64,000 nucleotides of DNA from Armatimonadota bacterium. Its GTDB lineage: Bacteria; Armatimonadota; Fimbriimonadia; Fimbriimonadales; Fimbriimonadaceae. The notes beneath the pieces are model-generated. The model searched no databases, was not told the origin of the DNA, and was given only the letters and a program-made list of their open reading frames with translations. The position numbers and the translations under genes were made by a program. The stretch covers positions 434,001 through 498,000 of the forward strand of contig JAFLBD010000001.1 in the NCBI GenBank assembly GCA_017303935.1, in the 5' to 3' direction. Positions 1-64,000 of the stretch are shown one piece after another (the first letter of the stretch is position 1; every line of letters begins with the position of its first letter).

Positions 1-668
1 AGTTCGATGTACTTCTTGCGGAACGAATCGCTGAGTCCGGTCGAGTACGGCTGCTTTTGGTCTGTGAGGATCGCGATATTACGAAGTCGCAGCTCTTCAA
101 AAGCAAATCGAGCCATCACCGGGCCTTGGAAGTCATCGGTGTAGCAAACGCGGAAAATGTTGCTGCCTTTATCGGTCAGGGTCGTCTTTGTGGCACCGAT
201 AGCGACAACAGGTACGCCAGCTGCAAATGCAGAGTCGGCCATCTGTGCGGTGATACCGCTCGCCACTTCGCCGAGCACACCGAGCACGCCCTTACCAATC
301 AATCGGTCTGTACCAGTTTTGCCTTGCTCTGGCTTGCTAGCGCTGTCTTCGACGAGCAATTCGATGTTCTTTCCGTTGATTCCGCCTGCTTTGTTGGCTT
401 CGTCAACCGCGAGCTTTGCGCCGCCAAGGCTGTCGTCACCCCAAGGCTTGAGCTCGCCGTTGAGGCTCGCCACGATACCGATTTTGATGGTGGATCCATC
501 GGCCTTGTTGCCGGAAGCGGTCGGGGCAGGGCGACTGCTGCTGCTGGTTTCAGCTGGCTTTGTGCCGCCTTCTGTTGGCTTTGTTTCAGTTGGAGTTCCA
601 CTGTTGCAGCCAATCAACGTGCCCGCTGCCAAGGTCAAAGCAAAAAATAGATTTCGTTTATTCATCAT
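1..668 (-). CDS. Branched-chain amino acid-type ABC transporter substrate-binding lipoprotein (partial, C-terminus off the window)
   Basis: The product is the periplasmic binding component of a LivK/Peripla_BP_6-type importer; the true ligand cannot be read from sequence. It starts MMNKRN and has a lipoprotein signal ending at LIGC (Cys21), then a Ser/Pro/Thr-rich linker and a domain beginning TIKIGIVASLNGELKPWGDD. That opening, the motifs GGAKLAVDEANKAGGINGK, and the following GVLGEVASG segment are typical of this family. Two ATGs three bases apart are possible starts; the first is used. About 220 residues are present of a usual 370-400. No permease or ATPase genes lie upstream; they may lie beyond the left edge. 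Confidence 0.85.
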   Translation of the reverse strand, partial: MMNKRNLFFALTLAAGTLIGCNSGTPTETKPTEGGTKPAETSSSSRPAPTASGNKADGSTIKIGIVASLNGELKPWGDDSLGGAKLAVDEANKAGGINGKNIELLVEDSASKPEQGKTGTDRLIGKGVLGVLGEVASGITAQMADSAFAAGVPVVAIGATKTTLTDKGSNIFRVCYTDDFQGPVMARFAFEELRLRNIAILTDQKQPYSTGLSDSFRKKYIE

Positions 669-804
669 AACGATCTGCCTTAAATTGAATTCATGCCGGA
701 TTTCACCGCGCGTTCCACAAGGACGATTGATGCAACCCAGATGCGCCGATTATAACCTTTAATTTGCTAGGGGCGTGAGGGATAATGGAACAGAGTTTCG
801 CCTG

Positions 805-1542
805 ATGCCAATTCCAAGTGATCTAAATGCCGCCAAAGCCGAGTTGATGGGGGGCCATTTGCAGTCCGCCGTTGAGATTTGTAGCGCGATTTTGGTTCAG
901 CAACCCGCCAATATCGAAGCTCTGGAACTTCGCGCCGAGGCACACGTTCTCATGGAGAATTTTGAGCTTGCCCGGGCCGATTATCGCCGAATTCTTGCCA
1001 AGTCTCCCGGACATGCCTCGGCTGTAACTGGGCTTGAAAATATGAACTCAATTCTAGGAGAGGAAATCGTTCCTCCTCCAATAGAGCAGCCCGTCCAGAA
1101 CTTTGCGACGCCAGAAGTCCAAGCACAGCCAGTTCCGGTAACCGGTTTTCGACTTGGTTCAGGTTTTTTTGGGCTTGGAATCGGAATTTCGATCATCAGC
1201 TTTGTCACGATGTTGATCGCGATTGGTCGGATTATTCAGGTTGCGCCGGAAATCACGGCGAAGCAGGCGAAGTTGCAAGGTGACCCCGAGGCGATGATGC
1301 AACTCCTGGGACCTCAATTCGTTTCGCTCTTCTATTTGAGTATGGTGGTCTTGTTTGCAACCGGGTTTTGGCTGTTGTTTGACATCATCGATCGCGGTGG
1401 ACCTTATGGCTGGTTTGTCCCTTTGACCATTTTTGGGTTTGTTTGCCTCGTCGGGCCGTACATGGGGCCGGGGTGGTTCCTAATCCCAATCTACATGGCG
1501 GTTGGCAGAAAGAAGTCGCCCCTTGGTCACGGCGCAAAATAG
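805..1542 (+). CDS. TPR-repeat membrane protein
   Basis: This 245-residue protein has an N-terminal tetratricopeptide-like segment (about residues 5-75: AAKAELMGGHLQSAVEIC and ALELRAEAHVLMENFELARADYRRIL). A Pro/Gln-rich linker and three or four hydrophobic segments follow in the C-terminal half. It is probably an inner-membrane protein with a cytoplasmic TPR domain for protein contacts; no specific function is recognised. The ATG at 805 gives the sequence MPIPSDLNAAK. A GTG at 775 would add ten residues that do not look conserved in character, so I prefer 805, without a convincing ribosome binding site for either. Confidence 0.7.
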   Translation: MPIPSDLNAAKAELMGGHLQSAVEICSAILVQQPANIEALELRAEAHVLMENFELARADYRRILAKSPGHASAVTGLENMNSILGEEIVPPPIEQPVQNFATPEVQAQPVPVTGFRLGSGFFGLGIGISIISFVTMLIAIGRIIQVAPEITAKQAKLQGDPEAMMQLLGPQFVSLFYLSMVVLFATGFWLLFDIIDRGGPYGWFVPLTIFGFVCLVGPYMGPGWFLIPIYMAVGRKKSPLGHGAK

Positions 1543-1667
1543 AGCGCAAGCAAACCAATTCAGAGCCAATAACTTGTTTTTTGGTTTTCAAATTCGGTTC
1601 CTGCCACAAAGTGGTAACGGAATTCGGTGCAAACCTGTCTGAACTACTGTAAACTCGCACTACCATC

Positions 1668-2894
1668 ATGATTGTCAACGCACTTTTAGCATCGGCCGCC
1701 GTTCTGGGATCAGCGGATAAAGCGGTTGAGGTTCCATTTATCCTTGGCGATGACGCGATCATCGCAAAGGCTGTCGTCAATGGCAGAGAAGTCAGCTGCA
1801 TGTTCGACACTGGGTTCTCTGGCTCGTTCGTGCTCACGGACCAAATCAACATCGGCAAGCCAAGCGGTTCAATGACTCTGCGCGACTTCGTGGGCGAATT
1901 CCAAGCGCAAACCACGCCGATCAAGACATTGGCACTAGGCAGCCAGAAGATCAATTGCGAAGACATGGCCGCGGTTCAACAGCCAGGCAATAGTTACACG
2001 CTGAGCTATAACACCCACACGGTTGGCATCATGGGATTGGAAGTGATGCAGGATTTCGTGCTTGAAATCAACTTCGAAAAGAAGAAGTTCATCCTCCATC
2101 CACAAACGTTTGACTTCACTCAATGGAAGCCAGATAACAAGAAGACTTTCATGGCGAAGATGGCCGCCAAGGGAATGAACTCGATCGAGCTCCAGGTCGA
2201 GACCAGCAACGGCAAGAAAATGAACCTAGCGCTGGACACCGGCAACGCCTTTTATGGCACCACGCACAAGGACGTCTTGGAGCGGCTAGGTATCTGGCCA
2301 CAAGGTCAAAAGCCGAACTTTATGTCCACTGCCTTTGTGGCTTCCGGCGCGGTCGACAGCTGGTACATGGCGATGAACGACCTCAAGATTTTTGGTGTGC
2401 CCGTCCCGAACAGCATTTGGTCCATCATCGATTTGCCAAGTAGCTCGGTGTCGCACGATGGCACGGTCGGATTCGGTTTCCTCAAGAACTTCAACATCAT
2501 CATCGACCAGAAGCGACGCCGTGTTTGGCTCGATAACTTCTCGGGTCAGGTTGCCGATCCTCCAATGGCAAGTGCGGGACTCTCAGCTTGGTTCTATGAC
2601 GAATACGACCGGTTTGTCGTGACAAACGTCACTCCAGGCGGGCCAGCTGCCAAGGCGGGAATTCGTCGTGGTGACATGATCTTGGGCGTCAATGATGAAG
2701 AAGCGCTCAACATCGGACCGCGCGCGTTCATGCGGCTGATGGAAGGGCCTCAGGGTTCCAAGGTCAAGCTGTCTCTGTCGCGAGGCGGCGTGCTCAACAA
2801 CTTTGAGATCACTCGCGAATATCTGTTCAACGGCAAGATTCAGCAAACTGGTTCACAACCTGCTGCAGCATCTGCTGGGTCAGCCGGCCAGTAA
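1668..2894 (+). CDS. Two-lobed pepsin-like aspartyl protease with C-terminal PDZ domain
   Basis: The 408-residue protein has two D-T-G active-site motifs in one chain, FDTGFSGSF at Asp47 and LALDTGNAFYG at Asp190, so it could form a complete active site without dimerising, unlike single-lobed retropepsin-type bacterial proteins. A PDZ domain covers about residues 303-390 (GGPAAKAGIRRGDMILGVNDEEA), a usual substrate-tethering module. The N-terminus is weakly hydrophobic and may be a short signal or anchor. A TAAACT -10-like box lies at 1650-1655, 12 bases before the ATG, and there is no Shine-Dalgarno. The 3' end overlaps the convergent udgB-like gene by about 68 bases. Confidence 0.8.
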   Translation: MIVNALLASAAVLGSADKAVEVPFILGDDAIIAKAVVNGREVSCMFDTGFSGSFVLTDQINIGKPSGSMTLRDFVGEFQAQTTPIKTLALGSQKINCEDMAAVQQPGNSYTLSYNTHTVGIMGLEVMQDFVLEINFEKKKFILHPQTFDFTQWKPDNKKTFMAKMAAKGMNSIELQVETSNGKKMNLALDTGNAFYGTTHKDVLERLGIWPQGQKPNFMSTAFVASGAVDSWYMAMNDLKIFGVPVPNSIWSIIDLPSSSVSHDGTVGFGFLKNFNIIIDQKRRRVWLDNFSGQVADPPMASAGLSAWFYDEYDRFVVTNVTPGGPAAKAGIRRGDMILGVNDEEALNIGPRAFMRLMEGPQGSKVKLSLSRGGVLNNFEITREYLFNGKIQQTGSQPAAASAGSAGQ

Positions 2895-3462
2895 ACGTAT
2901 TCTGCTGACTAGGGTGGTAACTCGCCAAAATGCGCACGGCACCGATGATTTCGGCGCCGTGCGCAAACTTTTGGAGTGGACGAATTCCTAGAATTCTCTG
3001 TGTCTCGGCGAACGCCATTCCACCGAGACAAAGTACAGCTCGCAACGATCCCGTTGCCAAAGCGGATTCCAGATATGGCCTGCAGTTGGCGATCTCTTCT
3101 TTGGTCGGCTTGTTGTCCGGTGGAGCACAATGGCAGACCGCCGTGATCCGAATTCCGTGAAGCACCATGCCGTCATCACGCGATTGGTAGGTCGGCTGGG
3201 AGGCTAGTCCTGCTTCATGGAGAGCGCGGTAGAGCCATTCTCCGCTCCGATCTCCCGTAAACATCCGGCCCGTTCGATTTGCGCCATGTGCGGCTGGGGC
3301 GAGCCCGACAATGAGCCCGCGAGGAGCTTCGACGCCGAAATCCGGGACCGGCTTGGTCCAGTAATCCTGATCAATGAACTGAGCCCGCTTGACTTGCCCG
3401 ATGTGTTGGCACCACTGTCGTAGCCGTGGGCATTTCTCGCATTGGGTCACATCGTCTGGCAT
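2827..3462 (-). CDS. udgB: Type 5 uracil-DNA glycosylase (UdgB family)
   Basis: This 211-residue protein matches the iron-sulfur uracil-DNA glycosylases of family 5, which remove uracil and other deaminated bases from DNA. Motif A reads GLAPAAHGANRTGRMFTGD, with Ala in place of the catalytic Asp/Asn of other families, which is the family 5 hallmark. The second active-site motif is SYHPSQQNTFTGRLT. Cys8, Cys11, Cys112 and Cys127 are placed to bind the 4Fe-4S cluster. The gene converges on the aspartyl protease gene and overlaps its 3' end; its start lies just downstream of the terminator of the respiratory operon. Confidence 0.9.
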   Translation of the reverse strand: MPDDVTQCEKCPRLRQWCQHIGQVKRAQFIDQDYWTKPVPDFGVEAPRGLIVGLAPAAHGANRTGRMFTGDRSGEWLYRALHEAGLASQPTYQSRDDGMVLHGIRITAVCHCAPPDNKPTKEEIANCRPYLESALATGSLRAVLCLGGMAFAETQRILGIRPLQKFAHGAEIIGAVRILASYHPSQQNTFTGRLTQQMLQQVVNQFAESCR

Positions 3463-3480
3463 ACGGCAGAAGATACCAAC

Positions 3481-3519
3481 AAAAAATTCCCCCTCCGCTT
3501 GCGTGCTGTGGAGGGGGAA
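3481..3519 (-). terminator. Intrinsic terminator of the Rieske/cytochrome operon
   Basis: A 10-bp stem (ttccccctcc at 3487-3496 pairing with ggagggggaa at 3510-3519) with a 13-base loop is followed, on the minus strand, by TTTTTTG. It sits 22 bases past the stop of the cytochrome bd-like gene. Confidence 0.85.
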
Positions 3520-3540
3520 ATTGAATGTCTTTACGTCAAC

Positions 3541-4944
3541 TCATCTGGCGGCGACTTTTTTCGTTTCCGCTGCCGGCTCTTCAACCACATTTTTAGCTTG
3601 TGGCTGAGCGCTGAGAATGGCGAGATACGCTGCAAGCGCCCTCACCTCTTCGGGGGTGCCGACCAGTGGCGGCATGTACTTGACATAAGGAGAATCTGGC
3701 TTCGGGTTATGAAGCATGTCAAGCAACTTCGCAATGTTCTTTTCATCACGCCCCTGCAGGAGCCGTTCCATCGAACGATAGCCGTTTGTGGTGTGGCAGC
3801 TCATGCATTGACCGCGGAACATTGCCTCGCCGATCATTTCATCGGTTTCGGCCATTGGCTTCCAGGTGGATTGAGTCAGATAACCTTCGGCATTGAATTT
3901 CGAAACTTCACTTTGACGAATTCCATTCGAATACATGTGGCTACCGATAACCCATGGCCTTCTTAGCGTTTCCCGGGCGTACTCGGTGGACGCTGTTGCG
4001 ATTGCCGCTAGGAAGAGCACGCCGATCGCGTGGCCGTAGTTCATATCCTTCGGTGCCTTGTAGGCAAAGAAGTAAACGACGCCGGCAATCGTGAAGGTTG
4101 TGAGCACCGTCAACATCGCGATGCGAGTCACTTGCGTGAATGCGCCGGAGCCGATAGTTGTCATTCCGAGCTCAAGCAGACCACGGTTTTCGACCGGAAC
4201 CTGCGAGAGGAACCAAACGAGCACGATTGGCATTCCAACAAACATCGGGATGAGCCATTGAGCGCTCCACTTCACCATTTCGGACTTGGTGCGCAACATG
4301 GCTTCAGCATTAGCGCGCGAATAAGTGATCAGCGCGTAAATGCCTGCCAAAGAAGCGCAGGCCAACATTCGCATCACCAACGATGGGAAGTAGGTTGGGT
4401 TGAAGAATGCCATCCAGAACATGAAGGATTCTCGACCAGTGCCTGCGACCGAAAGCCAGGCGTTGCCTGGTGTGAGCATGAACGACAAGATGCCGTTGAT
4501 AATCACCAAGGTCAGGAATGAAGACAGCGCGTAAAGATAGCCGACTTTGAGGTGCAGTTCTCGCGAGATCCTGCCCCAAGTCAGATAGTAAACGGCTGCT
4601 GATGCCAGCTCGATCACGAAGAAAACCCACTCAATGGCCCACCCAAAAACGAAGTTGTGGATGAGGGTCGATGTGGCTTCCGGATGTACGAGCCCGATGG
4701 TGAACCAGATGCCGACGCCTGTTGTTGCGCCGAACACACTGGTGATGTACAGGAAGAATCGGCTGTGCTGTTTGAGCACTGGCAACCATTCTTCCTTGCC
4801 TTCCTTATAGAGTTTTGCTTCGGCTAGCGGCAGATAGAGCCCGCCGCCAACCGCGAACCAGGCGATTAGCACGTGGAAGATTGACATCGCGCCAATCACC
4901 CAGGCTCCGCCGATTACAGGGATTTCCCAGACTGGATAGTTCAT
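3541..4944 (-). CDS. Cytochrome bd oxidase subunit I-like membrane protein fused to a C-terminal cytochrome c
   Basis: This 467-residue protein has about nine membrane segments of the CydA superfamily followed by a c-type cytochrome domain. CydA-like marks are His24 (the place of the high-spin heme ligand), Glu105 and Glu112 in the AIEWVFFVIEL helix, and EYARETLRRPWVIGS near 321-335. The cytochrome c domain has CMSCH at 380-384 and a probable Met ligand at 424 (KYMPPL). Where the second CydA heme ligand His186 would fall, the sequence reads LVMRML with no His. It is the last gene of the operon, ten bases after cytochrome b, with a clear GGAGG site. It probably takes electrons from the Rieske/cytochrome b unit; whether it reduces oxygen or passes electrons on is open. 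Confidence 0.8.
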   Translation of the reverse strand: MNYPVWEIPVIGGAWVIGAMSIFHVLIAWFAVGGGLYLPLAEAKLYKEGKEEWLPVLKQHSRFFLYITSVFGATTGVGIWFTIGLVHPEATSTLIHNFVFGWAIEWVFFVIELASAAVYYLTWGRISRELHLKVGYLYALSSFLTLVIINGILSFMLTPGNAWLSVAGTGRESFMFWMAFFNPTYFPSLVMRMLACASLAGIYALITYSRANAEAMLRTKSEMVKWSAQWLIPMFVGMPIVLVWFLSQVPVENRGLLELGMTTIGSGAFTQVTRIAMLTVLTTFTIAGVVYFFAYKAPKDMNYGHAIGVLFLAAIATASTEYARETLRRPWVIGSHMYSNGIRQSEVSKFNAEGYLTQSTWKPMAETDEMIGEAMFRGQCMSCHTTNGYRSMERLLQGRDEKNIAKLLDMLHNPKPDSPYVKYMPPLVGTPEEVRALAAYLAILSAQPQAKNVVEEPAAETKKVAAR

Positions 4945-4953
4945 AGATCCTCC

Positions 4954-6024
4954 TTATTTCACTCCCCAGTAGCCCCAGAGCGTCGTGACGAGCAAGATGC
5001 CTAGGGCGAAGATTCCAAAGTACGTTGCATTGCGGCCACGCTTTCCACCTTTCGATTTCACGTCGTACAACGGGATGAGAATCCAGAGCACGAGTCCGAG
5101 CGTGAAGATGGTCATTCCAAGTGCCTCACCGGCATAGCCGGGGAAGATTCGGCCCATAAACTTGAGCGTCTGGAACTGGCTCATGAAGTACCACTCGGGG
5201 TGGATGCCTTCTGGAGCTGGTTTGAGCGCGTCAGCCGGCTGGCCGAGTTGAACCGGGAACATGGCGGCGAATACCGCGATCACGTTGAGCGTGATGAGCC
5301 ACATCGCCATGTCTTGGGCGAAGAAGTTAGGGAAGAAAGGAATCGTCTTGCGTTCCGTTTCTGGCTTGGCTTCTTCAGATTCTGGCAAGGCGTTACCGTG
5401 CTTTTGAACTAACCAAAGGTGCACAGCTAACAGCGGCAGGAAAAGGAGAGGCAAGATCACCGTGTGCATCGCAAAGAAACGTTGAATGGTGAACTCGTTG
5501 ACTTCGAGGCCGCCACGCAAAATGTTCGCGATGATGGGGCCGATACCTGGCACTGAATTCGGAATTTCAAGGCCGACCTTAGTTGCAAAGAACGAGAGTT
5601 CGTCCATCGGCAGCAGGTAGCCACTGAATCCGAATAGCAGCCCAAACATGAGCAGCAAGATGCCGGACCACCACCCGATTTCGCGAGGTGCGCGGTATGC
5701 CTTCATGAAAAACACGGTGAACATGTGGATGAACACCGACAACAGGAAGATCGAAGCCGACCAGTTGTGTGCCGAGCGAATCAGCCATCCAAAGTGCATC
5801 TGGTAGGTGATTTGTCGAACGGATTCATACGCTTCTGGCCCGGGTCGGTAATACACCATGAGCAAGATGCCGGTGAAAACCTGCACGATGAATGCCAGTA
5901 GCGAGATGCCGCCCCAGTAGTACCAGCCGGTACGACTGTGGACCGGAACAGATTTTTTGGACAGGTAGCTGATTGAGTCTGCAAGGCCCAATCGATCCAC
6001 CATGAATTGTGAGATTTTTGCCAT
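4954..6024 (-). CDS. Cytochrome b subunit of a Rieske/cytochrome b complex (b6-type)
   Basis: This 356-residue membrane protein is the quinol-oxidising core of a bc-type complex. Heme ligand pairs are His86/His187 and His100/His202. The 15-residue step in the second pair is the b6 pattern rather than the 14 of mitochondrial cytochrome b. The Qo-site motif appears as HPEWYF (Pro276-Tyr279). The N-terminal four-helix heme domain and the shorter C-terminal domain are joined in one chain; the C-terminal part has about three helices, as in subunit IV. It starts two bases after the Rieske stop codon, which indicates translational coupling. Confidence 0.93.
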   Translation of the reverse strand: MAKISQFMVDRLGLADSISYLSKKSVPVHSRTGWYYWGGISLLAFIVQVFTGILLMVYYRPGPEAYESVRQITYQMHFGWLIRSAHNWSASIFLLSVFIHMFTVFFMKAYRAPREIGWWSGILLLMFGLLFGFSGYLLPMDELSFFATKVGLEIPNSVPGIGPIIANILRGGLEVNEFTIQRFFAMHTVILPLLFLPLLAVHLWLVQKHGNALPESEEAKPETERKTIPFFPNFFAQDMAMWLITLNVIAVFAAMFPVQLGQPADALKPAPEGIHPEWYFMSQFQTLKFMGRIFPGYAGEALGMTIFTLGLVLWILIPLYDVKSKGGKRGRNATYFGIFALGILLVTTLWGYWGVK

Positions 6025-6026
6025 GG

Positions 6027-6515
6027 TTATGCCCTCGTCACCGTCACGCTTTCCTCGCCCATTACGACTCTATAGAGCGTCAATGGCTTGGGAGGAGGAC
6101 CGCTGATGTTCTCGCCTGTTTTGGCGTCATAGACGCCGCCATGACAGGCACAAACGATTCGGTTTTGGTCTTTGTGGAACGCCACAGTACAGCCCATGTG
6201 GGTGCACACGGCATCCATTGCCACCCATGTATCGTCGTCGTGGTGGATCAAAAGTGCTGGGCGAACGCCAAACTTGAACACCAGGACGGACCCCTTGGGT
6301 AGCTTTTGTGCATCTGGAAGATTGACTTCCTTGACTGCGGCCATCACGAGTGCAGATTCAACCGGCGAATTGAGATATCGGTACACCGGGTACCCGATCG
6401 CCGCCGCGTAGGCTAGTCCGACGCCTGCCAAGGCAACCTTGACAAATCCGCGCCGAGATACAGCATCATCGGCGTCATCTTGGCCGAGTTCATTTACAGT
6501 TGGATTCTCGTTCAT
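6027..6515 (-). CDS. Rieske 2Fe-2S protein
   Basis: This 162-residue protein carries the Rieske cluster boxes CTHMGC (104-109) and CACHGG (122-127). A twin-arginine signal-anchor (SRRGFVKVALAG from residue 20) lies near the N-terminus, so the folded iron-sulfur domain would be exported and face the periplasm. The ATG at 6515 overlaps the stop codon of the upstream membrane protein gene as ATGA. It is the electron-transfer subunit between quinol oxidation at cytochrome b and the downstream cytochrome c domain. Confidence 0.95.
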   Translation of the reverse strand: MNENPTVNELGQDDADDAVSRRGFVKVALAGVGLAYAAAIGYPVYRYLNSPVESALVMAAVKEVNLPDAQKLPKGSVLVFKFGVRPALLIHHDDDTWVAMDAVCTHMGCTVAFHKDQNRIVCACHGGVYDAKTGENISGPPPKPLTLYRVVMGEESVTVTRA

Positions 6516-7627
6516 AGTGCCACCTGTTCCTGTGGTGCGTCTGCGCTCTTCATCACCTTCAATAGCCAGAAGATCACGAACAGCATGATTACGAATAGAA
6601 GTAGAAAGGCCCCGATTACGGTCCAGTTGCTGGCCTCGGTGCGTTCCCAAACATTCAGCCCCTTGGGCGCCAGAGTGACATCACGAATTCCATCGCGGTA
6701 GATCACGGCGCCAGCGTTTCCAAGGAACACAAGCAACGCCGCTAGGACTGAACCCCAGAAAGATGCCTTGCCTTTCAAACCCTGCATCAATGCGAGCAGT
6801 CCGCCGCCCAAGATTCCGACGACCGTCAGCCCGCCGCCGATCGTGTAGAACAAGTTGCCGGCCATACCGGACTTCACGACTTCGGGTTGTGCGCTGTAGA
6901 CCATGAAGGCACAAACGAGTTGGAGGACGACGCCGAGTCCGGCCATCATTCCACCGCTCTTGGCAAGAATCCTCTTGACTGCATCAGTGAGGTGAGCCAT
7001 GTTGGAGTGGGTGAGTGCCCAGATTCCGCCGAAGACCAATCCTCCCGACATCACGAACAGCCATCTTGGAGTCGTAGTCGGATCGCCTTTGTAACCCTGG
7101 AGACCCATCGGGCTCTTGGCGTACATTTCTTGCCAAACTTCTGGGCGAAGCATCAGAGTCATGTTCATTGCATAGACTTGGCCGATGCCCAATGTGAGCA
7201 GCAATGCGATCGAGGCTGGAATCCATGCGGCTTTGTTTTGCTCGAGCCAACCTTGGGTCTTGTACAACATGCCGTAGCACAGGATCACTTGGAAAATGAC
7301 CGAAAGCCACATCACCCCAATCAGAACTGAACTTGAGTAGATCGCCCGGCCATATAGGACTTGAGCGAACAGCAGTGGTGGGACGCCTAGGTTGATGACC
7401 CAGGTCATGATCGTTGGCAATCGTCGCGCCAGCACGTTGGCAGCGTTGATTCGATCGGCATCTTTCTTTGAACGTCCGTTGACGTTATGCCAAATCACTA
7501 AGATTAGACTTCCGACCAGGATCATCACAGCTGCAAAGTGCAGCGCCAGCGTCACGTAACTCAAGAACTTCATGAGCCAGATGGGTGCTGGAATCGGGAT
7601 CGGGTCTAGTTTTGGTAAAGACATCAA
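6512..7627 (-). CDS. Multi-spanning membrane protein, first gene of the Rieske/cytochrome b operon
   Basis: The 371-residue protein has about nine hydrophobic segments and no obvious cofactor motif such as CxxCH. Position and overlap with the Rieske gene argue that it is a subunit of the same complex. Its size and helix count would suit a partner of the bd-like fourth gene, in the way CydB partners CydA, but I see no CydB motif and this is only inference. A few His residues lie inside predicted helices (for example His30 in VTLALHFAAVMILVGS) and could bind heme. Confidence 0.6.
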   Translation of the reverse strand: MMSLPKLDPIPIPAPIWLMKFLSYVTLALHFAAVMILVGSLILVIWHNVNGRSKKDADRINAANVLARRLPTIMTWVINLGVPPLLFAQVLYGRAIYSSSVLIGVMWLSVIFQVILCYGMLYKTQGWLEQNKAAWIPASIALLLTLGIGQVYAMNMTLMLRPEVWQEMYAKSPMGLQGYKGDPTTTPRWLFVMSGGLVFGGIWALTHSNMAHLTDAVKRILAKSGGMMAGLGVVLQLVCAFMVYSAQPEVVKSGMAGNLFYTIGGGLTVVGILGGGLLALMQGLKGKASFWGSVLAALLVFLGNAGAVIYRDGIRDVTLAPKGLNVWERTEASNWTVIGAFLLLFVIMLFVIFWLLKVMKSADAPQEQVAL

Positions 7628-8202
7628 AATATATCCCCTAGTAGTAATTGTCGTGGAAGGAATTCACCTTCAGAACTGCAAAAACAAAAAGCGCAATTCT
7701 GACAAAAATGTCTAGAATTGCGCTTTTTGAATCGATATAAAAATGTTAAGATTGTTAGAGAGCTAACAATCGCCGAACTGCCGTCAGGATCAGAAGGAAT
7801 CCTCGCCACCACGCGTCGGATGAATTTGGTGATTCCTTCGCGGACCTTTGCACCCTTTAAGTTCAAAATGCGAACTTGAGGAAGGACAATGCGCCTGGCG
7901 AGAGTTTGGAATTTCACGCCGAGCGGTGCAAAGAAGTGCGGATGCAATGCACGGTCGGAAATTCGAAATTGGCGAGCAGTGCGCACTACCCCAGCCAACG
8001 CTTTGCGGACAAAGCGAAGCACCTTACCAAGCGAACTTGATGTGGATATCCTGCGCATCTACAATATAGGGTACCAAGTGATGTAATTCGATTCCTGCTT
8101 AAAGGTGATCTAAATCATAATTTTGCACATTTTGGAATTGTTAGGAAAAATTGAAAGTTGACGAATTGGAACCTGAGTTTGGTGAATCGGCTACAATTCT
8201 GC
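7628..8202. other. Leader region of the respiratory operon with two hairpins; one doubtful minus-strand ORF
   Basis: The 575-base stretch before the respiratory operon holds two inverted repeats: 7685-7729, a 16-bp stem (caaaaagcgcaattct with agaattgcgctttttg) with T-runs on both strands, and 7752-7773 (gattgttag with ctaacaatc). A minus-strand ORF from 8058 to 7624 has TATATT four bases before its ATG, but it reads straight through both hairpins and encodes an Arg-rich sequence with no recognisable domain. I treat it as a possible decayed gene or a leader, not a firm gene. No other gene is visible. Confidence 0.4.
7685..7729 (-). terminator. Strong hairpin with terminator shape ahead of the respiratory operon
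   Basis: A 16-bp perfect stem plus a second short bulged stem is followed on the minus strand by TTTTTGTTTTTG. It lies 58 bases before the first operon gene, where it could end an upstream transcript or attenuate transcription into the operon. The plus strand also ends in a T-run, so it could act in both directions. Confidence 0.6.
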
Positions 8203-8748
8203 ATGGCATTTGGATACGAAGGCAAAAAGGTGAGGCTCGTCCCGCTGGACAAGACGAAGCACTTTGAAAACTGCTTGAAGTGGCTGAACGATCCTGAGGT
8301 CACCCAATATCTTTTGGCGGGGAGCTATCCGATCACACGGATTCAGGAAGAAGACTGGTTCGAGTCCATGAGCCGATCAAAGGATTCGGTCATTTTTGCG
8401 ATCGAGACCCTGGATTCGCATACGCACATCGGCAATTCGGGCCTGCACCACATCGACCTGTTGAATGGAACGGCGACTTCCGGTTCTTTCATCGGAGTTC
8501 CTGAATTGTGGGGGAGAGGATTCGGAAGCGATGCCGCCTATACTCGGACCGAATACGCTTTCGACGTGCTTGGGCTTCGACTCCTGATGACGGCTTATCT
8601 AGAAGGAAACGAGCGGTCCAAGCGGATGTCCGAGGCACTCGGGTTTAAGGAGTATGGATACATCCCGAACCGGTTCTGGAAAAATGGAAAGTACGTGGGC
8701 GAGCACCTTTTGATGCTGGAGCGGAACGACTTTATTCGCCGCCCATAA
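8203..8748 (+). CDS. GNAT-family N-acetyltransferase (RimJ/RimL-like)
   Basis: This 181-residue protein has the layout of the RimJ/RimL branch of acetyl-CoA-dependent transferases: KKVRLVPLDK at the start, WLNDPEVTQYLL, an acetyl-CoA loop ELWGRGFGSDA, and the late motif YLEGNERSKRMSEALGFKEYG. The substrate may be a protein N-terminus or a small amine. The ATG at 8203 has no Shine-Dalgarno, but TACAAT at 8192-8197 ends five bases before it, suggesting a leaderless message. The gene stands alone. Confidence 0.85.
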   Translation: MAFGYEGKKVRLVPLDKTKHFENCLKWLNDPEVTQYLLAGSYPITRIQEEDWFESMSRSKDSVIFAIETLDSHTHIGNSGLHHIDLLNGTATSGSFIGVPELWGRGFGSDAAYTRTEYAFDVLGLRLLMTAYLEGNERSKRMSEALGFKEYGYIPNRFWKNGKYVGEHLLMLERNDFIRRP

Positions 8749-8756
8749 AGAAAAAA

Positions 8757-8774
8757 CGGAGCAATGATGCTCCG
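8757..8774. terminator. Hairpin after the acetyltransferase gene
   Basis: A 7-bp stem (cggagca with tgctccg) and 4-base loop lie eight bases after the stop codon. A T-rich tail (cccttctttct) follows on the plus strand and a T-run on the minus strand, so it may work in both directions. Confidence 0.5.
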
Positions 8775-9036
8775 CCCTTCTTTCTGTACAGGTTCGACAA
8801 GTGATCGCCCTTGGTTTCTCAGGACGAGCACGCATTGGCGTCTAACCGACAAAACTGCTTTTGCTTTTCTGTCCGCTGGGATGACTCCCCTGGACGGACA
8901 GGCGCTATATTGTTATTGGAAGAACCGCTCGTCCTGTTAACCCAAAAAGTACTAGTTTTGCGTTCACTTCCGCAAATATGACTGCGAATAGGGGTGGAAT
9001 TGTTCTGTTCCAGTTTGCGTCCAATCTAAAAGACCC

Positions 9037-9378
9037 ATGCCGATTTATGAATATGAACCCGTGGATTGGGACTGCCTGATCTGTAATGGGAGATTCGAAG
9101 TGCTGCAATCTCCCAACGATGAGGCCCTATCTGTATGCCCGACCTGTGGGATGGACTGCCGCAGGGTTGTCAGCAAGGCTCAGATCAAAGTCGCGAAGTT
9201 TCACGGTCACGACCACGCCGCAACAAAAGGGATGACGAGTTACAAGAAGTCGGGCAAGGGAGTCTGGGAAAAGGTTGCTGGCGAAGGGGTGGATGCCATT
9301 GTCGGCTCGCCTGAAGACATCGCCGCAGTTGAGGCAGAATCGGCTCCACCCGTTCGCAAAATCGTTCTCGACGAATAG
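9037..9378 (+). CDS. FmdB-type zinc ribbon protein
   Basis: The 113-residue protein opens MPIYEYE and then has two Cys pairs, CLIC and CPTC, spaced as in FmdB/CxxC_CXXC_SSSS-family regulators. The N-terminus differs from the usual MPIYEYxC by having PVDWD before the first pair. The Asp/Glu-rich C-terminal half has no known fold. The family's role is poorly defined; some members regulate C1 metabolism. It starts with ATG and has no Shine-Dalgarno. Confidence 0.75.
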   Translation: MPIYEYEPVDWDCLICNGRFEVLQSPNDEALSVCPTCGMDCRRVVSKAQIKVAKFHGHDHAATKGMTSYKKSGKGVWEKVAGEGVDAIVGSPEDIAAVEAESAPPVRKIVLDE

Positions 9379-9384
9379 TCCGCG

Positions 9385-9543
9385 CTACTTTGTGGACTTC
9401 TTGAGGAATGACACAATGGCCATGATCAAGAACACGAAGAAACAGACCTTCGCGATCGTGGCTGCCAATCCGCTGATGGCACCAAAGCCAAGAATTCCAG
9501 CGACGATAGCGACGACGAGAAAAACTAATGCGTAATGTAACAT
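9385..9543 (-). CDS. Small DUF1328 (YtjA-like) membrane protein
   Basis: The 52-residue protein [20 protein letters not shown] and on has two membrane helices and matches the DUF1328/UPF0391 pattern of [23 protein letters not shown]. The function of the family is not established. A perfect AGGAGG sits eight bases upstream of the ATG at 9543, unlike most neighbours that lack a Shine-Dalgarno. It converges with the FmdB gene six bases away. Confidence 0.85.
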
Positions 9544-9640
9544 ACGACCTCCTGTTCTTACTCTGACGTCAAGATTCTGAGAAGCGTGTTGGGAGCAGGA
9601 CCTTTGGAGCGAACCATGGCGATCAACGCGGATATTCTCA

Positions 9641-10579
9641 TTGGAGAAGCTGGCGAACGCCAAGTACAACTTTGGCTATTGGAATCTGATTTTGTCTGAC
9701 GCAGAGCGCAATCCGATCATCCTGATCAACAGCAAGTCCCGCCGAGGGGCGAGCTGGGCGAAGATTGTCACTTCTAGCGCTGCTGCCCATGGCATCCAAG
9801 TGCTTCGTCCCAAGTCTGCTTCACACTTCCAGGCCGCCTTAGCACGAGAAATTCAGTCGGGACGGACAGAAATCTGGATCGGAGGTGGTGACGGAACCGT
9901 CCGCCAAGCGGCCAAGCAGATCGTCGGGAAGGAGATCGTGCTTGGAATCCTTCCGCTTGGCACCGGAAATGCGCTGGGGAACGAACTGGGCATACCCGCA
10001 AATCCGACCACGGTCGTCGATTTCCTTTTGACGCAGGCAGTGCGAAAGCCGATCGATGTGGGCCGCTTTGGCAATGAAGTGTTTGTGAATGTCGCCACCC
10101 AAGGGCTGACTGCTGGAATTGCCTTGAACTTGTGCGCAGATCAAAAGAGGACTTTTGGGCGATTTGTGTATTTCCCAGCGATGTTCCGCGCGGTCAAGTC
10201 ATTGCGCCCTACTCGAATCAAAATTGAGTCAGAAGAAGGCAACTTTAATGGCAAAATCTTGCAGTTTGTCGCTGCCAGCACGAAATTTCATGGGGGATTG
10301 TTCGCGGCTTCGCCGACTTCGAGTATCAACGATGGGAAACTCAGTGTTTACGTTGTAGGATTTTCTAAGAAAGTTGATGTTTTCAGGTACTTTTGGGCCA
10401 TGGCTCGGGGTAGACATACCGAGCTCGAATCAGTTTGGACCATTGACACCGCAAAGTTAAAGGTGACGCTACCGAGACGGCGGACCTTTGTCCTAGACGG
10501 GGATTTTGTTCGTTGTCGCCAAGCAACTCTGGAAGTGGTCGCTAGCGGATTGACAGTGTTAGCTGCGCCGGGATCCTAA
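9641..10579 (+). CDS. Diacylglycerol/sphingosine kinase-family lipid kinase
   Basis: The 312-residue protein has the DAGK catalytic loop [14 protein letters not shown] and the [14 protein letters not shown] motif that define the YegS/DgkB/LCB5 superfamily. It would phosphorylate a lipid alcohol such as diacylglycerol, recycling it for phospholipid synthesis. A C-terminal beta domain follows ([17 protein letters not shown]). The TTG at 9641 gives a slightly long N-terminus; a start closer to the [14 protein letters not shown] segment is possible. Confidence 0.85.
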
Positions 10580-10764
10580 ATTCCTGATCGAAGATTTTTG
10601 GCCCATCGGAGCAGGGCAAAGACGGCAACCGAAATCACCGTTTCGAGCATCATATCATTGGGGTTCACGTTCAGATCATTCCAGTTCAGAGGCGCAATAG
10701 CCCAAGTGTCCCTGCGAGGAATGAGTGAATCTAAAGAAAATCCTTTCAGAGGCTGAACAAAAGT
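10576..10764 (-). pseudogene. Possible gene remnant between the lipid kinase and tyrA
   Basis: An open minus-strand frame encodes a protein-like sequence (for example TWAIAPLNWNDLNVNP and a short hydrophobic VISVAVFALLRWAK tail) with no conventional start except two ATGs at 10653 and 10650 near its end. It may be the 3' remnant of a decayed gene, or chance. Its stop overlaps the stop of the convergent kinase gene. Confidence 0.25.
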
Positions 10765-10869
10765 TCATTTTTAGGTGGTCTTTCTAGGGAAGAACCACGT
10801 ACTGATATGTGGCAATGGGCAAAGGTGCCAAAATAGCCACGAGGCACGTCTTTTCGCGCCAATTATTTC

Positions 10870-11667
10870 ATGAAAGTTGCAGTCGTCGGCACTGGCCTTA
10901 TAGGTGGTTCGATTGGCAAAGGCCTGCTGGAGTCGGGTCTTGCCGAATCTGTGTTTGGGTTTGACCTAGACGCCGAAACCCTGCAGTGCGCTCTCGACGG
11001 CGACTTTATTTCAGAAAAGTTGGACGTCGCCGAGCAAGGTCCGGAGATTGATCTGTGGGTGCTGGCGGTTCCACCAAACGCCGTTTCTGGGTGGTTGCAA
11101 GAGATCGCATCTGTCGCCCGGCCCGAAGCGAGCATCACCGATTGCACGAGCGTCAAGCAAAGCCTATACTCTTCGCTCCCAGAATCGCTCACAACCCAAT
11201 TTGTGGGAGGCCATCCGATGGCAGGTCATCGTTCTCATGGGCTGGAATACGCCCGGGCCGACTTGTTTGAAGATGCTTTCTGGATTCTTACGCCGGAGTC
11301 CTCCAATTCTGAGTCGCTGAAGAAGGTGGAGCAGATGGTGTACGCGCTTGACGCCAAGCCGATCTGCATGTCTCCCGCCGAGCATGATCAGCATGTGGCG
11401 ATGCTCAGCCACTTGCCCAATATGCTGGCGAACCTACTTTCGGGGCTGGGGCGAGATCTTCAGCATGAATACGTTGCTGGGGGATCGTGGCAAGATTTGA
11501 CCCGAGTCGCAGGCGGAAATCCCGATCTTTGGAAGCAGATCCTGCTTCACAACCGCGATGACGTTGTCAAGGCTTTGGGCGAATTGCGAAACCGGCTCGA
11601 TGCCGTCGAAGAAGCGATGAAGGTCGGCGACGAAGATGCACTGGCGCGCTGGTTTAGTGGACAATAA
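10870..11667 (+). CDS. tyrA: Prephenate dehydrogenase
   Basis: The 265-residue enzyme makes 4-hydroxyphenylpyruvate from prephenate in tyrosine biosynthesis. The N-terminal Rossmann motif is VVGTGLIGGSIGKGL. Other family marks are DCTSVKQ, the substrate loop GGHPMAGHRSHG, and HDQHVAMLSHLPNMLA in the C-terminal helical domain. There is no chorismate mutase or ACT domain, so it is the short form. The next gene, aroA, follows nine bases later, consistent with an aromatic amino acid operon. Confidence 0.93.
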   Translation: MKVAVVGTGLIGGSIGKGLLESGLAESVFGFDLDAETLQCALDGDFISEKLDVAEQGPEIDLWVLAVPPNAVSGWLQEIASVARPEASITDCTSVKQSLYSSLPESLTTQFVGGHPMAGHRSHGLEYARADLFEDAFWILTPESSNSESLKKVEQMVYALDAKPICMSPAEHDQHVAMLSHLPNMLANLLSGLGRDLQHEYVAGGSWQDLTRVAGGNPDLWKQILLHNRDDVVKALGELRNRLDAVEEAMKVGDEDALARWFSGQ

Positions 11668-11676
11668 CCTTCAGCG

Positions 11677-12951
11677 ATGAAGGTTGGGGAAATCAAAATT
11701 CGTCCGTGCGGGCCATTGGTGGGGACTCTGCGCGTTCCGCCAGACAAATCCATCACCCACCGAGTGTTTCTGCTTTCTTCACTGGCGACCTCCCCCTCCG
11801 AAATCAGTAACCCGCTGCTCGGCGACGATTGCATTGCGACTCTCAATATTTGCCGGAAACTGGGCACCACGGCCGTGCAAGAAGGTGATGTTTGGCGGAT
11901 CAATCCTGCCACTGATTGGCCCTTGGATCTGGGCGAATTGGACTGTGGAAACTCGGGCACCACACTCCGCCTCATGTCTGGAGTGCTTGCATCGAAAGGC
12001 GTCAATGCCGTGCTGACCGGTGACGAATCCCTTTCCAAGCGTCCGATGAAGCGGGTGGTCACGCCACTCCAAATGATGGGGGCTGCAATTCAAGGCGAGT
12101 TCCCACCAGTACAAATTTCGAGCTCAAAGTTGCACGGAATCGATTACGTTTCGAGCATTCCCAGCGCGCAAGTCAAATCGGCGGTACTACTTGCGGGGCT
12201 ATCCGCCGAAGGATCGACCTCGGTCCGAGAATCGATGCAAAGTCGCGACCACACCGAAAGGATGCTGGCGGGATTTGGCGCGGACATTCAAGTGACCGAG
12301 TTAACGACAATCGTCCGCCCTTCGAAATTCGCAGGATTCAAAATTGACGTTCCCAGCGATATCTCGAGTGCGGCGTTCTGGATGGTGGCCGCAGCAATCG
12401 TCCCTGGGAGCGAATTGACTCTGTTGAAAGTTGGGGTCAATCCTACGCGCGCAGGAATTTTGGACGTGCTTTCACAGGCGGGTGCTGATTTCGAACTTGA
12501 AAACGCTACAGACGGACAAGGTGAACCAGTTTCTGACATCGTGATTCGTTTCAAGCCCGGTCTTAAGAATTTCAAGATTGAAGGGGCGTTGGTGCCGAGG
12601 TTGATCGATGAGATTCCGGTGCTCGCCCTGCTCGCGACCCAGTGCCAAGGAATTTCAAAATTCCACGATGTCGAAGAATTGACGGTCAAGGAGAGCAACC
12701 GGCTTGAGCGCACCGTAGAACTCATCCGCGCGCTTGGCGGCAAAGCTGAGATCACGGCAGAAGGATTCGAAATCGAAGGGCCGACTCCATTGGTGGGTGC
12801 CACAATGCACGCCCACCATGATCACCGAATGGCGATGACATTGGCAATCGCCGGGCTGATCGCTCCGGGCGAAACCATCATTCTTGGCGCCGAGACGATT
12901 GGTTCAAGTTATCCTGATTTTATGCAGCAAATGAGTTCACTCCAGCAGTGA
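11677..12951 (+). CDS. aroA: 3-phosphoshikimate 1-carboxyvinyltransferase (EPSP synthase)
   Basis: The 424-residue enzyme joins phosphoenolpyruvate to shikimate 3-phosphate. Visible motifs are PPDKSITHR near the start, LDCGNSGTTLRLMSG, the PEP-binding LTGDESLSKRPMKR, and DIPVLALLATQ with KESNRL late. The LDCGNSGTTLRLMSG loop keeps the usual Gly of common EPSP synthases. Co-transcribed with tyrA; cmk lies 500 bases downstream, the familiar aroA-cmk order. Confidence 0.95.
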   Translation: MKVGEIKIRPCGPLVGTLRVPPDKSITHRVFLLSSLATSPSEISNPLLGDDCIATLNICRKLGTTAVQEGDVWRINPATDWPLDLGELDCGNSGTTLRLMSGVLASKGVNAVLTGDESLSKRPMKRVVTPLQMMGAAIQGEFPPVQISSSKLHGIDYVSSIPSAQVKSAVLLAGLSAEGSTSVRESMQSRDHTERMLAGFGADIQVTELTTIVRPSKFAGFKIDVPSDISSAAFWMVAAAIVPGSELTLLKVGVNPTRAGILDVLSQAGADFELENATDGQGEPVSDIVIRFKPGLKNFKIEGALVPRLIDEIPVLALLATQCQGISKFHDVEELTVKESNRLERTVELIRALGGKAEITAEGFEIEGPTPLVGATMHAHHDHRMAMTLAIAGLIAPGETIILGAETIGSSYPDFMQQMSSLQQ

Positions 12952-12982
12952 ACCCTGCTCAAAACTTCTTAAAATTCGGCAG

Positions 12983-13306
12983 TCATTTTGGTAGCAGAAT
13001 CACAGGAACGTCAATTTTCTCAACGGTTCTTTTTTGGAAGTACTCTTCAGTCACGACTTCGTCACGGAACAATTTTGAATCTGAATATACTGCGACTCGG
13101 GTTTGATCGACTTTGCTTATCAACACAACTCGAGCCTCATCAGGCATCAGCGAAACAGCTCGACTGTTGGCAAAACTCACTGAAACTATTTTCGAGGAGC
13201 GATTAACCAGAAGAACCTCTCTGCCTTCCGAACATCCAGCGGCAATCAGTGCGAAACTCAACCCGCAGATGATCTTAGTGAGATTCTTTAATTTTCCAAT
13301 GCGCAC
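12983..13306 (-). CDS. Small hypothetical lipoprotein
   Basis: This 107-residue protein has a basic N-terminus, a hydrophobic stretch and the lipobox LIAAGC (Cys25), so it should be lipid-anchored. The mature part has short beta-rich segments (EVLLVNRSSKIVSVSFAN, ARVVLISKVDQTRVAVYSD) and no recognised domain. It interrupts the aroA-cmk order on the opposite strand. Confidence 0.6.
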   Translation of the reverse strand: MRIGKLKNLTKIICGLSFALIAAGCSEGREVLLVNRSSKIVSVSFANSRAVSLMPDEARVVLISKVDQTRVAVYSDSKLFRDEVVTEEYFQKRTVEKIDVPVILLPK

Positions 13307-13476
13307 AGCAGTTCCATTCTAACGACCTCATCGCGATATCGTCCAGTAAATTCTTCTCTCTGCACCAAATTCGCCTATCGTGAGTACCTGCTCCAACTTC
13401 TCGAATATCGTTATGAGTCATTCTGTTTGCCTCATCAGTTGGTAACCTTTGGCAACATGTTGGGAGGAAACTCTTT

Positions 13477-14202
13477 TTGAGTTCACAGAATCCGACGAAG
13501 CAAAATCCTGATTTAGAAATGATTCAAAAGAAAATTGTCGTAGCCATCGACGGACCTGCAGGCGCGGGCAAGAGCACCGTCGCCAAAATGGTCGCCGAGG
13601 CATTAGGATTGAGAGTCCTGGACACCGGGGCGATGTACCGATGCGTCGCACTCTTGGCGTCACGCGCTGGGTTGTCGGCGGAACAAGGCGAGCAAGCGGC
13701 GAACCTCGCTCGAGAAGCGGATATCGGATTCGAAGAAGCGCAGACTCAGCGCGTGATCTTGAATGGCGAAGATGTTTCTGAATGCATTCGCACGCCAGAG
13801 ATGAGCAATTTAGCGAGCGCGCTCAGCGCATTTCCCGCTGTGCGGCAGGTCTTGGTCGAACAGCAAAAGAAGATTATTGAATCGGGCGGCTTTGTGCTAG
13901 AAGGAAGAGATACCACCACGGTCATCGCTCCCAACGCGGAAGTGAAGGTCTATCTGACAGCAAGCATCGAAGAGCGCGCGAATCGCCGGCATAAGGAACT
14001 CGCGGAACGCGGAGACGTGGTGGACTATGATGCGCTTGTGAAGCAGATTGCAGAACGCGACGCGAGAGATATGAACCGTGAAGAGAGCCCGCTCCGCAAG
14101 GCTCCAGGAGCGCTCGCCATAGAAACCTATGGCATGTCCCCCCAAGAAGTCGCCGCAAAGATTATCGAAGCAGCGCAAGCCGTCGGGAACAAACAGACGT
14201 AA
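13477..14202 (+). CDS. cmk: Cytidylate kinase
   Basis: The 241-residue enzyme phosphorylates CMP and dCMP. It has the P-loop GPAGAGKSTVAKMVAEALG, the LDTGAMYR motif that binds the pyrimidine nucleotide, LEGRDTTTVIAPNA and the late RDxxR segment (ERDARDMNREESPL). The TTG at 13477 is chosen because GGAGG lies nine bases before it; it adds 14 residues before the first internal ATG. The length fits the family. Confidence 0.93.
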   Translation: MSSQNPTKQNPDLEMIQKKIVVAIDGPAGAGKSTVAKMVAEALGLRVLDTGAMYRCVALLASRAGLSAEQGEQAANLAREADIGFEEAQTQRVILNGEDVSECIRTPEMSNLASALSAFPAVRQVLVEQQKKIIESGGFVLEGRDTTTVIAPNAEVKVYLTASIEERANRRHKELAERGDVVDYDALVKQIAERDARDMNREESPLRKAPGALAIETYGMSPQEVAAKIIEAAQAVGNKQT

Positions 14203-14279
14203 ACTGCTTGTTAAAGCGAATTGCCACTCCAAACAAGGGGATATTCAGCCAAAATTGGTTTAAGAAGTTTCGATCGATC

Positions 14280-15092
14280 ATGAAAAACACATTGTTTCTA
14301 TCCGCAATGCTCGCCGCAGTTCTGATGGCGGGATGCAATAGCTCGACCACTGAGGCCGCTTCGACCGATAAGAAGGACCCGGTCGCCTCGACCACGAACC
14401 CGACTGGCACTGTGAATGAAGATGCCAAGGGTGTCGCAGCAAGCGTCCCAGGCGTTCCGACCCCAGATGCTGGAAATGGTAAGTCGGGAAAATCGCTTGA
14501 TGGGGGCGAACCTGGCAAGAAAACTGATCCTGCTAAGCCTGAAGGGAAAGAGGATAAGACTGTAGCAAATTCCAATCCCAATGGCAAGGACAGTTTTGAT
14601 ACTGAGAAAATGGGTGACACTTCGGACCCGCAAGTTATTCATCAGAACGATGAAGTTGTTGCCGTAAAAGACCCAGGTACCGATCGACCCAAGACCGATC
14701 CTCGACTTGCAGAAGCTGACAAGTTGATGAACAAGGGCGCAACGATCTCTACGTTCGCAGGCACCTTCGAGAGATACGTTGACCCGAAAATCAAGGCGAA
14801 GTATCCAGAGGTCATTAAGAAGCTCGGGCCGAAAGGCAAAGATTTCAAGATGCCGAATTCGGTGATTACGATCAATGCGGATGGCTCGTTCAGCTGGCAT
14901 GACGTTGGCGGACTCGTGGACCGAACCGTAACCGGCACCGTCAGCGTGAAGAACGGTGTGGCCACTTTCAAAGTCAGCAAAGTCACGGGTTATCCCGCGA
15001 TGAACGATGGTGACCGAGATGGATTCACCGCGATCTTGCTCAAAGATGGCAAGTTCATGCGCAACAAACTTCAACGATTCGACCGCAAATAA
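14280..15092 (+). CDS. Hypothetical lipoprotein with Lys/Asp/Pro-rich spacer
   Basis: The 270-residue protein starts MKNTLFLSAMLAAVLMAGC (lipobox Cys19), continues with a long disordered region rich in Thr, Pro, Gly, Asp and Lys, and ends in a compact beta-rich domain (about 150-270) with VITINADGSFSWHDVGG and GTVSVKNGVATFKVSKV. This looks like a surface domain held off the membrane by a flexible stalk. No family is recognised. A longer start at 14208 exists, but the lipobox supports 14280. Confidence 0.65.
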   Translation: MKNTLFLSAMLAAVLMAGCNSSTTEAASTDKKDPVASTTNPTGTVNEDAKGVAASVPGVPTPDAGNGKSGKSLDGGEPGKKTDPAKPEGKEDKTVANSNPNGKDSFDTEKMGDTSDPQVIHQNDEVVAVKDPGTDRPKTDPRLAEADKLMNKGATISTFAGTFERYVDPKIKAKYPEVIKKLGPKGKDFKMPNSVITINADGSFSWHDVGGLVDRTVTGTVSVKNGVATFKVSKVTGYPAMNDGDRDGFTAILLKDGKFMRNKLQRFDRK

Positions 15093-15109
15093 TCTGTTCG
15101 GTTGACTAG

Positions 15110-15148
15110 CAAAAATGCCTGGAAGCAATGCGCTTCCGGGCATTTTTG
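15110..15148 (+). terminator. Intrinsic terminator
   Basis: A stem of aaaaatgcc plus ggaagc paired with gcttcc plus gggcattttt follows the lipoprotein gene and is rich in A upstream and T downstream. It probably ends the lipoprotein transcript. Confidence 0.8.
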
Positions 15149-15272
15149 TTAGGATTACGCCTTCTATTTGCGTTTTTTGGGTCATTTTCGAGGGAACCTG
15201 ACGTACACTCAAAGAGCGCATGAGCAATGTTTCGGTCGTGCGCGCAATATTGCGATAATTCAAAGAGGAAGA

Positions 15273-16640
15273 ATGATGAAAATGAGTGGGAAACTCGGAT
15301 TGATCGCGTTGGTTTCGGCCATTGCTGGTCCAGCTTTAGCAGCCAACCCTGAAGTGCTTTTTTATGACGGTTTTGAGACAGTAGCTTCTGGAAGCAATCC
15401 AGACGCTGCCATCTGGAATCTCGGTACAACTTGTTCCAACCTGGCAACACAACAGCCTGGCGCAACGGTTCAATCGAGCTATTCCTACCCAGTGGGTACA
15501 AACACGACCACGGTGACTCCAGTCGCAGGTAGCAACCTCTCGCTGGTTCCAACAATCGCCGTCTCATCGAGACTTCGCTACTGGGGCAAACTCTCCCGAC
15601 CAACAACAACAACAGAAGTCTGCCGGTTGAGCTTCTACCAATGGGATGACCCATCCAATATTTCTGGATCGGGCAATGGCCGAATGATGATTCAGCTGAC
15701 GGACTACAATCCTGGCTACAGCATCATTCCAAACACGACAACTTCTGGCGTAAACCAAACGATCATTTCGGGCAGCTTGCAACAGCTCGTAGCTGCAGGA
15801 TTCTGGAACGACAGCGGCACTGCTCCAAACCCTGGTCAAAACTACAACGGAGGATGGTATGGTCCAATCGCTGGCGCACCTATCGCCATCGGTAGCGCGT
15901 TTGCTGGTCGATTGTTGTACTTTACGGGTGCTTCTCCAATCCCAGGTATGAACTCCGGTTTCTGCGCCATGGGACAAAACACAAGCCCGCTCAAGCGACG
16001 CTCCCGTGGCTGGCACAAGTTTGATGTCCTCTACGGACCAGGACGCACTGAATTCCATGTTGATGGCGTCCTGATGTTCTATGTCGACGGGCAAAAGACG
16101 GCAACTTTTGACTTGCTGACCCTCGGTCCAAACGAATCATCGTCAACGTTCTTCGGACTCTACGATGAACTCAAGGCAACGACCTATGATCCAGGAATGA
16201 TCAGCTTCAACGTTGGGTTCCAAAACTTCGTCGGCGACGTCACACAAATTCCTCTGACTGTCGAAGTCGTCGATGGTGGTGGAACCGTGGTTGCGGGTCC
16301 ATACAGCACCAGCTGCGACGCATCTGGCAATGTGGTAATCAACCCAACTGGACTGCCAGTCGGAAACTACAAGCTCCGAGTGGGTGGCTCTAGCTTCCTC
16401 ACCAACAACGTGCTGTTCGACTACTCGACGCTCGGTTCCTACACCGCCAGCTTGAGCTTGGTCAACGGCGACGTTGATGATGATGGTGAAGTAGGATCGA
16501 CAGACTTCGATACCGTGGTTGCGAACTTCGGCAACAGCCCAGCAACGGCCTCTCAAGGCGACGTTGATGGCGACGGTGAAGTCGGTTCCAGCGACTTCGA
16601 TATCGTGGTTGCAAACTTCGCTCTCGGCGACAATCCGTAA
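15273..16640 (+). CDS. Secreted protein with beta-sandwich and twin calcium-loop (dockerin-like) tail
   Basis: The 455-residue protein has a signal peptide (MMKMSGKLGLIALVSAIAGP, cleavage after ALA). A lectin/jelly-roll-like region (FYDGFET opening, HKFDVLYGPGRTEFHVDGV in the middle) follows, then a beta-sandwich module, then two calcium-loop repeats at the extreme C-terminus: GDVDDDGEVGSTDFD and GDVDGDGEVGSSDFD, each followed by VVANF. The same tail ends five other proteins in this window. AGAGG precedes the ATG. It is not next to any cohesin or glycosidase gene. Confidence 0.75.
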   Translation: MMKMSGKLGLIALVSAIAGPALAANPEVLFYDGFETVASGSNPDAAIWNLGTTCSNLATQQPGATVQSSYSYPVGTNTTTVTPVAGSNLSLVPTIAVSSRLRYWGKLSRPTTTTEVCRLSFYQWDDPSNISGSGNGRMMIQLTDYNPGYSIIPNTTTSGVNQTIISGSLQQLVAAGFWNDSGTAPNPGQNYNGGWYGPIAGAPIAIGSAFAGRLLYFTGASPIPGMNSGFCAMGQNTSPLKRRSRGWHKFDVLYGPGRTEFHVDGVLMFYVDGQKTATFDLLTLGPNESSSTFFGLYDELKATTYDPGMISFNVGFQNFVGDVTQIPLTVEVVDGGGTVVAGPYSTSCDASGNVVINPTGLPVGNYKLRVGGSSFLTNNVLFDYSTLGSYTASLSLVNGDVDDDGEVGSTDFDTVVANFGNSPATASQGDVDGDGEVGSSDFDIVVANFALGDNP

Positions 16641-16659
16641 TCGACGAGTTCGAAAAAAA

Positions 16660-16694
16660 GACAGTGGGCGGCCCGAATCGGGCCGCCCACTGTC
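16660..16694 (-). terminator. Hairpin terminator, downstream of tRNA-Arg on the minus strand
   Basis: A 16-17-bp perfect stem (gacagtgggcggcccga with tcgggccgcccactgtc). The run of T follows on the minus strand (CTTTTTTTCG), so it fits the end of the tRNA-Arg transcript, and it may also stop the convergent secreted-protein gene. Confidence 0.8.
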
Positions 16695-16748
16695 GCGTTT
16701 GGTCATGCGATCAAGCGCAAAAAAGCGACGATCAGAGAAAGGGAGATT

Positions 16749-16824
16749 TGGCGCGGACGAAGGGATTCGAACCCCCAACCCTCAGTTCCGAAGACTGATG
16801 CTCTATCCGTTGAGCTACGTCCGC
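16749..16824 (-). tRNA. tRNA-Arg (anticodon TCG)
   Basis: A 76-base cloverleaf with CCA encoded. The acceptor stem is GCGGACG with CGTCCGC, the D arm is GCTC..GAGC, and the anticodon stem-loop is TCAGT-CTTCGGA-ACTGA, giving anticodon TCG (Arg, CGA/CGG). The T arm has TTCGAAT with two G-U pairs. Confidence 0.95.
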
Positions 16825-16934
16825 ACAGGCAGGGAACAGGATACCCCGGAAAGAAAATTTCTGCAATCAATCCAATATTTGCAAATTGGTGAAACTATAG
16901 ATTCAATTGAACCTATAATAATATGTAGGAGAGT

Positions 16935-19900
16935 ATGAGGGGAAAAAGTGCCGTCCTATATGCGCTATTCCTTTGTTCAGCCCCATCAACGGGTTGGGCA
17001 CAAGATTCTCCTGCCTCAACTCCATCCACCGCACCCAATCCAGAAGCCGCGACTCCACTCGGTGGAAAGCCTTCGATTGACGCTATCCGCATCGACTCCC
17101 CCTCTCCTAACGTGCCATTGCGGCACGACGGCGTCGTAAGAGGAAGCGAAGATTTAGACCTTGACGGGCGCAAACTTGTTCGAGGAAAGGACTACACCAT
17201 TGACTATGGAACCGGCGTGGTGATTTTGGCGACGCCGACAAAGGTCGGTCAGGTCCTTCGTGCGAACTATCGCTATGACCCTGCTCTAGCCAAATCAACC
17301 ACAGAAGGCGGCAATAACTGGAGCACCATGAAGTTCAACTTCTCGGGTGGTAACTCCATGAGCATGGGACTTGGCATGGTGGAGCGAGGCGCGGATGGAA
17401 CGCTGACTCGGTCGGACCTGTACGCGCTGAAGAACAACTTTGGAGCTGGAAACGGTGGGCCGAAGCTCAAAGGCGTGATGGCGTTTGGCAACCAGCAGTC
17501 CATTCGATCCGAATCCGCCTTTGGCAAAGAGCAAGCTACTGAAAAAGGCACCAAGCGCGGCGCCGCAATTGTTCAAGAGCTTGCCACTCAATTTGGTGGT
17601 GGAAGCGTCGTCATCGGCTACCAATCGATCGATAAGAACTTCACCGGAATGTCCGCATTGCGTGATTCGGGATATTCGGATCAGGCAGTCAACGCGATGG
17701 CCAAAGAGCGTGGATTGAAGCGCATCGGGCTTTCGATGAACAATGTCAAAATTGGCGGCCTCAGCGTCAATCAGAATTTCCAAACCGTATCCAACGGCGG
17801 GGCTTCGATCAAGAACAACGTTCTTGACCTCGGGGGCAAAGGCTGGCGCCTCAATTACAATGGGCGCTCGGTGGACAAGAACTTTGGCCGGTTCCGCGAT
17901 CTGGCAGATGGCGATCGCGAACAGTTGATGAAGGAAGCTGGACTAGATACCACCACGGTGGGTCTGAACTTCGATAACAAGGGATCAAAGCTTTCACTCA
18001 ATTCTCACGAAGTCACGAACAACGCTGGCAACGGTTTTATACGGCAGTCCGTCCGGTACGAATCGAAAACGTGGTCGATGAGCTACGGCACCCAATCGGT
18101 CGACAAGCAGTTCAACCAATTCCAGGGGATTCGTTTGGCCGATGCGGGGCAAATCGCCCGTGAACAAGGCATCAATCGACGCAATTTCGCACTTGGTTTC
18201 AACTCGCCGACCGCCACTGGACTCAAATTCGCTTTTTCACAAAGTGCGATGTCCAATGGCGATAAGGGACTTGAAGCGACTTCGGTGGACGTCTCGCAGA
18301 ACGGACTGAATTACACTTACCGGGAGTTTGGCTCGGAAGCCGGGTTCGACGGATTGGGCCGCATGAGCCAAGCCGAGCAAGACGCGAACATCAGCAACAT
18401 CGCCCTGATGTACCAACCTAGCGGCGTCAATGTTCGGCCCGAAGATCGTGCTTGGTTTACTCGGGGCGCCGGGCTAAATCGCGAGATGCATCGCATCCAA
18501 TTCAGCGCTGGAAAGTCCGTCGGAGTCACCGCGAGCATCTTGAACTTGACGGGAAGAAACGACTCCGGAAATGTCAGCTCGGTGAACTTCGATTGGAAGA
18601 ATTCTAGTTTTAGTTATCGCCACCAGTCTATCGGCGCGAATTTGACCGAGATCGGAAACACGATGTCGTTCGAGCGCGAGCGAATGGGCACGCTCACCGA
18701 TCTCAACAAAACCGATATTCGGTTCTCCACCAAGTTTGGCGATAAGCGATCGCTTGATGTGGATTCAATGGACGCTCGGCATGGTAACGACACCGCCAAG
18801 CGAAGAATTCTCAAGTGGGCCGACCCGAACCTCCAGCTGATGTACGCAGAACGAGGAGTATCCAGCGCTGCGTTCAACATGGGACAACTCGTGGATCCAG
18901 AGCGCGACTTGCTCGGGCAGATCGCCGGACAAGAGCAACGCCAACTCCTAGTGAATTGGTTGATGATGCGCGATCTTCGTGTGCAGCTCAATTTCACCTC
19001 GGGCTTCAATGACTTGCTGAATGAAAGCCGTAATTTCTCGGAATCATTGATCGACTGGTCGCCCGACAAGACGACCAAACTCCAGTGGTATTCCAGTTCC
19101 AATCGCTCGGCAGACCCGACGATGTCCTTGTTCGATCACGATATCAATCGGTTCTTGATCAGCAAAGAGTTTCAAAACGGAGGATTTGAGTACGAGCGCG
19201 AAACCCACGAATACTCGGGCGAAAACGATACCAACCCAAGCAGCGTCCGCAACTCGCTCTCGGTAGAAACCAAGATTTCTGAGAACACATCCGTCCGGAC
19301 AGAGCAATCCCAAACGTCGTACAACAACGGCGATCGGGACCGTGTCAGCGCTCACACCGTGAGTACTGGCATCACCAAAGATGCCGGTGTCAGCGTGACC
19401 GACGTCAACATCAACCGAAGCGGCGCGCGCCCGGACGAGAGGCGAAGGAATTACGGTTTCTGGCTGAACCTAGGCAACGGCGTAAAGTTCACCTACGGCT
19501 ACGCTCGCGAACTGGGCACAGAAGGAAAGATGAACTCTTCCATCGGACTTTCGGGCGGCACAGTCGGAGGGCTGAGTTTTGGTGGTGCCAATTACAACAC
19601 CCAACGATGGGATGGAAGCCGAAACAAATCGCTCGGCAACTTCCAACTGGGTAGCACGAAGCCGATGCAGATGGGCTTCGTCCGTGATTTTTCGTTCAAT
19701 CTGGCCACCGACACCGTGCGTGATATGAACGCATGGCAACGAGAAAATCGAACCGCAAACTTCGGCATGCGTGTTGGTCATTTGCAACTCGGATTTGATT
19801 ACGCGAGCCAGATTCATCAAAATGGACATCGCGCCGTGGATCGTGCCTTCCGATTCAAGTCGGACCAGTCGCCTAAGCGCAAGTTCGTCTTCGACGCAAT

Positions 19901-20417
19901 GTTGAAGTTCCGAACGATGCCTTGGGATCAAGAGTACGCGATTCGAAACGTGACTCTGACCGGGAGATTCCTACCTGGTTTCGATGTCAGTCATTCGATC
20001 CAGACGAACCCAGAAGTGGCTCGTGGGGATGCTTTGCTCGGTTCGACGGTTCAGCCGCTCCGAGTTTTGAGCTGGAAGATTCAGCAAACCAAGCCGGATC
20101 TGAACACCCGATTTGGCGCATCTTGGGAAGAGCGGATTAACGAACAGACCCACACGATGAGCAGGTTGGCCAGCATCAATATGACGCTGTATGCCAATTC
20201 ACCATCACCGCTGAACCTGTTTTACGGTCTCGAGCAGGTCGACATCAACAACCAGCGCAAGTCCATTCACCGGTACGGAATCGATTTCTCGCAACGACCA
20301 GGGCCAAACCAGATGTTCTCGCTGTCGTTTGGTAACGTGAGCTGGCAGCACGGACGAGACGACAACACTCGCCGCGAAAACTGGACCGCTAGGCTCAACT
20401 ACCAACTCAGATTTTAG
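16935..20417 (+). CDS. Large predicted outer-membrane beta-barrel protein with internal repeats
   Basis: The 1160-residue protein has a signal peptide (cleavage after GWAQ), a Pro/Ser/Thr-rich linker, then a domain DLDGRKLVRGKDYTIDYGTGVV (about 73-110) of a type seen in surface and SprA-like proteins. A long stretch of alternating beta-strand sequence follows. Within it, units of roughly 100 residues recur, each with a motif close to S-x-D-K-x-F-x-x-F (SIDKNFTGM, SVDKNFGRF, SVDKQFNQF). It ends WTARLNYQLRF with a C-terminal Phe, the usual BamA recognition signal for outer-membrane barrels. TATAAT lies at 16914-16919, and AGGAG precedes the ATG. Its last four bases overlap the convergent protease gene. 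Confidence 0.7.
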   Translation: MRGKSAVLYALFLCSAPSTGWAQDSPASTPSTAPNPEAATPLGGKPSIDAIRIDSPSPNVPLRHDGVVRGSEDLDLDGRKLVRGKDYTIDYGTGVVILATPTKVGQVLRANYRYDPALAKSTTEGGNNWSTMKFNFSGGNSMSMGLGMVERGADGTLTRSDLYALKNNFGAGNGGPKLKGVMAFGNQQSIRSESAFGKEQATEKGTKRGAAIVQELATQFGGGSVVIGYQSIDKNFTGMSALRDSGYSDQAVNAMAKERGLKRIGLSMNNVKIGGLSVNQNFQTVSNGGASIKNNVLDLGGKGWRLNYNGRSVDKNFGRFRDLADGDREQLMKEAGLDTTTVGLNFDNKGSKLSLNSHEVTNNAGNGFIRQSVRYESKTWSMSYGTQSVDKQFNQFQGIRLADAGQIAREQGINRRNFALGFNSPTATGLKFAFSQSAMSNGDKGLEATSVDVSQNGLNYTYREFGSEAGFDGLGRMSQAEQDANISNIALMYQPSGVNVRPEDRAWFTRGAGLNREMHRIQFSAGKSVGVTASILNLTGRNDSGNVSSVNFDWKNSSFSYRHQSIGANLTEIGNTMSFERERMGTLTDLNKTDIRFSTKFGDKRSLDVDSMDARHGNDTAKRRILKWADPNLQLMYAERGVSSAAFNMGQLVDPERDLLGQIAGQEQRQLLVNWLMMRDLRVQLNFTSGFNDLLNESRNFSESLIDWSPDKTTKLQWYSSSNRSADPTMSLFDHDINRFLISKEFQNGGFEYERETHEYSGENDTNPSSVRNSLSVETKISENTSVRTEQSQTSYNNGDRDRVSAHTVSTGITKDAGVSVTDVNINRSGARPDERRRNYGFWLNLGNGVKFTYGYARELGTEGKMNSSIGLSGGTVGGLSFGGANYNTQRWDGSRNKSLGNFQLGSTKPMQMGFVRDFSFNLATDTVRDMNAWQRENRTANFGMRVGHLQLGFDYASQIHQNGHRAVDRAFRFKSDQSPKRKFVFDAMLKFRTMPWDQEYAIRNVTLTGRFLPGFDVSHSIQTNPEVARGDALLGSTVQPLRVLSWKIQQTKPDLNTRFGASWEERINEQTHTMSRLASINMTLYANSPSPLNLFYGLEQVDINNQRKSIHRYGIDFSQRPGPNQMFSLSFGNVSWQHGRDDNTRRENWTARLNYQLRF

Positions 20418-21667
20418 ACATCGCCAGAGTTGGTGAAGTTGTTGACGACGATATCGAAGTCGCCCGAGCCAACTTCGCCGTCACCATCTAGATCACCCAG
20501 CGTCGGGTCCGTGGTTGAATTTGCAAAGTTCGCGACGACGATGTCGAAGTCGCCTGCGCCGACCTCGTTGTCATCGTCGCAATCACCGTTTCCCAGTGTC
20601 ACATTGACGACCGGTTTGCTGGTGTTGGTGATGGTGATGTTGGCGACCTTCTTGTCCAAGAATCCTGGGCAAGAAAACAGCAAATCGAAGCTGCCGCGCT
20701 GGCTTGTGACGAACGAAAAGCCTCCGTTGATCGCAAGCGGCAAATTGATGGTTTCGATCGACGCTTGCGAACCAACGTTGCGCAGCTTGACGGTCAGTTG
20801 CCGATTGAGCGGCGTCGCGCCAGCGGCCAGTTGACTCAGCGAGACAATGCCCTCTACTCGGCCTGGCTCCCAAGAGTTGTCTTTGATCCATGATGCAGCC
20901 ATCGAAACCCGGCTGTAAAAACTCAAATCTCCATAGTCGGCGAGTTTGCTGTTCTCGTTGAAGTCCGCAAGCGTCGATGTGGTCGCAACGACATATTGCT
21001 TGCTCGCGATGGTAGCGATGCAAGGTCCACCGCTGTCTCCATAAATCACATTGCATTCTCGCGCTGTCGGGGTCGCTTGCGATCCCAGAAAGTCGAGACT
21101 GTTGCCAGTCCCAGCAGCGTTGTCAAAATCTGAGATGAAAACGTTTGGCAAGCTGGAATCTATTTCCAGCTTGTTTTGACCCGCTCGAGGAATGTACGTC
21201 CCGTCATTGGTGTAGCCGTTTGTTCCGTTCGCGAGTACTCCGGCGCCAGCTATTGTCACTGTCCCTCCACCGTACGTCGATTCGTAAATCGGAATCGGGG
21301 CAATGTTGAGCACCCGAGTGTTCAACTTGATGATGCTAAAGTCGTACCCATTGAGCAAGTTGTTGAGGTCGAGAGGTGGCTCAGGATGCTTCACCCAAGT
21401 GACACGGGTGTAATCGACGCCATTGATTCGGATCTTGTTGACGTCTGACCGCAGGTTATGGGCGGCGGTGAGCACGTACCGGTCATTGATCAGAATTCCG
21501 CTGACCTTATAGGTGACGGTGTTGTAGTCAATGACAGCCACCGGAATCGAAGCGGCAGCGGCAGTGTATTGAGAGTCCGCAACATCATGGCGGATACTCA
21601 GTGCATTAGCGGCACCCACACCTACAATCATTCCCGCGAGAACAAAGAATCGAATCACAACCCGCAT
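20414..21667 (-). CDS. Secreted trypsin-like serine protease with twin calcium-loop tail
   Basis: The 417-residue protein carries an S1 protease domain with the catalytic triad His70 (LTAAHN), Asp109 (NGYDFSIIKL) and Ser212 (YGDSGGP). A beta-sandwich module and two loops, GDCDDDNEVGAGDFD and GDLDGDGEVGSGDFD, end it. The signal peptide is MRVVIRFFVLAGMIVGVGAA. A TTG start at 21688 would add seven residues; no Shine-Dalgarno supports either start. It converges with the outer-membrane protein gene. Confidence 0.85.
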   Translation of the reverse strand: MRVVIRFFVLAGMIVGVGAANALSIRHDVADSQYTAAAASIPVAVIDYNTVTYKVSGILINDRYVLTAAHNLRSDVNKIRINGVDYTRVTWVKHPEPPLDLNNLLNGYDFSIIKLNTRVLNIAPIPIYESTYGGGTVTIAGAGVLANGTNGYTNDGTYIPRAGQNKLEIDSSLPNVFISDFDNAAGTGNSLDFLGSQATPTARECNVIYGDSGGPCIATIASKQYVVATTSTLADFNENSKLADYGDLSFYSRVSMAASWIKDNSWEPGRVEGIVSLSQLAAGATPLNRQLTVKLRNVGSQASIETINLPLAINGGFSFVTSQRGSFDLLFSCPGFLDKKVANITITNTSKPVVNVTLGNGDCDDDNEVGAGDFDIVVANFANSTTDPTLGDLDGDGEVGSGDFDIVVNNFTNSGDV

Positions 21668-21724
21668 TATACGACGGGAATTGTGCAAAACCTAGGCCAA
21701 GAATAGGCTTGAAATACGGGATTT

Positions 21725-21800
21725 TGGCGCGCTCGATTGGATTCGAACCAACGACCCCCAGCTCCGCAAGCTGATGCTCTATCCACTGAGCTACGAGCGC
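21725..21800 (-). tRNA. tRNA-Arg (anticodon GCG)
   Basis: A 76-base cloverleaf with CCA encoded. The acceptor stem is GCGCTCG with CGAGCGC, and the anticodon arm is TCAGC-TTGCGGA-GCTGG, so the anticodon is GCG (reads CGC/CGU). Most bacteria use ACG with inosine for this Arg box; the first base here is G. The T arm GTTGG-TTCGAAT-CCAAT is perfect. Confidence 0.93.
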
Positions 21801-21850
21801 ACTTGTGAGCCCAAAGGATACCGCTCCTTCGGGCTCAAGCGCAAGTAGCC

Positions 21851-23056
21851 TTAGTGAGAGTGACGCCCGAGATTCTGCGTGACGATCGCGATATCTTCTG
21901 AGTCAACGATGCCATCGCCGTTCACATCTCCGACCAATTGCTGGGCTGCACTACGTGTCGCCGATTGGCCGATGTTCTGATTGATGATCTGCAAGTCGCC
22001 GCTGTCGATGGTTCCACTGCCGTCCAAGTCTCCATTGAGCAAAGACAGAATTGGCGATCCTGTGCGCTGCCCGTTGACAGACCAGGACGCAATGCGGCCC
22101 TCCAGCCATGTTCCGGCATGCACGACCACGTCGTACGTGCCGCAAAGGGAAGTGTTGAACGAAACTGTGCCGTCGGTAGCGATCGGAACGCTGGTGGTTA
22201 GGACAGGAAGATCGGTATTCGGGACCACGAACTCGATATCCGCCACGATCCCAGTCACCGATGACTCAAAATCTTGCAAGTCCAAGTCGAGTTCGACTCT
22301 GCCGGATTCCCAAGCCTTGGATTCGATCCACGTTTCGACTGATCCGACACGTGTGTAGGTGGCGCTTCCGCCGTAATTGGCGCTGGATCGACTGACGCTG
22401 ATGCCTGCTAGCTTCCATGCGCCGCCTTCTTGCACAAACAGTCCTCCTCCGCTATCGCCAGGCACCAGTTGAGATTCGTAAGCAGTTGCAGATTTGGCAC
22501 TTGGGCGATCAAAAGTCGTCTTAAGCTGGGTCGAACTAACCGCTGACAGAATGTTGGTCCCGATCAATGGCTGCCAATTCCAGCTCAAATCTGCACCAAA
22601 AGGACCAGAGCCACCGCATCCGGCAATCAGAACAGCCTGGTTTCTTGCGGCATTAGATGCAAGATCGGCGGGTGCTACGTCGAGAACACGCTCAGCAAGT
22701 CTGCCGACCGCGACATCATTGGCTTGGCCTGCCTTTTTGAACTTCTCATGGCGGACCCACGCTTCGACGACATAAGACTGGCCATTGATCTCGAAAACGG
22801 TCAGTGTGCCCGTAGGAGGCATCATGTGGGCCGCCGTGACGATGAACTTGTCTTCGACCAGAATGGCCGAACCTGAATCTGATCTTGCCCCGGAGTGCCG
22901 GATGGCACCCACCGGAATCGTGACCTGCTCGGAGGCAAATTGATTGAGCTGATCACGAGACCGGTCGGCGCGCCACAAGATCGCTTCGCTTGCGGCAGGC
23001 AAAAGACCGAGAAGACCGAGTAACAGAGTCCACTTAAACATCCAGAATTTCCCCAT
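21851..23056 (-). CDS. Secreted trypsin-like serine protease with classical dockerin-like tail
   Basis: The 401-residue protein has a signal peptide (MGKFWMFKWTLLLGLLGLLP), an S1 domain with His77 (VTAAHM), Asp114 (QANDVAVGRL) and Ser202 (PGDSGGG), a beta-sandwich module, and two loops LNGDLDGSGTIDSGD and VGDVNGDGIVDSED. These loops are closer to standard type I dockerins (DGDGxVDSxD) than those of its neighbours. ATG 23056 has GAGGG upstream; an upstream start at 23152 would add an unlikely Arg-rich extension. tRNA-Arg(GCG) lies downstream of it. Confidence 0.85.
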   Translation of the reverse strand: MGKFWMFKWTLLLGLLGLLPAASEAILWRADRSRDQLNQFASEQVTIPVGAIRHSGARSDSGSAILVEDKFIVTAAHMMPPTGTLTVFEINGQSYVVEAWVRHEKFKKAGQANDVAVGRLAERVLDVAPADLASNAARNQAVLIAGCGGSGPFGADLSWNWQPLIGTNILSAVSSTQLKTTFDRPSAKSATAYESQLVPGDSGGGLFVQEGGAWKLAGISVSRSSANYGGSATYTRVGSVETWIESKAWESGRVELDLDLQDFESSVTGIVADIEFVVPNTDLPVLTTSVPIATDGTVSFNTSLCGTYDVVVHAGTWLEGRIASWSVNGQRTGSPILSLLNGDLDGSGTIDSGDLQIINQNIGQSATRSAAQQLVGDVNGDGIVDSEDIAIVTQNLGRHSH

Positions 23057-23231
23057 GAGGTTGCCCTCACGCCTGGTATTCCGTCTGCGATAACCCTCTC
23101 TAACACAATCCCGGTAAACCCGCCAGTTCAAAAATGGGGTTCTTGCTGGCAAGCAATTTTGATGCCCAGTACTTCAATTTGCCGGTAATTCTGCCGATAG
23201 TACCAATGTGCCCCGAATGGGCATTTGATTT

Positions 23232-25316
23232 ATGTCTGCGCTGCAAAAAATCCTCAAACACACAGACCTATTAGTGGGTGCCGGCCTTCTGGTGGTGGTG
23301 GCGATGCTCATTCTGCCACTGCCGCATTTCGTGCTGGATTTGGGGCTTTGTATCGCTATCGCGAGTTCAGTTCTCATCTTGCTGAGTTCGGTCAACGTCG
23401 ATGAACCAGTCAAGCTAAGCGTTTTCCCATCTTTGCTTCTGATCACAACCCTCTTCCGACTAGCACTCAGCATCGCAGCAACGAAGCTGATTTTAGGCAC
23501 TGGGGAAGCGGGGCAAGTCATCACCACCTTTGGAAACTTCGTCATGGGCGGCGATTTCGTGGTGGGTTTCGTAGCATTCCTTATCTTGATGATTGTCCAG
23601 TTCATGGTTATCACCAATGGTGCTGGACGCGTTTCGGAAGTCGTCGCTAGGTTCACTTTGGACGCGATGCCCGGTAAGCAGATGGCGATTGATGCCGACT
23701 TGGCCGCAGGGCTGATCGATGAAAATGGTGCGCGCCAACGCCGAAAAGACGTCAAGGCTGAAGCCGACTTCTATGGCGCGATGGATGGTGCTTCGAAGTT
23801 TGTGAAAGGCGACGCGATTGCATCGCTCTTGATCATCGTGATCAACATCATCGGTGGCTTCGGCGTGGGCTTCTTCCGTGGGGAAGGCGATGCGATCCAA
23901 ATTCTGCAGAAATACGCTCTGCTATCAGTGGGTGAAGGCATTGTCAGTCAGATTCCAGCCCTTTTGATTTCGACCGCAAGCGGTTTGCTCGTGACTCGTT
24001 CTGGTCAGGAGCGCAGCATGGGCGGCGAAGTGTTCTTCCAGCTTGCTGGTCAGCAAAAAGCGATTCTTGCCAGCGGCGTCGCGCTCTGTCTGTTTGGTTT
24101 CGTACCTGGATTCCCAACCTTTATCTTTTTGGGAGTCGGTGGTGGCCTGGTCGCATTAGCAAGGTTTATTGGAAAGAACCCAGAGAAGATTCGAAACATC
24201 GTCGCTCCAGAAACCCAAAAAGCACCTATATCAGCCGAGCAAGAAGCTCCTGTCGGTCCGGCGCCGCACACTCCCGAGGCCGTCATGCCTTTGCTGAGTG
24301 TTGATCCTCTTGAAATTGAAATCGGCTACAGCCTGACACGGCTCGCAGATACTCGGGTGGGGGGCGACTTGCCAGAGCGGATTACAGCGACCCGACGCCA
24401 AATCGCGGTCGATCTTGGATATGTGATGCCGAGCGTGCGCATCCGGGACAGCATCGGATTGCCCGCCAATGCCTATGTTATCAAGGTTCGTGGCGAGGAA
24501 GTCGCCAGAGCACTCATCGAACCCGATCTTGTGCTCGCGATCAATTCGGGGAACGTGCTGCAGCCGATCCCGGGCCAAGTGACTAAGGAGCCCGTGTTTG
24601 GACTCGACGCGCTTTGGATCGATCCGTCCATTCGAGACGTCGCTGAACGAAATGGATACACGGTAATCGAGCCGAATGCGATGATCAGCACTCACCTTAG
24701 CGAGGTTGTCAAAGCGCACGCCTGCGAACTTTTGAGCCGGCAAGAGACACTGCAACTCGTCGAAAACGCCAAACAGGTCAACCAAAGTGTGGTCGAAGAA
24801 TTGGTGCCGAACGTCGTTCAAATTGGCGACATCCAAAAGGTCCTGCAGCATCTCCTTCGAGAACGAGTGCCTATCCGGGACATGGTGACGATTCTGGAAA
24901 CGATGGCGGACTATGCCGGACGTGTGAAGGATCCAGAACAATTGGGCGAACTCGTACGCTCTTCGATCAGCCGAACCATCACTCGCCAACTGCTAGACCA
25001 CGAAAACAAGCTTTACTGCATCACACTCGACCCACCACTGGAAAAGGCGATGGCAGAGGGAATCCAACATACGGCAGGCGGGACGATTTTAGCGCTGGAG
25101 CCATCCACCCAGCAGGCGGTCATTGCGAACCTTCGCGAACAAGCGGAGAACGCAATGGCTCAAGGGTTGCAGCCGGTGTTGCTGTGCTCGCCGACGTTGC
25201 GATTGCCATTGCGACGATTGGTCGAACGGTATCTGCCGACGCTCCAAGTGCTTTCCTATAACGAGGTCTCTTCGCGCGCTGAAGTGGAATTTGTGGGGCA
25301 AGTTCGGGCAGCATAA
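23232..25316 (+). CDS. flhA: Flagellar export apparatus protein FlhA
   Basis: The 694-residue protein belongs to the FHIPEP family of type III export gate proteins. The N-terminal half has about eight membrane segments with the conserved loop VVARFTLDAMPGKQMAIDADL and GDAIASLLIIVINIIGG. The cytoplasmic C-terminal domain runs from about 345 (LLSVDPLEIEIGYSL). It would sit at the base of the flagellum and dock substrate chaperones. Length is as expected. No other flagellar gene is in the window. Confidence 0.93.
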   Translation: MSALQKILKHTDLLVGAGLLVVVAMLILPLPHFVLDLGLCIAIASSVLILLSSVNVDEPVKLSVFPSLLLITTLFRLALSIAATKLILGTGEAGQVITTFGNFVMGGDFVVGFVAFLILMIVQFMVITNGAGRVSEVVARFTLDAMPGKQMAIDADLAAGLIDENGARQRRKDVKAEADFYGAMDGASKFVKGDAIASLLIIVINIIGGFGVGFFRGEGDAIQILQKYALLSVGEGIVSQIPALLISTASGLLVTRSGQERSMGGEVFFQLAGQQKAILASGVALCLFGFVPGFPTFIFLGVGGGLVALARFIGKNPEKIRNIVAPETQKAPISAEQEAPVGPAPHTPEAVMPLLSVDPLEIEIGYSLTRLADTRVGGDLPERITATRRQIAVDLGYVMPSVRIRDSIGLPANAYVIKVRGEEVARALIEPDLVLAINSGNVLQPIPGQVTKEPVFGLDALWIDPSIRDVAERNGYTVIEPNAMISTHLSEVVKAHACELLSRQETLQLVENAKQVNQSVVEELVPNVVQIGDIQKVLQHLLRERVPIRDMVTILETMADYAGRVKDPEQLGELVRSSISRTITRQLLDHENKLYCITLDPPLEKAMAEGIQHTAGGTILALEPSTQQAVIANLREQAENAMAQGLQPVLLCSPTLRLPLRRLVERYLPTLQVLSYNEVSSRAEVEFVGQVRAA

Positions 25317-25340
25317 CCGGGTGCCAAGTAAACTATTGCA

Positions 25341-26243
25341 GTGACCGAAACTGCGCCGAGAGGCTGGCTGGCCTTTCGAACCTTCTTGGAAATGATCAAG
25401 ATTGAACACTCAATCTTCGCATTGCCATTCGCGCTCCTCGGGATGATCTGGGGGGCAGAATCACAATTCAAGCTCCTCTGGCCGACTGCAATCACGATTC
25501 TGTGGATCATCGTCGCCATGGTCAGTTGTCGGAGCGCCGCAATGGCGTTCAACCGCATTGCTGATCGAGAGATTGACGCCAAGAATCCGCGGACCAAGAT
25601 GCGCGCTATCCCAGCAGGGCTATTGACGTTGCGGCAAAGCAACCTGTTCTTTCTCGGAAGTATCGCGGTGTTCGTGCTGGCGGCATGGCAACTGAATACG
25701 TTGGCACTGGCGCTCACACCAGTGGCGTTGCTGTTCACACTCGGCTACAGCCTTACAAAGAGGTTCACCTGGCTCTGCCACTACGTTCTGGGCCTCAGCC
25801 TAGGAATTGCACCCGCTGCGGCTTACATTGCCACAACAGGCAGCCTAGAGTGGCCAGTGGTCAGTCTGTTTTTGGCGGTCGCCTGCTGGACGGCAGGGTT
25901 CGACATCATTTACGCGCTGCAAGACGATGAATTTGATCGTGAGATGAATCTGAATTCGATTCCATCACGATTTGGTCGCCCACGAGCTTTGTTGATCAGT
26001 CGCATTTCTCATGGAGTGGCGATCGCGCTGTTAGTCCTATCTGGGATCGGCCATGGTGCCGGATTCGTTTACTTTATTGGAGTCGGAGTGGCAGCCGCGT
26101 TGCTAGGATACGAGCAATCTTTGGTGCGGCCAAACGATCTTTCGAAAGTAAACATGGCGTTCTTCACACTCAATGGCTATGTCAGCATGGCGATGTTCCT
26201 ATTCGCGCTTGCCGATACCTGGTTGAGGTTAAAGGCTCGGTGA
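25341..26243 (+). CDS. UbiA-family polyprenyltransferase (4-hydroxybenzoate type, UbiA or MqnP)
   Basis: The 300-residue membrane enzyme has the two Asp-rich motifs of prenyltransferases: NRIADREIDAKNPRT and YALQDDEFDREMN. It would attach a polyprenyl chain to an aromatic acid in quinone biosynthesis. Whether it is UbiA or the menaquinone futalosine-pathway MqnP cannot be decided from sequence alone. The start is GTG 25341; TAAACT at 25329-25334 ends six bases before it and there is no Shine-Dalgarno. The next gene overlaps it. Confidence 0.85.
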   Translation: MTETAPRGWLAFRTFLEMIKIEHSIFALPFALLGMIWGAESQFKLLWPTAITILWIIVAMVSCRSAAMAFNRIADREIDAKNPRTKMRAIPAGLLTLRQSNLFFLGSIAVFVLAAWQLNTLALALTPVALLFTLGYSLTKRFTWLCHYVLGLSLGIAPAAAYIATTGSLEWPVVSLFLAVACWTAGFDIIYALQDDEFDREMNLNSIPSRFGRPRALLISRISHGVAIALLVLSGIGHGAGFVYFIGVGVAAALLGYEQSLVRPNDLSKVNMAFFTLNGYVSMAMFLFALADTWLRLKAR

Positions 26244-26821
26244 GCAATCCCCCTCAAGCCGTGGTGATCGCGGGTCCAAATGGAAGTGGGAAGAGCACTT
26301 GCGCCGAACTTTTATTGCCGTCCGACATGACTTTCATCAACGCGGACATGATCGCGCAGGAAATCAGCGGTACGCGGAGCACAACAGCGGACCTACAGGC
26401 GGGACGTATCTTGGTTGAGCGGCTCGACGCCTTGACGAGCAAACGAAAGGACTTCGCGGTTGAGACAACACTGGCCACCCGCAAACTTGAACCTAGGCTT
26501 CAGAAGCTCAAAGAGCTTGGCTACGAGACTCACCTGATCTTTCTTTGGATGCCGAGCGACGACCTTGCGGTTCAGCGCGTTGCCGCGCGTGTTCGCGCGG
26601 GTGGTCACAACGTCCCTGAGGAGACGATTCGCCGTAGGTTCCGGCGGGGATTGGAGCTGTTTTTCTCCCAATACAAGCCAATGGTGGACTCTTGGAAGCT
26701 TTATGACAACTCTCGAATTGCCGATCCGAAGTTGATCGCCTGGGGACGAGATGGCGAATTAATCGAATGTCGACAAGAAAGTTTGTATAATGACATTCGC
26801 GCCATTTGGGATGTCCGATGA
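26240..26821 (+). CDS. Zeta-toxin-like P-loop kinase
   Basis: The 193-residue protein has the Walker A motif AGPNGSGKST, then FINADMIAQEISG, DFAVETTLATRKL and LIFLWMPSDDLAVQRVAARVRAGGHNVPEETIRRRFRRG, all matching the zeta toxin family that phosphorylates UDP-N-acetylglucosamine. The C-terminal NSRIADPKLIA follows the family. GTG 26240 overlaps the ubiA-like stop (GTGA). It is followed by a small gene overlapping as ATGA. It may be a toxin or a housekeeping sugar kinase of the same fold. Confidence 0.75.
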   Translation: MSNPPQAVVIAGPNGSGKSTCAELLLPSDMTFINADMIAQEISGTRSTTADLQAGRILVERLDALTSKRKDFAVETTLATRKLEPRLQKLKELGYETHLIFLWMPSDDLAVQRVAARVRAGGHNVPEETIRRRFRRGLELFFSQYKPMVDSWKLYDNSRIADPKLIAWGRDGELIECRQESLYNDIRAIWDVR

Positions 26822-27000
26822 GCAAAAACAACACTCGCACCGATTTTGACAATGTGGACGACGTGGACCAAAAGGTTCGCGATGCGGTGCGACAGGCACT
26901 AGCCAGACACAAAGAAATGAAAAACCCGCTGCCAACTTGGGATGGCAACGGGGTGAAGATTGTGGCTCCGGAAGACTTGCCGGAGCACAAGAAAGACTAG
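26818..27000 (+). CDS. Small acidic-basic protein, candidate partner of the zeta-like kinase
   Basis: The 60-residue protein (MSKNNTRTDFDNVDDVDQKV and a Lys/Asp-rich tail) is translationally coupled to the kinase by an ATGA overlap. It contains a helical segment VRDAVRQALARHKEM. No family is recognised. If the pair is a toxin-antitoxin module, order and size fit, though classical zeta antitoxins are encoded upstream. It may instead be an accessory subunit. Confidence 0.55.
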   Translation: MSKNNTRTDFDNVDDVDQKVRDAVRQALARHKEMKNPLPTWDGNGVKIVAPEDLPEHKKD

Positions 27001-27002
27001 CC

Positions 27003-28262
27003 TCAGATGTCGCCTGACATCCCGAAGTTTCGGACAACGATGTCGAAATCGCTGGCGCCTACTTCGTCATCCCCATCAAGGTCTGCTGGATTTCCAACTT
27101 CGCCGAATTGAGCGACGACTTCATCAAAGTCCGATGAACCCACTTCGTTGTCGTTGTCCACGTCGCCATTCACAAACGACCCGTTCACGAAATAGGTCCC
27201 AATGCTGTCGATTTGAGTATTGTCAAATCGCTTGGCGAGGAAGTGGAACGGCTTAACCCAAACCGAGTAGGTGCCAGGTGTGTTGGCGAAACTCGTCCAT
27301 TCGCTGTACCGTGTGAGGCTAACAAGAGTGCCCTCTGTCGGCTCTAGAGGCGAAGTTCGAATCTCGACCATGGCCTCGATCAATTGTGGGTTTCCAACGT
27401 AATCCTGGAGCTCGGCCCGTCCTCGAACGGTATTGAATTCAACACGCTCGAACTGGAAGTCATCGTAAAACACGTCGTTGTAACCACCGCCGCTTGGAAC
27501 GCCCAATGATGTCGCAGCAGTTCCAAAAGCGTACGCCCAAAGGTTTGCTTGACCGATGTTTTGGAGAGTGGTGACTGGGGCGGTGACCCCCGTGCCCGGA
27601 AACGCGGCTACACCGTTCACATACGCTGTGCTGAACCGAGTGCTAGGCACCGAGACGAGCATCAGCTGAACCCAGGTGTTCAACGGCTGGGCTGGAAGGG
27701 TGCTTTGCTTGAGCTGTGCGCCCAAGGTAGTCGTTTGCGCCGTTCGGAGGTAGATCTTACTGTCGCCACCGAAGAACAGTCCCGCGAATTCTGGGCTCAG
27801 AGTATTAAGCGGTGGATTTGGAGCAGCGCCGACTGAAATTCCTGCACCGATTCGGCTCGGATCCGAAGAGGTCTGCTTCACCCAAACTTGCGAAATCACG
27901 ACGCCCGAATTTGCTCCATCGAGGGTTCCATCGATGTGATAGGTCGTGGTTTTTTGGCTCCAATCTGCGGTGGCTAGGTAGTTGAGAGAATCAAATCGAA
28001 CGGACTGCGTCCCGGTTCGGGCATCTGCGCTGGACACTTGGAACATCGTGCCGGCAAACGAACTGATCGAAGTCGCTGTCCAGGCTTTCTCGTAAGTGCC
28101 CGATCCTTGACCGCCCAGCACTCCCGCGAGTGAATATCCAGGGATGGTGTAGGTTGTCGAATAGCTCGGAGTCGCGTTCGACTCAAACGACGATTCGCAA
28201 AACAATTGTGCTTGGGAAAACGCCGACAAAAGAACGCCAGCAAAAAGTAATGTTGATTTCAT
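27003..28262 (-). CDS. Secreted protein with twin calcium-loop tail
   Basis: The 419-residue protein has a signal peptide (MKSTLLFAGVLLSAFSQAQ), a concanavalin/LamG-like central region (GTGVTAPVTTLQ, VFYDDFQFERVEF), a beta-sandwich (GTYSVWVKPFHFLAKRF) and the C-terminal pair VNGDVDNDNEVGSSDFD and DLDGDDEVGASDFD, each followed by V..FG. No enzyme motif is visible. It is convergent with, and two bases from, the small kinase-partner gene. Confidence 0.7.
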   Translation of the reverse strand: MKSTLLFAGVLLSAFSQAQLFCESSFESNATPSYSTTYTIPGYSLAGVLGGQGSGTYEKAWTATSISSFAGTMFQVSSADARTGTQSVRFDSLNYLATADWSQKTTTYHIDGTLDGANSGVVISQVWVKQTSSDPSRIGAGISVGAAPNPPLNTLSPEFAGLFFGGDSKIYLRTAQTTTLGAQLKQSTLPAQPLNTWVQLMLVSVPSTRFSTAYVNGVAAFPGTGVTAPVTTLQNIGQANLWAYAFGTAATSLGVPSGGGYNDVFYDDFQFERVEFNTVRGRAELQDYVGNPQLIEAMVEIRTSPLEPTEGTLVSLTRYSEWTSFANTPGTYSVWVKPFHFLAKRFDNTQIDSIGTYFVNGSFVNGDVDNDNEVGSSDFDEVVAQFGEVGNPADLDGDDEVGASDFDIVVRNFGMSGDI

Positions 28263-28326
28263 GATGTGTGATAAACGCCAGTGGAGAGTTTACTCGGGGG
28301 CATACCTCCGGAAGCTAGTTTGAGAC

Positions 28327-29409
28327 TTAGGACCCAGATTCGCCAAAGTTCGACACTACGATGTCGAAGTCGCTTGAGCCCACTTCACCATCACCGTCAA
28401 TGTCGGCCGAACCGCTATCGCCGAATTGAGCCACGACCATATCGAAATCTGTCGATCCAACTTCGTCATCGCCGTCGATATCGCCGTTCAGATGAGAAGT
28501 CTGAAGGTTAAAGAGTCCCGTATTCGAGATGTTCATACCGGTGACAGTTTTGCTGAGCCAATGCGAAGGCTTAATTCGAACTGTTGCCGCACCACGAACG
28601 GTGGTTGTGACCGTAAATTGGCTTTGGGCGTCGAGTGTGGTGTTGATCACTTGTGGTGCGCCGGACGTAGGAGTCACGGTGATATCTACTGGCACTCCGG
28701 TTGGATCGCCATAGTTGCCTAGATTTACAGTGCCGCGCAGAGTTCCGAACCCGAACTTCTCTACAAGATAATTGTCGAAAAAGCCCCTGTTAGCCCCGTT
28801 AGTGCCATACAGATCAAAGTCGCTGATTCCAGTTCCGCTCCAAGTTCCGGTTGATCCGTACTTGGCATTATTAACGTAGGTTTCGATCTGTTGAGCCTGG
28901 GCATTGACGACCAATTTGATCTCGTGCCACTGGTTTGCCGCAAGGGGCGCACCAAAAAATGCGTTGTCTTGATAAGTGTAGACAGAACCGTCTGAACTAC
29001 GAATGTTCAATCCGCCTAATCTTGAACCAGGGTCAAACATGTGGAGCCCGAAGCTTGCGCCGCCAGTGACAGGCGAAGAAAAACGAACTTTGACACTGGC
29101 AACGACAACACTTGCTTCACCAGCAGGTATGGAGGATGGCAAGAAGGTCAATGCGTAAATGCCTTGGCCGGTCGGCATCGCATCCGACAAAAATTGGATT
29201 GACTTGGTCCCCGAGAATGTGGGCGTCGAAGCAACCGTAACTTCGTTGAAAGTTGGGAACGGACCGTCCCAAGAAAGGAACCAGTTGTTCTGACCGTGCA
29301 GCGCTCCGGCGGTAAAACCGGTATCGAATTTCTCATCGACCAGTACCGCCCCAAATGAGGCGGTACCAATCAACGCGATCAGACAACTGATTCCAAACTT
29401 AGGCGTCAT
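28327..29409 (-). CDS. Secreted LamG-like protein with twin calcium-loop tail
   Basis: The 360-residue protein has a weak signal peptide (SCLIALIGTASFG), a lectin-like beta jelly roll (VDEKFDTGFTAGALHGQNNW, HEIKLVVNAQAQQIETYVNN), then a beta-sandwich (LRGTVNLGNYGD..SQFTVTTTVRGAATV), and the tail loops LNGDIDGDDEVGSTDFD and DIDGDGEVGSSDFD. Its end lies 64 bases from the start of the previous gene and the next gene upstream is six bases away, so these form a cluster. Confidence 0.7.
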   Translation of the reverse strand: MTPKFGISCLIALIGTASFGAVLVDEKFDTGFTAGALHGQNNWFLSWDGPFPTFNEVTVASTPTFSGTKSIQFLSDAMPTGQGIYALTFLPSSIPAGEASVVVASVKVRFSSPVTGGASFGLHMFDPGSRLGGLNIRSSDGSVYTYQDNAFFGAPLAANQWHEIKLVVNAQAQQIETYVNNAKYGSTGTWSGTGISDFDLYGTNGANRGFFDNYLVEKFGFGTLRGTVNLGNYGDPTGVPVDITVTPTSGAPQVINTTLDAQSQFTVTTTVRGAATVRIKPSHWLSKTVTGMNISNTGLFNLQTSHLNGDIDGDDEVGSTDFDMVVAQFGDSGSADIDGDGEVGSSDFDIVVSNFGESGS

Positions 29410-29415
29410 TCGGTA

Positions 29416-32103
29416 TCAGTCTCCGTTGAGTCCAAAGTTGGCGACAACCAGGTCGAAGTCGCTTGAGCCGACTTCACCGTCTCCGTCGCGATCCGCGGCG
29501 TAGTTTGTATTGCCGAACTGGGATACGACCAGATCAAAGTCAGATGCGCCAACTTCGTTATCTGGATCGCAGTCACCGTTGGTGAGTGTGAATGATCCGA
29601 TTGCCGAACCTGTGCTGGCGATCGTTCGATTGCCCAGTGCCTTTGTCAGGAAGTACGGAGATGCTACCTTTACCGAGTAGGTTCCAGGAGCCACCGTCGT
29701 ATCCACGCTGAAGTTGCCGGAAGCGTTCAAAGTGGTGTTGACGTTAACTGGAGAACCTACGGTTGGAGTCAGGATCAACGTAACGGGGATTCCGTTTCGA
29801 GTCGCTGTCCAGCCTTGGAGAGTGACCGTGCCCGTCAGCAACTTTGGCACTTCAGCAACGTTGACCGCAATCGTCTTATCCGCAAACTGAGACGGCGAAC
29901 CGTTGTCTGTTGCACGAACGACGATATTGTAGGAGCCAACGCCTTGTGCTTCTGTTGGAGTCCAAGAGAGGGTGTTTCCGGCTACCGAGACGCCCGAAGG
30001 TCCGCTAATCAACGTGTAAGTGATTGCGTTGCTTTCTGGATCGGTCGCAGTCAGAGGGAAGTTCCAAGGTGACTCTTCACTGATGTTCTGCGTTCCGATC
30101 GTTGGCCACACTGGTGGTTGATTCGCGCTTGCAGTAATCGTGAAGTTAGTATTGCTGATGTCATAGAAGATGCTCGACGAAGCAGCAACGATGATGCGAG
30201 CGGTGGTTGAAGCCGTGTTCGGAATCGTCACAGTCTGCGTACCATCGTTTGGAGTGTTTGCAAGCAATAGGGTCGCTGTATTGGTGAACCAACTTGCGCC
30301 ACCGTTGGTGGAGAGGTAAATGTTCACGTTCGGCGAAACCGAACCGCCGCCCACAGTCCAAGTGATGGTCTGAGTCGAGTTACCGGCCCAAGATACTGCA
30401 GTATTCGGACTCGTCACGCTGAACGCTGTGCCGGAGAAGGTCACGACTGCATCATCTTCTGCAACGCCGCCGCCGGTAGCCCTTTGGTCCCTAGCGGTGC
30501 ATCGGAAGGTGATCGTTCGAGCTTGGTTAGGAAGAAACTCGAAAGCGTTCGTGAAGTTATTCGCCAACGCCAAAGTCTGCGATGGGAAGAACCTTGTCGC
30601 ATTCGTGGTCGGGTTGAATGACCGGAACATTGGGCGCGAAGTGTTTGTAGACGTCGTAGTCGTTGCACCTTCATTGGCAGTTCCAGTCGCCGGAACAGAC
30701 ATATCCTCCCAGCAGTAGTAAACCGTCTCGCCGTTCGGGTCCGAACCTGTTGCCGTCAGCTTGAACTGAGTACCAAGCGGAACGGTGTAGTCTGCGCCGG
30801 CGTTGACCGTTGGAAGGCTGTTGCCGGTAGCAGTAGCGACACCGCCGGAAGATGCGCGGTTGCGGATCACCAACATTTCGACCAAGTTCTTGGCTGAGAA
30901 ATAAGGGTCCGAGTGAGCTTGAACGTTTTCGGTTCCGCAAATTCCTGCGTAGCTCATAATCGTTGAACCAGAGCCAGGTTCCACCGCAGTTGAACGATTG
31001 CGGTTTCCGCCACCGCAGCTACTGGTTACGCCGTTAAAGCTGTGGTTACCACCAAACTGGTGACCCATTTCGTGAGCGACGTAGTCGATGTCGAAAGCAT
31101 CACCGATTGGGGCGCCGCTTCCGGTCACGCCACCAGCCTTATTGGATTGGCCAACGCAACCCAAGAATGCGACACCGCCGCCGCCGGTTGAGAAAACGTG
31201 TCCAATGTCATAAGCAGCCGAACCAGGGTTGGCATTCATTGCCGTTTGGTTCTCGGTAAGCATCGCGCCTCCGTTGGTGTTCGAGAACGTGTCCGAACCT
31301 AGCGATGGATTGTTGAACACGAGATTCAATGCAATGCAAAGATCCTTTCGGTACACGCCGTCGACTCGGTTAACGCTAGTGACGATGCCAGCTCGGGCTC
31401 CCGCAACCGTGTTTCCGTAGTACGCGGTGTACTCGATCGTTGCGTTCATGGCGAGACGGAAAGTGTAAAGCGTTCCACCCGAGCTTCGACCGTTGTTTGG
31501 CCCGGAGCCGCTTCCGGTGTCGTTGTTGAGGAACGGAGCGTTCAGTGGTTCGAATGAGGTGTGGCAACCCCAGCTGTTTGTTCGAACGGTGTCCTTTCGA
31601 GAGTAGACAAAGAAGTTTGATTCTTTGTCCGAAAGAGTCATTGGTTCGATGCAGTACGTATCGTGCGAGCCGAAAACCATGGCTCGGAATCCGTTGATCG
31701 ACGTATCGAATCGAACGGTTGCGCCTGGATCGTCGATGCCTTGGCCGCTGTATGTGATGGACTTGCTGTCGCCACCGCGTAGCTGAGGAGCGAGAACATT
31801 GTTTTCCCAAACCAAAAATCGCTCAAGCCTGCCCGATGGGGTGGGTAGGTTCATGACCAAAGCCGTCGTTGGTTGTATGCCGACCACTTCGCGCGGTGCA
31901 CCGCTCAAGAAGCTTCGGAGATCAGATTGGTCGATCGAAAAGCCTGAATAAGAAACGACATTTCGAAGCACCGGATTCTGAGCATCGAGCCCAGGTTCGG
32001 AAGGGTTTGATGGTGTCCAAGCTTGCGCCATTGCAAGCGAAGAAAGCGTGCCGCCTAAAACAGTTAGGAGCGCTCGCGTGTGCAAACGATTAGAGCTAAA
32101 CAT
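29416..32103 (-). CDS. Secreted reprolysin-like zinc metalloprotease with Ig-like domains and twin calcium-loop tail
   Basis: The 895-residue protein has a signal peptide (cleavage after SLAMAQA), a propeptide-like region, and an M12-type zinc site HEMGHQFGGNH (His344, Glu345, His348, His354) with a following Met-turn SYAG. This suits metzincin-family proteases acting outside the cell. After it come Ig-like and He-PIG/cadherin-like modules (WPTIGTQNISEESPWNFPLT). The C-terminal beta-sandwich precedes loops NGDCDPDNEVGASDFD and DRDGDGEVGSSDFD. It is the largest of the tail-bearing proteins and sits at the head of the 28-32 kb cluster. Confidence 0.85.
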   Translation of the reverse strand: MFSSNRLHTRALLTVLGGTLSSLAMAQAWTPSNPSEPGLDAQNPVLRNVVSYSGFSIDQSDLRSFLSGAPREVVGIQPTTALVMNLPTPSGRLERFLVWENNVLAPQLRGGDSKSITYSGQGIDDPGATVRFDTSINGFRAMVFGSHDTYCIEPMTLSDKESNFFVYSRKDTVRTNSWGCHTSFEPLNAPFLNNDTGSGSGPNNGRSSGGTLYTFRLAMNATIEYTAYYGNTVAGARAGIVTSVNRVDGVYRKDLCIALNLVFNNPSLGSDTFSNTNGGAMLTENQTAMNANPGSAAYDIGHVFSTGGGGVAFLGCVGQSNKAGGVTGSGAPIGDAFDIDYVAHEMGHQFGGNHSFNGVTSSCGGGNRNRSTAVEPGSGSTIMSYAGICGTENVQAHSDPYFSAKNLVEMLVIRNRASSGGVATATGNSLPTVNAGADYTVPLGTQFKLTATGSDPNGETVYYCWEDMSVPATGTANEGATTTTSTNTSRPMFRSFNPTTNATRFFPSQTLALANNFTNAFEFLPNQARTITFRCTARDQRATGGGVAEDDAVVTFSGTAFSVTSPNTAVSWAGNSTQTITWTVGGGSVSPNVNIYLSTNGGASWFTNTATLLLANTPNDGTQTVTIPNTASTTARIIVAASSSIFYDISNTNFTITASANQPPVWPTIGTQNISEESPWNFPLTATDPESNAITYTLISGPSGVSVAGNTLSWTPTEAQGVGSYNIVVRATDNGSPSQFADKTIAVNVAEVPKLLTGTVTLQGWTATRNGIPVTLILTPTVGSPVNVNTTLNASGNFSVDTTVAPGTYSVKVASPYFLTKALGNRTIASTGSAIGSFTLTNGDCDPDNEVGASDFDLVVSQFGNTNYAADRDGDGEVGSSDFDLVVANFGLNGD

Positions 32104-32172
32104 ATTGGTAATACCGGTGTAGCAAATTCTACGCCGATAGGACTGTTTGAAAGCCCAGAAAGTTTGCGGTAA

Positions 32173-32661
32173 TTAACGGCGCGGGCTGTACTTTGGATCG
32201 GACTTATGAGTCAATTCAGCGGCCTGCACGATGAATTTTCCGAGGTCAGTCCCAAACTCCGTGGTTGAAAATCTAGTAATTTTGCCAGTCGCCAGTGGGC
32301 TGGTGGACTGGACGAATCCGTTATCAACCAGGGTGCGGAGAAGTGCCGCTTCGACGGTGCTAAGACCTTTGGAATCGATCTTGGACTTCTTGAATGCTGG
32401 ATCGGGCTTTCGCAGGAATTTGGGCTTGATGTAAGTAAACATCGAATGGAACCGCTGAATGATGTAGCCCCGAGTTGCAACTGTGTTTCCGCCGTTCAAC
32501 TTGATCGAGTGCGTCGGCAGATTCAGGTTCGCCGAAAAAGAAGACAAGACCTTCTTGCAAGCGTTGTCGACTTCCTTTTGAGTAACTGGATTCTGGGCGA
32601 GAGCTTGATTTGCACCTACGGCCAGAAGAATCGCAACCGAAAAAAGTCGAACTGGTTTCAT
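32173..32661 (-). CDS. Small secreted hypothetical protein downstream of mreB
   Basis: The 162-residue protein starts MKPVRLFSVAILLAVGANQALA (signal peptide) and continues with a positively charged mature part without recognised motifs (QRFHSMFTYIKPKFLRKPDPAF, STVEAALLRTLVDNGFVQS). Its ATG is two bases after the mreB stop codon, so it is translated with murA-mreB. A role in the envelope is plausible from position only. Confidence 0.65.
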   Translation of the reverse strand: MKPVRLFSVAILLAVGANQALAQNPVTQKEVDNACKKVLSSFSANLNLPTHSIKLNGGNTVATRGYIIQRFHSMFTYIKPKFLRKPDPAFKKSKIDSKGLSTVEAALLRTLVDNGFVQSTSPLATGKITRFSTTEFGTDLGKFIVQAAELTHKSDPKYSPRR

Positions 32662-32663
32662 GC

Positions 32664-33677
32664 TTAAAATTCTGAGACGGCGCCACTGGCCCGAATCGCC
32701 TCTAATTGTTCGAGCGCGCGGCCCGTACCAATCGCTACGCAATTCATAGCGTCATCTGCAACATGAACTGGAATATCGGTCACGCTGTGCAGGAGTCGGT
32801 CCAGCCCGTTCAGCAATGCACCGCCACCGGTGAGGACAATTCCGCGCTCGATGATGTCCGAACTGAGTTCAGGAGGAGTCTCTTCGAGTACCGCACAGAG
32901 CTTTTCGGCGATTTGTCGGACCGGATCGCTCAACGCTTCGCGAATCTCGATGCTAGAAATCTCAACCGTCTTCGGTAGTCCCGCCACCATATCTCGGCCG
33001 CGGATCGCCATTTTGAGTTCTTGATCCATCGAAAAGGCTGATCCGATCTTGATCTTGATTTCTTCCGCAGTGGGCTCGCCGATCTGTAGGTTGTAAGTAT
33101 TTCGAACGTGGCGAATGATGGCCTCGTCCAATCGGTTTCCTCCCACGCGCAGTGAGTGGCTGATCACGATTCCACCAAGTGAGATAACCGCAATGTCTGT
33201 GGTGCCTCCGCCGATGTCGACGACCATGTTTCCTCCGGGGCTGCTGATTGGAAGTCCTGCCCCAATCGCGGCCGCCATCGGCTCCTCGATGGTCATGGCT
33301 TGGCCCGCACCTGCGCGCTTTGCAGCCTGAATCGCGGCACGTCGTTCGACGCTAGTAACACCACTAGGAACACAAACCAGCACGACAGGCTTAAAGAACT
33401 TGCGCTGTCCGCAGGTCTTGTCCATCAAGTATTCAAACATCTTGACGGTGGTGTGGAAATCGGCTATGACGCCCTCTTTCATCGGGCGAATGGCTTTGAT
33501 GTTGCCCGGAGTCCTGCCCAGCATATCGCGGGCTTCATTGCCAACGGCGAGTACTTTGCCGTTGGACACACTGATCGCGACTACCGTAGGCTCGTTGAGC
33601 ACGATGCCTTTGCCGCGACGATACACCAACAAATTCGCGGTGCCGAGGTCAATGCCAATTTCAGGAACTAATTTCAA
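32664..33677 (-). CDS. mreB: Rod-shape-determining actin homologue MreB
   Basis: The 337-residue protein has the actin-fold nucleotide motifs IGIDLGTANLLVY, VVDIGGGTTDIAVISLGG and IVLTGGGALLNGLDRLL. It would polymerise under the inner membrane and guide cell-wall synthesis, implying rod or elongated cells. The start is TTG 33677, nine bases after the murA stop codon. It is transcribed with murA, linking wall precursor synthesis with shape control. Confidence 0.95.
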   Translation of the reverse strand: MKLVPEIGIDLGTANLLVYRRGKGIVLNEPTVVAISVSNGKVLAVGNEARDMLGRTPGNIKAIRPMKEGVIADFHTTVKMFEYLMDKTCGQRKFFKPVVLVCVPSGVTSVERRAAIQAAKRAGAGQAMTIEEPMAAAIGAGLPISSPGGNMVVDIGGGTTDIAVISLGGIVISHSLRVGGNRLDEAIIRHVRNTYNLQIGEPTAEEIKIKIGSAFSMDQELKMAIRGRDMVAGLPKTVEISSIEIREALSDPVRQIAEKLCAVLEETPPELSSDIIERGIVLTGGGALLNGLDRLLHSVTDIPVHVADDAMNCVAIGTGRALEQLEAIRASGAVSEF

Positions 33678-33686
33678 GGGATTCGA

Positions 33687-34973
33687 TTAAACGGCTTCGG
33701 TAGGAGCCGACACTCCATCGTCAAAAGGGACGCGTTCGATGGTACCGCCTAATTGCCGCAGGTTGTGCTCTAATTCTTCGTATCCACGATCAATATAGTG
33801 GATATTCTTGATGATCGTGTCGCCTTCGGCGGCCAATCCTGCTAGGACGAGAGCCGCACCAGCCCGAAGATCAGATGCCTCGACGACCGCGCCCTCTAGT
33901 TTCGCGACACCGTCGATGATGGTCGAGCGGCCCTCGATGCGCATCTTTGCCCCCATCCGATTCAGCTCAGTAACGTGCCCAAATCGCGATTCATAGATGG
34001 TTTCTTCGATAACACTGGATCCGTGCGCCAGGGCCAACACGGCAGCCATCGGCTGCTGAATGTCCGTAGGGAATCCCGGATAAGGCATCGTCTTGACTCG
34101 AATCGCGGTGAGTGGACCCTCAACGCGGGCTCGAATCCAATCATTGCCTTCGAACACATCTGCATTGGCTTCACGAAGCTTGTTGACAAGTGCGGTTTGT
34201 TGCTCAGGAACAATCCCGGTAACTTGGACATCGCCGCCGGTGATCACGCCAGCCATCAAGTAGGTCGCGGCTTGAATTCGGTCTTCGGGAACGCGGTACG
34301 TGCAGCCAAAAAGCTCATCGACTCCGTTCACCGTGATTGTCGAGGTTCCATCACCTTCGATCTTGGCGCCCATTCTCTTGAGAAAGCCCGCCAGAGCGAT
34401 CACTTCAGGTTCGATCGCCGCGTTGTGAATTACGGTGAGCCCCTGAGCAAGGCAAGCCGTCGCCATCAGGTGTTGGGTCGCACCGGCGCTAGGGAAGTCA
34501 AGATAGATTTCCGCGCCGACCAGTTTCGGAGTCTCGGCCAGATATCGTCCACTCGATTCATCGATGGTCACGTTCATCAGAGCGAGGCCCTTCAGGTGGA
34601 AATCCACAGGCCGTGCTCCGATCTTGCATCCACCCGGTTTGGGCAACCGAGCGCGTCCCATTCGGGCGATCAGAGAACCTAGAACATAAAACGAGGTTCG
34701 AATTGGACGGACAAGATCTTCTTCAGGCTCGACGTCCTGGAGGTTTGTGGCGTCGATGTGGAGATTCTTGTCGTTCCAGTGATATTTGACGCCAAATCGA
34801 CCTAGAAGCCGGAGCTTGATATCGATGTCGCTGACGCGAGGGACATTCTGGAGAATCGTCTCTCCCTTAGCTAAGATCACCGCAGACAGAATCGCGAGCG
34901 CTGCGTTCTTGCTTCCTTTTATCTCGATCTCCCCAACGAGAGGAGTTCCTCCTGTGATCTTCAAAACGTCCAT
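33687..34973 (-). CDS. murA: UDP-N-acetylglucosamine 1-carboxyvinyltransferase
   Basis: The 428-residue enzyme catalyses the first committed step of peptidoglycan synthesis. The start region reads GEIEIKGSKNAALAI, and the active-site Cys116 sits in GGCKIGARPVDFH. Late motifs MPYPGFPTDIQQPM and RGYEELEHNLRQLGG fit the family. The ATG at 34973 is preferred over a TTG at 34991 that adds six residues. It heads the murA-mreB operon. Confidence 0.95.
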   Translation of the reverse strand: MDVLKITGGTPLVGEIEIKGSKNAALAILSAVILAKGETILQNVPRVSDIDIKLRLLGRFGVKYHWNDKNLHIDATNLQDVEPEEDLVRPIRTSFYVLGSLIARMGRARLPKPGGCKIGARPVDFHLKGLALMNVTIDESSGRYLAETPKLVGAEIYLDFPSAGATQHLMATACLAQGLTVIHNAAIEPEVIALAGFLKRMGAKIEGDGTSTITVNGVDELFGCTYRVPEDRIQAATYLMAGVITGGDVQVTGIVPEQQTALVNKLREANADVFEGNDWIRARVEGPLTAIRVKTMPYPGFPTDIQQPMAAVLALAHGSSVIEETIYESRFGHVTELNRMGAKMRIEGRSTIIDGVAKLEGAVVEASDLRAGAALVLAGLAAEGDTIIKNIHYIDRGYEELEHNLRQLGGTIERVPFDDGVSAPTEAV

Positions 34974-35093
34974 AATCGTGCGCGCATCCAAACGAACCTA
35001 TCCAATGATAAGCAACCCAAGGACGATAGATTCTACCGTAAGGACTCGGAAATCCCTAGCAAAAGAACGATGTTCAGGTTCTAAATGTTAAAT

Positions 35094-35099
35094 TATATT
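35094..35099 (+). promoter_or_regulatory. -10 box of the leader RNA upstream of the HNH gene
   Basis: TATATT in an AT-rich block, placed so that transcription would begin about 35106. A weak -35 candidate (ttcagg) begins at 35073. Confidence 0.45.
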
Positions 35100-35105
35100 A
35101 AGGGA

Positions 35106-35285
35106 TATGCTCCAAATTTGGACAACGCATCGTCTTGGAGAATATTGAAGCGATGATCGGATTGGCACTCTGTCCCGAGTTTTTGAATACTTGGCCGCCC
35201 CGTTGGGCGGATACGATAGCTGTCGTGCGTTCATCGCCAACCCACCGGATCGGTTTGCTTTCGCATGCCGGTCCGGTTTTTGTTT
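35106..35285 (+). ncRNA. Candidate structured leader RNA or attenuator before the HNH endonuclease gene
   Basis: About 180 bases between murA and the HNH gene have no ORF of merit but several possible stems: ctccaa/ttggag (35110-35115 with 35135-35140), gcgatga/tcatcgc (35150-35156 with 35231-35237), ccgccc/gggcgg (35195-35200 with 35205-35210), and a terminator (see next). Bases 35155-35166 can instead pair with 35236-35251, part of the terminator's left arm, giving mutually exclusive structures like a riboswitch or attenuator. I do not recognise the RNA class. A free RNA of about 180 bases ending at the terminator is also possible. Confidence 0.4.
35245..35285 (+). terminator. Intrinsic terminator in the leader, before the HNH start codon
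   Basis: A 9-bp stem (ccggatcgg with ccggtccgg, one G-U pair) and a 14-base loop are followed by TTTTTGTTT. It lies only 12-20 bases before the ATG at 35298, so it controls or ends transcription ahead of the gene. Confidence 0.75.
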
Positions 35286-35297
35286 CGGAGTCCCAAA

Positions 35298-35828
35298 ATG
35301 CCTGAAGTACTGTTGCTGAACTCGGATTTTGAGCCATTAAACGTGTGCCACATTCGTCGCGCCATGTCGCTGATCATGCTTGGAAAAGCGGAGATTCTTG
35401 AACATGGTGAAGAGGAGATCATGACCACTCACGGCGGCCTCGTCGCGCCGTCGGTTGTCCGAATGCGCTATCACGTGCGAAGGCCATTGCCGCAATTGCG
35501 ACTTTCGCGGCATAGCATCATGGCCAGAGACCATTACACCTGCCAATACTGCGGTGTGAAAGGCAAAGACCTGACGCTCGATCATGTGGTGCCGCGGTGG
35601 ATGGGTGGTCCGCACACTTGGGACAATTTGGTGGCATGCTGCCGAAAATGCAACCTGAAAAAGGCCGATAAGACCCCGAATCAGGCAAAGATGAAGTTGA
35701 AGACCACTCCTAGGCGCCCGCACTTCATCCCATATATTTCGTTGCCGGCTTACCTGAAAGCAAAGGATCAGGATCGATGGGAGTTCTACCTCCCCGTGTT
35801 CGATCACTTCGCCAAGGTCGCCAACTAG
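35298..35828 (+). CDS. HNH-family endonuclease
   Basis: The 176-residue protein has the HNH core with zinc-binding Cys pairs: CQYCGVKGKDLTLDHVVP, then GGPHTWDNLVACCRKCNLKKADK. The N-terminal part, about 80 residues, is a common companion of stand-alone HNH proteins (PEVLLLNSDFEPLNVCHIRRAMSLI). The substrate and role (DNA repair, defence or intein-like) cannot be told. GGAG lies seven bases before the ATG. It is preceded by the structured leader and converges with the next gene. Confidence 0.85.
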   Translation: MPEVLLLNSDFEPLNVCHIRRAMSLIMLGKAEILEHGEEEIMTTHGGLVAPSVVRMRYHVRRPLPQLRLSRHSIMARDHYTCQYCGVKGKDLTLDHVVPRWMGGPHTWDNLVACCRKCNLKKADKTPNQAKMKLKTTPRRPHFIPYISLPAYLKAKDQDRWEFYLPVFDHFAKVAN

Positions 35829-36820
35829 CCTCGCACGGGATAGCCGAGATTCGAGAGCACGTTCTTGGCCAGAGCCTGTAGGATTTTTTCGTTGTTCGGC
35901 TTGATGGTAAACACGGCAATCACGACTTCTCGTCCATCAGGCATTTTGAGGTAGGCCACGTCGTGATTTGCATCGCTGGTCCATCCTGCTTTGCTGTGGA
36001 GTACCGTGTTTGAAGCCAGAATTCCGCCGATGAAATTGATGCTCTGGTCGTCTGCTTTTGGGTTGTCCACCGGAATCTCGCGTTTCAGAAGTCCGAGCAT
36101 CCAATTGCACTTGTCCTTCCCAACGATCTTGCCGAGAGCGATCTCGCTCATCAGGCGGCAGGTTGCATTGGCGGTCAGAGAGTTTCGGTTCTTGGCTGGT
36201 CTTCCAATGGCTTGTGCCTCGCGTCCATAAGGTCCTTCGTTGTACGTGCGATTGAGCACATTGATGCCCTTGTAGCCAAGAGATTCGTACCACCGGTTTG
36301 CTTGCATACGTTTAGCGAGCCAGGCGTCGTACTCCTTGCCTTTGAGTTCTGGGCCAGGAAGCGCGCCGGTGCTCAAGTTGACGACGGCTCCGGTCGCGTC
36401 ATTGTTCGAATCGACAATCATGTCTCGCGCGGCGCGTTGATCTTCTTCGGTCATCTTCACCTTGCCGATTTCGACTTGGTGCGCGAGAAAGGCGAGCCAA
36501 AACAGCTTCACCACGCTGGCAGGATAGTAGGCGATTTCGCCGCCGTAGTTTCCACTCTGCCACGTCATGTTGGGGCGATCTAGGATGTTCACGGAAACGG
36601 CAAGGTCTGCCGGCGCAAACTTCTCATCAGGGAACTGAGTGATCGTCGCTTGAACCGAATCTTTGCACACTTGATCGATCGAACCGGAATTCATGAGGAT
36701 GAGATTGCTGAGGGCCACCGCGGTCAGGAGCATTAGGAAAGGATATCCCGTCGCATTCATCTGTGCCCAATTTTGCTGCGAAAAATTTGCAAAATTTGGC
36801 CGAGACAAGTTTTGCGACAA
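35825..36820 (-). CDS. Serine hydrolase of the class A beta-lactamase fold
   Basis: The 331-residue protein has an N-terminal membrane segment (YPFLMLLTAVALSNLILM) and a beta-lactamase/transpeptidase-like fold: SxxK appears as PASVVKLFW, SDN as DSNNDAT, and the KTG position reads HSKAGWTSD (Ala in place of Thr). It may be a D,D-peptidase or an antibiotic hydrolase; the changed third motif makes true beta-lactamase activity uncertain. TTG 36820 is used because it has an upstream TATACG box; ATG 36760 is the alternative. It overlaps the HNH 3' end by four bases. Confidence 0.7.
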   Translation of the reverse strand: MSQNLSRPNFANFSQQNWAQMNATGYPFLMLLTAVALSNLILMNSGSIDQVCKDSVQATITQFPDEKFAPADLAVSVNILDRPNMTWQSGNYGGEIAYYPASVVKLFWLAFLAHQVEIGKVKMTEEDQRAARDMIVDSNNDATGAVVNLSTGALPGPELKGKEYDAWLAKRMQANRWYESLGYKGINVLNRTYNEGPYGREAQAIGRPAKNRNSLTANATCRLMSEIALGKIVGKDKCNWMLGLLKREIPVDNPKADDQSINFIGGILASNTVLHSKAGWTSDANHDVAYLKMPDGREVVIAVFTIKPNNEKILQALAKNVLSNLGYPVRG

Positions 36821-36829
36821 AAGTTCGCG

Positions 36830-36835
36830 TATATT
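36830..36835 (+). promoter_or_regulatory. Promoter -10 box of the pseudopilin gene
   Basis: TATATT 40 bases upstream of the pseudopilin start, in the divergent region shared with the serine hydrolase gene. Confidence 0.4.
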
Positions 36836-36874
36836 GAAGTCTAGTCCATAAGTCCTAGGAGGACTGCAATACTT

Positions 36875-37840
36875 ATGAAATTTAATGCACGCCGTGGATT
36901 CACACTCATTGAGCTGCTAGTTGTCATCGCGATCATCGCAATTCTGGCAGCGATCTTGTTCCCTGTCTTCGCTCAGGCTCGAAAAGCCGCTTGGAAGACC
37001 GTCGACATTTCCAACTTCAAGCAAGTTGGCCTTTCCAGCATGATGTACGTCGACGATAACGACGATTCGTACATGATGTCGAACTCGGGACATAACTCCC
37101 GGGGATGGGGATTTGGTCCTCCGGACGTGGTCGTCGGTCAGGTCTTGCTCAATTACTCGAAGAGCTACGAAGTTTTCCGATGCCCGGTGGATGGTACGAA
37201 CAAAGACAACATCATCTTTGCCGACCACGCGCCAAACATCCCGTCAACCGTTGCGGCTCTCACACAAGTCCAAAAGGACTACATTCGCATGGTTCGAAGC
37301 AACATGGGTTACAACTACGTGTTCTTCAGCCCATGGCGACAAGGCGTTCGGGTCAACTACAGGAACACCTCTGCGGTGATCAATGGCAGTGAAATCACCA
37401 ATACCGCCGGAACCATCATGTTCGCCAACGCCATTTGGGATCGCAACGCTCGAAGTGGTGCTCCAATCGGAGGAGGGAACTGGGTCATCGAGGCTCCATG
37501 TGGGCAAGACAACTCCGGTGCTTATCTCCGGCCGATTTCGCAATATGCCCCAGGCTCCGGCGATGGCAGTTTGCACCACTATCCTGATGGATGGGCTGAT
37601 CCAACTCCGACGCTCAATAGCAATTCTTGGCTCGTCTATGGTGGCATGTGGCCATTCCATAACCAAGTCAAGTCGTCGTACAACCAACCTGGATTGATGG
37701 ATGGCGTCTGCGTCATCTCATTTGCTGATGGTCACGTGAAGCCGATGCAAGTCAAGCAAACCGTTGCGGGTTGCCGGCCATATGGTTCGCTGGGCGGCAA
37801 GGTTTTTGACGCGAGCGTTTATCTATGGGACCTCGACTAA
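36875..37840 (+). CDS. Pseudopilin-like protein with H-X9-DG type C-terminus
   Basis: The 321-residue protein starts with a type IV prepilin signal, [21 protein letters not shown], processed before Phe. The C-terminal [10 protein letters not shown] segment and overall size suit the DUF1559/H-X9-DG group common in Planctomycetes and Armatimonadota. It would be anchored at the inner membrane with a large extracytoplasmic domain. AGGAGG nine to ten bases before the ATG is strong. The small lipoprotein gene overlaps its 3' end. Confidence 0.85.
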
Positions 37841-38016
37841 GTCTGTTCGCGACGCTGCTACTCGCTCTGCTGACACTGGGTTGCCAAGGCGACTCGATGA
37901 AGAAGGAGGAGAGCATGGATAGCGTTTTCAAGGACGCCGACGGGAAGGCTCGACCTGCCCCTGAGAAGGAACTCAGTGAGGGCCGAGCCGGAAGCGGAGT
38001 TCGAGGCGACAAATAA
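37825..38016 (+). CDS. Small lipoprotein overlapping the pseudopilin gene
   Basis: The 63-residue protein has a lipobox LTLGC (Cys20) after a hydrophobic signal, followed by an acidic-basic, disordered tail ([20 protein letters not shown]). It begins 16 bases inside the pseudopilin gene in another frame, which suggests coupled translation. The function is unknown. Confidence 0.6.
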
Positions 38017-38022
38017 TCAAAG

Positions 38023-38056
38023 ACAACGCCCATGCAAACGCATGGGCGTTGTTTTC
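38023..38056 (+). terminator. Intrinsic terminator
   Basis: A 13-bp stem (acaacgcccatgc with gcatgggcgttgt), four-base loop and TTTTC tail follow the small lipoprotein gene and precede nuoB. Confidence 0.88.
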
Positions 38057-38073
38057 GGTAGACTAAATCATTC

Positions 38074-38649
38074 ATGCCAAAGAAGATCGAAACCGTTGTT
38101 TTGCACGACAGTTCGACCCCAAAACTCGGTGATATCGAGAAGGGCGGAAACATCGTGTTGACCACAGTCGAACAGCTGATCAGTCAGGCACGCGCCAATT
38201 CGCTTTGGCCGCTCACTTTTGGTCTTGCCTGTTGCGCGATCGAAATGATGTCAACGGCCGCCAGCCGGTTCGATATTTCGCGATTTGGCTCTGAAGCCTT
38301 CCGCGCAACGCCTCGACAAGCAGACGTGATGATCATCGCTGGCCGATTGAGCAAGAAAATGGCTCCGGTCTTGCGCCAGATCTATGACCAGATGCCTGAG
38401 CCTAAGTGGGTGATCAGCATGGGTGCCTGTGCCAGCAGCGGCGGCGTCTACAACAATTACGCAATCGTCCAAGGAGCAGATCAAGTCGTCCCAGTCGACG
38501 TGTATGTCCCGGGTTGCCCGCCATCTCCTGATGCATTGATCTATGCGGTGATGAAGCTGCAAGAGAAGATCAAGCGCAGCAAGAATCCTCAGAAGTTTTC
38601 CGATCTCAAGCTGATCGAGATCAGTCCTCGAACCTTGGAGAACGCCTAA
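38074..38649 (+). CDS. nuoB: NADH-quinone oxidoreductase subunit B
   Basis: The 191-residue complex I subunit holds the N2 4Fe-4S cluster next to the quinone site. Ligands are Cys53, Cys54 (LACCAIE), Cys119 (MGACASSGG) and Cys148 ([11 protein letters not shown]). TAGACT at 38059-38064 lies nine bases before the ATG. It is followed three bases after its stop by nuoI, without the usual nuoC and nuoD between. Confidence 0.95.
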
Positions 38650-38652
38650 ACC

Positions 38653-39141
38653 ATGAGCTTTGATGTTTTTCGAGATGTAGCTAAACCGATCCTTTCCGGA
38701 TTTGGGATTACCGCCCGCCGGCTCAAGAACCCGAAGGTGACGATCAGTTACCCTGACGAACGTCGGGAACAGTATCAAAGAACTCGATGGCGACACTACC
38801 TCGTGCGCTACGATTCTGGATTGGAAAAGTGCATAGGTTGCTCGCTCTGTGCGGGAGCTTGCCCAGCGCGCTGCATCTACGTGGAAGCCGCCGAGAACAC
38901 TGACACCGAGCGCTACTCGCCAGGTGAGCGGTACGCCGTGCGGTATGAGATCAACATGATTCGGTGTATCTTCTGCGGCTATTGCCAAGAAGCGTGTCCG
39001 ACTGGTGCGATCGTCTTGCGGCAGAATTTCGAGCTCGCAGATTACAAGCGCGAAGACTTCATCTATACAAAAGAGCGTCTGCTGGAGAAATATCCGGGCG
39101 AAGCGGACGAGTGCTACAAGCGCGTTCCGACTATTCGGTAA
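38653..39141 (+). CDS. nuoI: NADH-quinone oxidoreductase subunit I
   Basis: The 162-residue ferredoxin-like subunit carries two 4Fe-4S binding motifs, [12 protein letters not shown] and [12 protein letters not shown], that pass electrons towards NuoB. The N-terminal region ([21 protein letters not shown]) is typical. It is the second and last gene of this mini-operon. Confidence 0.95.
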
Positions 39142-39160
39142 CCCTTTTCAGAACAAAATT

Positions 39161-39196
39161 AACCCTGGTACTGCTCAAGTTACCAGGGTTTTTTTC
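39161..39196 (+). terminator. Intrinsic terminator of nuoB-nuoI
   Basis: A 10-bp perfect stem (aaccctggta with taccagggtt) with a ten-base loop and a run of seven T. Confidence 0.92.
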
Positions 39197-39312
39197 ATTT
39201 TCCTGATGCAATTGCTAGTAGAAGTCAGTATTATTACTATGTTCGCTAAGGCTTTGGTACGAAATGTGCTTTCTGTAAAGAACATCGCCGGAAGCCGAGA
39301 GGTCATAGAACC

Positions 39313-39555
39313 ATGAAGGGACGCATCCTAGCACTACTTGTCCTATTTTGCGGAGTGAGCAATGCTCACGCCGTGGCTTTCGCGTCGCTCACAAAGATCC
39401 GCGATAATATGATCGACCACCCGACGGTGACTGTTGACGACGGATACCTGGAGAGCGAGATCGCTTTTGACGAGGTCCCGGTCTCGGAAGCGTTGGTTCC
39501 GATCGGATATCGTGAGCGCGACCTAGAGCAAGCGACCATCGGTTTATCGCTGTAA
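39313..39555 (+). CDS. Small secreted hypothetical protein
   Basis: The 80-residue protein has a clear signal peptide (MKGRILALLVLFCGVSNAHA) and a mature part of about 60 acidic residues (SLTKIRDNMIDHPTVTVDDG) with no recognised domain. GAGAGG lies upstream of the ATG. It is followed by a hairpin and stands alone. Confidence 0.6.
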   Translation: MKGRILALLVLFCGVSNAHAVAFASLTKIRDNMIDHPTVTVDDGYLESEIAFDEVPVSEALVPIGYRERDLEQATIGLSL

Positions 39556-39578
39556 ACACGCGCGCGCCAAGAAAGTTT

Positions 39579-39609
39579 AGAAGTGCCAGCACGAGTTGCT
39601 GGCACTTCT
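39579..39609 (+). terminator. Hairpin between the small secreted gene and the BMP transporter operon
   Basis: A 13-bp perfect stem (agaagtgccagca with tgctggcacttct) and five-base loop; the T tract after it is weak. Confidence 0.6.
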
Positions 39610-39645
39610 GCTGTTATCTTTGGGTAACTTCTCGTAAATCCAATC

Positions 39646-40680
39646 ATGTTTACGAAATGGCTCTCTCTTCTTTGTCTGCCGATCCTTCTTCTGGGTTGCA
39701 ACGGCGGCGCTAGCGGCTCTGGCAGTACCGACACTCCAAGTACAGATAAACCCGCCGCTCCAACTTCCACTTTGAAACCGGTCGAAGGGGAGTTTAAGGT
39801 CGCGCTGATCACTCCTGGCGAAGTGAGCGATGCCGGATGGAGCGCGATGGCGTACCAAGCGCTCAAGGGAGTGGAAGCGGTAACCGGTGCAAAAGTGAGC
39901 AATGAAGTCGCCGGAGGAACCAAGATCAAGGATTCCATGCGATCGTACGCTCAGGAAGGATATCACCTGGTTTTCGGACACGGATTTGAGTACAACGAGC
40001 CTGGCGTCGAGCTTGCCAAGGACTTCCCCAACACAGTCTTCGTGAGCAGTTCTGGTGGCAAAACCGCTTCGAACGCAGGTGCGTTTCGGTTCTACCTAGA
40101 GCAGGGCTTCTACTTGGCTGGAATCATGGCGGCAGAAATGTCCAAATCGGGCAGAATCGCCACCGTTGGTTTGGTTGGAATCCCGAGCATCGACAGCACT
40201 TTCAAGGCTTTTGAAGCGGGTGCAAAATCCGTCAAGCCAGAGATCAAAGTTGTCAACATCGGATTGCAGAACGGCACCGATGTCGCCGCTGCTAAGCAGG
40301 CCACCCTCAGCGCGATTGGCGAAGGAGCCGACTTTGTGATTCACCAGGCGAACAATGCCGCAAAGGGCGTCTTTGATGCTTGCGAAGAAAAGGGCGTCTA
40401 TGCCTTCGGTGCCAACTCGGACCAGAACGATAACAGCTCTGCGGTGATCGCTTCTGCGATCATCAATGCAAAACCCGCGTTCATCGACTTAGCAGAGCGC
40501 GTGAAGGCAGGGAAGTACGTTGGTGGCGTCGAGCTATTCGGTCTCGACAAGGGCGCGATTGACTTCATCGTCAACCCAGCGTTGGCTGGCAAAGTTTCGC
40601 CCGAAGCAATGGCCGCCGTAGAGAACGCGCGCGCTGAAATCAAAGCAGGCAAGTTGGTCGTTCCAAAGGACGAATTCTAA
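39646..40680 (+). CDS. BMP-family (nucleoside-type) ABC transporter substrate-binding lipoprotein
   Basis: The 344-residue protein has a lipobox LLLGC (Cys18), a Ser/Thr-rich linker and the BMP/PnrA fold: FKVALITPGEVSDAGWSAMAYQAL, IKDSMRSYAQEGYHLVFGHGFEY, ADFVIHQANNAAKGVFDACEEKG and GANSDQND. BMP proteins bind purine nucleosides or other small ligands. It heads a transporter operon with DinB-like, ATPase and two permease genes. Confidence 0.9.
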   Translation: MFTKWLSLLCLPILLLGCNGGASGSGSTDTPSTDKPAAPTSTLKPVEGEFKVALITPGEVSDAGWSAMAYQALKGVEAVTGAKVSNEVAGGTKIKDSMRSYAQEGYHLVFGHGFEYNEPGVELAKDFPNTVFVSSSGGKTASNAGAFRFYLEQGFYLAGIMAAEMSKSGRIATVGLVGIPSIDSTFKAFEAGAKSVKPEIKVVNIGLQNGTDVAAAKQATLSAIGEGADFVIHQANNAAKGVFDACEEKGVYAFGANSDQNDNSSAVIASAIINAKPAFIDLAERVKAGKYVGGVELFGLDKGAIDFIVNPALAGKVSPEAMAAVENARAEIKAGKLVVPKDEF

Positions 40681-40681
40681 A

Positions 40682-41149
40682 ATGTCACTCGCGGTCAAAG
40701 AGCACTTGCGGCAGACCATCGAACAGATGGCGGCATACTTTGAGAAGGACATTCTCGCCATTCCGGACGAACGATACGCGGTTAGTATCGGCGGCGTCAC
40801 GCGAACCCCAGCTGACATCGTTTACGAAGTCGCGGTCGTGAACAATCGGCTCGCGACACGACTTTCCGGCGGTGACCCAGGTCCTCCGCCCCAAGATGGG
40901 TTTATCACTGCCCCAGAGGATCAACAATCAAAATCGGCGGGCATTGATAGCTTCAAATTGAGCATCAAGAATCTTCTGGACGCGTGTGATGGATTGACCG
41001 AAGCGGACATGGACCAGGTCTATCATCTTCCGATGGGAGATATGAAGCCGAAGGACCTCTTGGGACTAGCTTCCGTACACGTTAGTTATCACCTGGGCCA
41101 GCTGAACTTCATTCAAGCGTTCTACGGCGATAATGAAGTTCACTGGTAG
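40682..41149 (+). CDS. DinB-like protein inside the BMP transporter operon
   Basis: The 155-residue protein has the four-helix DinB/YfiT pattern with metal-binding histidines in the C-terminal helix, HVSYHLGQLNFIQ. Members bind metal and often act as thiol transferases or have unknown roles. It starts two bases after the binding protein stop and is followed by the ATPase gene with an overlap, so it belongs to the operon. Confidence 0.75.
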   Translation: MSLAVKEHLRQTIEQMAAYFEKDILAIPDERYAVSIGGVTRTPADIVYEVAVVNNRLATRLSGGDPGPPPQDGFITAPEDQQSKSAGIDSFKLSIKNLLDACDGLTEADMDQVYHLPMGDMKPKDLLGLASVHVSYHLGQLNFIQAFYGDNEVHW

Positions 41150-42579
41150 TGCGCCCTAGCATGTTAATGGTTGCCGAGAAAATCACCAAGTCCTTTGGTC
41201 CGACAATGGCCTTGGAAACGGTGAGCGTTGAGTTCAAAAGCGGCGAGATACATGCTGTGATCGGCGAAAACGGAGCTGGGAAGTCCACCCTTATGAACGT
41301 TCTCGGCGGGTTCGTCATTCCGGACAGCGGGACACTAGAGATTGATGGAAAGCCCTGTCCCGTCGGTGACGTGAAAGCCATGCGAGCGATGGGGATCGAG
41401 ATGGTCCACCAACACTTTATGCTTGTCCCGGGGTTCAGCGTCGGAGAGAATTTGGTGCTTTCTTCGCTGTTTCACAACCGATCTCATTTCCAACCCCAAG
41501 AGGTGTTGCAACGCGCTCGCGCGAAGGCGGCTGAACTTGGATGGGAATTCGAGATGGATGCGATTACCGAATCGCTCCCGGTCGGAACGCAACAACGATT
41601 GGAGATTCTGAAAGCGCTCATCGCAGACGCCCAGATGATCATCCTTGATGAACCAACGGCAGTGCTTTCGGAAGACGAAGTCACGGATCTGTTCTCCGTC
41701 CTTCGCTCCTTAAAGGAGGACGGAAAAGCAGTCGTCCTGATCGCCCATAAACTTCGAGAGGTGCTTTCGATCGCCGACCGGGTGACGATTCTGCGCAATG
41801 GAAGACTCCAAGGAAGCCATACGATTGACGACTGCGACGAACAGATGCTCGCCAAGGAAATGCTGGGCGAAGATGCAGAATCCACAACTCGGACCTATGA
41901 GAAGGAAACAGGCGAATGCCTCGTCCGACTTGTTGATGTGAACTTGCGAGGTGATCGAGGAAACCTTGCCCTCGCAGGGCTATCCCTACAACTCCAAGCT
42001 GGCGAGGTGCTCGGAATCGGTGGAGTTGATGGCAACGGTCAACATGAACTCGCAGAGCTTGTTTGTGGACTACGCTCGCCGGAATCAGGCTCTGCGGACG
42101 TTCATGGCAAAGTCGCCTATATCCCCCAAGATCGGCGCGCGGAGGGTCTTAGCCTACATCAATCTGTGCAGGAAAACTTAATGATCTTGGACATGTTGCC
42201 AGATCGAATCAAGAAGTTTCAGCTGTTGAATCCATCAGAGATTCGAGCTTGGGCACAGGAACAGGTCGAAAAGTTTAATATAAAGGCTGAATCCGTTACA
42301 AAACCGGTCTCGGGATTGAGCGGTGGCAATCAGCAGAAAGTTGTGGTGAGCCGTGCGATCACCAAGAATGCTCCAATTCTCGTCGCCATGAATCCAACGC
42401 GTGGTGTGGATTTCAACTCAAGCGCGATGATCCGGGACCTGCTACGCCAAGTTGCTAGTGACGGCGTTGGAGTACTGCTCATCAGCAGCGATCAGGACGA
42501 ACTCAACGAAGTTGCTGATCGAATATTGTATCTATCTCGCGGAAAGCTGTACGAATCAAGGGTTGGCGCGGCTCTATGA
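41149..42579 (+). CDS. ABC transporter ATPase with two nucleotide-binding domains (BMP/sugar type)
   Basis: The 476-residue protein has a first domain with Walker A GENGAGKST, MIILDEPTAVLSEDE and the second, degenerate domain with GVDGNGQHELAELVCG and LSGGNQQKVVVSRAI. The fused form is usual for the nucleoside, ribose and xylose importers. GTG 41149 overlaps the DinB-like stop as TAGTG. Confidence 0.92.
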   Translation: MRPSMLMVAEKITKSFGPTMALETVSVEFKSGEIHAVIGENGAGKSTLMNVLGGFVIPDSGTLEIDGKPCPVGDVKAMRAMGIEMVHQHFMLVPGFSVGENLVLSSLFHNRSHFQPQEVLQRARAKAAELGWEFEMDAITESLPVGTQQRLEILKALIADAQMIILDEPTAVLSEDEVTDLFSVLRSLKEDGKAVVLIAHKLREVLSIADRVTILRNGRLQGSHTIDDCDEQMLAKEMLGEDAESTTRTYEKETGECLVRLVDVNLRGDRGNLALAGLSLQLQAGEVLGIGGVDGNGQHELAELVCGLRSPESGSADVHGKVAYIPQDRRAEGLSLHQSVQENLMILDMLPDRIKKFQLLNPSEIRAWAQEQVEKFNIKAESVTKPVSGLSGGNQQKVVVSRAITKNAPILVAMNPTRGVDFNSSAMIRDLLRQVASDGVGVLLISSDQDELNEVADRILYLSRGKLYESRVGAAL

Positions 42580-43586
42580 AGCGCGCGATCATTCTGGCTG
42601 CTGGACTGCTACTGATTTTGGTGCTGACGCTGCTTGCGTTTGGCTTGCCGATTGGCCCATCGCTTCAAATGTTGGCGAAAGGAGCATTTGACGGGGAAGT
42701 TGGATGGGGCCGGACACTCGCACGAACGACTCCATTGATCTTCACAGGACTCGGCATGGTAGTGGCATGGCGCGCCGGAATGTACAACATTGGCGGCGAA
42801 GGTCAGTACATTTTTGGTGGGATCTTTGGTGCGACCGTCGCAGCGGTAGGACAATCCTTGCCTCCGGCGTTGCTCATGATATTGATCCTGATTTCGACCG
42901 TCGTGGGAGGTGCACTTTACTCAAGCCTGGCAATTTGGCTCTACATCTCCCGCGGCGTCCAGATCGTGATCTCCACGATTCTGCTCAATTTCATCGCGAT
43001 CCAACTGCTCAGTTTCCTCGTGCGTGGCCCGCTGAAGGCGCCGGGCAAATTCCAACTCTCGCAAACGCTACGGCTTGATGACGCTGTCATGCTCACGCGC
43101 TTCAGCAACAAGAGTGATCTTCACGTCGGGTTCTTCCTCTCGATCCTCGCTGGACTCGCGTTGTGGCTCTATTTGTTTCGCAGTGAGGGTGGGCTCCAGA
43201 TTCGAATCGTGGGAGAAAACGCTCGTGCAGCGAAGGCGGCTGGGATGAATGTCGCCAAGATTCAATGGCGCGCGATGGCGATCTCTGGCGGATTGTGCGG
43301 ACTGGCGGGCGGAGTCGAATATCTGGGAATCTCTGGTGCGATAGACGCCGGGTTTGCCCAACAATGGGGATTCTACGGTATCCCAGTTGCGCTGTTAGCG
43401 GGCATCCACCCGGCTGGAGTTTTTGGCTCTGGTTTGTATTTCGGCGCGCTGTTTTCCGGCACACAGTACATGTCTCGTTTTGGATCAGGCGATCAGACGT
43501 TGATCTTTGTGATTCAGGGAGTGGCAGTACTCGGGCACGTTCTCCTAAATTACTACGCAAAGCGCAAGGAAGTGGAGCGTGTTTGA
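42576..43586 (+). CDS. BMP-type ABC transporter permease 1
   Basis: The 336-residue protein has about ten membrane helices and the binding-protein-dependent loop EGQYIFGGIFGATVAA, plus GLAGGVEYLGISGAI. This fits the BPD_transp_2 family of nucleoside permeases. ATG overlaps the ATPase stop codon (ATGA), showing translational coupling. Confidence 0.9.
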   Translation: MKRAIILAAGLLLILVLTLLAFGLPIGPSLQMLAKGAFDGEVGWGRTLARTTPLIFTGLGMVVAWRAGMYNIGGEGQYIFGGIFGATVAAVGQSLPPALLMILILISTVVGGALYSSLAIWLYISRGVQIVISTILLNFIAIQLLSFLVRGPLKAPGKFQLSQTLRLDDAVMLTRFSNKSDLHVGFFLSILAGLALWLYLFRSEGGLQIRIVGENARAAKAAGMNVAKIQWRAMAISGGLCGLAGGVEYLGISGAIDAGFAQQWGFYGIPVALLAGIHPAGVFGSGLYFGALFSGTQYMSRFGSGDQTLIFVIQGVAVLGHVLLNYYAKRKEVERV

Positions 43587-44442
43587 GATTCTGCGCTACG
43601 GCGCACCGGTTGCCCTTGCGGCATGTGGCGAGACGCTGGGCCAGCGAGCGGGCGTGCTGAACATCGGCCTTGAAGGGACCATGCTATCGAGCGCTTATGC
43701 AGGCGCAATCGTCGCAATTCGAACCCAAAATCCGTGGCTCGGGCTGGTCGCAGGAGTAATTGTGGGAGTGGTTTTCGCGCTGCTCAACGCACTGTTTGTC
43801 GTCAAACTCGCATCTGATCAAGTGGTGGTCGGCACAGCGATCAACCTCTTTTCTTTGGGACTCACAGGAACGCTCTATCGAGCTGAATTTGGTAAAAGCG
43901 GCACGCTGCTTAAAGTGCCGATGATCCCGGCATTGGCTCCTGGAATCGACTTTGTGACGGTCGCCATGATACTGGCGGTCCCGGCACTGACCTTTATTTT
44001 GTTCAAGACAAAATGGGGATTGCTCCTTCGATCCGCGGGCGAATATCCCCCCGCAACGGTCAGCAGTGGATTTGATGTGATCAAGATCCGCACGCAGGCG
44101 ATGCTGGTGGCGGGTGCAATGGCTGGTCTAGCAGGCGCGTATCTATCTGTGGGAGTATCGGGCAGCTTTGCAGAGGGATTCACAAACGGAAAAGGGTTCA
44201 TTGCGATCGCGTTGGTCACATTTGGTCGCTTCCGGCCGATCTGGGTTTTTGCCGCTTCGATGCTCGTCGGTGCCGCCGAACTTGTACAGTTTTGGCTCCA
44301 GGCCAAGTTCGGAACCGCGAACGTCCCAGCGGAATTCTTCATCGCACTGCCGTATGTCGTGGCTCTGCTTGTGTTGGTCATTTTGGGCAAAGGAACGCGG
44401 AGTCCAGGCGCGCTCGGAATACCGTTTCGGAGGAATTCGTGA
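43579..44442 (+). CDS. BMP-type ABC transporter permease 2
   Basis: The 287-residue second permease has the family motif GVLNIGLEGTMLSSAY and GLAGAYLSVGVSGSFAEGFTNGKGFIAIA. GTG 43579 overlaps the first permease by eight bases. It overlaps the pterin synthase gene by four bases, so the importer and that enzyme are in one operon. Confidence 0.9.
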   Translation: MFEILRYGAPVALAACGETLGQRAGVLNIGLEGTMLSSAYAGAIVAIRTQNPWLGLVAGVIVGVVFALLNALFVVKLASDQVVVGTAINLFSLGLTGTLYRAEFGKSGTLLKVPMIPALAPGIDFVTVAMILAVPALTFILFKTKWGLLLRSAGEYPPATVSSGFDVIKIRTQAMLVAGAMAGLAGAYLSVGVSGSFAEGFTNGKGFIAIALVTFGRFRPIWVFAASMLVGAAELVQFWLQAKFGTANVPAEFFIALPYVVALLVLVILGKGTRSPGALGIPFRRNS

Positions 44443-45263
44443 ATTCTGAGGTCACTCTAGTCCGGCGCATCGGATTCAGCAGCGGCCATCGGTACTGGGA
44501 TTCGAAGCTGTCGGTGGAGCAGAATAAGGAGCTCTACGGCAAGTGGGCGAGTCCGTACAATCACGGCCACAACTACGTTTTGGACGTGCGGTGCGCGGGT
44601 TCGGTTGATCCGAATTCCGGCATGGTGGTGAACATCAAGGACATCGACGCCGTGCTCTTACAGAAGGTCAAGTCGAAGTTCGACCAAAAGAGCATCAATG
44701 ACGAGATTCCAGAATTCGCGTCGCGGTCTTCGTGCATCGAAAATCTATTGATTTACATCGCCGATTTGCTTGCGGATTCGATTCCGGTTGGAGCCAGATT
44801 GACCGGACTTAGGCTCGAAGAGATGCCGACTCTTTACGGCGAATGGGACGCCAAAACAAACATGATCACGTTGACAAGAACCTATGAATTTGCCGCATCG
44901 CACCGGCTGGATTCTGCGAGCCTTTCCGCCGCAGAGAATCTCTCGATTTTTGGGAAGTGCAACAACCCGAACGGCCATGGGCACAACTATCTTCTGGAGG
45001 TCACGGTGACCGGCGAGCCCAATACGGCGACGGGAATGATCTGCGATGTGGCGGCACTCGACGAAGTTGTTCATCGGAGCGTTGTTGATCGGTATGACCA
45101 CAAGAATTTGAACTTGGACTTGCCAGAATTCTCGGGCAAGAACCCGACCAGCGAAGTCGTCGCTCAACAGATTTTTGAGACCCTCCAGCTAGTCGTCCCG
45201 GCAGCGCTGGTCCGGGTTCGCCTACACGAAACTGCTCGCAACATGTTTGAGGTGACCGCATGA
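44439..45263 (+). CDS. Tandem 6-pyruvoyl-tetrahydropterin synthase, with degenerate first domain
   Basis: The 274-residue protein carries two PTPS domains. The second (about 142-274) is complete: zinc His155, His180, His182, catalytic Cys174 in FGKCNNPNGHGHNY, and YDHKNLN. Its Cys-x5-His-Gly-His spacing is that of animal-type PTPS, not the Cys-x3 spacing of QueD. The first domain (about 1-135) keeps the zinc triad (His17, His42, His44) but has Trp36 for the catalytic Cys and FDQKSIN where DHK would be, so it is likely a structural partner or ligand-binding pseudoenzyme. GTG 44439 overlaps the permease stop and has GGAGG. Confidence 0.85.
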   Translation: MNSEVTLVRRIGFSSGHRYWDSKLSVEQNKELYGKWASPYNHGHNYVLDVRCAGSVDPNSGMVVNIKDIDAVLLQKVKSKFDQKSINDEIPEFASRSSCIENLLIYIADLLADSIPVGARLTGLRLEEMPTLYGEWDAKTNMITLTRTYEFAASHRLDSASLSAAENLSIFGKCNNPNGHGHNYLLEVTVTGEPNTATGMICDVAALDEVVHRSVVDRYDHKNLNLDLPEFSGKNPTSEVVAQQIFETLQLVVPAALVRVRLHETARNMFEVTA

Positions 45264-45967
45264 ACGTCATCATCACGGGCGCCAGCAGTGGAATCGGGCG
45301 CGAGACTGCCTTGTCGCTCGCGCGCAAAGGACATGCACTCGTTCTTGCCGCTCGGCGCGACAATCTGATCAGCGAACTTGCGATGGAGTGCTTGAAACTG
45401 GGTGCGAAGGCCGCGATTCCCGTTCCGTGCGACGTCACTCAGCCATCCGACATTCAGCGAATTGTAGACGCAATTCCCGGCCTGCCAAACGGCGAAACTT
45501 TGGTGCTCATCAACAACGCCGGGTACGCCAATTTTGAGACCTTTTCCGGTTCACCGATCGAAGCTCAACTCGATCAGATCGAAGTCAATCTGTTTGGGAC
45601 AATGCGCGTGACGAAGGCGATTTTGCCGTTCATGCTCGAAGCCAAAGCGGGAAAAATTATCAATGTCAGTTCGATCGCGAGCACGGTCGAATTTGTCGGC
45701 GGCTCAGGTTACGCTGTTTCCAAAGCCGGCATGTCCAAGTTCGGTCGCATCTTGGCGAAGGAAGTGCGGGACCAAGGAATCGCCGTGACAAACGTCCATC
45801 CAGGTGCTACCGATACCGAAATTTGGGACCATGTGGGCGGCGGGCCAGATCCCGGAAAAATGATGCCAGCTTCGGCGATCGCTGATGCCTTGGTTTGGGT
45901 CACCGAGCTACCGTTTGATCGAACGGTAGAAGAAATCACCCTCATGCCGCCGCTTGGGTTTGTCTAA
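45260..45967 (+). CDS. Short-chain dehydrogenase/reductase (candidate sepiapterin reductase-like)
   Basis: The 235-residue SDR has TGASSGIGRE at the start, NNAG, and the YxxxK pair GYAVSKAG with Ser in NVSSIAS. It binds NAD(P)H and reduces a carbonyl. Its ATG overlaps the PTPS stop (ATGA); together they could make the last two steps of tetrahydrobiopterin-like synthesis, but a role on another substrate cannot be excluded. Confidence 0.85.
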   Translation: MNVIITGASSGIGRETALSLARKGHALVLAARRDNLISELAMECLKLGAKAAIPVPCDVTQPSDIQRIVDAIPGLPNGETLVLINNAGYANFETFSGSPIEAQLDQIEVNLFGTMRVTKAILPFMLEAKAGKIINVSSIASTVEFVGGSGYAVSKAGMSKFGRILAKEVRDQGIAVTNVHPGATDTEIWDHVGGGPDPGKMMPASAIADALVWVTELPFDRTVEEITLMPPLGFV

Positions 45968-45971
45968 CCGG

Positions 45972-45977
45972 TACAAT
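45972..45977 (+). promoter_or_regulatory. Probable -10 box of mfd
   Basis: TACAAT ten bases before the mfd ATG, with no Shine-Dalgarno between, as in many other genes here. Confidence 0.45.
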
Positions 45978-45987
45978 CGGAGTTCGC

Positions 45988-48900
45988 ATGCGCATCAGCC
46001 AGTGGGTTGATCAGGTCGCGGCGTTGCCGCGCATCCAGAAGGTTCTGACCACCCCCGGGAACACCCAGGTGTGGCGCGATCTAGCGTCTGACGCACGCCC
46101 AATCCTCACTGCGGCACTCTATCGCCAGAACCCGCGCAAGCTCCTCATCGTCACCAGTTCGCACGAAAAAGCTCTCGCTTGGGAAGCAAAATTGGTGCTA
46201 TGCGGAATCTCCGAAGACAAGATTCGGCAGATGCCCAGCGGCATTTCTGCGCTGTTCGAGGATGCTGCTCCAGAATCCGTCGCGGTGAGCGATCGAATTG
46301 GTGCACTTCGAGATCTGATTGATCCTGAGCCGTCGATCATCATCACCACTCCGGCCGCTGCGCTCGAGCGAACATTGCCAAAGGAAATTTTGGAATCTGC
46401 GTTTTTACAGATTCGCGCCGGGATGACTTTGGACCCGAACGAGCTTTTGAGGACGATTCTGAGATTCGGTTACGAAGCCGCGGAGCCCGTGCGGTTGCCT
46501 GGACAATACAGCCAGCGCGGCGGGATTGTGGATGTGTATCCGATGGGGCACGAGAAGCCTGTCCGCATCGAGTTCTTTGACGATCTGATCGAGTCGTTGC
46601 GGATTTTTGATGCCGGTTCTCAGCGTTCGATCCAAAAAATCGATTCGCTGGAGTTTGCGCCCAGCCGCGAAGTGCTGTACCCAAGCGAATCCGACCTGCC
46701 GGCGCTTATCGAAATCCTAGAAAGGACGCTTGAGCAAGAAGCCGCGGCACTGCCAGAAGGGCCAGCCGGACACCTAACAGAGATTGTCAAAGCTGACCTG
46801 AGAGCGTTGACGAACCGGGTTTTCTTTGATCGCCTGGAAGTCTATCGGCCGTTCTTGAATGCAGATTCAGAGTGCGCAGTGGACCTTCTGCCCGAGGATG
46901 GATTGCTCATTCTCGACGATCCATTCGAACTGGAGCCGATCGTGGCGCGGGCCGAAGAGGACCTGCAAGAAGCTCTTAGCCAACGCGCGAGCCGAGGCGA
47001 ACTGCTCAAGACCAGTGCGTTCGACTTCATGAAACCGGTCGAACAGTTTGCCGAGGTCCCGCTCGTCGCGATGTGCTCGCTCGACTCGCTCCCCAGTTGG
47101 CTCCGAGCAGACGTCGATCAGCAAGTCGAAGCGCTCAGCACCGTTCCATATCGGGGGCAAGCGGCGTACCTGGTCCAGAGCATCCAAAACTGGATTGAAG
47201 CAGGATTTTCCGTTGCCGTAGCTAGCGACCAGCCGACCCGAGCCAAGGCGATGCTTTCGCAAGTCGAGCTCTATCCGACTGAATCCGAAGAAGCGAAAGT
47301 CGCGCCAGGATTGCTTCTTGTGACCGGCAATGTGGCTGGCGGATTCCTCCTTCCGCAGGAGAAGCTCGTCTTGCTCTCGGACCAAGAGCTGTTCGGAGTT
47401 GGGCGGCTCAAACTGCCTCAGCGAAAGTTCAACGAAGGTGTGCCGATCACTACGGTACTCGACCTGAAAGATGGCGACTTCGTTGTACACATCAATTTTG
47501 GAATCGGCATTTATCGTGGACTCGTGCGCCGGACAGTGGCGGGGGTCGAAAAGGAATATCTGTTCATTGAGTATCTTGCCCCGGACAAGCTGTATGTGCC
47601 TGCTGATCAGCTCGACCGGGTTCAAAAGTACCAAAATCCGGGCGATCACAACCCGAAACTGAACCGATTGACTGGCGGTGAATGGCAAAAAACAGTGACG
47701 AAAGCGAGGGAGGAAGCGCGCGAATTTGCTCGCGATCTCACCAAGCTTTATGCACAAAGGAAGACGGTACAACGCAGCCCTTTTGGACCGGACAGTCCGT
47801 GGCAGGCCGAGATGGAGGCGACGTTCCCCTACGTGGAAACGAACAGCCAGATGGAAGCGATTCGGGCAGTAAAACGTGACCTGAACACGGATTTCCCGAT
47901 GGATCGCCTGGTGTGCGGCGATGTCGGATTTGGCAAGACTGAGGTTGCAATCCGCGGCGCCTTCAAGGTCGCTCAGGCTGGGCGTCAAGTTGCTGTTCTC
48001 TGTCCGACGACGATCCTAAGCGAGCAGCATTTTAGGAATTTCCAAGAACGCCTGGCACCATTTCCGCTCAAGCTAGAACTGCTCAATCGATTCCGAACCG
48101 GTAGCGAGCGAAAAGAGATATTGCGCCGGCTGCATGAAGGCGACATTGACATCATTCTCGGAACTCACGCTTTGCTGAGCGAGGAGATGAAATTCAAGGA
48201 TCTGGGGCTCGTCATCATCGACGAAGAACAGAAATTTGGTGTGAAGCAGAAGGAGCAGCTCAAGCAGCTTCGCGTCAATGTCGATGTGCTAACTTTGAGC
48301 GCTACCCCGATCCCGAGAACCTTGAGCATGGCCCTCATGGACATCCGCGAGATGTCGTTGATCACCGATCCTCCTCCGGGAAGGCTGCCGATCCGAACGT
48401 TTGTTCGGCCTTACAGCAGGGAAGTCGTGCGCGAAGCGATCTTGCGGGAGTTGGCCAGAGGCGGGCAAGTCTATTACGTTTTCAATCGGGTTCAGGGAAT
48501 CTATCACGTTGCCGAGCAGATTCAAAAACTGGTGCCGAACGCGAAGATTGCGGTTGGGCATGGCCAGATGAGCGAGAAAGAGTTGGAGCCGGTAATGATC
48601 GGATTCATCAAGGGCGAATTCGATATCTTGATTTCAACGACGATCGTCGAATCTGGCCTGGACATTCCAAACGCGAACACTTTGGTCGTTGAGAACGCCG
48701 ATTTCATGGGGCTCGCACAGCTTTACCAATTGCGCGGGCGAGTGGGACGAAGCGACCGCCAAGCCTATGCATACCTGCTGCACCAAGGCAACAAGTCATT
48801 GACGGAGAATGCGGTTGGCCGGCTGCAAGCGCTGCAAGAATTCTCCAGCCTAGGAAGCGGCTACAGTTTGGCGTATCGCGACTTGCAGATTCGGGGTGCT

Positions 48901-49515
48901 GGCGACATGCTCGGCGCAAAACAACATGGCGCGATGGCGAACGTCGGATATGAGCTTTTCACTCAGTTGATTTCGGAGGAAATTAAGTTCCTCAAAGCGC
49001 ATGCCGATGGCGAACCTGTCGCCAGATACGATGATCCGCTGGAGGGGTTGGAGCCTCTGCCTAGCCTGGACTTGCCAACCAAGGCCTATATTCCTGAATC
49101 GTACATCGAAGACCAGGCGCAGCGGCTGTATATCTACAAGTCGATGATGTCTAGCCGGTCCCGGGAAGAGCTTGCCGCCGTCGAGGCAAACATCGCCGAT
49201 CGGTATGGAAAGCTGCCCGACGAGGTGAAACGAGCGCTCTGGATCATGCGGCTACGCCTAGTAGCAAGGGAACTCAAGATCGAGAAAATGGATGGGCAGG
49301 GCGGACGCATCGCCATCCAGTTCAAGCCGTCTGTTGAGTACAACCCTCGGGTTTGGGTGTTGCTACAGAAGAAATACAGGGACTGCTATTACAGCCGCGG
49401 AGTCCTAACGTGGCCGTTTACCGGTGGCCCGCTGGCAGCGGCAGAGCGGGCGATTGAATCGTACAAAGAAGCTGTTCATGAGGTTGAAGAACAACTCGCC
49501 AGTTTAGGGTTGTAA
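45988..49515 (+). CDS. mfd: Transcription-repair coupling factor
   Basis: The 1175-residue protein releases stalled RNA polymerase and recruits UvrABC. The N-terminal UvrB-homology part reads [19 protein letters not shown], the RNA polymerase-interacting domain follows ([15 protein letters not shown]), and the SF2 translocase has the P-loop GDVGFGKTE with DEEQ in IIDEEQKFG and SATPIPRTL. The C-terminal helical segment ([20 protein letters not shown]) resembles TRCF_D7. Full length; no signs of truncation. Confidence 0.96.
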
Positions 49516-49565
49516 GCACCCGTAAATTTGCTGGAATCCAGGTTCGTCTGAAATGTCCCGTACTA

Positions 49566-49583
49566 AATACGTGCATACGTATT
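49566..49583. promoter_or_regulatory. Palindromic operator-like site before the PEP-CTERM gene
   Basis: The inverted repeat AATACGT-GCAT-ACGTATT covers the -35 region of a promoter whose -10 is TATATT (49596-49601). A transcription factor binding there would control the gene, but the factor is unknown. Confidence 0.4.
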
Positions 49584-49595
49584 CACAACCTATGA

Positions 49596-49663
49596 TATAT
49601 TAAACTCGGACTGTAGAAGGTGTTACCTACAAGTAGGTTTGGGGCATGACTAAATCGTGCCCC
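49596..49663 (+). promoter_or_regulatory. Promoter and hairpin-rich 5' leader of the PEP-CTERM gene
   Basis: TATATT at 49596-49601 is followed, inside the likely 130-base leader, by a small hairpin (acctac..gtaggt, 49625-49638) and a nine-pair stem-loop (ggggcatga with tcgtgcccc, 49641-49663). It is not a riboswitch class I recognise. Confidence 0.4.
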
Positions 49664-49733
49664 ATAAACACCCGATAACAGTGGTACTCGTCAGCATTTT
49701 GTCGAGTTCTGAAAGAAAAGGGGATTACTACTC

Positions 49734-50510
49734 ATGAAAAATCTAGTTGCTTTGGCGTTGTTGGCCTGCGGCGTAGTCGCAGCAAACGCGCAAGTATTGA
49801 CATTGACGGACGGAGATACGTTCAATGCTGATTCTTCAGTCAACGTGAACAACGATTCGACCGCTGCTGAGTATTCGGCATCGTACGCGAACGGTTCGGG
49901 TTCTGGATTCGGCGGAACGTTGGGTGGCGCAACCATTCGAATGGAAGCTACCGCGAACAACATGTACTTCGGATTCAATCCAAACGGCGGAATCTTCAAC
50001 AACATCGTTGTTTTGATCGACTCTAAGGCTGGCGGATTCACCGACGCGACCATGAACGACACTTCCGACGGTGGCCGAGCTGCAATTACTCGACCAATCG
50101 CAAACGGATTGTTGACCGGTCCTTCGGGCTTTGCTGCCGACTATGCGATCGTTTTCGGTTCGTTCGGTTCGGTCTCGTTCGAACTCACCGGCGGCTCGTT
50201 GAACTTCTTGACCTTCAAGGATACAGCTGGTTCAGTTGCCAACAACCGAGAGCTTTCGATCTCGCGAAGCACAATGGGCTTGACCTCAGCCAACTTCGGA
50301 TTTAACTGGGTTGCATACATGACTTCCGATACGGGCTACATGTCTGACGAAGTGATGCCTGGTCCTGCGATCGCTGGTGGAAATCCAGGATTCGACAACA
50401 GCGTTACGATCTCGAACTTCAACCGATTCGAGGCAGTTCCAGAACCAGCATCGATGACTGCTCTGGCACTCGGCGTTGCTGCTTTGGCTCGACGCCGACG
50501 CAAGGCATAA
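49734..50510 (+). CDS. PEP-CTERM secreted protein
   Basis: The 258-residue protein has a signal peptide (MKNLVALALLACGVVAANAQ), a beta-rich body and the sorting tail AVPEPASMTALALGVAALARRRRKA. The tail is normally cut by an exosortase, releasing the protein to the surface or matrix; no exosortase gene is in the window. The body is rich in Asn, Gly, Ser and Asp; its function is unknown. AGGGGA lies upstream of the ATG. Confidence 0.8.
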   Translation: MKNLVALALLACGVVAANAQVLTLTDGDTFNADSSVNVNNDSTAAEYSASYANGSGSGFGGTLGGATIRMEATANNMYFGFNPNGGIFNNIVVLIDSKAGGFTDATMNDTSDGGRAAITRPIANGLLTGPSGFAADYAIVFGSFGSVSFELTGGSLNFLTFKDTAGSVANNRELSISRSTMGLTSANFGFNWVAYMTSDTGYMSDEVMPGPAIAGGNPGFDNSVTISNFNRFEAVPEPASMTALALGVAALARRRRKA

Positions 50511-50531
50511 GCCTAGTTAGAGAAATCTACT

Positions 50532-50572
50532 CAATCGACACCCCGCGAATGTGCGGGGTGTCGATTGTTTTT
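50532..50572 (+). terminator. Intrinsic terminator of the PEP-CTERM gene
   Basis: A 15-bp stem (caatcgacaccccgc with gcggggtgtcgattg) with a six-base loop and TTTTTA tail. Confidence 0.93.
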
Positions 50573-50623
50573 AGGCCTAGTCCGATTCAAATCTGACATT
50601 CGATACGTCAGAATTGATAGAGA

Positions 50624-50902
50624 ATGTCCGATCAGCCTTCTTCAAACGATCCGATTGATGTGCGGACCGTGCTCGCGGTTTCCATGGATCAGTTCGCCGC
50701 GCTTGCTTGGCAGAGAATGGGCATGCAATCCGATACGTTCACCGGTAAGATTCACAAAGACATCGCGCAAGCAAAGCTCGCCATTGAGGCGTGTTCGCGA
50801 TTATCCGAATTGATCGAGGCGGAACTGGACGAATCCGATCGAAGACAGGTACAGAATCTGATTCGAGATTTGAAAGTGAATTTTGTGGAGCAGAGCAAAT
50901 GA
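50624..50902 (+). CDS. DUF1844-family protein
   Basis: The 92-residue protein fits the DUF1844 pattern: DVRTVLAVSMDQFAALAWQRMG near the start, then IAQAKLAIEACSRLSELI and RRQVQNLIRDLKVNFVEQ. It is probably all-helical and cytoplasmic; the function is unknown. It is co-translated with the next gene (ATGA overlap). Confidence 0.75.
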   Translation: MSDQPSSNDPIDVRTVLAVSMDQFAALAWQRMGMQSDTFTGKIHKDIAQAKLAIEACSRLSELIEAELDESDRRQVQNLIRDLKVNFVEQSK

Positions 50903-51423
50903 GCGAACAAAATACGATCAACACCACTCCAGTTTCCGCTGGCAAGCCATTGATGTGGGCAAGCAATCTGCCTCACCGGTTTCAAATCGCTTATCTCAAT
51001 TGGACAAAGTCACGAACGGAATCCAAATCTCAGGACCAACAATTGACCATTCGTGACCGACAGGCTGAACTGATCGAATTCTATAGTCGTTTTGAGACTC
51101 TGGTTGAGCTCCTTTGCGACTCGGCCCAATACGGCCCAGAACCACGGATGGAAGCCAAGTATGCCGAGCTCCGACAGTGGATGCAGCGCAACTATTCGGA
51201 AATTCGGCCCTACGTTGTGGCCTATCTGGAAGTCGATCTCGACGACTCTAACGGTCAGCTCGATCAATACGGCGCCGCTCCAGATGCTTTCGAATCCCTA
51301 TTCGGTGCAAACACTTTGGATGAGTTGTTGCGTGGCGATGGTGGGACATTGATCGGTCGAATCATGCGCACACGCGAGGCTGTCAATCGGTACGCTGAGC
51401 ATCTGCGACGGCTCGCGGCATAA
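50899..51423 (+). CDS. Hypothetical helical protein downstream of DUF1844
   Basis: The 174-residue protein has long amphipathic helices (RAELIEFYSRFETLVELLCD style, MEAKYAELRQWMQRNYSEIRPY) and no recognised domain. ATG overlaps the DUF1844 stop codon, so the two proteins may act together. Its TAA stop is part of the TAAACT -10 box of the following gene. Confidence 0.6.
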   Translation: MSEQNTINTTPVSAGKPLMWASNLPHRFQIAYLNWTKSRTESKSQDQQLTIRDRQAELIEFYSRFETLVELLCDSAQYGPEPRMEAKYAELRQWMQRNYSEIRPYVVAYLEVDLDDSNGQLDQYGAAPDAFESLFGANTLDELLRGDGGTLIGRIMRTREAVNRYAEHLRRLAA

Positions 51424-51432
51424 ACTAACGCT

Positions 51433-52374
51433 GTGATCGGCCGCGTTGAGCATCTAGACTTTTCGGTTCTGCACGAGTTCTATCTCCGCACTGTGCCGGA
51501 ACGGTACCACGTGCGCCAATCCTTGTTAGAGTCGCATTTTCAGCGAACTCCCCTCTTGAATCTGGACGCGAGCCGATGGGCGACCTTTACTCACCAGCTC
51601 GTCGGGGCGGCGCTCATCAAGTTTTCGGCATCCCGCTTATACCCCGGGCCTGAACCGCTGCAAGCGCATTTGGGACTCCTCGTGTTCAAGGATTACGCGG
51701 CTGCTCAGGAACTTTGGGATGCCGTTGAGCCAGTACTTCGCGCTTCTGGAATACAGAAAGTCATTTTTGGTCAAGAGAACTTGCACCTCTTTCCCGGCGC
51801 ACCCAAAGATTGGCCAGAACTCGGTCATGCGCTTGAAAAACTGGGATTTGCGCCGGCAGAAGCCGAGCAGTTTGATCTTGAACGTGATCTCGCGGACTAT
51901 GTTCTGCCCGAGTCGTGTGCGCTAAGCGAGGGAATCGTTGTCCGGCCATGCGCCGCTGACGATCTGACCGAGCTCACCCGGTTTTTTGATGAAGAGTTCC
52001 CAGGCCGGTGGAAGTACGACTCTTTGCAAAAGTGGCAGATCGAAGGTCCGCAAACCATCATGGGGCTGTTCGAAAACGGTCGATGTGAAGGTTTCGCCTT
52101 GATCCAAAGCGACGGGTGCCAGCTCCCGATTGGCGGTGCCGTTTGGAATCAGGATCTCGGAGCGAATTGGGGCTCGCTCGGCCCGATTGGAGTGAGCAAG
52201 GGAGTTCGGGGGCGAGGACTTGGCGACGCGCTCCTTGCGCATAGTTTGGTTGAACTCAAAACCCGTGGCGCCCGTAAGACTATTATCGACTGGACCACGC
52301 TCGGCGATTTTTACGGACGGCATGGCTTCGAGATTTCGAGAAGATACACCACTTATACCAAGGACCTTACATGA
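51433..52374 (+). CDS. Protein with two GNAT acetyltransferase domains
   Basis: The 313-residue protein has a weak N-terminal GNAT-like half and a clear C-terminal GNAT domain: GPIGVSKGVRGRGLGDALLAHSLVELKTRGARK is the acetyl-CoA loop, followed by DFYGRHGFEISRRY. Two-domain GNATs include enzymes of peptidoglycan or mycothiol type; the substrate cannot be told. TAAACT at 51421-51426 lies six bases before GTG. Confidence 0.8.
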   Translation: MIGRVEHLDFSVLHEFYLRTVPERYHVRQSLLESHFQRTPLLNLDASRWATFTHQLVGAALIKFSASRLYPGPEPLQAHLGLLVFKDYAAAQELWDAVEPVLRASGIQKVIFGQENLHLFPGAPKDWPELGHALEKLGFAPAEAEQFDLERDLADYVLPESCALSEGIVVRPCAADDLTELTRFFDEEFPGRWKYDSLQKWQIEGPQTIMGLFENGRCEGFALIQSDGCQLPIGGAVWNQDLGANWGSLGPIGVSKGVRGRGLGDALLAHSLVELKTRGARKTIIDWTTLGDFYGRHGFEISRRYTTYTKDLT

Positions 52375-52805
52375 GTTTTGAGCAACTAAATTTGAAGTCG
52401 GAAGATGAAGTCGAGGCGATTTTGTCGTTGGCAATTCGCAAGAGCAGCGACGAGATCGACTTGAAATCTCGGCTCATGGAGACGGCCAGAGAACTTGGAA
52501 TTTCGGAAGAGGCAGTCATGCAAGCCGCCAAGGAGTACTCCTCAAAGAGGGCGGTCACCAACGATCTGGCCGAATATCAGGAGTACCGAAAGCGGGGTTT
52601 CATCCAGCATTTGGTGCCATACGTCGTGGTAAACGCATTTCTGATCTTCATGGCGCGCGGCGATACTTGGTGGATTTATCCGTTGCTTGGATGGGGGATC
52701 GGGTTGGCGATCCATTTCGGAAACACCTTCTTCACAAAGCCGTCGGTGACGGATGACGAATTCCTCACTTGGCGAATGAAACGCCGAGCCTTAGAAAACG
52801 ATTGA
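52371..52805 (+). CDS. 2TM-domain protein
   Basis: The 144-residue protein has a helical N-terminal half (ILSLAIRKSSDEIDLKSRLMETARELGISEEAV, a short helix-turn-helix-like repeat) and two membrane helices (FIQHLVPYVVVNAFLIFMA, WWIYPLLGWGIGLAIHFG), the layout of the 2TM domain family. ATG overlaps the GNAT stop codon. Confidence 0.65.
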   Translation: MSFEQLNLKSEDEVEAILSLAIRKSSDEIDLKSRLMETARELGISEEAVMQAAKEYSSKRAVTNDLAEYQEYRKRGFIQHLVPYVVVNAFLIFMARGDTWWIYPLLGWGIGLAIHFGNTFFTKPSVTDDEFLTWRMKRRALEND

Positions 52806-52809
52806 CCGG

Positions 52810-53178
52810 TTACATCCGGGGCTTTTGTTCGACCATTCTGCCGTTCGGATTTGGAGTATCGACACCTTTCGGTCGCACCTGAACGTTGGCTTTCGGATCG
52901 ATGCTGTTCATGAGAATCACGAAGATCATCCACGTACCGATCATCATGGCGGCAGCGACGAGGAACGCCTTCGGTCCAGACATCTTTTGGGGATAAAGGT
53001 ACTGCTGGCGGAAACGTTCTTCATCTCCGCGCTCTCGCTCCATCAGCGCAATGACCTGCTCGACGGGCACTTGTAGCTTCTTTGCGGCTTCGTCCGCGCT
53101 CATCTCTCGCTCGGCCGGTTCAGCGCTCAACTGAAGTTTCGCGGCGACCATATCGAATTCAGCAGGGGTCAGAACCAT
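52810..53178 (-). CDS. Single-pass membrane protein of unknown function
   Basis: The 122-residue protein has a helical N-terminal half (MSADEAAKKLQVPVEQVIALMERERGDEERF) and one membrane segment (AFLVAAAMMIGTWMIFVILM). It lies ten bases after the GH15 gene on the same strand, so it may be in that operon. No family is recognised. Confidence 0.6.
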   Translation of the reverse strand: MVLTPAEFDMVAAKLQLSAEPAEREMSADEAAKKLQVPVEQVIALMERERGDEERFRQQYLYPQKMSGPKAFLVAAAMMIGTWMIFVILMNSIDPKANVQVRPKGVDTPNPNGRMVEQKPRM

Positions 53179-53188
53179 GATCTTGCCT

Positions 53189-55156
53189 CTAGTTTACTGC
53201 CTTACTCCCTTCCAAGCTCGCGAACAACTGGCAAGTTCTACAAACTTCTGCGTGCGACCAGGTCAGAGGGCTCACACTTAGCGGTTCGCCGGTGTAAGGA
53301 TGATATTGCTCCGCAAGGATTCCAGACTCCGTTGCTCGTGCTCGCGTCCACTGCATGACTTGCTCGAAAATCGCGGTACGAGAATCACTGGATTCGGCAA
53401 GCATGAGATCGGTCTGGGCAAGCCAATGAGTACAGATCACCCACGGATTTCCGGCGAAATCGTCCGTTCTGCGGAAGTAATAATCCCCCTGATACCTTGC
53501 CATCCCGCCCACTGGAGAATTCACCCAGAGAGCCGATCGAAGGGTCTGTGCGTTCTGCTTGACCTGAACAGAATCAACCGGCAAAGCCCCGAGTAGTCCT
53601 ACTGCCAGCGTCGAAGAATCCAGCGTGGAATCAGGTGTGCCGTCGGGGTGCCGCATTCGGTAGAACGCAGCGAGATCTTCGTTCCAAAACCGCGATTTGA
53701 GTAGTTCTGCGAACTCCAAGCTTGCCGAATTCCAGCGCTCAGCAGAAGGTTCATCGCCGAGGACGCGGGCCAATTTTGCCCCGCCCGCGAGGCCTGCGCA
53801 TATCGTTGCGAGGGTGTTGGTGTGGATTCCAAAGCGCTCTTCCCACAGGTCCCAACTCGGCTTTGGCTCACCGGTTTTGGCATCTCTGAATTCGACCATT
53901 TTGTCGCAGATGCGCTTGATCATCTTGGGATACCACCGAGCAATTCGCTCGATGTCGCCAACGGATTCAAAATGCTGGGCGATGGACCAAACCGTCAGCG
54001 CGCTTTCATCTTCTTGAATCGGCGACGAGAACTCGGTGGAGTGTTCGAACGGGTGCCAGCTCGCGCCAAGCGAACCGTCTGGCGAAAATTTGTGACGGAA
54101 AAAAGGTTCGTCAGGAGTGAGAAGCCCTTCGCAGAATTGGTGGTAGCGCTGGCTGAGTTCTGTGTGCCCCGCATCGTCGAGAATCGTGGCCACAAGCGCA
54201 CCATCTCGTGGCCAAACGAAGCTGTATGTCGCGCGGTTGGTCTCCATGATGTCGCTGTCGTTGGCGGCCAAAATCGCTCCGCCATTATCAATCTGAGTTC
54301 GAATCGTCAGCAGCGAGCGTTCATAGAACTCTTGTGTTCTCGAATCTGGCAAAGTGACCCGATTCGACTTCAGACAAGACTTCCAGTAGCTCCGTGCGTA
54401 GCCAATCCGTTTGCCAATATCCCGCCCGCCCCATTCGATGAACCGTGAGACAGACTCTTCGATGCTCGGCGCGCAGACCATGCAATAGGTGAGCATCTCA
54501 TCCGCATTCGCTTCCAAAGCAACCCTGACCGAAATTGTAGAATCGACAGAACCTTGCGAAATCGGGTTTGGATGTAGTTCGCCGTCTTCAGCATCAAGCC
54601 AAGTTCCGACCGAGTCCTTAAACGCTTTCAGCCCGGTGGTGTACTGGTGCAAACCATGGCTCGCGGTAAAAGCAGTGAACAGAAAGGCGTGCTTCCCCTT
54701 GTAATGGACGATGCCATCGACCGCCGGAATATAGGCGGCGGTGTCGCCGATATCCGTCTCCGCGATTCGCAAATCGTGCGTGAAGAAGACCCGCACCTCT
54801 CGGGAGTGAGACCGTAGATTCTCAACCCGGATTTTGCGCACATAGCAAGGGTGAACCGGATCAAGAGCGTCCGTGCAATGGAGGCGAATTCCGAGTCCGG
54901 AATGCTCGAAGACACAATCTCCGACCAACGTCGAATCTTCGTATCTGATCTGCCGATGCCAACCGTCGGAATCCAGCCACGAGAACTGATTTTCGACCCA
55001 AACCCCCATTCGAATCGGGTGCCCGCCGAGGTGATTTTGATGCCCAACGATCGGATAAAAGAGGTCGCGAATGGAGTAACGGTCATCAAACTGAATCATA
55101 CAATGACCATTTCCAAGCACGAGTGGACGAGGCATATTGAATTGTGCCTCATCCAC
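53189..55156 (-). CDS. Glycoside hydrolase family 15 glucoamylase-like protein
   Basis: The 655-residue protein has an N-terminal beta domain (about 1-260) and an alpha/alpha barrel with the GH15 motifs YSFVWPRDGA (about 311-320), SWDLWEERFG with candidate general acid Glu439 or Glu440, and ILAEQYHPYTGEP with base Glu616. It would release glucose or isomaltose-type units from alpha-glucans. No signal peptide is seen, so it may act in the cytoplasm on glycogen-like or trehalose-type substrate. GTG 55156 is used; it lies 12 bases after the serpin stop. Confidence 0.85.
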   Translation of the reverse strand: MDEAQFNMPRPLVLGNGHCMIQFDDRYSIRDLFYPIVGHQNHLGGHPIRMGVWVENQFSWLDSDGWHRQIRYEDSTLVGDCVFEHSGLGIRLHCTDALDPVHPCYVRKIRVENLRSHSREVRVFFTHDLRIAETDIGDTAAYIPAVDGIVHYKGKHAFLFTAFTASHGLHQYTTGLKAFKDSVGTWLDAEDGELHPNPISQGSVDSTISVRVALEANADEMLTYCMVCAPSIEESVSRFIEWGGRDIGKRIGYARSYWKSCLKSNRVTLPDSRTQEFYERSLLTIRTQIDNGGAILAANDSDIMETNRATYSFVWPRDGALVATILDDAGHTELSQRYHQFCEGLLTPDEPFFRHKFSPDGSLGASWHPFEHSTEFSSPIQEDESALTVWSIAQHFESVGDIERIARWYPKMIKRICDKMVEFRDAKTGEPKPSWDLWEERFGIHTNTLATICAGLAGGAKLARVLGDEPSAERWNSASLEFAELLKSRFWNEDLAAFYRMRHPDGTPDSTLDSSTLAVGLLGALPVDSVQVKQNAQTLRSALWVNSPVGGMARYQGDYYFRRTDDFAGNPWVICTHWLAQTDLMLAESSDSRTAIFEQVMQWTRARATESGILAEQYHPYTGEPLSVSPLTWSHAEVCRTCQLFASLEGSKAVN

Positions 55157-55168
55157 TTCGGCTCTGGC

Positions 55169-56359
55169 TCAGAGTGCCGGGTTGTTCATGATGCCCACGA
55201 ACAGTAGCTCGCCGTGAGGCCCGGTCAAGGTGTAGGCAAAGGGGCGGTCGGCCTTGAAGTGGAAGTCCGTGACAGGAATACCCGCAGACCCAAGCATGAT
55301 CTCAGTCGTTGCCGCGGCTTTCGTTCCAGATTCGTTGACTTGCACAAAGGTCCGGTGGACAATCGAACTGACAAAGTAATCGCCTTGCTTGCTTCCGATC
55401 CCAGAAAGGTTTGCTTCTCCGCCCTGGAAAATCGAGTTCAATCCCATCCCAGAGAGAATTTTCTTGAGGTCGTAGGTCGCGCGGCCTTCCCACTTCGGAA
55501 TCGTCACCATCCCTTGATTTAGGGTTTGGGTCGGCTTTGCGGTACCGGAGATCGCCTTCTTGAGCGCGGCCATCGGAGTCACGCCTGGGCTCGGCAAGAT
55601 AATGTTCATCGCGTACCCAGAGGTCACGTAGCTTAGCGAGACGGATTCGTAGCTTGAATACTTCTTGTACGGGATGAACAGGAACCGGTTCATGTAGGTC
55701 ACCGGCGAGGTCTTTCCACCAGCCAGAGCGAAAGTGCCTTTCTCGTTGCCGTCAGGCATAAATTGAGTCTGCCAAGTGTCTTCGAATGCGATCGCATTGA
55801 TCAAGAAGAGCACCTGGTTACGCAGCGCCATCGGCGTCAGCTGGCCTGGGATCATGCCCTTGGTGCTGTTTGTAATCCACTTGTTGATATGCTCGGCGGC
55901 ATCGTCGTTTTCGAAATTGATTCCTTCGGCCTCGGCGGAGAATCGCTGTTGCAGCGCTTCGATGAAGGAGTTGTTCACCGAATACTGCTTGGAGGTCCAG
56001 AGTCCATTCGAGATCAAGATATTCGGAGATTTGAGCATCGGCAAGACGGAGCTCCATTCTTCCGAGCTGAGCGAATCGCTACCGAGAGCGGTGTTGATTT
56101 CCGTTCGGCTGGTGCCCTTTGCCCCTTCGCGTAGCATCGAAAGCGCGAGGTTGATGCTCAAGGGGGAGACGAACACATTGTCAGTCGGCGCCGCAGCGGT
56201 GATTCGATCCAAAAGTCGCTCGGTGAACCTGACTTGACTCTTGTTCAGTTTGGCGATGGTCATGGATTGCTTTTCGGACTCTTGAACGGCGATGGCTGCC
56301 GAGCAGGCTCCCAATCCTGGGATCAAGGCGAGGGCTAAGGCGGCGATTCGTTTCTCCAT
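55169..56359 (-). CDS. Bacterial serpin (protease inhibitor) with lipoprotein signal
   Basis: The 396-residue protein is of serpin length and fold: NVFVSPLSINLALSML, FLINAIAFEDTWQTQF, and the tail FKADRPFAYTLTGPHGELLFVG. The reactive centre loop is 343-366 (ESGTKAAATTEIMLGSAGIP) with small residues at the hinge, so it should be an inhibitory type. A lipobox LGAC (Cys19) suggests anchoring in the membrane facing the periplasm or outside. The target protease is unknown; secreted proteases of this organism are obvious candidates. Confidence 0.92.
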   Translation of the reverse strand: MEKRIAALALALIPGLGACSAAIAVQESEKQSMTIAKLNKSQVRFTERLLDRITAAAPTDNVFVSPLSINLALSMLREGAKGTSRTEINTALGSDSLSSEEWSSVLPMLKSPNILISNGLWTSKQYSVNNSFIEALQQRFSAEAEGINFENDDAAEHINKWITNSTKGMIPGQLTPMALRNQVLFLINAIAFEDTWQTQFMPDGNEKGTFALAGGKTSPVTYMNRFLFIPYKKYSSYESVSLSYVTSGYAMNIILPSPGVTPMAALKKAISGTAKPTQTLNQGMVTIPKWEGRATYDLKKILSGMGLNSIFQGGEANLSGIGSKQGDYFVSSIVHRTFVQVNESGTKAAATTEIMLGSAGIPVTDFHFKADRPFAYTLTGPHGELLFVGIMNNPAL

Positions 56360-56417
56360 GGGTGTCGGACGTTTGGCCTTGCTCCTCTATTTCGCTGATT
56401 CAATGGTCGGGCGTGGG

Positions 56418-56480
56418 CCCGCCGGGATGTTTTGCCCACCCACCCCGCTCGACTTCGTCTCGCTCCCACATCCCGGCGGG
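56418..56480. repeat. Inverted repeat between the divergent serpin and hypothetical genes
   Basis: A 13-bp perfect stem (cccgccgggatgt with acatcccggcggg) with a 37-base loop. It lies in a divergent intergenic region, so a terminator role is unlikely. It resembles a palindromic interspersed repeat. Confidence 0.6.
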
Positions 56481-56557
56481 TTGGGGAAACGGAGCGGATG
56501 AAATTGTGTTGGCGAAACTGATTAAAGATAGTCCCGACAGGTAGCATCAACTGGATA

Positions 56558-57151
56558 GTGCTCTACTTACTTTTGTCCCAGTTCACGTTCGGAAATGAAT
56601 GGAATCTTTCGGATTTGAAGGTTACATGCGCCTGGAGCCAAGAGCTCTACGGCGGGAGATGGGACTACCTGGCGCTTTATGATTGGGACAATACGGAACT
56701 TCGGAAGGCCTCACTCAAGCGGAACGGGAAAGTTGTATTGGAAACCTCTGACGAGTGGCCCAATTGTCAGGGCGGTTTCATACATCTCGACGTCGGCTTT
56801 CCGTTGTTCATGGAGCAAAGTCAGCCAGGCATGGGCTCTTCCATGAGGCGGACGTTTTATCGAGTGGAGAGAGCAAAGCTCACGCCGATTCTGCGATTAG
56901 AAAAGCAAGAAGGTGGCCCGATTCTACGGGATATCGACAAAGACGGCGAATTCGAGTGGATCGTTGACGACTACGATTACTACACTTATTATGGATCCAC
57001 GCCTAAATGGCTTAAGGTCTACAAATTCGGCAAAGATCGCCGTCTCCACCTGTGGAAGACTTGGAAAAACCAGAACGGACTTCGCCTTCCATCAGTCGCT
57101 TTCTCTGACTCGAGTCCGATTTGGCAACCGCCTGTTCGACTTAAGCCCTGA
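56558..57151 (+). CDS. Hypothetical secreted-type protein
   Basis: The 197-residue protein starts at GTG with a short hydrophobic lead, then a beta-rich sequence with an FG-GAP-like loop (RDIDKDGEFEWIVDDYD). TAGCAT at 56542-56547 lies ten bases before GTG. The last 20 residues look less conserved in type than the rest, and a neighbouring frame continues past the stop with a protein-like run, so a frameshift near 57130 is possible. No family is recognised. Confidence 0.5.
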   Translation: MLYLLLSQFTFGNEWNLSDLKVTCAWSQELYGGRWDYLALYDWDNTELRKASLKRNGKVVLETSDEWPNCQGGFIHLDVGFPLFMEQSQPGMGSSMRRTFYRVERAKLTPILRLEKQEGGPILRDIDKDGEFEWIVDDYDYYTYYGSTPKWLKVYKFGKDRRLHLWKTWKNQNGLRLPSVAFSDSSPIWQPPVRLKP

Positions 57152-57198
57152 CGAAAGGGCCGCTGGATCAATACTGATTCGGCTGATTCTCCCCCTAA

Positions 57199-57229
57199 CC
57201 CCCCTCATGGGCTTCGCCAATGAGGGGGG
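57199..57229. repeat. 31-bp palindromic repeat, copy 1
   Basis: A 10-bp stem (cccccctcat with atgagggggg) around an 11-base loop. The inverted copy at 57844-57884 differs by one base over these 31 bases. The two copies flank the hypothetical gene 57243-57767. Confidence 0.75.
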
Positions 57230-57242
57230 AACTCAGAATATA

Positions 57243-57767
57243 TCACCGAGTCGGCGCAAAGACTTCTAGCACATAGCAAGGTGCATCACAAGGGTCATAC
57301 ATCTCGCACAAAATGCGGCAACGATCCGCTTCTGAGTGGCACTTGAAATATGGACCGTCGCATAGCTCAGGGTCAGCAAAGGTGGAGCATGATTGCACGT
57401 CTAGCCAAAAGTTCACGATCAGATACCCTTTGCTCTCCCACTCATCGCCGGGATCAACGAACTGAAGGTTCTCCCTTTCTATAAACTCTTCGGCTTTCTT
57501 TAATTCTGATTCGTACTCTGCTGGATCCTTGAAATCGATCTGCCGAAAGTAGAACATCGAAGTGACGGTTTCTTTGGGGTACGGGTGGGCAAGGCCAAGC
57601 AACTGACCACCTTCGGGTGGGGGTGGAACCTCGCTCAAGTTTAGCCAAAGGCAGCTAAGCCATCCGGTGCCATTGTAGAAGCCGGGGATGAATATACCGA
57701 ACGCTTGACCGAACATCGGTTGGTCTTTATGAACGTAGGTGTATGCGAACAGCTTGCTGGGCTTCAT
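57243..57767 (-). CDS. Hypothetical Cys-rich protein flanked by palindromic repeats
   Basis: The 174-residue protein has no signal peptide, a Pro-rich loop (EVPPPPEGGQLL) and seven Cys in its last 60 residues (CSTF, CDGPYFKC, CRILC, CDAPC), which may bind metal or form disulfides. No family is recognised. It is bracketed by inverted copies of a 31-bp palindrome. Confidence 0.45.
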   Translation of the reverse strand: MKPSKLFAYTYVHKDQPMFGQAFGIFIPGFYNGTGWLSCLWLNLSEVPPPPEGGQLLGLAHPYPKETVTSMFYFRQIDFKDPAEYESELKKAEEFIERENLQFVDPGDEWESKGYLIVNFWLDVQSCSTFADPELCDGPYFKCHSEADRCRILCEMYDPCDAPCYVLEVFAPTR

Positions 57768-57843
57768 TATTTGGTCCTTTAGCGATTCTACTTCGCATGC
57801 AGGTTGAACTTGGAATTGGAATCGCCGCGATGATTTTCTCCCC

Positions 57844-57884
57844 CCTAGCCCCCCTCATTGGCAAAGCCCATGAGGGGGGCTAGG
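57844..57884. repeat. 31-bp palindromic repeat, copy 2 (inverted, longer stem)
   Basis: A 15-bp stem (cctagcccccctcat with atgaggggggctagg) around an 11-base loop. Its core is the reverse complement of copy 1 except for one base. Confidence 0.75.
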
Positions 57885-57986
57885 AGGTCGGGGCGCAACT
57901 TGGAATTGCAGTGTGGTGGGAGCGTCAGGGGAGTGGGAGTTTGGAGATGGTTCCCCCTGATCTAGGACCAAATCCCCACAAATAGA

Positions 57987-58013
57987 TTGACACTCTGGGC
58001 GCTGGAGTGCCAA
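57987..58013 (+). promoter_or_regulatory. CIRCE operator (HrcA binding site) of groES-groEL
   Basis: TTGACACTC, nine bases, GAGTGCCAA. The consensus half-sites are TTAGCACTC and GAGTGCTAA, so three mismatches in 18 and the exact nine-base spacer. TTGACA doubles as the -35 box. It predicts HrcA repression and heat induction. Confidence 0.85.
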
Positions 58014-58074
58014 AATCTAGCAGTCAAGCACGGGGATTGCTATCAATTTCAAGCCCGTGCGCGTAAGAACAACT

Positions 58075-60020
<1,946 letters not shown>

Positions 60021-60044
60021 GTCTAGATTGACTTAAGTCCACCG

Positions 60045-60084
60045 GTCCCCTTGGTCAGATTTGGCCAGGGGGACTTTGATTTTG
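60045..60084 (+). terminator. Intrinsic terminator of groES-groEL
   Basis: A 10-bp stem (gtccccttgg with ccagggggac, one G-U pair) and T-rich tail. Confidence 0.85.
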
Positions 60085-60121
60085 AATCCCGCTCACCAGA
60101 TTTTCTGTAATATTGATAGAG

Positions 60122-60688
60122 ATGATCTACCCAAAGGACCATCGTGTCAAAACTAGTCAGGACGGCGATACGCTGACGATAACCTATCGACTCGGGAAAA
60201 GAATCTATGCATTAGGTTCGTTACTGATTTTCTCATTTCCATTCCTTCCACTCTTAAGCGTCGGGTCAGTTACACGTTCTGGTGAAGTCCAAACTCTACA
60301 ATCGATGGTCGGCACTGGATTGTTTATTGCACTGTTTTTTTGGCCACTTTGCTATTTGAGTCTTGTGTTTGCAAAGAATTTTGTAACGGTCAAAGCGACC
60401 AAGAGCAAGCTAGAAATTGTGAACGGCCCACTTCCATTCTGCCGTACTCGAGAATACGATGCCGAAAAGATCATTCAGTTTTTCGTATGTGATGTTAGGT
60501 CGAATCGCACTTTGATTGACTCGGTGAAACTGGTAGACACCGAACACATTGTTCGGCCAGTGACAGACCAACACCCGAGTAAGTTCGCCGCATTGGATAT
60601 CTGCCATTCTCTCCAGCAGTTCTATGGGCTTGAGAAGAGAGAGATATACGGGCTAACGACGCATCAAAAGCCGAATATCAATCACTAG
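60122..60688 (+). CDS. Membrane protein of a tandem pair (copy 1)
   Basis: The 188-residue protein starts MIYPKDHR and has two membrane segments (ALGSLLIFSFPFLPLL, LFIALFFWPLCYLSLV) with a beta-rich C-terminal part. The next gene is a clear paralogue. TAATAT lies eight bases before the ATG. No family is recognised. Confidence 0.6.
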   Translation: MIYPKDHRVKTSQDGDTLTITYRLGKRIYALGSLLIFSFPFLPLLSVGSVTRSGEVQTLQSMVGTGLFIALFFWPLCYLSLVFAKNFVTVKATKSKLEIVNGPLPFCRTREYDAEKIIQFFVCDVRSNRTLIDSVKLVDTEHIVRPVTDQHPSKFAALDICHSLQQFYGLEKREIYGLTTHQKPNINH

Positions 60689-60730
60689 TTATGCGTCGCC
60701 TCAGGACCAATAAGTGAGAAACTGATTGCA

Positions 60731-61294
60731 ATGATCTATCCAAAGGACCATCGAATCAAAATCACTCAAGACGATGATACGTTGACGATTCGTTACCGAT
60801 GGACGAACCGAGTCCTTGCAGTGATCGCGCCGTTTCTATTTATTCTTCCACTATCGCCTTTGATAAGCCTTATCATGGGAACGAGTTCCGGAGAACCTCA
60901 GAATCTGTTACCTTTGTTTGGAATCACTTCGGTTTCCGCCATATTTTTTTGGCCGCTTAGTTATAGCGCTCTTGCCCTCGGTGCAAATTCCACCACAATC
61001 ACTGCAACCAAGGAGCGGCTGAATGTAAAATCGGGGCCCTACATTTGGCATCGTGTGCGTGAATATGATGCTATTGATATCATTCAATTCTTTGTAAACG
61101 GCGTAGGCCTTAGCCACGATCATGGTGATTCGGTTAAGCTGCTCGACGCGATGCACATCGTACGGCCAGTGGCAGACAACCTGCCTGGACACATTGCAGC
61201 TTTAGATATCAAGCGTACTCTTCAGACCTTTTTCGGGCTTGAGGACAAAGAGATCTACGGTGTTCCGACGCATCGGAACCCAGATCACACTTAG
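60731..61294 (+). CDS. Membrane protein of a tandem pair (copy 2)
   Basis: The 187-residue paralogue of the preceding protein shares MIYPKDHR, DTLTI.YR, the IFFWPL membrane motif, REYDA..IIQFFV, SVKL.D..HIVRPV and the GLE..EIYG ending. The intergenic gap is 42 bases. Function is unknown. Confidence 0.6.
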   Translation: MIYPKDHRIKITQDDDTLTIRYRWTNRVLAVIAPFLFILPLSPLISLIMGTSSGEPQNLLPLFGITSVSAIFFWPLSYSALALGANSTTITATKERLNVKSGPYIWHRVREYDAIDIIQFFVNGVGLSHDHGDSVKLLDAMHIVRPVADNLPGHIAALDIKRTLQTFFGLEDKEIYGVPTHRNPDHT

Positions 61295-61341
61295 AGCGTT
61301 GACATAAGAGATCGCAGTCCCCGCGTCGACTAGGTTCATCT

Positions 61342-61758
61342 ATGGGGCAATTAACCTACCAATCACAAACAGAGGAACTTTCAGATGAGCCGACAGAGCC
61401 ATTGGATGAGAATGTCGCAAGCAGGGAAGAGGAATTAGCACGAGAATATCGTCTAAGTTTGCTCATTGCACGCATTGGCCTCGCACTAATTGCAATCCGC
61501 TTCTACGTTCTATATTCGATAGGAGATGATTCGCCAGGAGTAGGAATAGAGGTTTTTGCCATACTCTTCCTATATTTTGCCTTCTGTGGAATATCGTTTC
61601 TAGTATTGCTACGATGTAGATTGAGGTGCCCCAAGGGACGAGGTATCGCTTCTTGGAGAGTTCTTTTCATGCCGATAATGTTTGCGGCATCGAGCATTGT
61701 AGTTCTTTTGCTCCCACTTACTATTGAGTGGGTACGTCATATCTTGGGCTTCAACTAA
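61342..61758 (+). CDS. Small membrane protein, family B copy 1
   Basis: The 138-residue protein has an acidic N-terminal tail and three membrane helices. The motif RCRLRCPKGRGIASWRVLFMP is shared with the next gene. TAGGTT lies five bases before the ATG. Confidence 0.6.
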   Translation: MGQLTYQSQTEELSDEPTEPLDENVASREEELAREYRLSLLIARIGLALIAIRFYVLYSIGDDSPGVGIEVFAILFLYFAFCGISFLVLLRCRLRCPKGRGIASWRVLFMPIMFAASSIVVLLLPLTIEWVRHILGFN

Positions 61759-62117
61759 TGAGCGACAATTTGAGCGAACATGATCCGCGGGAATTGGCGT
61801 TGCTTGCGGCATTCGAAACACTTGTGAAGGTGGTCAGTAAAGGACTTGGAGTCCAGCTTCTTTGTGCGTTGCTTGGGCTTGTCGCAAATGCACTCAACGT
61901 TTTGATACTGTTGGGAGTACCGATGTTCTTTACTAACATGGTAGTGACTTTCGTTTTAACATTGAAGTTGCTGTGGTTTCGACTCAAATGTCCCAAGGGT
62001 AGTGGGATATCTGGTTGGAAAGTTTCGGTTGTGCCGATTCTGTTCGTTTTATCCTCAATTGGATTGCTTTGCCTGTCCATTTATGTCTGGATTCTATATG
62101 AGAGGGAACGATCGTAA
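61758..62117 (+). CDS. Small membrane protein, family B copy 2
   Basis: The 119-residue paralogue shares the acidic start (DNLSEHDPRELALL), three or four membrane helices and WFRLKCPKGSGISGWKVSVVP. It overlaps the previous gene's stop by one base (TAATG). Confidence 0.6.
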   Translation: MSDNLSEHDPRELALLAAFETLVKVVSKGLGVQLLCALLGLVANALNVLILLGVPMFFTNMVVTFVLTLKLLWFRLKCPKGSGISGWKVSVVPILFVLSSIGLLCLSIYVWILYERERS

Positions 62118-62169
62118 CCAAATATGCGCCATTCGAAAGAAATGTCGCGTCAGGGAGAAGACACTAAGC

Positions 62170-62519
62170 ATGCAGAAGCAACCGGATTTTGAAGCCATCG
62201 AATTGCGCGATAAGTACGAATTGTCAGTCATCGTCGCCAAAGTCGGCATGTTTGCATATGTCATCCACTGGCTCGCCTTGAGTATCGGCGGGATTCCGAG
62301 CGCATTGAACGTCGTTCTCTGGAATGTTCTTGTACTAAACTTTCTGTTTGCCCTGTTTCTGATCCCTCCACTAATCTTCCATTGGTTTAGGTGTTCCGGT
62401 AAAGCGCGACTACCGTTTTGGGCGTGATTGCGCCATCGTTAGCTTTGGTGATCGTCGCATTATTTTTGTTTCGGTCCGAGCTGATGTCAATGTCGAATAC
62501 TTTTAACTTGATGGACTGA
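62170..62519 (+). pseudogene. Small membrane protein, family B copy 3, frameshifted
   Basis: From ATG 62170 the frame gives 85 residues ending FRCSGKARLPFWA at 62427, stopping short of the last membrane helix. The neighbouring frame continues VIAPSLALVIVALFLFRSEL to a stop at 62517-62519, which matches the missing helix of copies 1 and 2. A one-base change near 62400-62420 (a TTTT run) would join them. It may be a true pseudogene, or a sequencing slip. Confidence 0.6.
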
Positions 62520-62844
62520 CCGGAGCTGCTTCTCGGGCATTAGTGATCGATCTCAACGTCATTGATCGTGTCTCGAAATTTTGCACTCCACTTAGCCTAT
62601 GCAGCCGCAAACTCTGTTCAATTGGCATTTGATCCTTGAGCTCCTGCAAGGGGCAGGAAAACACGCCCCAAAACCCCCACAAAAATGACCGCAAAAATAA
62701 CAGGGATGCGCGATATTCACGAAAAAGTCATGATAGAAACTGTTTTCGCGGTCAAATATTTCATATAATTGCCTTGGAGGTTTCCGCGTAGTTTTGCGGG
62801 AGTGGGCCTCCGGTTTTCTCGGCCTCAGGGCCAGGGATGCATTT
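62520..62844. other. Intergenic region and promoter of the CHRD protein
   Basis: No gene is visible on either strand. A perfect TATAAT at 62764-62769 starts a likely 70-base leader with GC-rich hairpin potential (ggagg..cctcc) before the ATG at 62845. The rest is AT-rich. Confidence 0.6.
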
Positions 62845-63423
62845 ATGAAATTGAAATCTATTCTACTTGTTGCAATGGCAGTGGCTTCGGTGCCCGCATT
62901 CGCCCATTTCGAGACGTACTATGGCGTACTTTCTGGAGCAAACGAAGTACCAGCAAACTCCTCACCAGCAACCGGCTGGGCTCGAGTCACGCTCGACCTC
63001 GACCTGTTCACCATGCGCGTCGAAGCCCAATTCTCGGGTTTGACCGGTAACACCACAGCATCGCACATCCACGCCGGCAATGGTCCTGGCACTAATGGTG
63101 GCGTTGTCACTACTTTGCCGTCGTTCCCAGGATTCCCTCTCGGCGTCACCTCGGGAACCTACGACAACACGTTTGATATGGCTCTCGCCAGCAGCTACAA
63201 CCCGACCTACATCGCGAATAACGGCGGTACGGTCTCTACGGCGTTCAACGCGTTCCGATCGAAGTTGCTGCTCGGGCACGCATACTACAACATCCACACC
63301 ACAACCTATGGTGGCGGCGAACTCCGCGCAAATCTGCAGGCAGTTCCAGAGCCAGGAACCATGATCGCTGTCGGTGCTGGCCTTGCCGGTATCGCCGCTC
63401 GCAAGCGACGAAAGAAAGCCTGA
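62845..63423 (+). CDS. CHRD-domain PEP-CTERM protein
   Basis: The 192-residue protein has a signal peptide (MKLKSILLVAMAVASVPAFA), a CHRD domain (LSGANEVPANSSPATGWARVTLD, HIHAGNGPGTNGGVV, HAYYNIHTTTYGGGELRANL) and the PEP-CTERM tail VPEPGTMIAVGAGLAGIAARKRRKKA. It would be exported and sorted by an exosortase. The CHRD domain is of unknown role in bacteria. Confidence 0.9.
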   Translation: MKLKSILLVAMAVASVPAFAHFETYYGVLSGANEVPANSSPATGWARVTLDLDLFTMRVEAQFSGLTGNTTASHIHAGNGPGTNGGVVTTLPSFPGFPLGVTSGTYDNTFDMALASSYNPTYIANNGGTVSTAFNAFRSKLLLGHAYYNIHTTTYGGGELRANLQAVPEPGTMIAVGAGLAGIAARKRRKKA

Positions 63424-63443
63424 ATCCAGTCTGATTCAAAATC

Positions 63444-63486
63444 ATCTCCCCGCTGTTGATTTCAACAGCGGGGAGATCTTGTTTTC
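63444..63486 (+). terminator. Intrinsic terminator
   Basis: A 16-bp perfect stem (atctccccgctgttga with tcaacagcggggagat) with a two-base loop and CTTGTTTT tail. Confidence 0.92.
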
Positions 63487-63517
63487 GCCCTGAATGGCTG
63501 CCGGGTAACCTCGGTTC

Positions 63518-63994
63518 ATGACCGACTTTCTGACGACATACCGCCTCACACGCCAGCGCTTCGACGACCTCGTGCGAAGCTTTCCCGAGCAGCATTTCCA
63601 CCACCGAATTGTGGCGGAAACGCTTACGATGGCGGAAATGGCGATGCACGTTGCGGGTGTCGAGATCTACGTGATCACGTCGCTCTTGGTGCGCGAAACC
63701 AATGAATGGGAGAAGCGGATGATCGGCTGCGCGTTCAACGGCGTGGTGAACAACAACCCTTTCCCGTTCAGCGAATCCGAGATGACTCGGGAGTCAATGC
63801 TGAACGCGCTGGATGAAGCGCGCAAACTCACTGAATCGGTGATGAGTTCGGGCGATGACTCGATCCGCCGCCGAGAAATTAAGAGCGTTCTTGGGCCGAT
63901 GATCGATGGTGATGGCGCAATGGCCAGGCTCTGCGCGCACCCGTTCTATCACCAAGGGCAGGGGTATCTGATCTTGCAACTTGTCGCGGGCTAA
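63518..63994 (+). CDS. DinB-like protein
   Basis: The 158-residue protein has the DinB four-helix outline with metal-binding histidines (MHVAGVEIY, HPFYHQGQGYLILQLV). The function is unknown; some relatives are thiol S-transferases. TAACCT lies six bases before the ATG. Confidence 0.75.
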   Translation: MTDFLTTYRLTRQRFDDLVRSFPEQHFHHRIVAETLTMAEMAMHVAGVEIYVITSLLVRETNEWEKRMIGCAFNGVVNNNPFPFSESEMTRESMLNALDEARKLTESVMSSGDDSIRRREIKSVLGPMIDGDGAMARLCAHPFYHQGQGYLILQLVAG

Positions 63995-64000
63995 CAATCC

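Follow-up and report, generated by a model that had tools for sequence, protein, structure and literature searches.

A bimodular PTPS with a degenerate first domain in a probable biopterin operon of Armatimonadota

Biopterin is a cofactor familiar chiefly from animals, whose PTPS enzymes are single-domain hexamers. Single-domain PTPS forms rings of three, and domains arranged in side-by-side pairs are not evenly divisible into three; in the rat enzyme, the Cys of the catalytic triad reportedly belongs to one subunit and the Asp and His to another. Other enzymes, namely uricase, GTP cyclohydrolase IB, and bimodular QueF, have chains built of two adjacent T-fold domains, and in bimodular QueF the active site is divided between the two domains (PMC5372742). 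Within the PTPS family, the biopterin type (PTPS-II) is recognized by the signature CxxxxxHGH, and signatures are likewise defined for PTPS-I and PTPS-III; tetrahydrobiopterin synthesis has been recognized in few bacteria, with about 50 COG0720 proteins assigned to it in a 2016 survey (PMC5041015). In the open literature (subscription papers lay outside the search), we found no paper describing a tandem PTPS whose first half is degenerate, no solved structure of such a protein, and no paper joining biopterin with Armatimonadota.

To see how a bacterial locus compares with these systems, we analyzed a 64,000-nucleotide stretch of DNA (the window) from a member of the Fimbriimonadaceae (Armatimonadota). 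It encodes a tandem PTPS of 274 amino acids on the plus strand (44439-45263), with a GTG start codon and GGAGG ahead of it. The protein has two matches to PF01242, both above the cutoff, one N-terminal (E = 2.3e-20) and one C-terminal (E = 3.7e-31). We read it, with a probability of about 0.78, as a bimodular PTPS-II (biopterin) enzyme in which domain 2 would be catalytic and which, together with a sepiapterin reductase, would lead to tetrahydrobiopterin, with an importer as its conserved partner.

An earlier note on this DNA had described an animal-type motif with all catalytic residues in the second PTPS domain, and a first domain that keeps the zinc histidines but carries Trp36 for Cys and DQK for DHK. 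Both descriptions hold. Domain 2 (residues 139 to 274; 44853-45263 with the stop codon) contains CNNPNGHGHNY (C174, H180, and H182), H155, D220-H221-K, and E264; it matches the PTPS-II signature (C174NNPNGHGH) and has the entire PTPS-II residue set of three zinc His, Cys-Asp-His, and pterin Glu. Domain 1 (residues 1 to 138; 44439-44852) retains H17, H42, H44, and E128 but reads WASPYNHGHNY, with W36 in place of the catalytic Cys, and D82-Q83-K, with Q83 in place of the catalytic His, and does not match the signature. The four-base overlaps that the note had reported on either side of the gene are also present: the end of the permease 2 gene overlaps the PTPS start in GTGA (44442), and the start of an SDR gene overlaps the PTPS end in ATGA (45260).

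Structure prediction, which the note had proposed as a check, gave a confident AlphaFold model (pLDDT, 96.7; pTM, 0.91) in which two T-fold domains lie next to each other. Domain 2 is 42 to 48% identical to rat, human, and Caenorhabditis elegans PTPS, which are its best PDB matches by sequence and by structure (Z about 19). With the rat (1b66/1gtq) and human (3i2b) enzymes (45 to 48% identity; Z = 19), it shares the signature, the zinc ligands, Cys-Asp-His, and the Glu; however, the animal proteins have a single domain, whereas the window protein consists of two fused domains, the first of them catalytically degenerate. Over its full length (residues 1 to 274), the model can be aligned with uricase (Z = 13; 224 residues; 4.2 Å) and with GTP cyclohydrolase IB (Z = 11.5), and its domains are therefore arranged next to each other in the manner of those enzymes. 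Both the model and the full-length alignments thus assign the protein to the bimodular T-fold proteins. It resembles uricase, GTP cyclohydrolase IB, and bimodular QueF in having two T-fold domains per chain, although these enzymes carry out other chemistry and their sequence identity to it is 5 to 12%; bimodular QueF likewise has no Cys in its N-terminal half (PMC5372742).

The state of domain 1 is shared by relatives of the window protein. Among 30 aligned relatives, none has the domain 1 Cys or catalytic His and all have the three zinc histidines; the Cys is usually replaced by Trp and in a few proteins by Ile or Phe. Because this combination of loss and retention is common to all 30, the degeneracy of domain 1 is not a matter of chance. 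The suggestion in the earlier note that a tandem PTPS with an inactive half is unusual holds against the described literature but not within the order, where this is the normal form (about 55 of 61 genomes); much of the phylum has it too. Named carriers of tandem PTPS are Fimbriimonadaceae, other Armatimonadota, Poribacteria, Binatia, one Planctomycetota genome, and one Chloroflexota genome.

When 76 domains are placed in a tree, a single branch (support, 99/97; one change each) separates every first domain from every second domain. Given this split, the sequences indicate that the tandem PTPS is the product of a single old duplication, after which the first half decayed stepwise. Both halves are complete in Binatia and Herpetosiphonaceae; domain 1 has lost its Cys and kept Asp-His in Poribacteria, a Planctomycetota, and one further family (f2); Cys and His are both lost in Fimbriimonadaceae; and the zinc ligands are lost as well in some Chthonomonadaceae-like families. 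In domain 2, by comparison, none of the 130 distinct tandem proteins has lost the Cys, the Asp, or a zinc His. The three animal enzymes in the tree (rat, human, and worm PTPS) fall among the bacterial second domains, beside that of Herpetosiphonaceae (99/92); single-domain bacterial PTPS-II proteins are outside this sample, and we therefore make no claim about origin.

We next consider the genes linked to the tandem PTPS. Counted as lower bounds, since the draft genomes have cut contigs, and with SDR and FolE assigned by sequence matches inside fixed distances, permease 2 lies directly upstream of the tandem PTPS at 81 of 127 loci, with the importer as its commonest neighbor, FolE lies directly downstream at 34 of 121 loci and FolE2 at 4 of 119, and an SDR is found within 1.25 kb at 48 of 110. 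The order PTPS-FolE-SDR occurs in Poribacteria, Herpetosiphonaceae, and another family (f5), and GTP cyclohydrolase I or IB and an SDR stand beside the tandem PTPS in other Armatimonadota, Poribacteria, and a Chloroflexota genome. At one locus (L054), the genes for phenylalanine hydroxylase (PAH), tandem PTPS, and FolE are adjacent. The tandem PTPS is therefore linked, in genome and operon, to GTP cyclohydrolase and to a predicted sepiapterin reductase, a linkage by which PTPS-II is recognized. The gene directly behind the tandem PTPS is GTP cyclohydrolase IB-like (FolE2, 24 to 29% identical) at five loci (L198, L199, L201, L228, and L229); FolE2 in the usual place of FolE is a natural swap of enzyme type.

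The earlier note had also proposed looking in the genome for GTP cyclohydrolase I and pterin-dependent hydroxylases. Classic FolE was not found in the window's genome; FolE2 is present instead, distant from the operon, and the genome has both PAH and PCD. Among 61 related genomes, FolE is above the cutoff in 8, FolE2 in 50, either in 58, and both in none, while PAH is present in 55 and PCD in 54. One genome (G012; 96% complete) is among the few that have a tandem PTPS without PAH. Another (G013, with loci L074 and L115; 100% complete) has tandem PTPS and PAH with neither FolE nor FolE2, and its PTPS lies about 4 kb from the transporter.

The SDR gene that follows the PTPS (45260-45967, plus strand) had been put forward in the note as a possible sepiapterin reductase, and its product is predicted to be one of the Chlorobium type. 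When a profile of 19 operon SDRs was compared with 177,635 PDB sequences, the first match was Chlorobium tepidum sepiapterin reductase (2bd0; E = 3.7e-60), which leads the next PDB entry by only 8 bits; with the window SDR as a single-sequence query, FabG-type reductases rank above sepiapterin reductase. The window SDR has the Ser-Tyr-Lys triad (S138, Y151, and K155), and its F92 and W189 correspond to Phe99 and Trp196 of the Chlorobium enzyme, which a review describes as indispensable for substrate binding (PMC7520308). The Trp196 equivalent is present in 58 of 60 aligned SDRs and the Phe99 equivalent in 50; the two proteins without the Trp are most likely second, unrelated SDRs of their loci (L147 and L148). 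Neither equivalent is found in four other SDRs of the window's genome. The operon SDR and 2bd0 thus have the triad and both binding residues in common, although their overall identity is low. Chlorobium sepiapterin reductase yields the L-threo form, and by analogy the likeliest product of the tandem PTPS/SDR pathway would perhaps be L-threo-tetrahydrobiopterin.

The tetrahydrobiopterin-like pathway that the note had raised is backed by the linkage to GTP cyclohydrolase and SDR, by the Chlorobium-type SDR residues, and by FolE2, PAH, and PCD in the genome. The gene cluster very probably makes biopterin, and the same cluster recurs across the phylum and in several other phyla. In the pathway that we propose, FolE2, encoded elsewhere in the genome, would make dihydroneopterin triphosphate, and the tandem PTPS would convert it to 6-pyruvoyl-tetrahydropterin, with domain 2 providing a working zinc site, the Cys-Asp-His triad, and the pterin-binding Glu. 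Domain 1, an old duplicate without Cys and His, would now be mainly a ring partner, possibly one that binds zinc or pterin. The sepiapterin reductase encoded by the next gene would turn 6-pyruvoyl-tetrahydropterin into tetrahydrobiopterin, for which PAH is the likely consumer, with recycling via PCD. The BMP-type importer would bring in a small heterocycle, with a pterin or a purine as our best guess.

Domain 1 may have a more direct part in catalysis in some lineages. Seven of the 130 distinct tandem proteins have lost the domain 2 His (Tyr, Phe, or Gly instead), and by their tree places and sequences they probably represent at least four lineages. All 7 have Asp-His in domain 1, compared with 19 of the 123 others (Fisher P = 6e-6, uncorrected for kinship). 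At one locus (L219, genome G204), the second domain reads RYDGCHLN, with Gly for the catalytic His, and the domain 1 Asp-His is intact. Because every protein without the domain 2 His has the domain 1 His, the two halves could share one active site, with Asp-His coming from domain 1 and Cys and zinc from domain 2; Fimbriimonadaceae would later have arrived at an all-domain-2 triad. The divided active site of bimodular QueF (PMC5372742) is consistent with such an arrangement, as is the catalytic triad of rat PTPS, which Burgisser 1995 (a reference in PMC7546909) describes in its title as intersubunit. In the window and in all Fimbriimonadaceae, however, the domain 1 His is gone and the domain 2 Asp-His is kept, so that there each domain 2 must pair with another domain 2. 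We consider a shared active site a serious possibility at somewhat less than even odds; the pattern suggests that the halves can share a site in lineages without the domain 2 His, and if they do, domain 1 is not dead weight in such lineages.

A second role for domain 1, to bind zinc and pterin, sense product or substrate, and regulate domain 2, would fit the retention of its zinc His positions in 116 to 127 of the 130 tandem proteins and of its Glu in 124, and Fimbriimonadaceae strongly conserve an S-x-N-D-E motif that follows the position of the lost His. Several Armatimonadota families (e.g., L204, L205, L207 to L210, and L213) have nevertheless lost the domain 1 zinc ligands too, and zinc or pterin sensing is therefore no general need; we regard this role as rather doubtful.

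The importer genes precede the PTPS on the plus strand. They encode a BMP/PnrA-type lipoprotein, the substrate-binding protein (39646-40680); a double ABC ATPase (41149-42579); and permeases 1 (42576-43586) and 2 (43579-44442), both BPD_transp_2 proteins. A BMP protein, a double ATPase, and two permeases lie ahead of PTPS in most Armatimonadota loci, and importer genes are at least partly present at L149, L154, and the Planctomycetota locus L160. In the window, a gene for a DinB_2-fold protein (40682-41149, plus strand) interrupts the BMP-ATPase order; it is absent at this place in the operons of relatives, where the ATPase gene comes directly after the BMP gene. Just upstream of the operon are NuoB and NuoI genes (38074-39141), which are also near the operon at L041, L049, and L052, and elsewhere in the window (49734-50510) is the gene of a secreted protein whose end is PEP-CTERM-like (VPEPASMTALALGVAALARRRRKA).

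The binding protein matches PF02608, is encoded with paired BPD_transp_2 permeases, and has a lipobox-like LLLGC, with G17 and C18 invariant in relatives, as expected of a BMP/PnrA-type lipoprotein; W65, H112, R148, E152, S184, T185, H233, N257, and Q260 are near-invariant in 71 relatives. To our knowledge, no bacterial ABC importer for pterin uptake has been characterized. The closest solved relatives of the binding protein are AtzT and other purine-binding BMP proteins (6pi5/6pi6 and 3s99), which hold guanine and adenine (PMC6834077). Naming the ligand from these structures failed, as most residues of the AtzT guanine site are replaced: 3 of 8 compared positions are alike (W65 for Tyr45, F114, and N236), and the stacking Trp194 of AtzT is Gly210 in the operon's protein. 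Our guess is that the ligand is a specific one related to purines or pterins. The strongly conserved pocket of so common a neighbor, and the purines held by its closest solved relatives, would also suit an operon that salvages an imported pterin or purine, with the SDR reducing something else. We find this unlikely, because GTP cyclohydrolase adjoins PTPS in many operons, which argues for de novo synthesis, and the SDR has both sepiapterin-binding residues, although salvage may still coexist with synthesis.

The window's genome encodes a separate QueD (CRFPHGH), whose gene overlaps that of a protein we take from its sequence to be QueC (L071, 5450-6629, minus strand); this is a dedicated queuosine pair, and FolB is encoded as well. 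The PTPS-I signature CxxxHGH, present in that QueD, and the PTPS-III signature ExxHGH are in neither domain of the tandem PTPS, and the genes that neighbor it, at more than 100 loci, encode GTP cyclohydrolase, SDR, and importer proteins. We therefore rejected, as highly improbable, the reading that the protein resembles PTPS-II only superficially and belongs to queuosine synthesis (as QueD, PTPS-I) or folate synthesis (as PTPS-III), even though the tandem PTPS is in the same Pfam family as QueD and passes the NCBIfam QueD equivalog model (105.2 bits; cutoff, 89.25). Because it passes this model, automated annotation may mislabel the tandem PTPS family as QueD.

A bimodular PTPS-II in a biopterin operon is thus our preferred reading. 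More tentatively, and with less than even odds, this may be a family of fused bacterial PTPS proteins that started with two working halves, whose residues were later divided or lost (in some lineages into a Cys half and an Asp-His half), and whose biopterin operon has a dedicated pterin importer; if so, that importer would represent a novel type of pterin uptake system in bacteria. The linked importer is in any case a candidate for pterin uptake. The series of first halves, from fully active to pseudoenzyme, offers a clean test of how an active site is divided in a two-domain T-fold enzyme. For the phylum and beyond, these results point to a conserved biopterin operon whose PTPS is possibly named as the queuosine enzyme QueD in databases.
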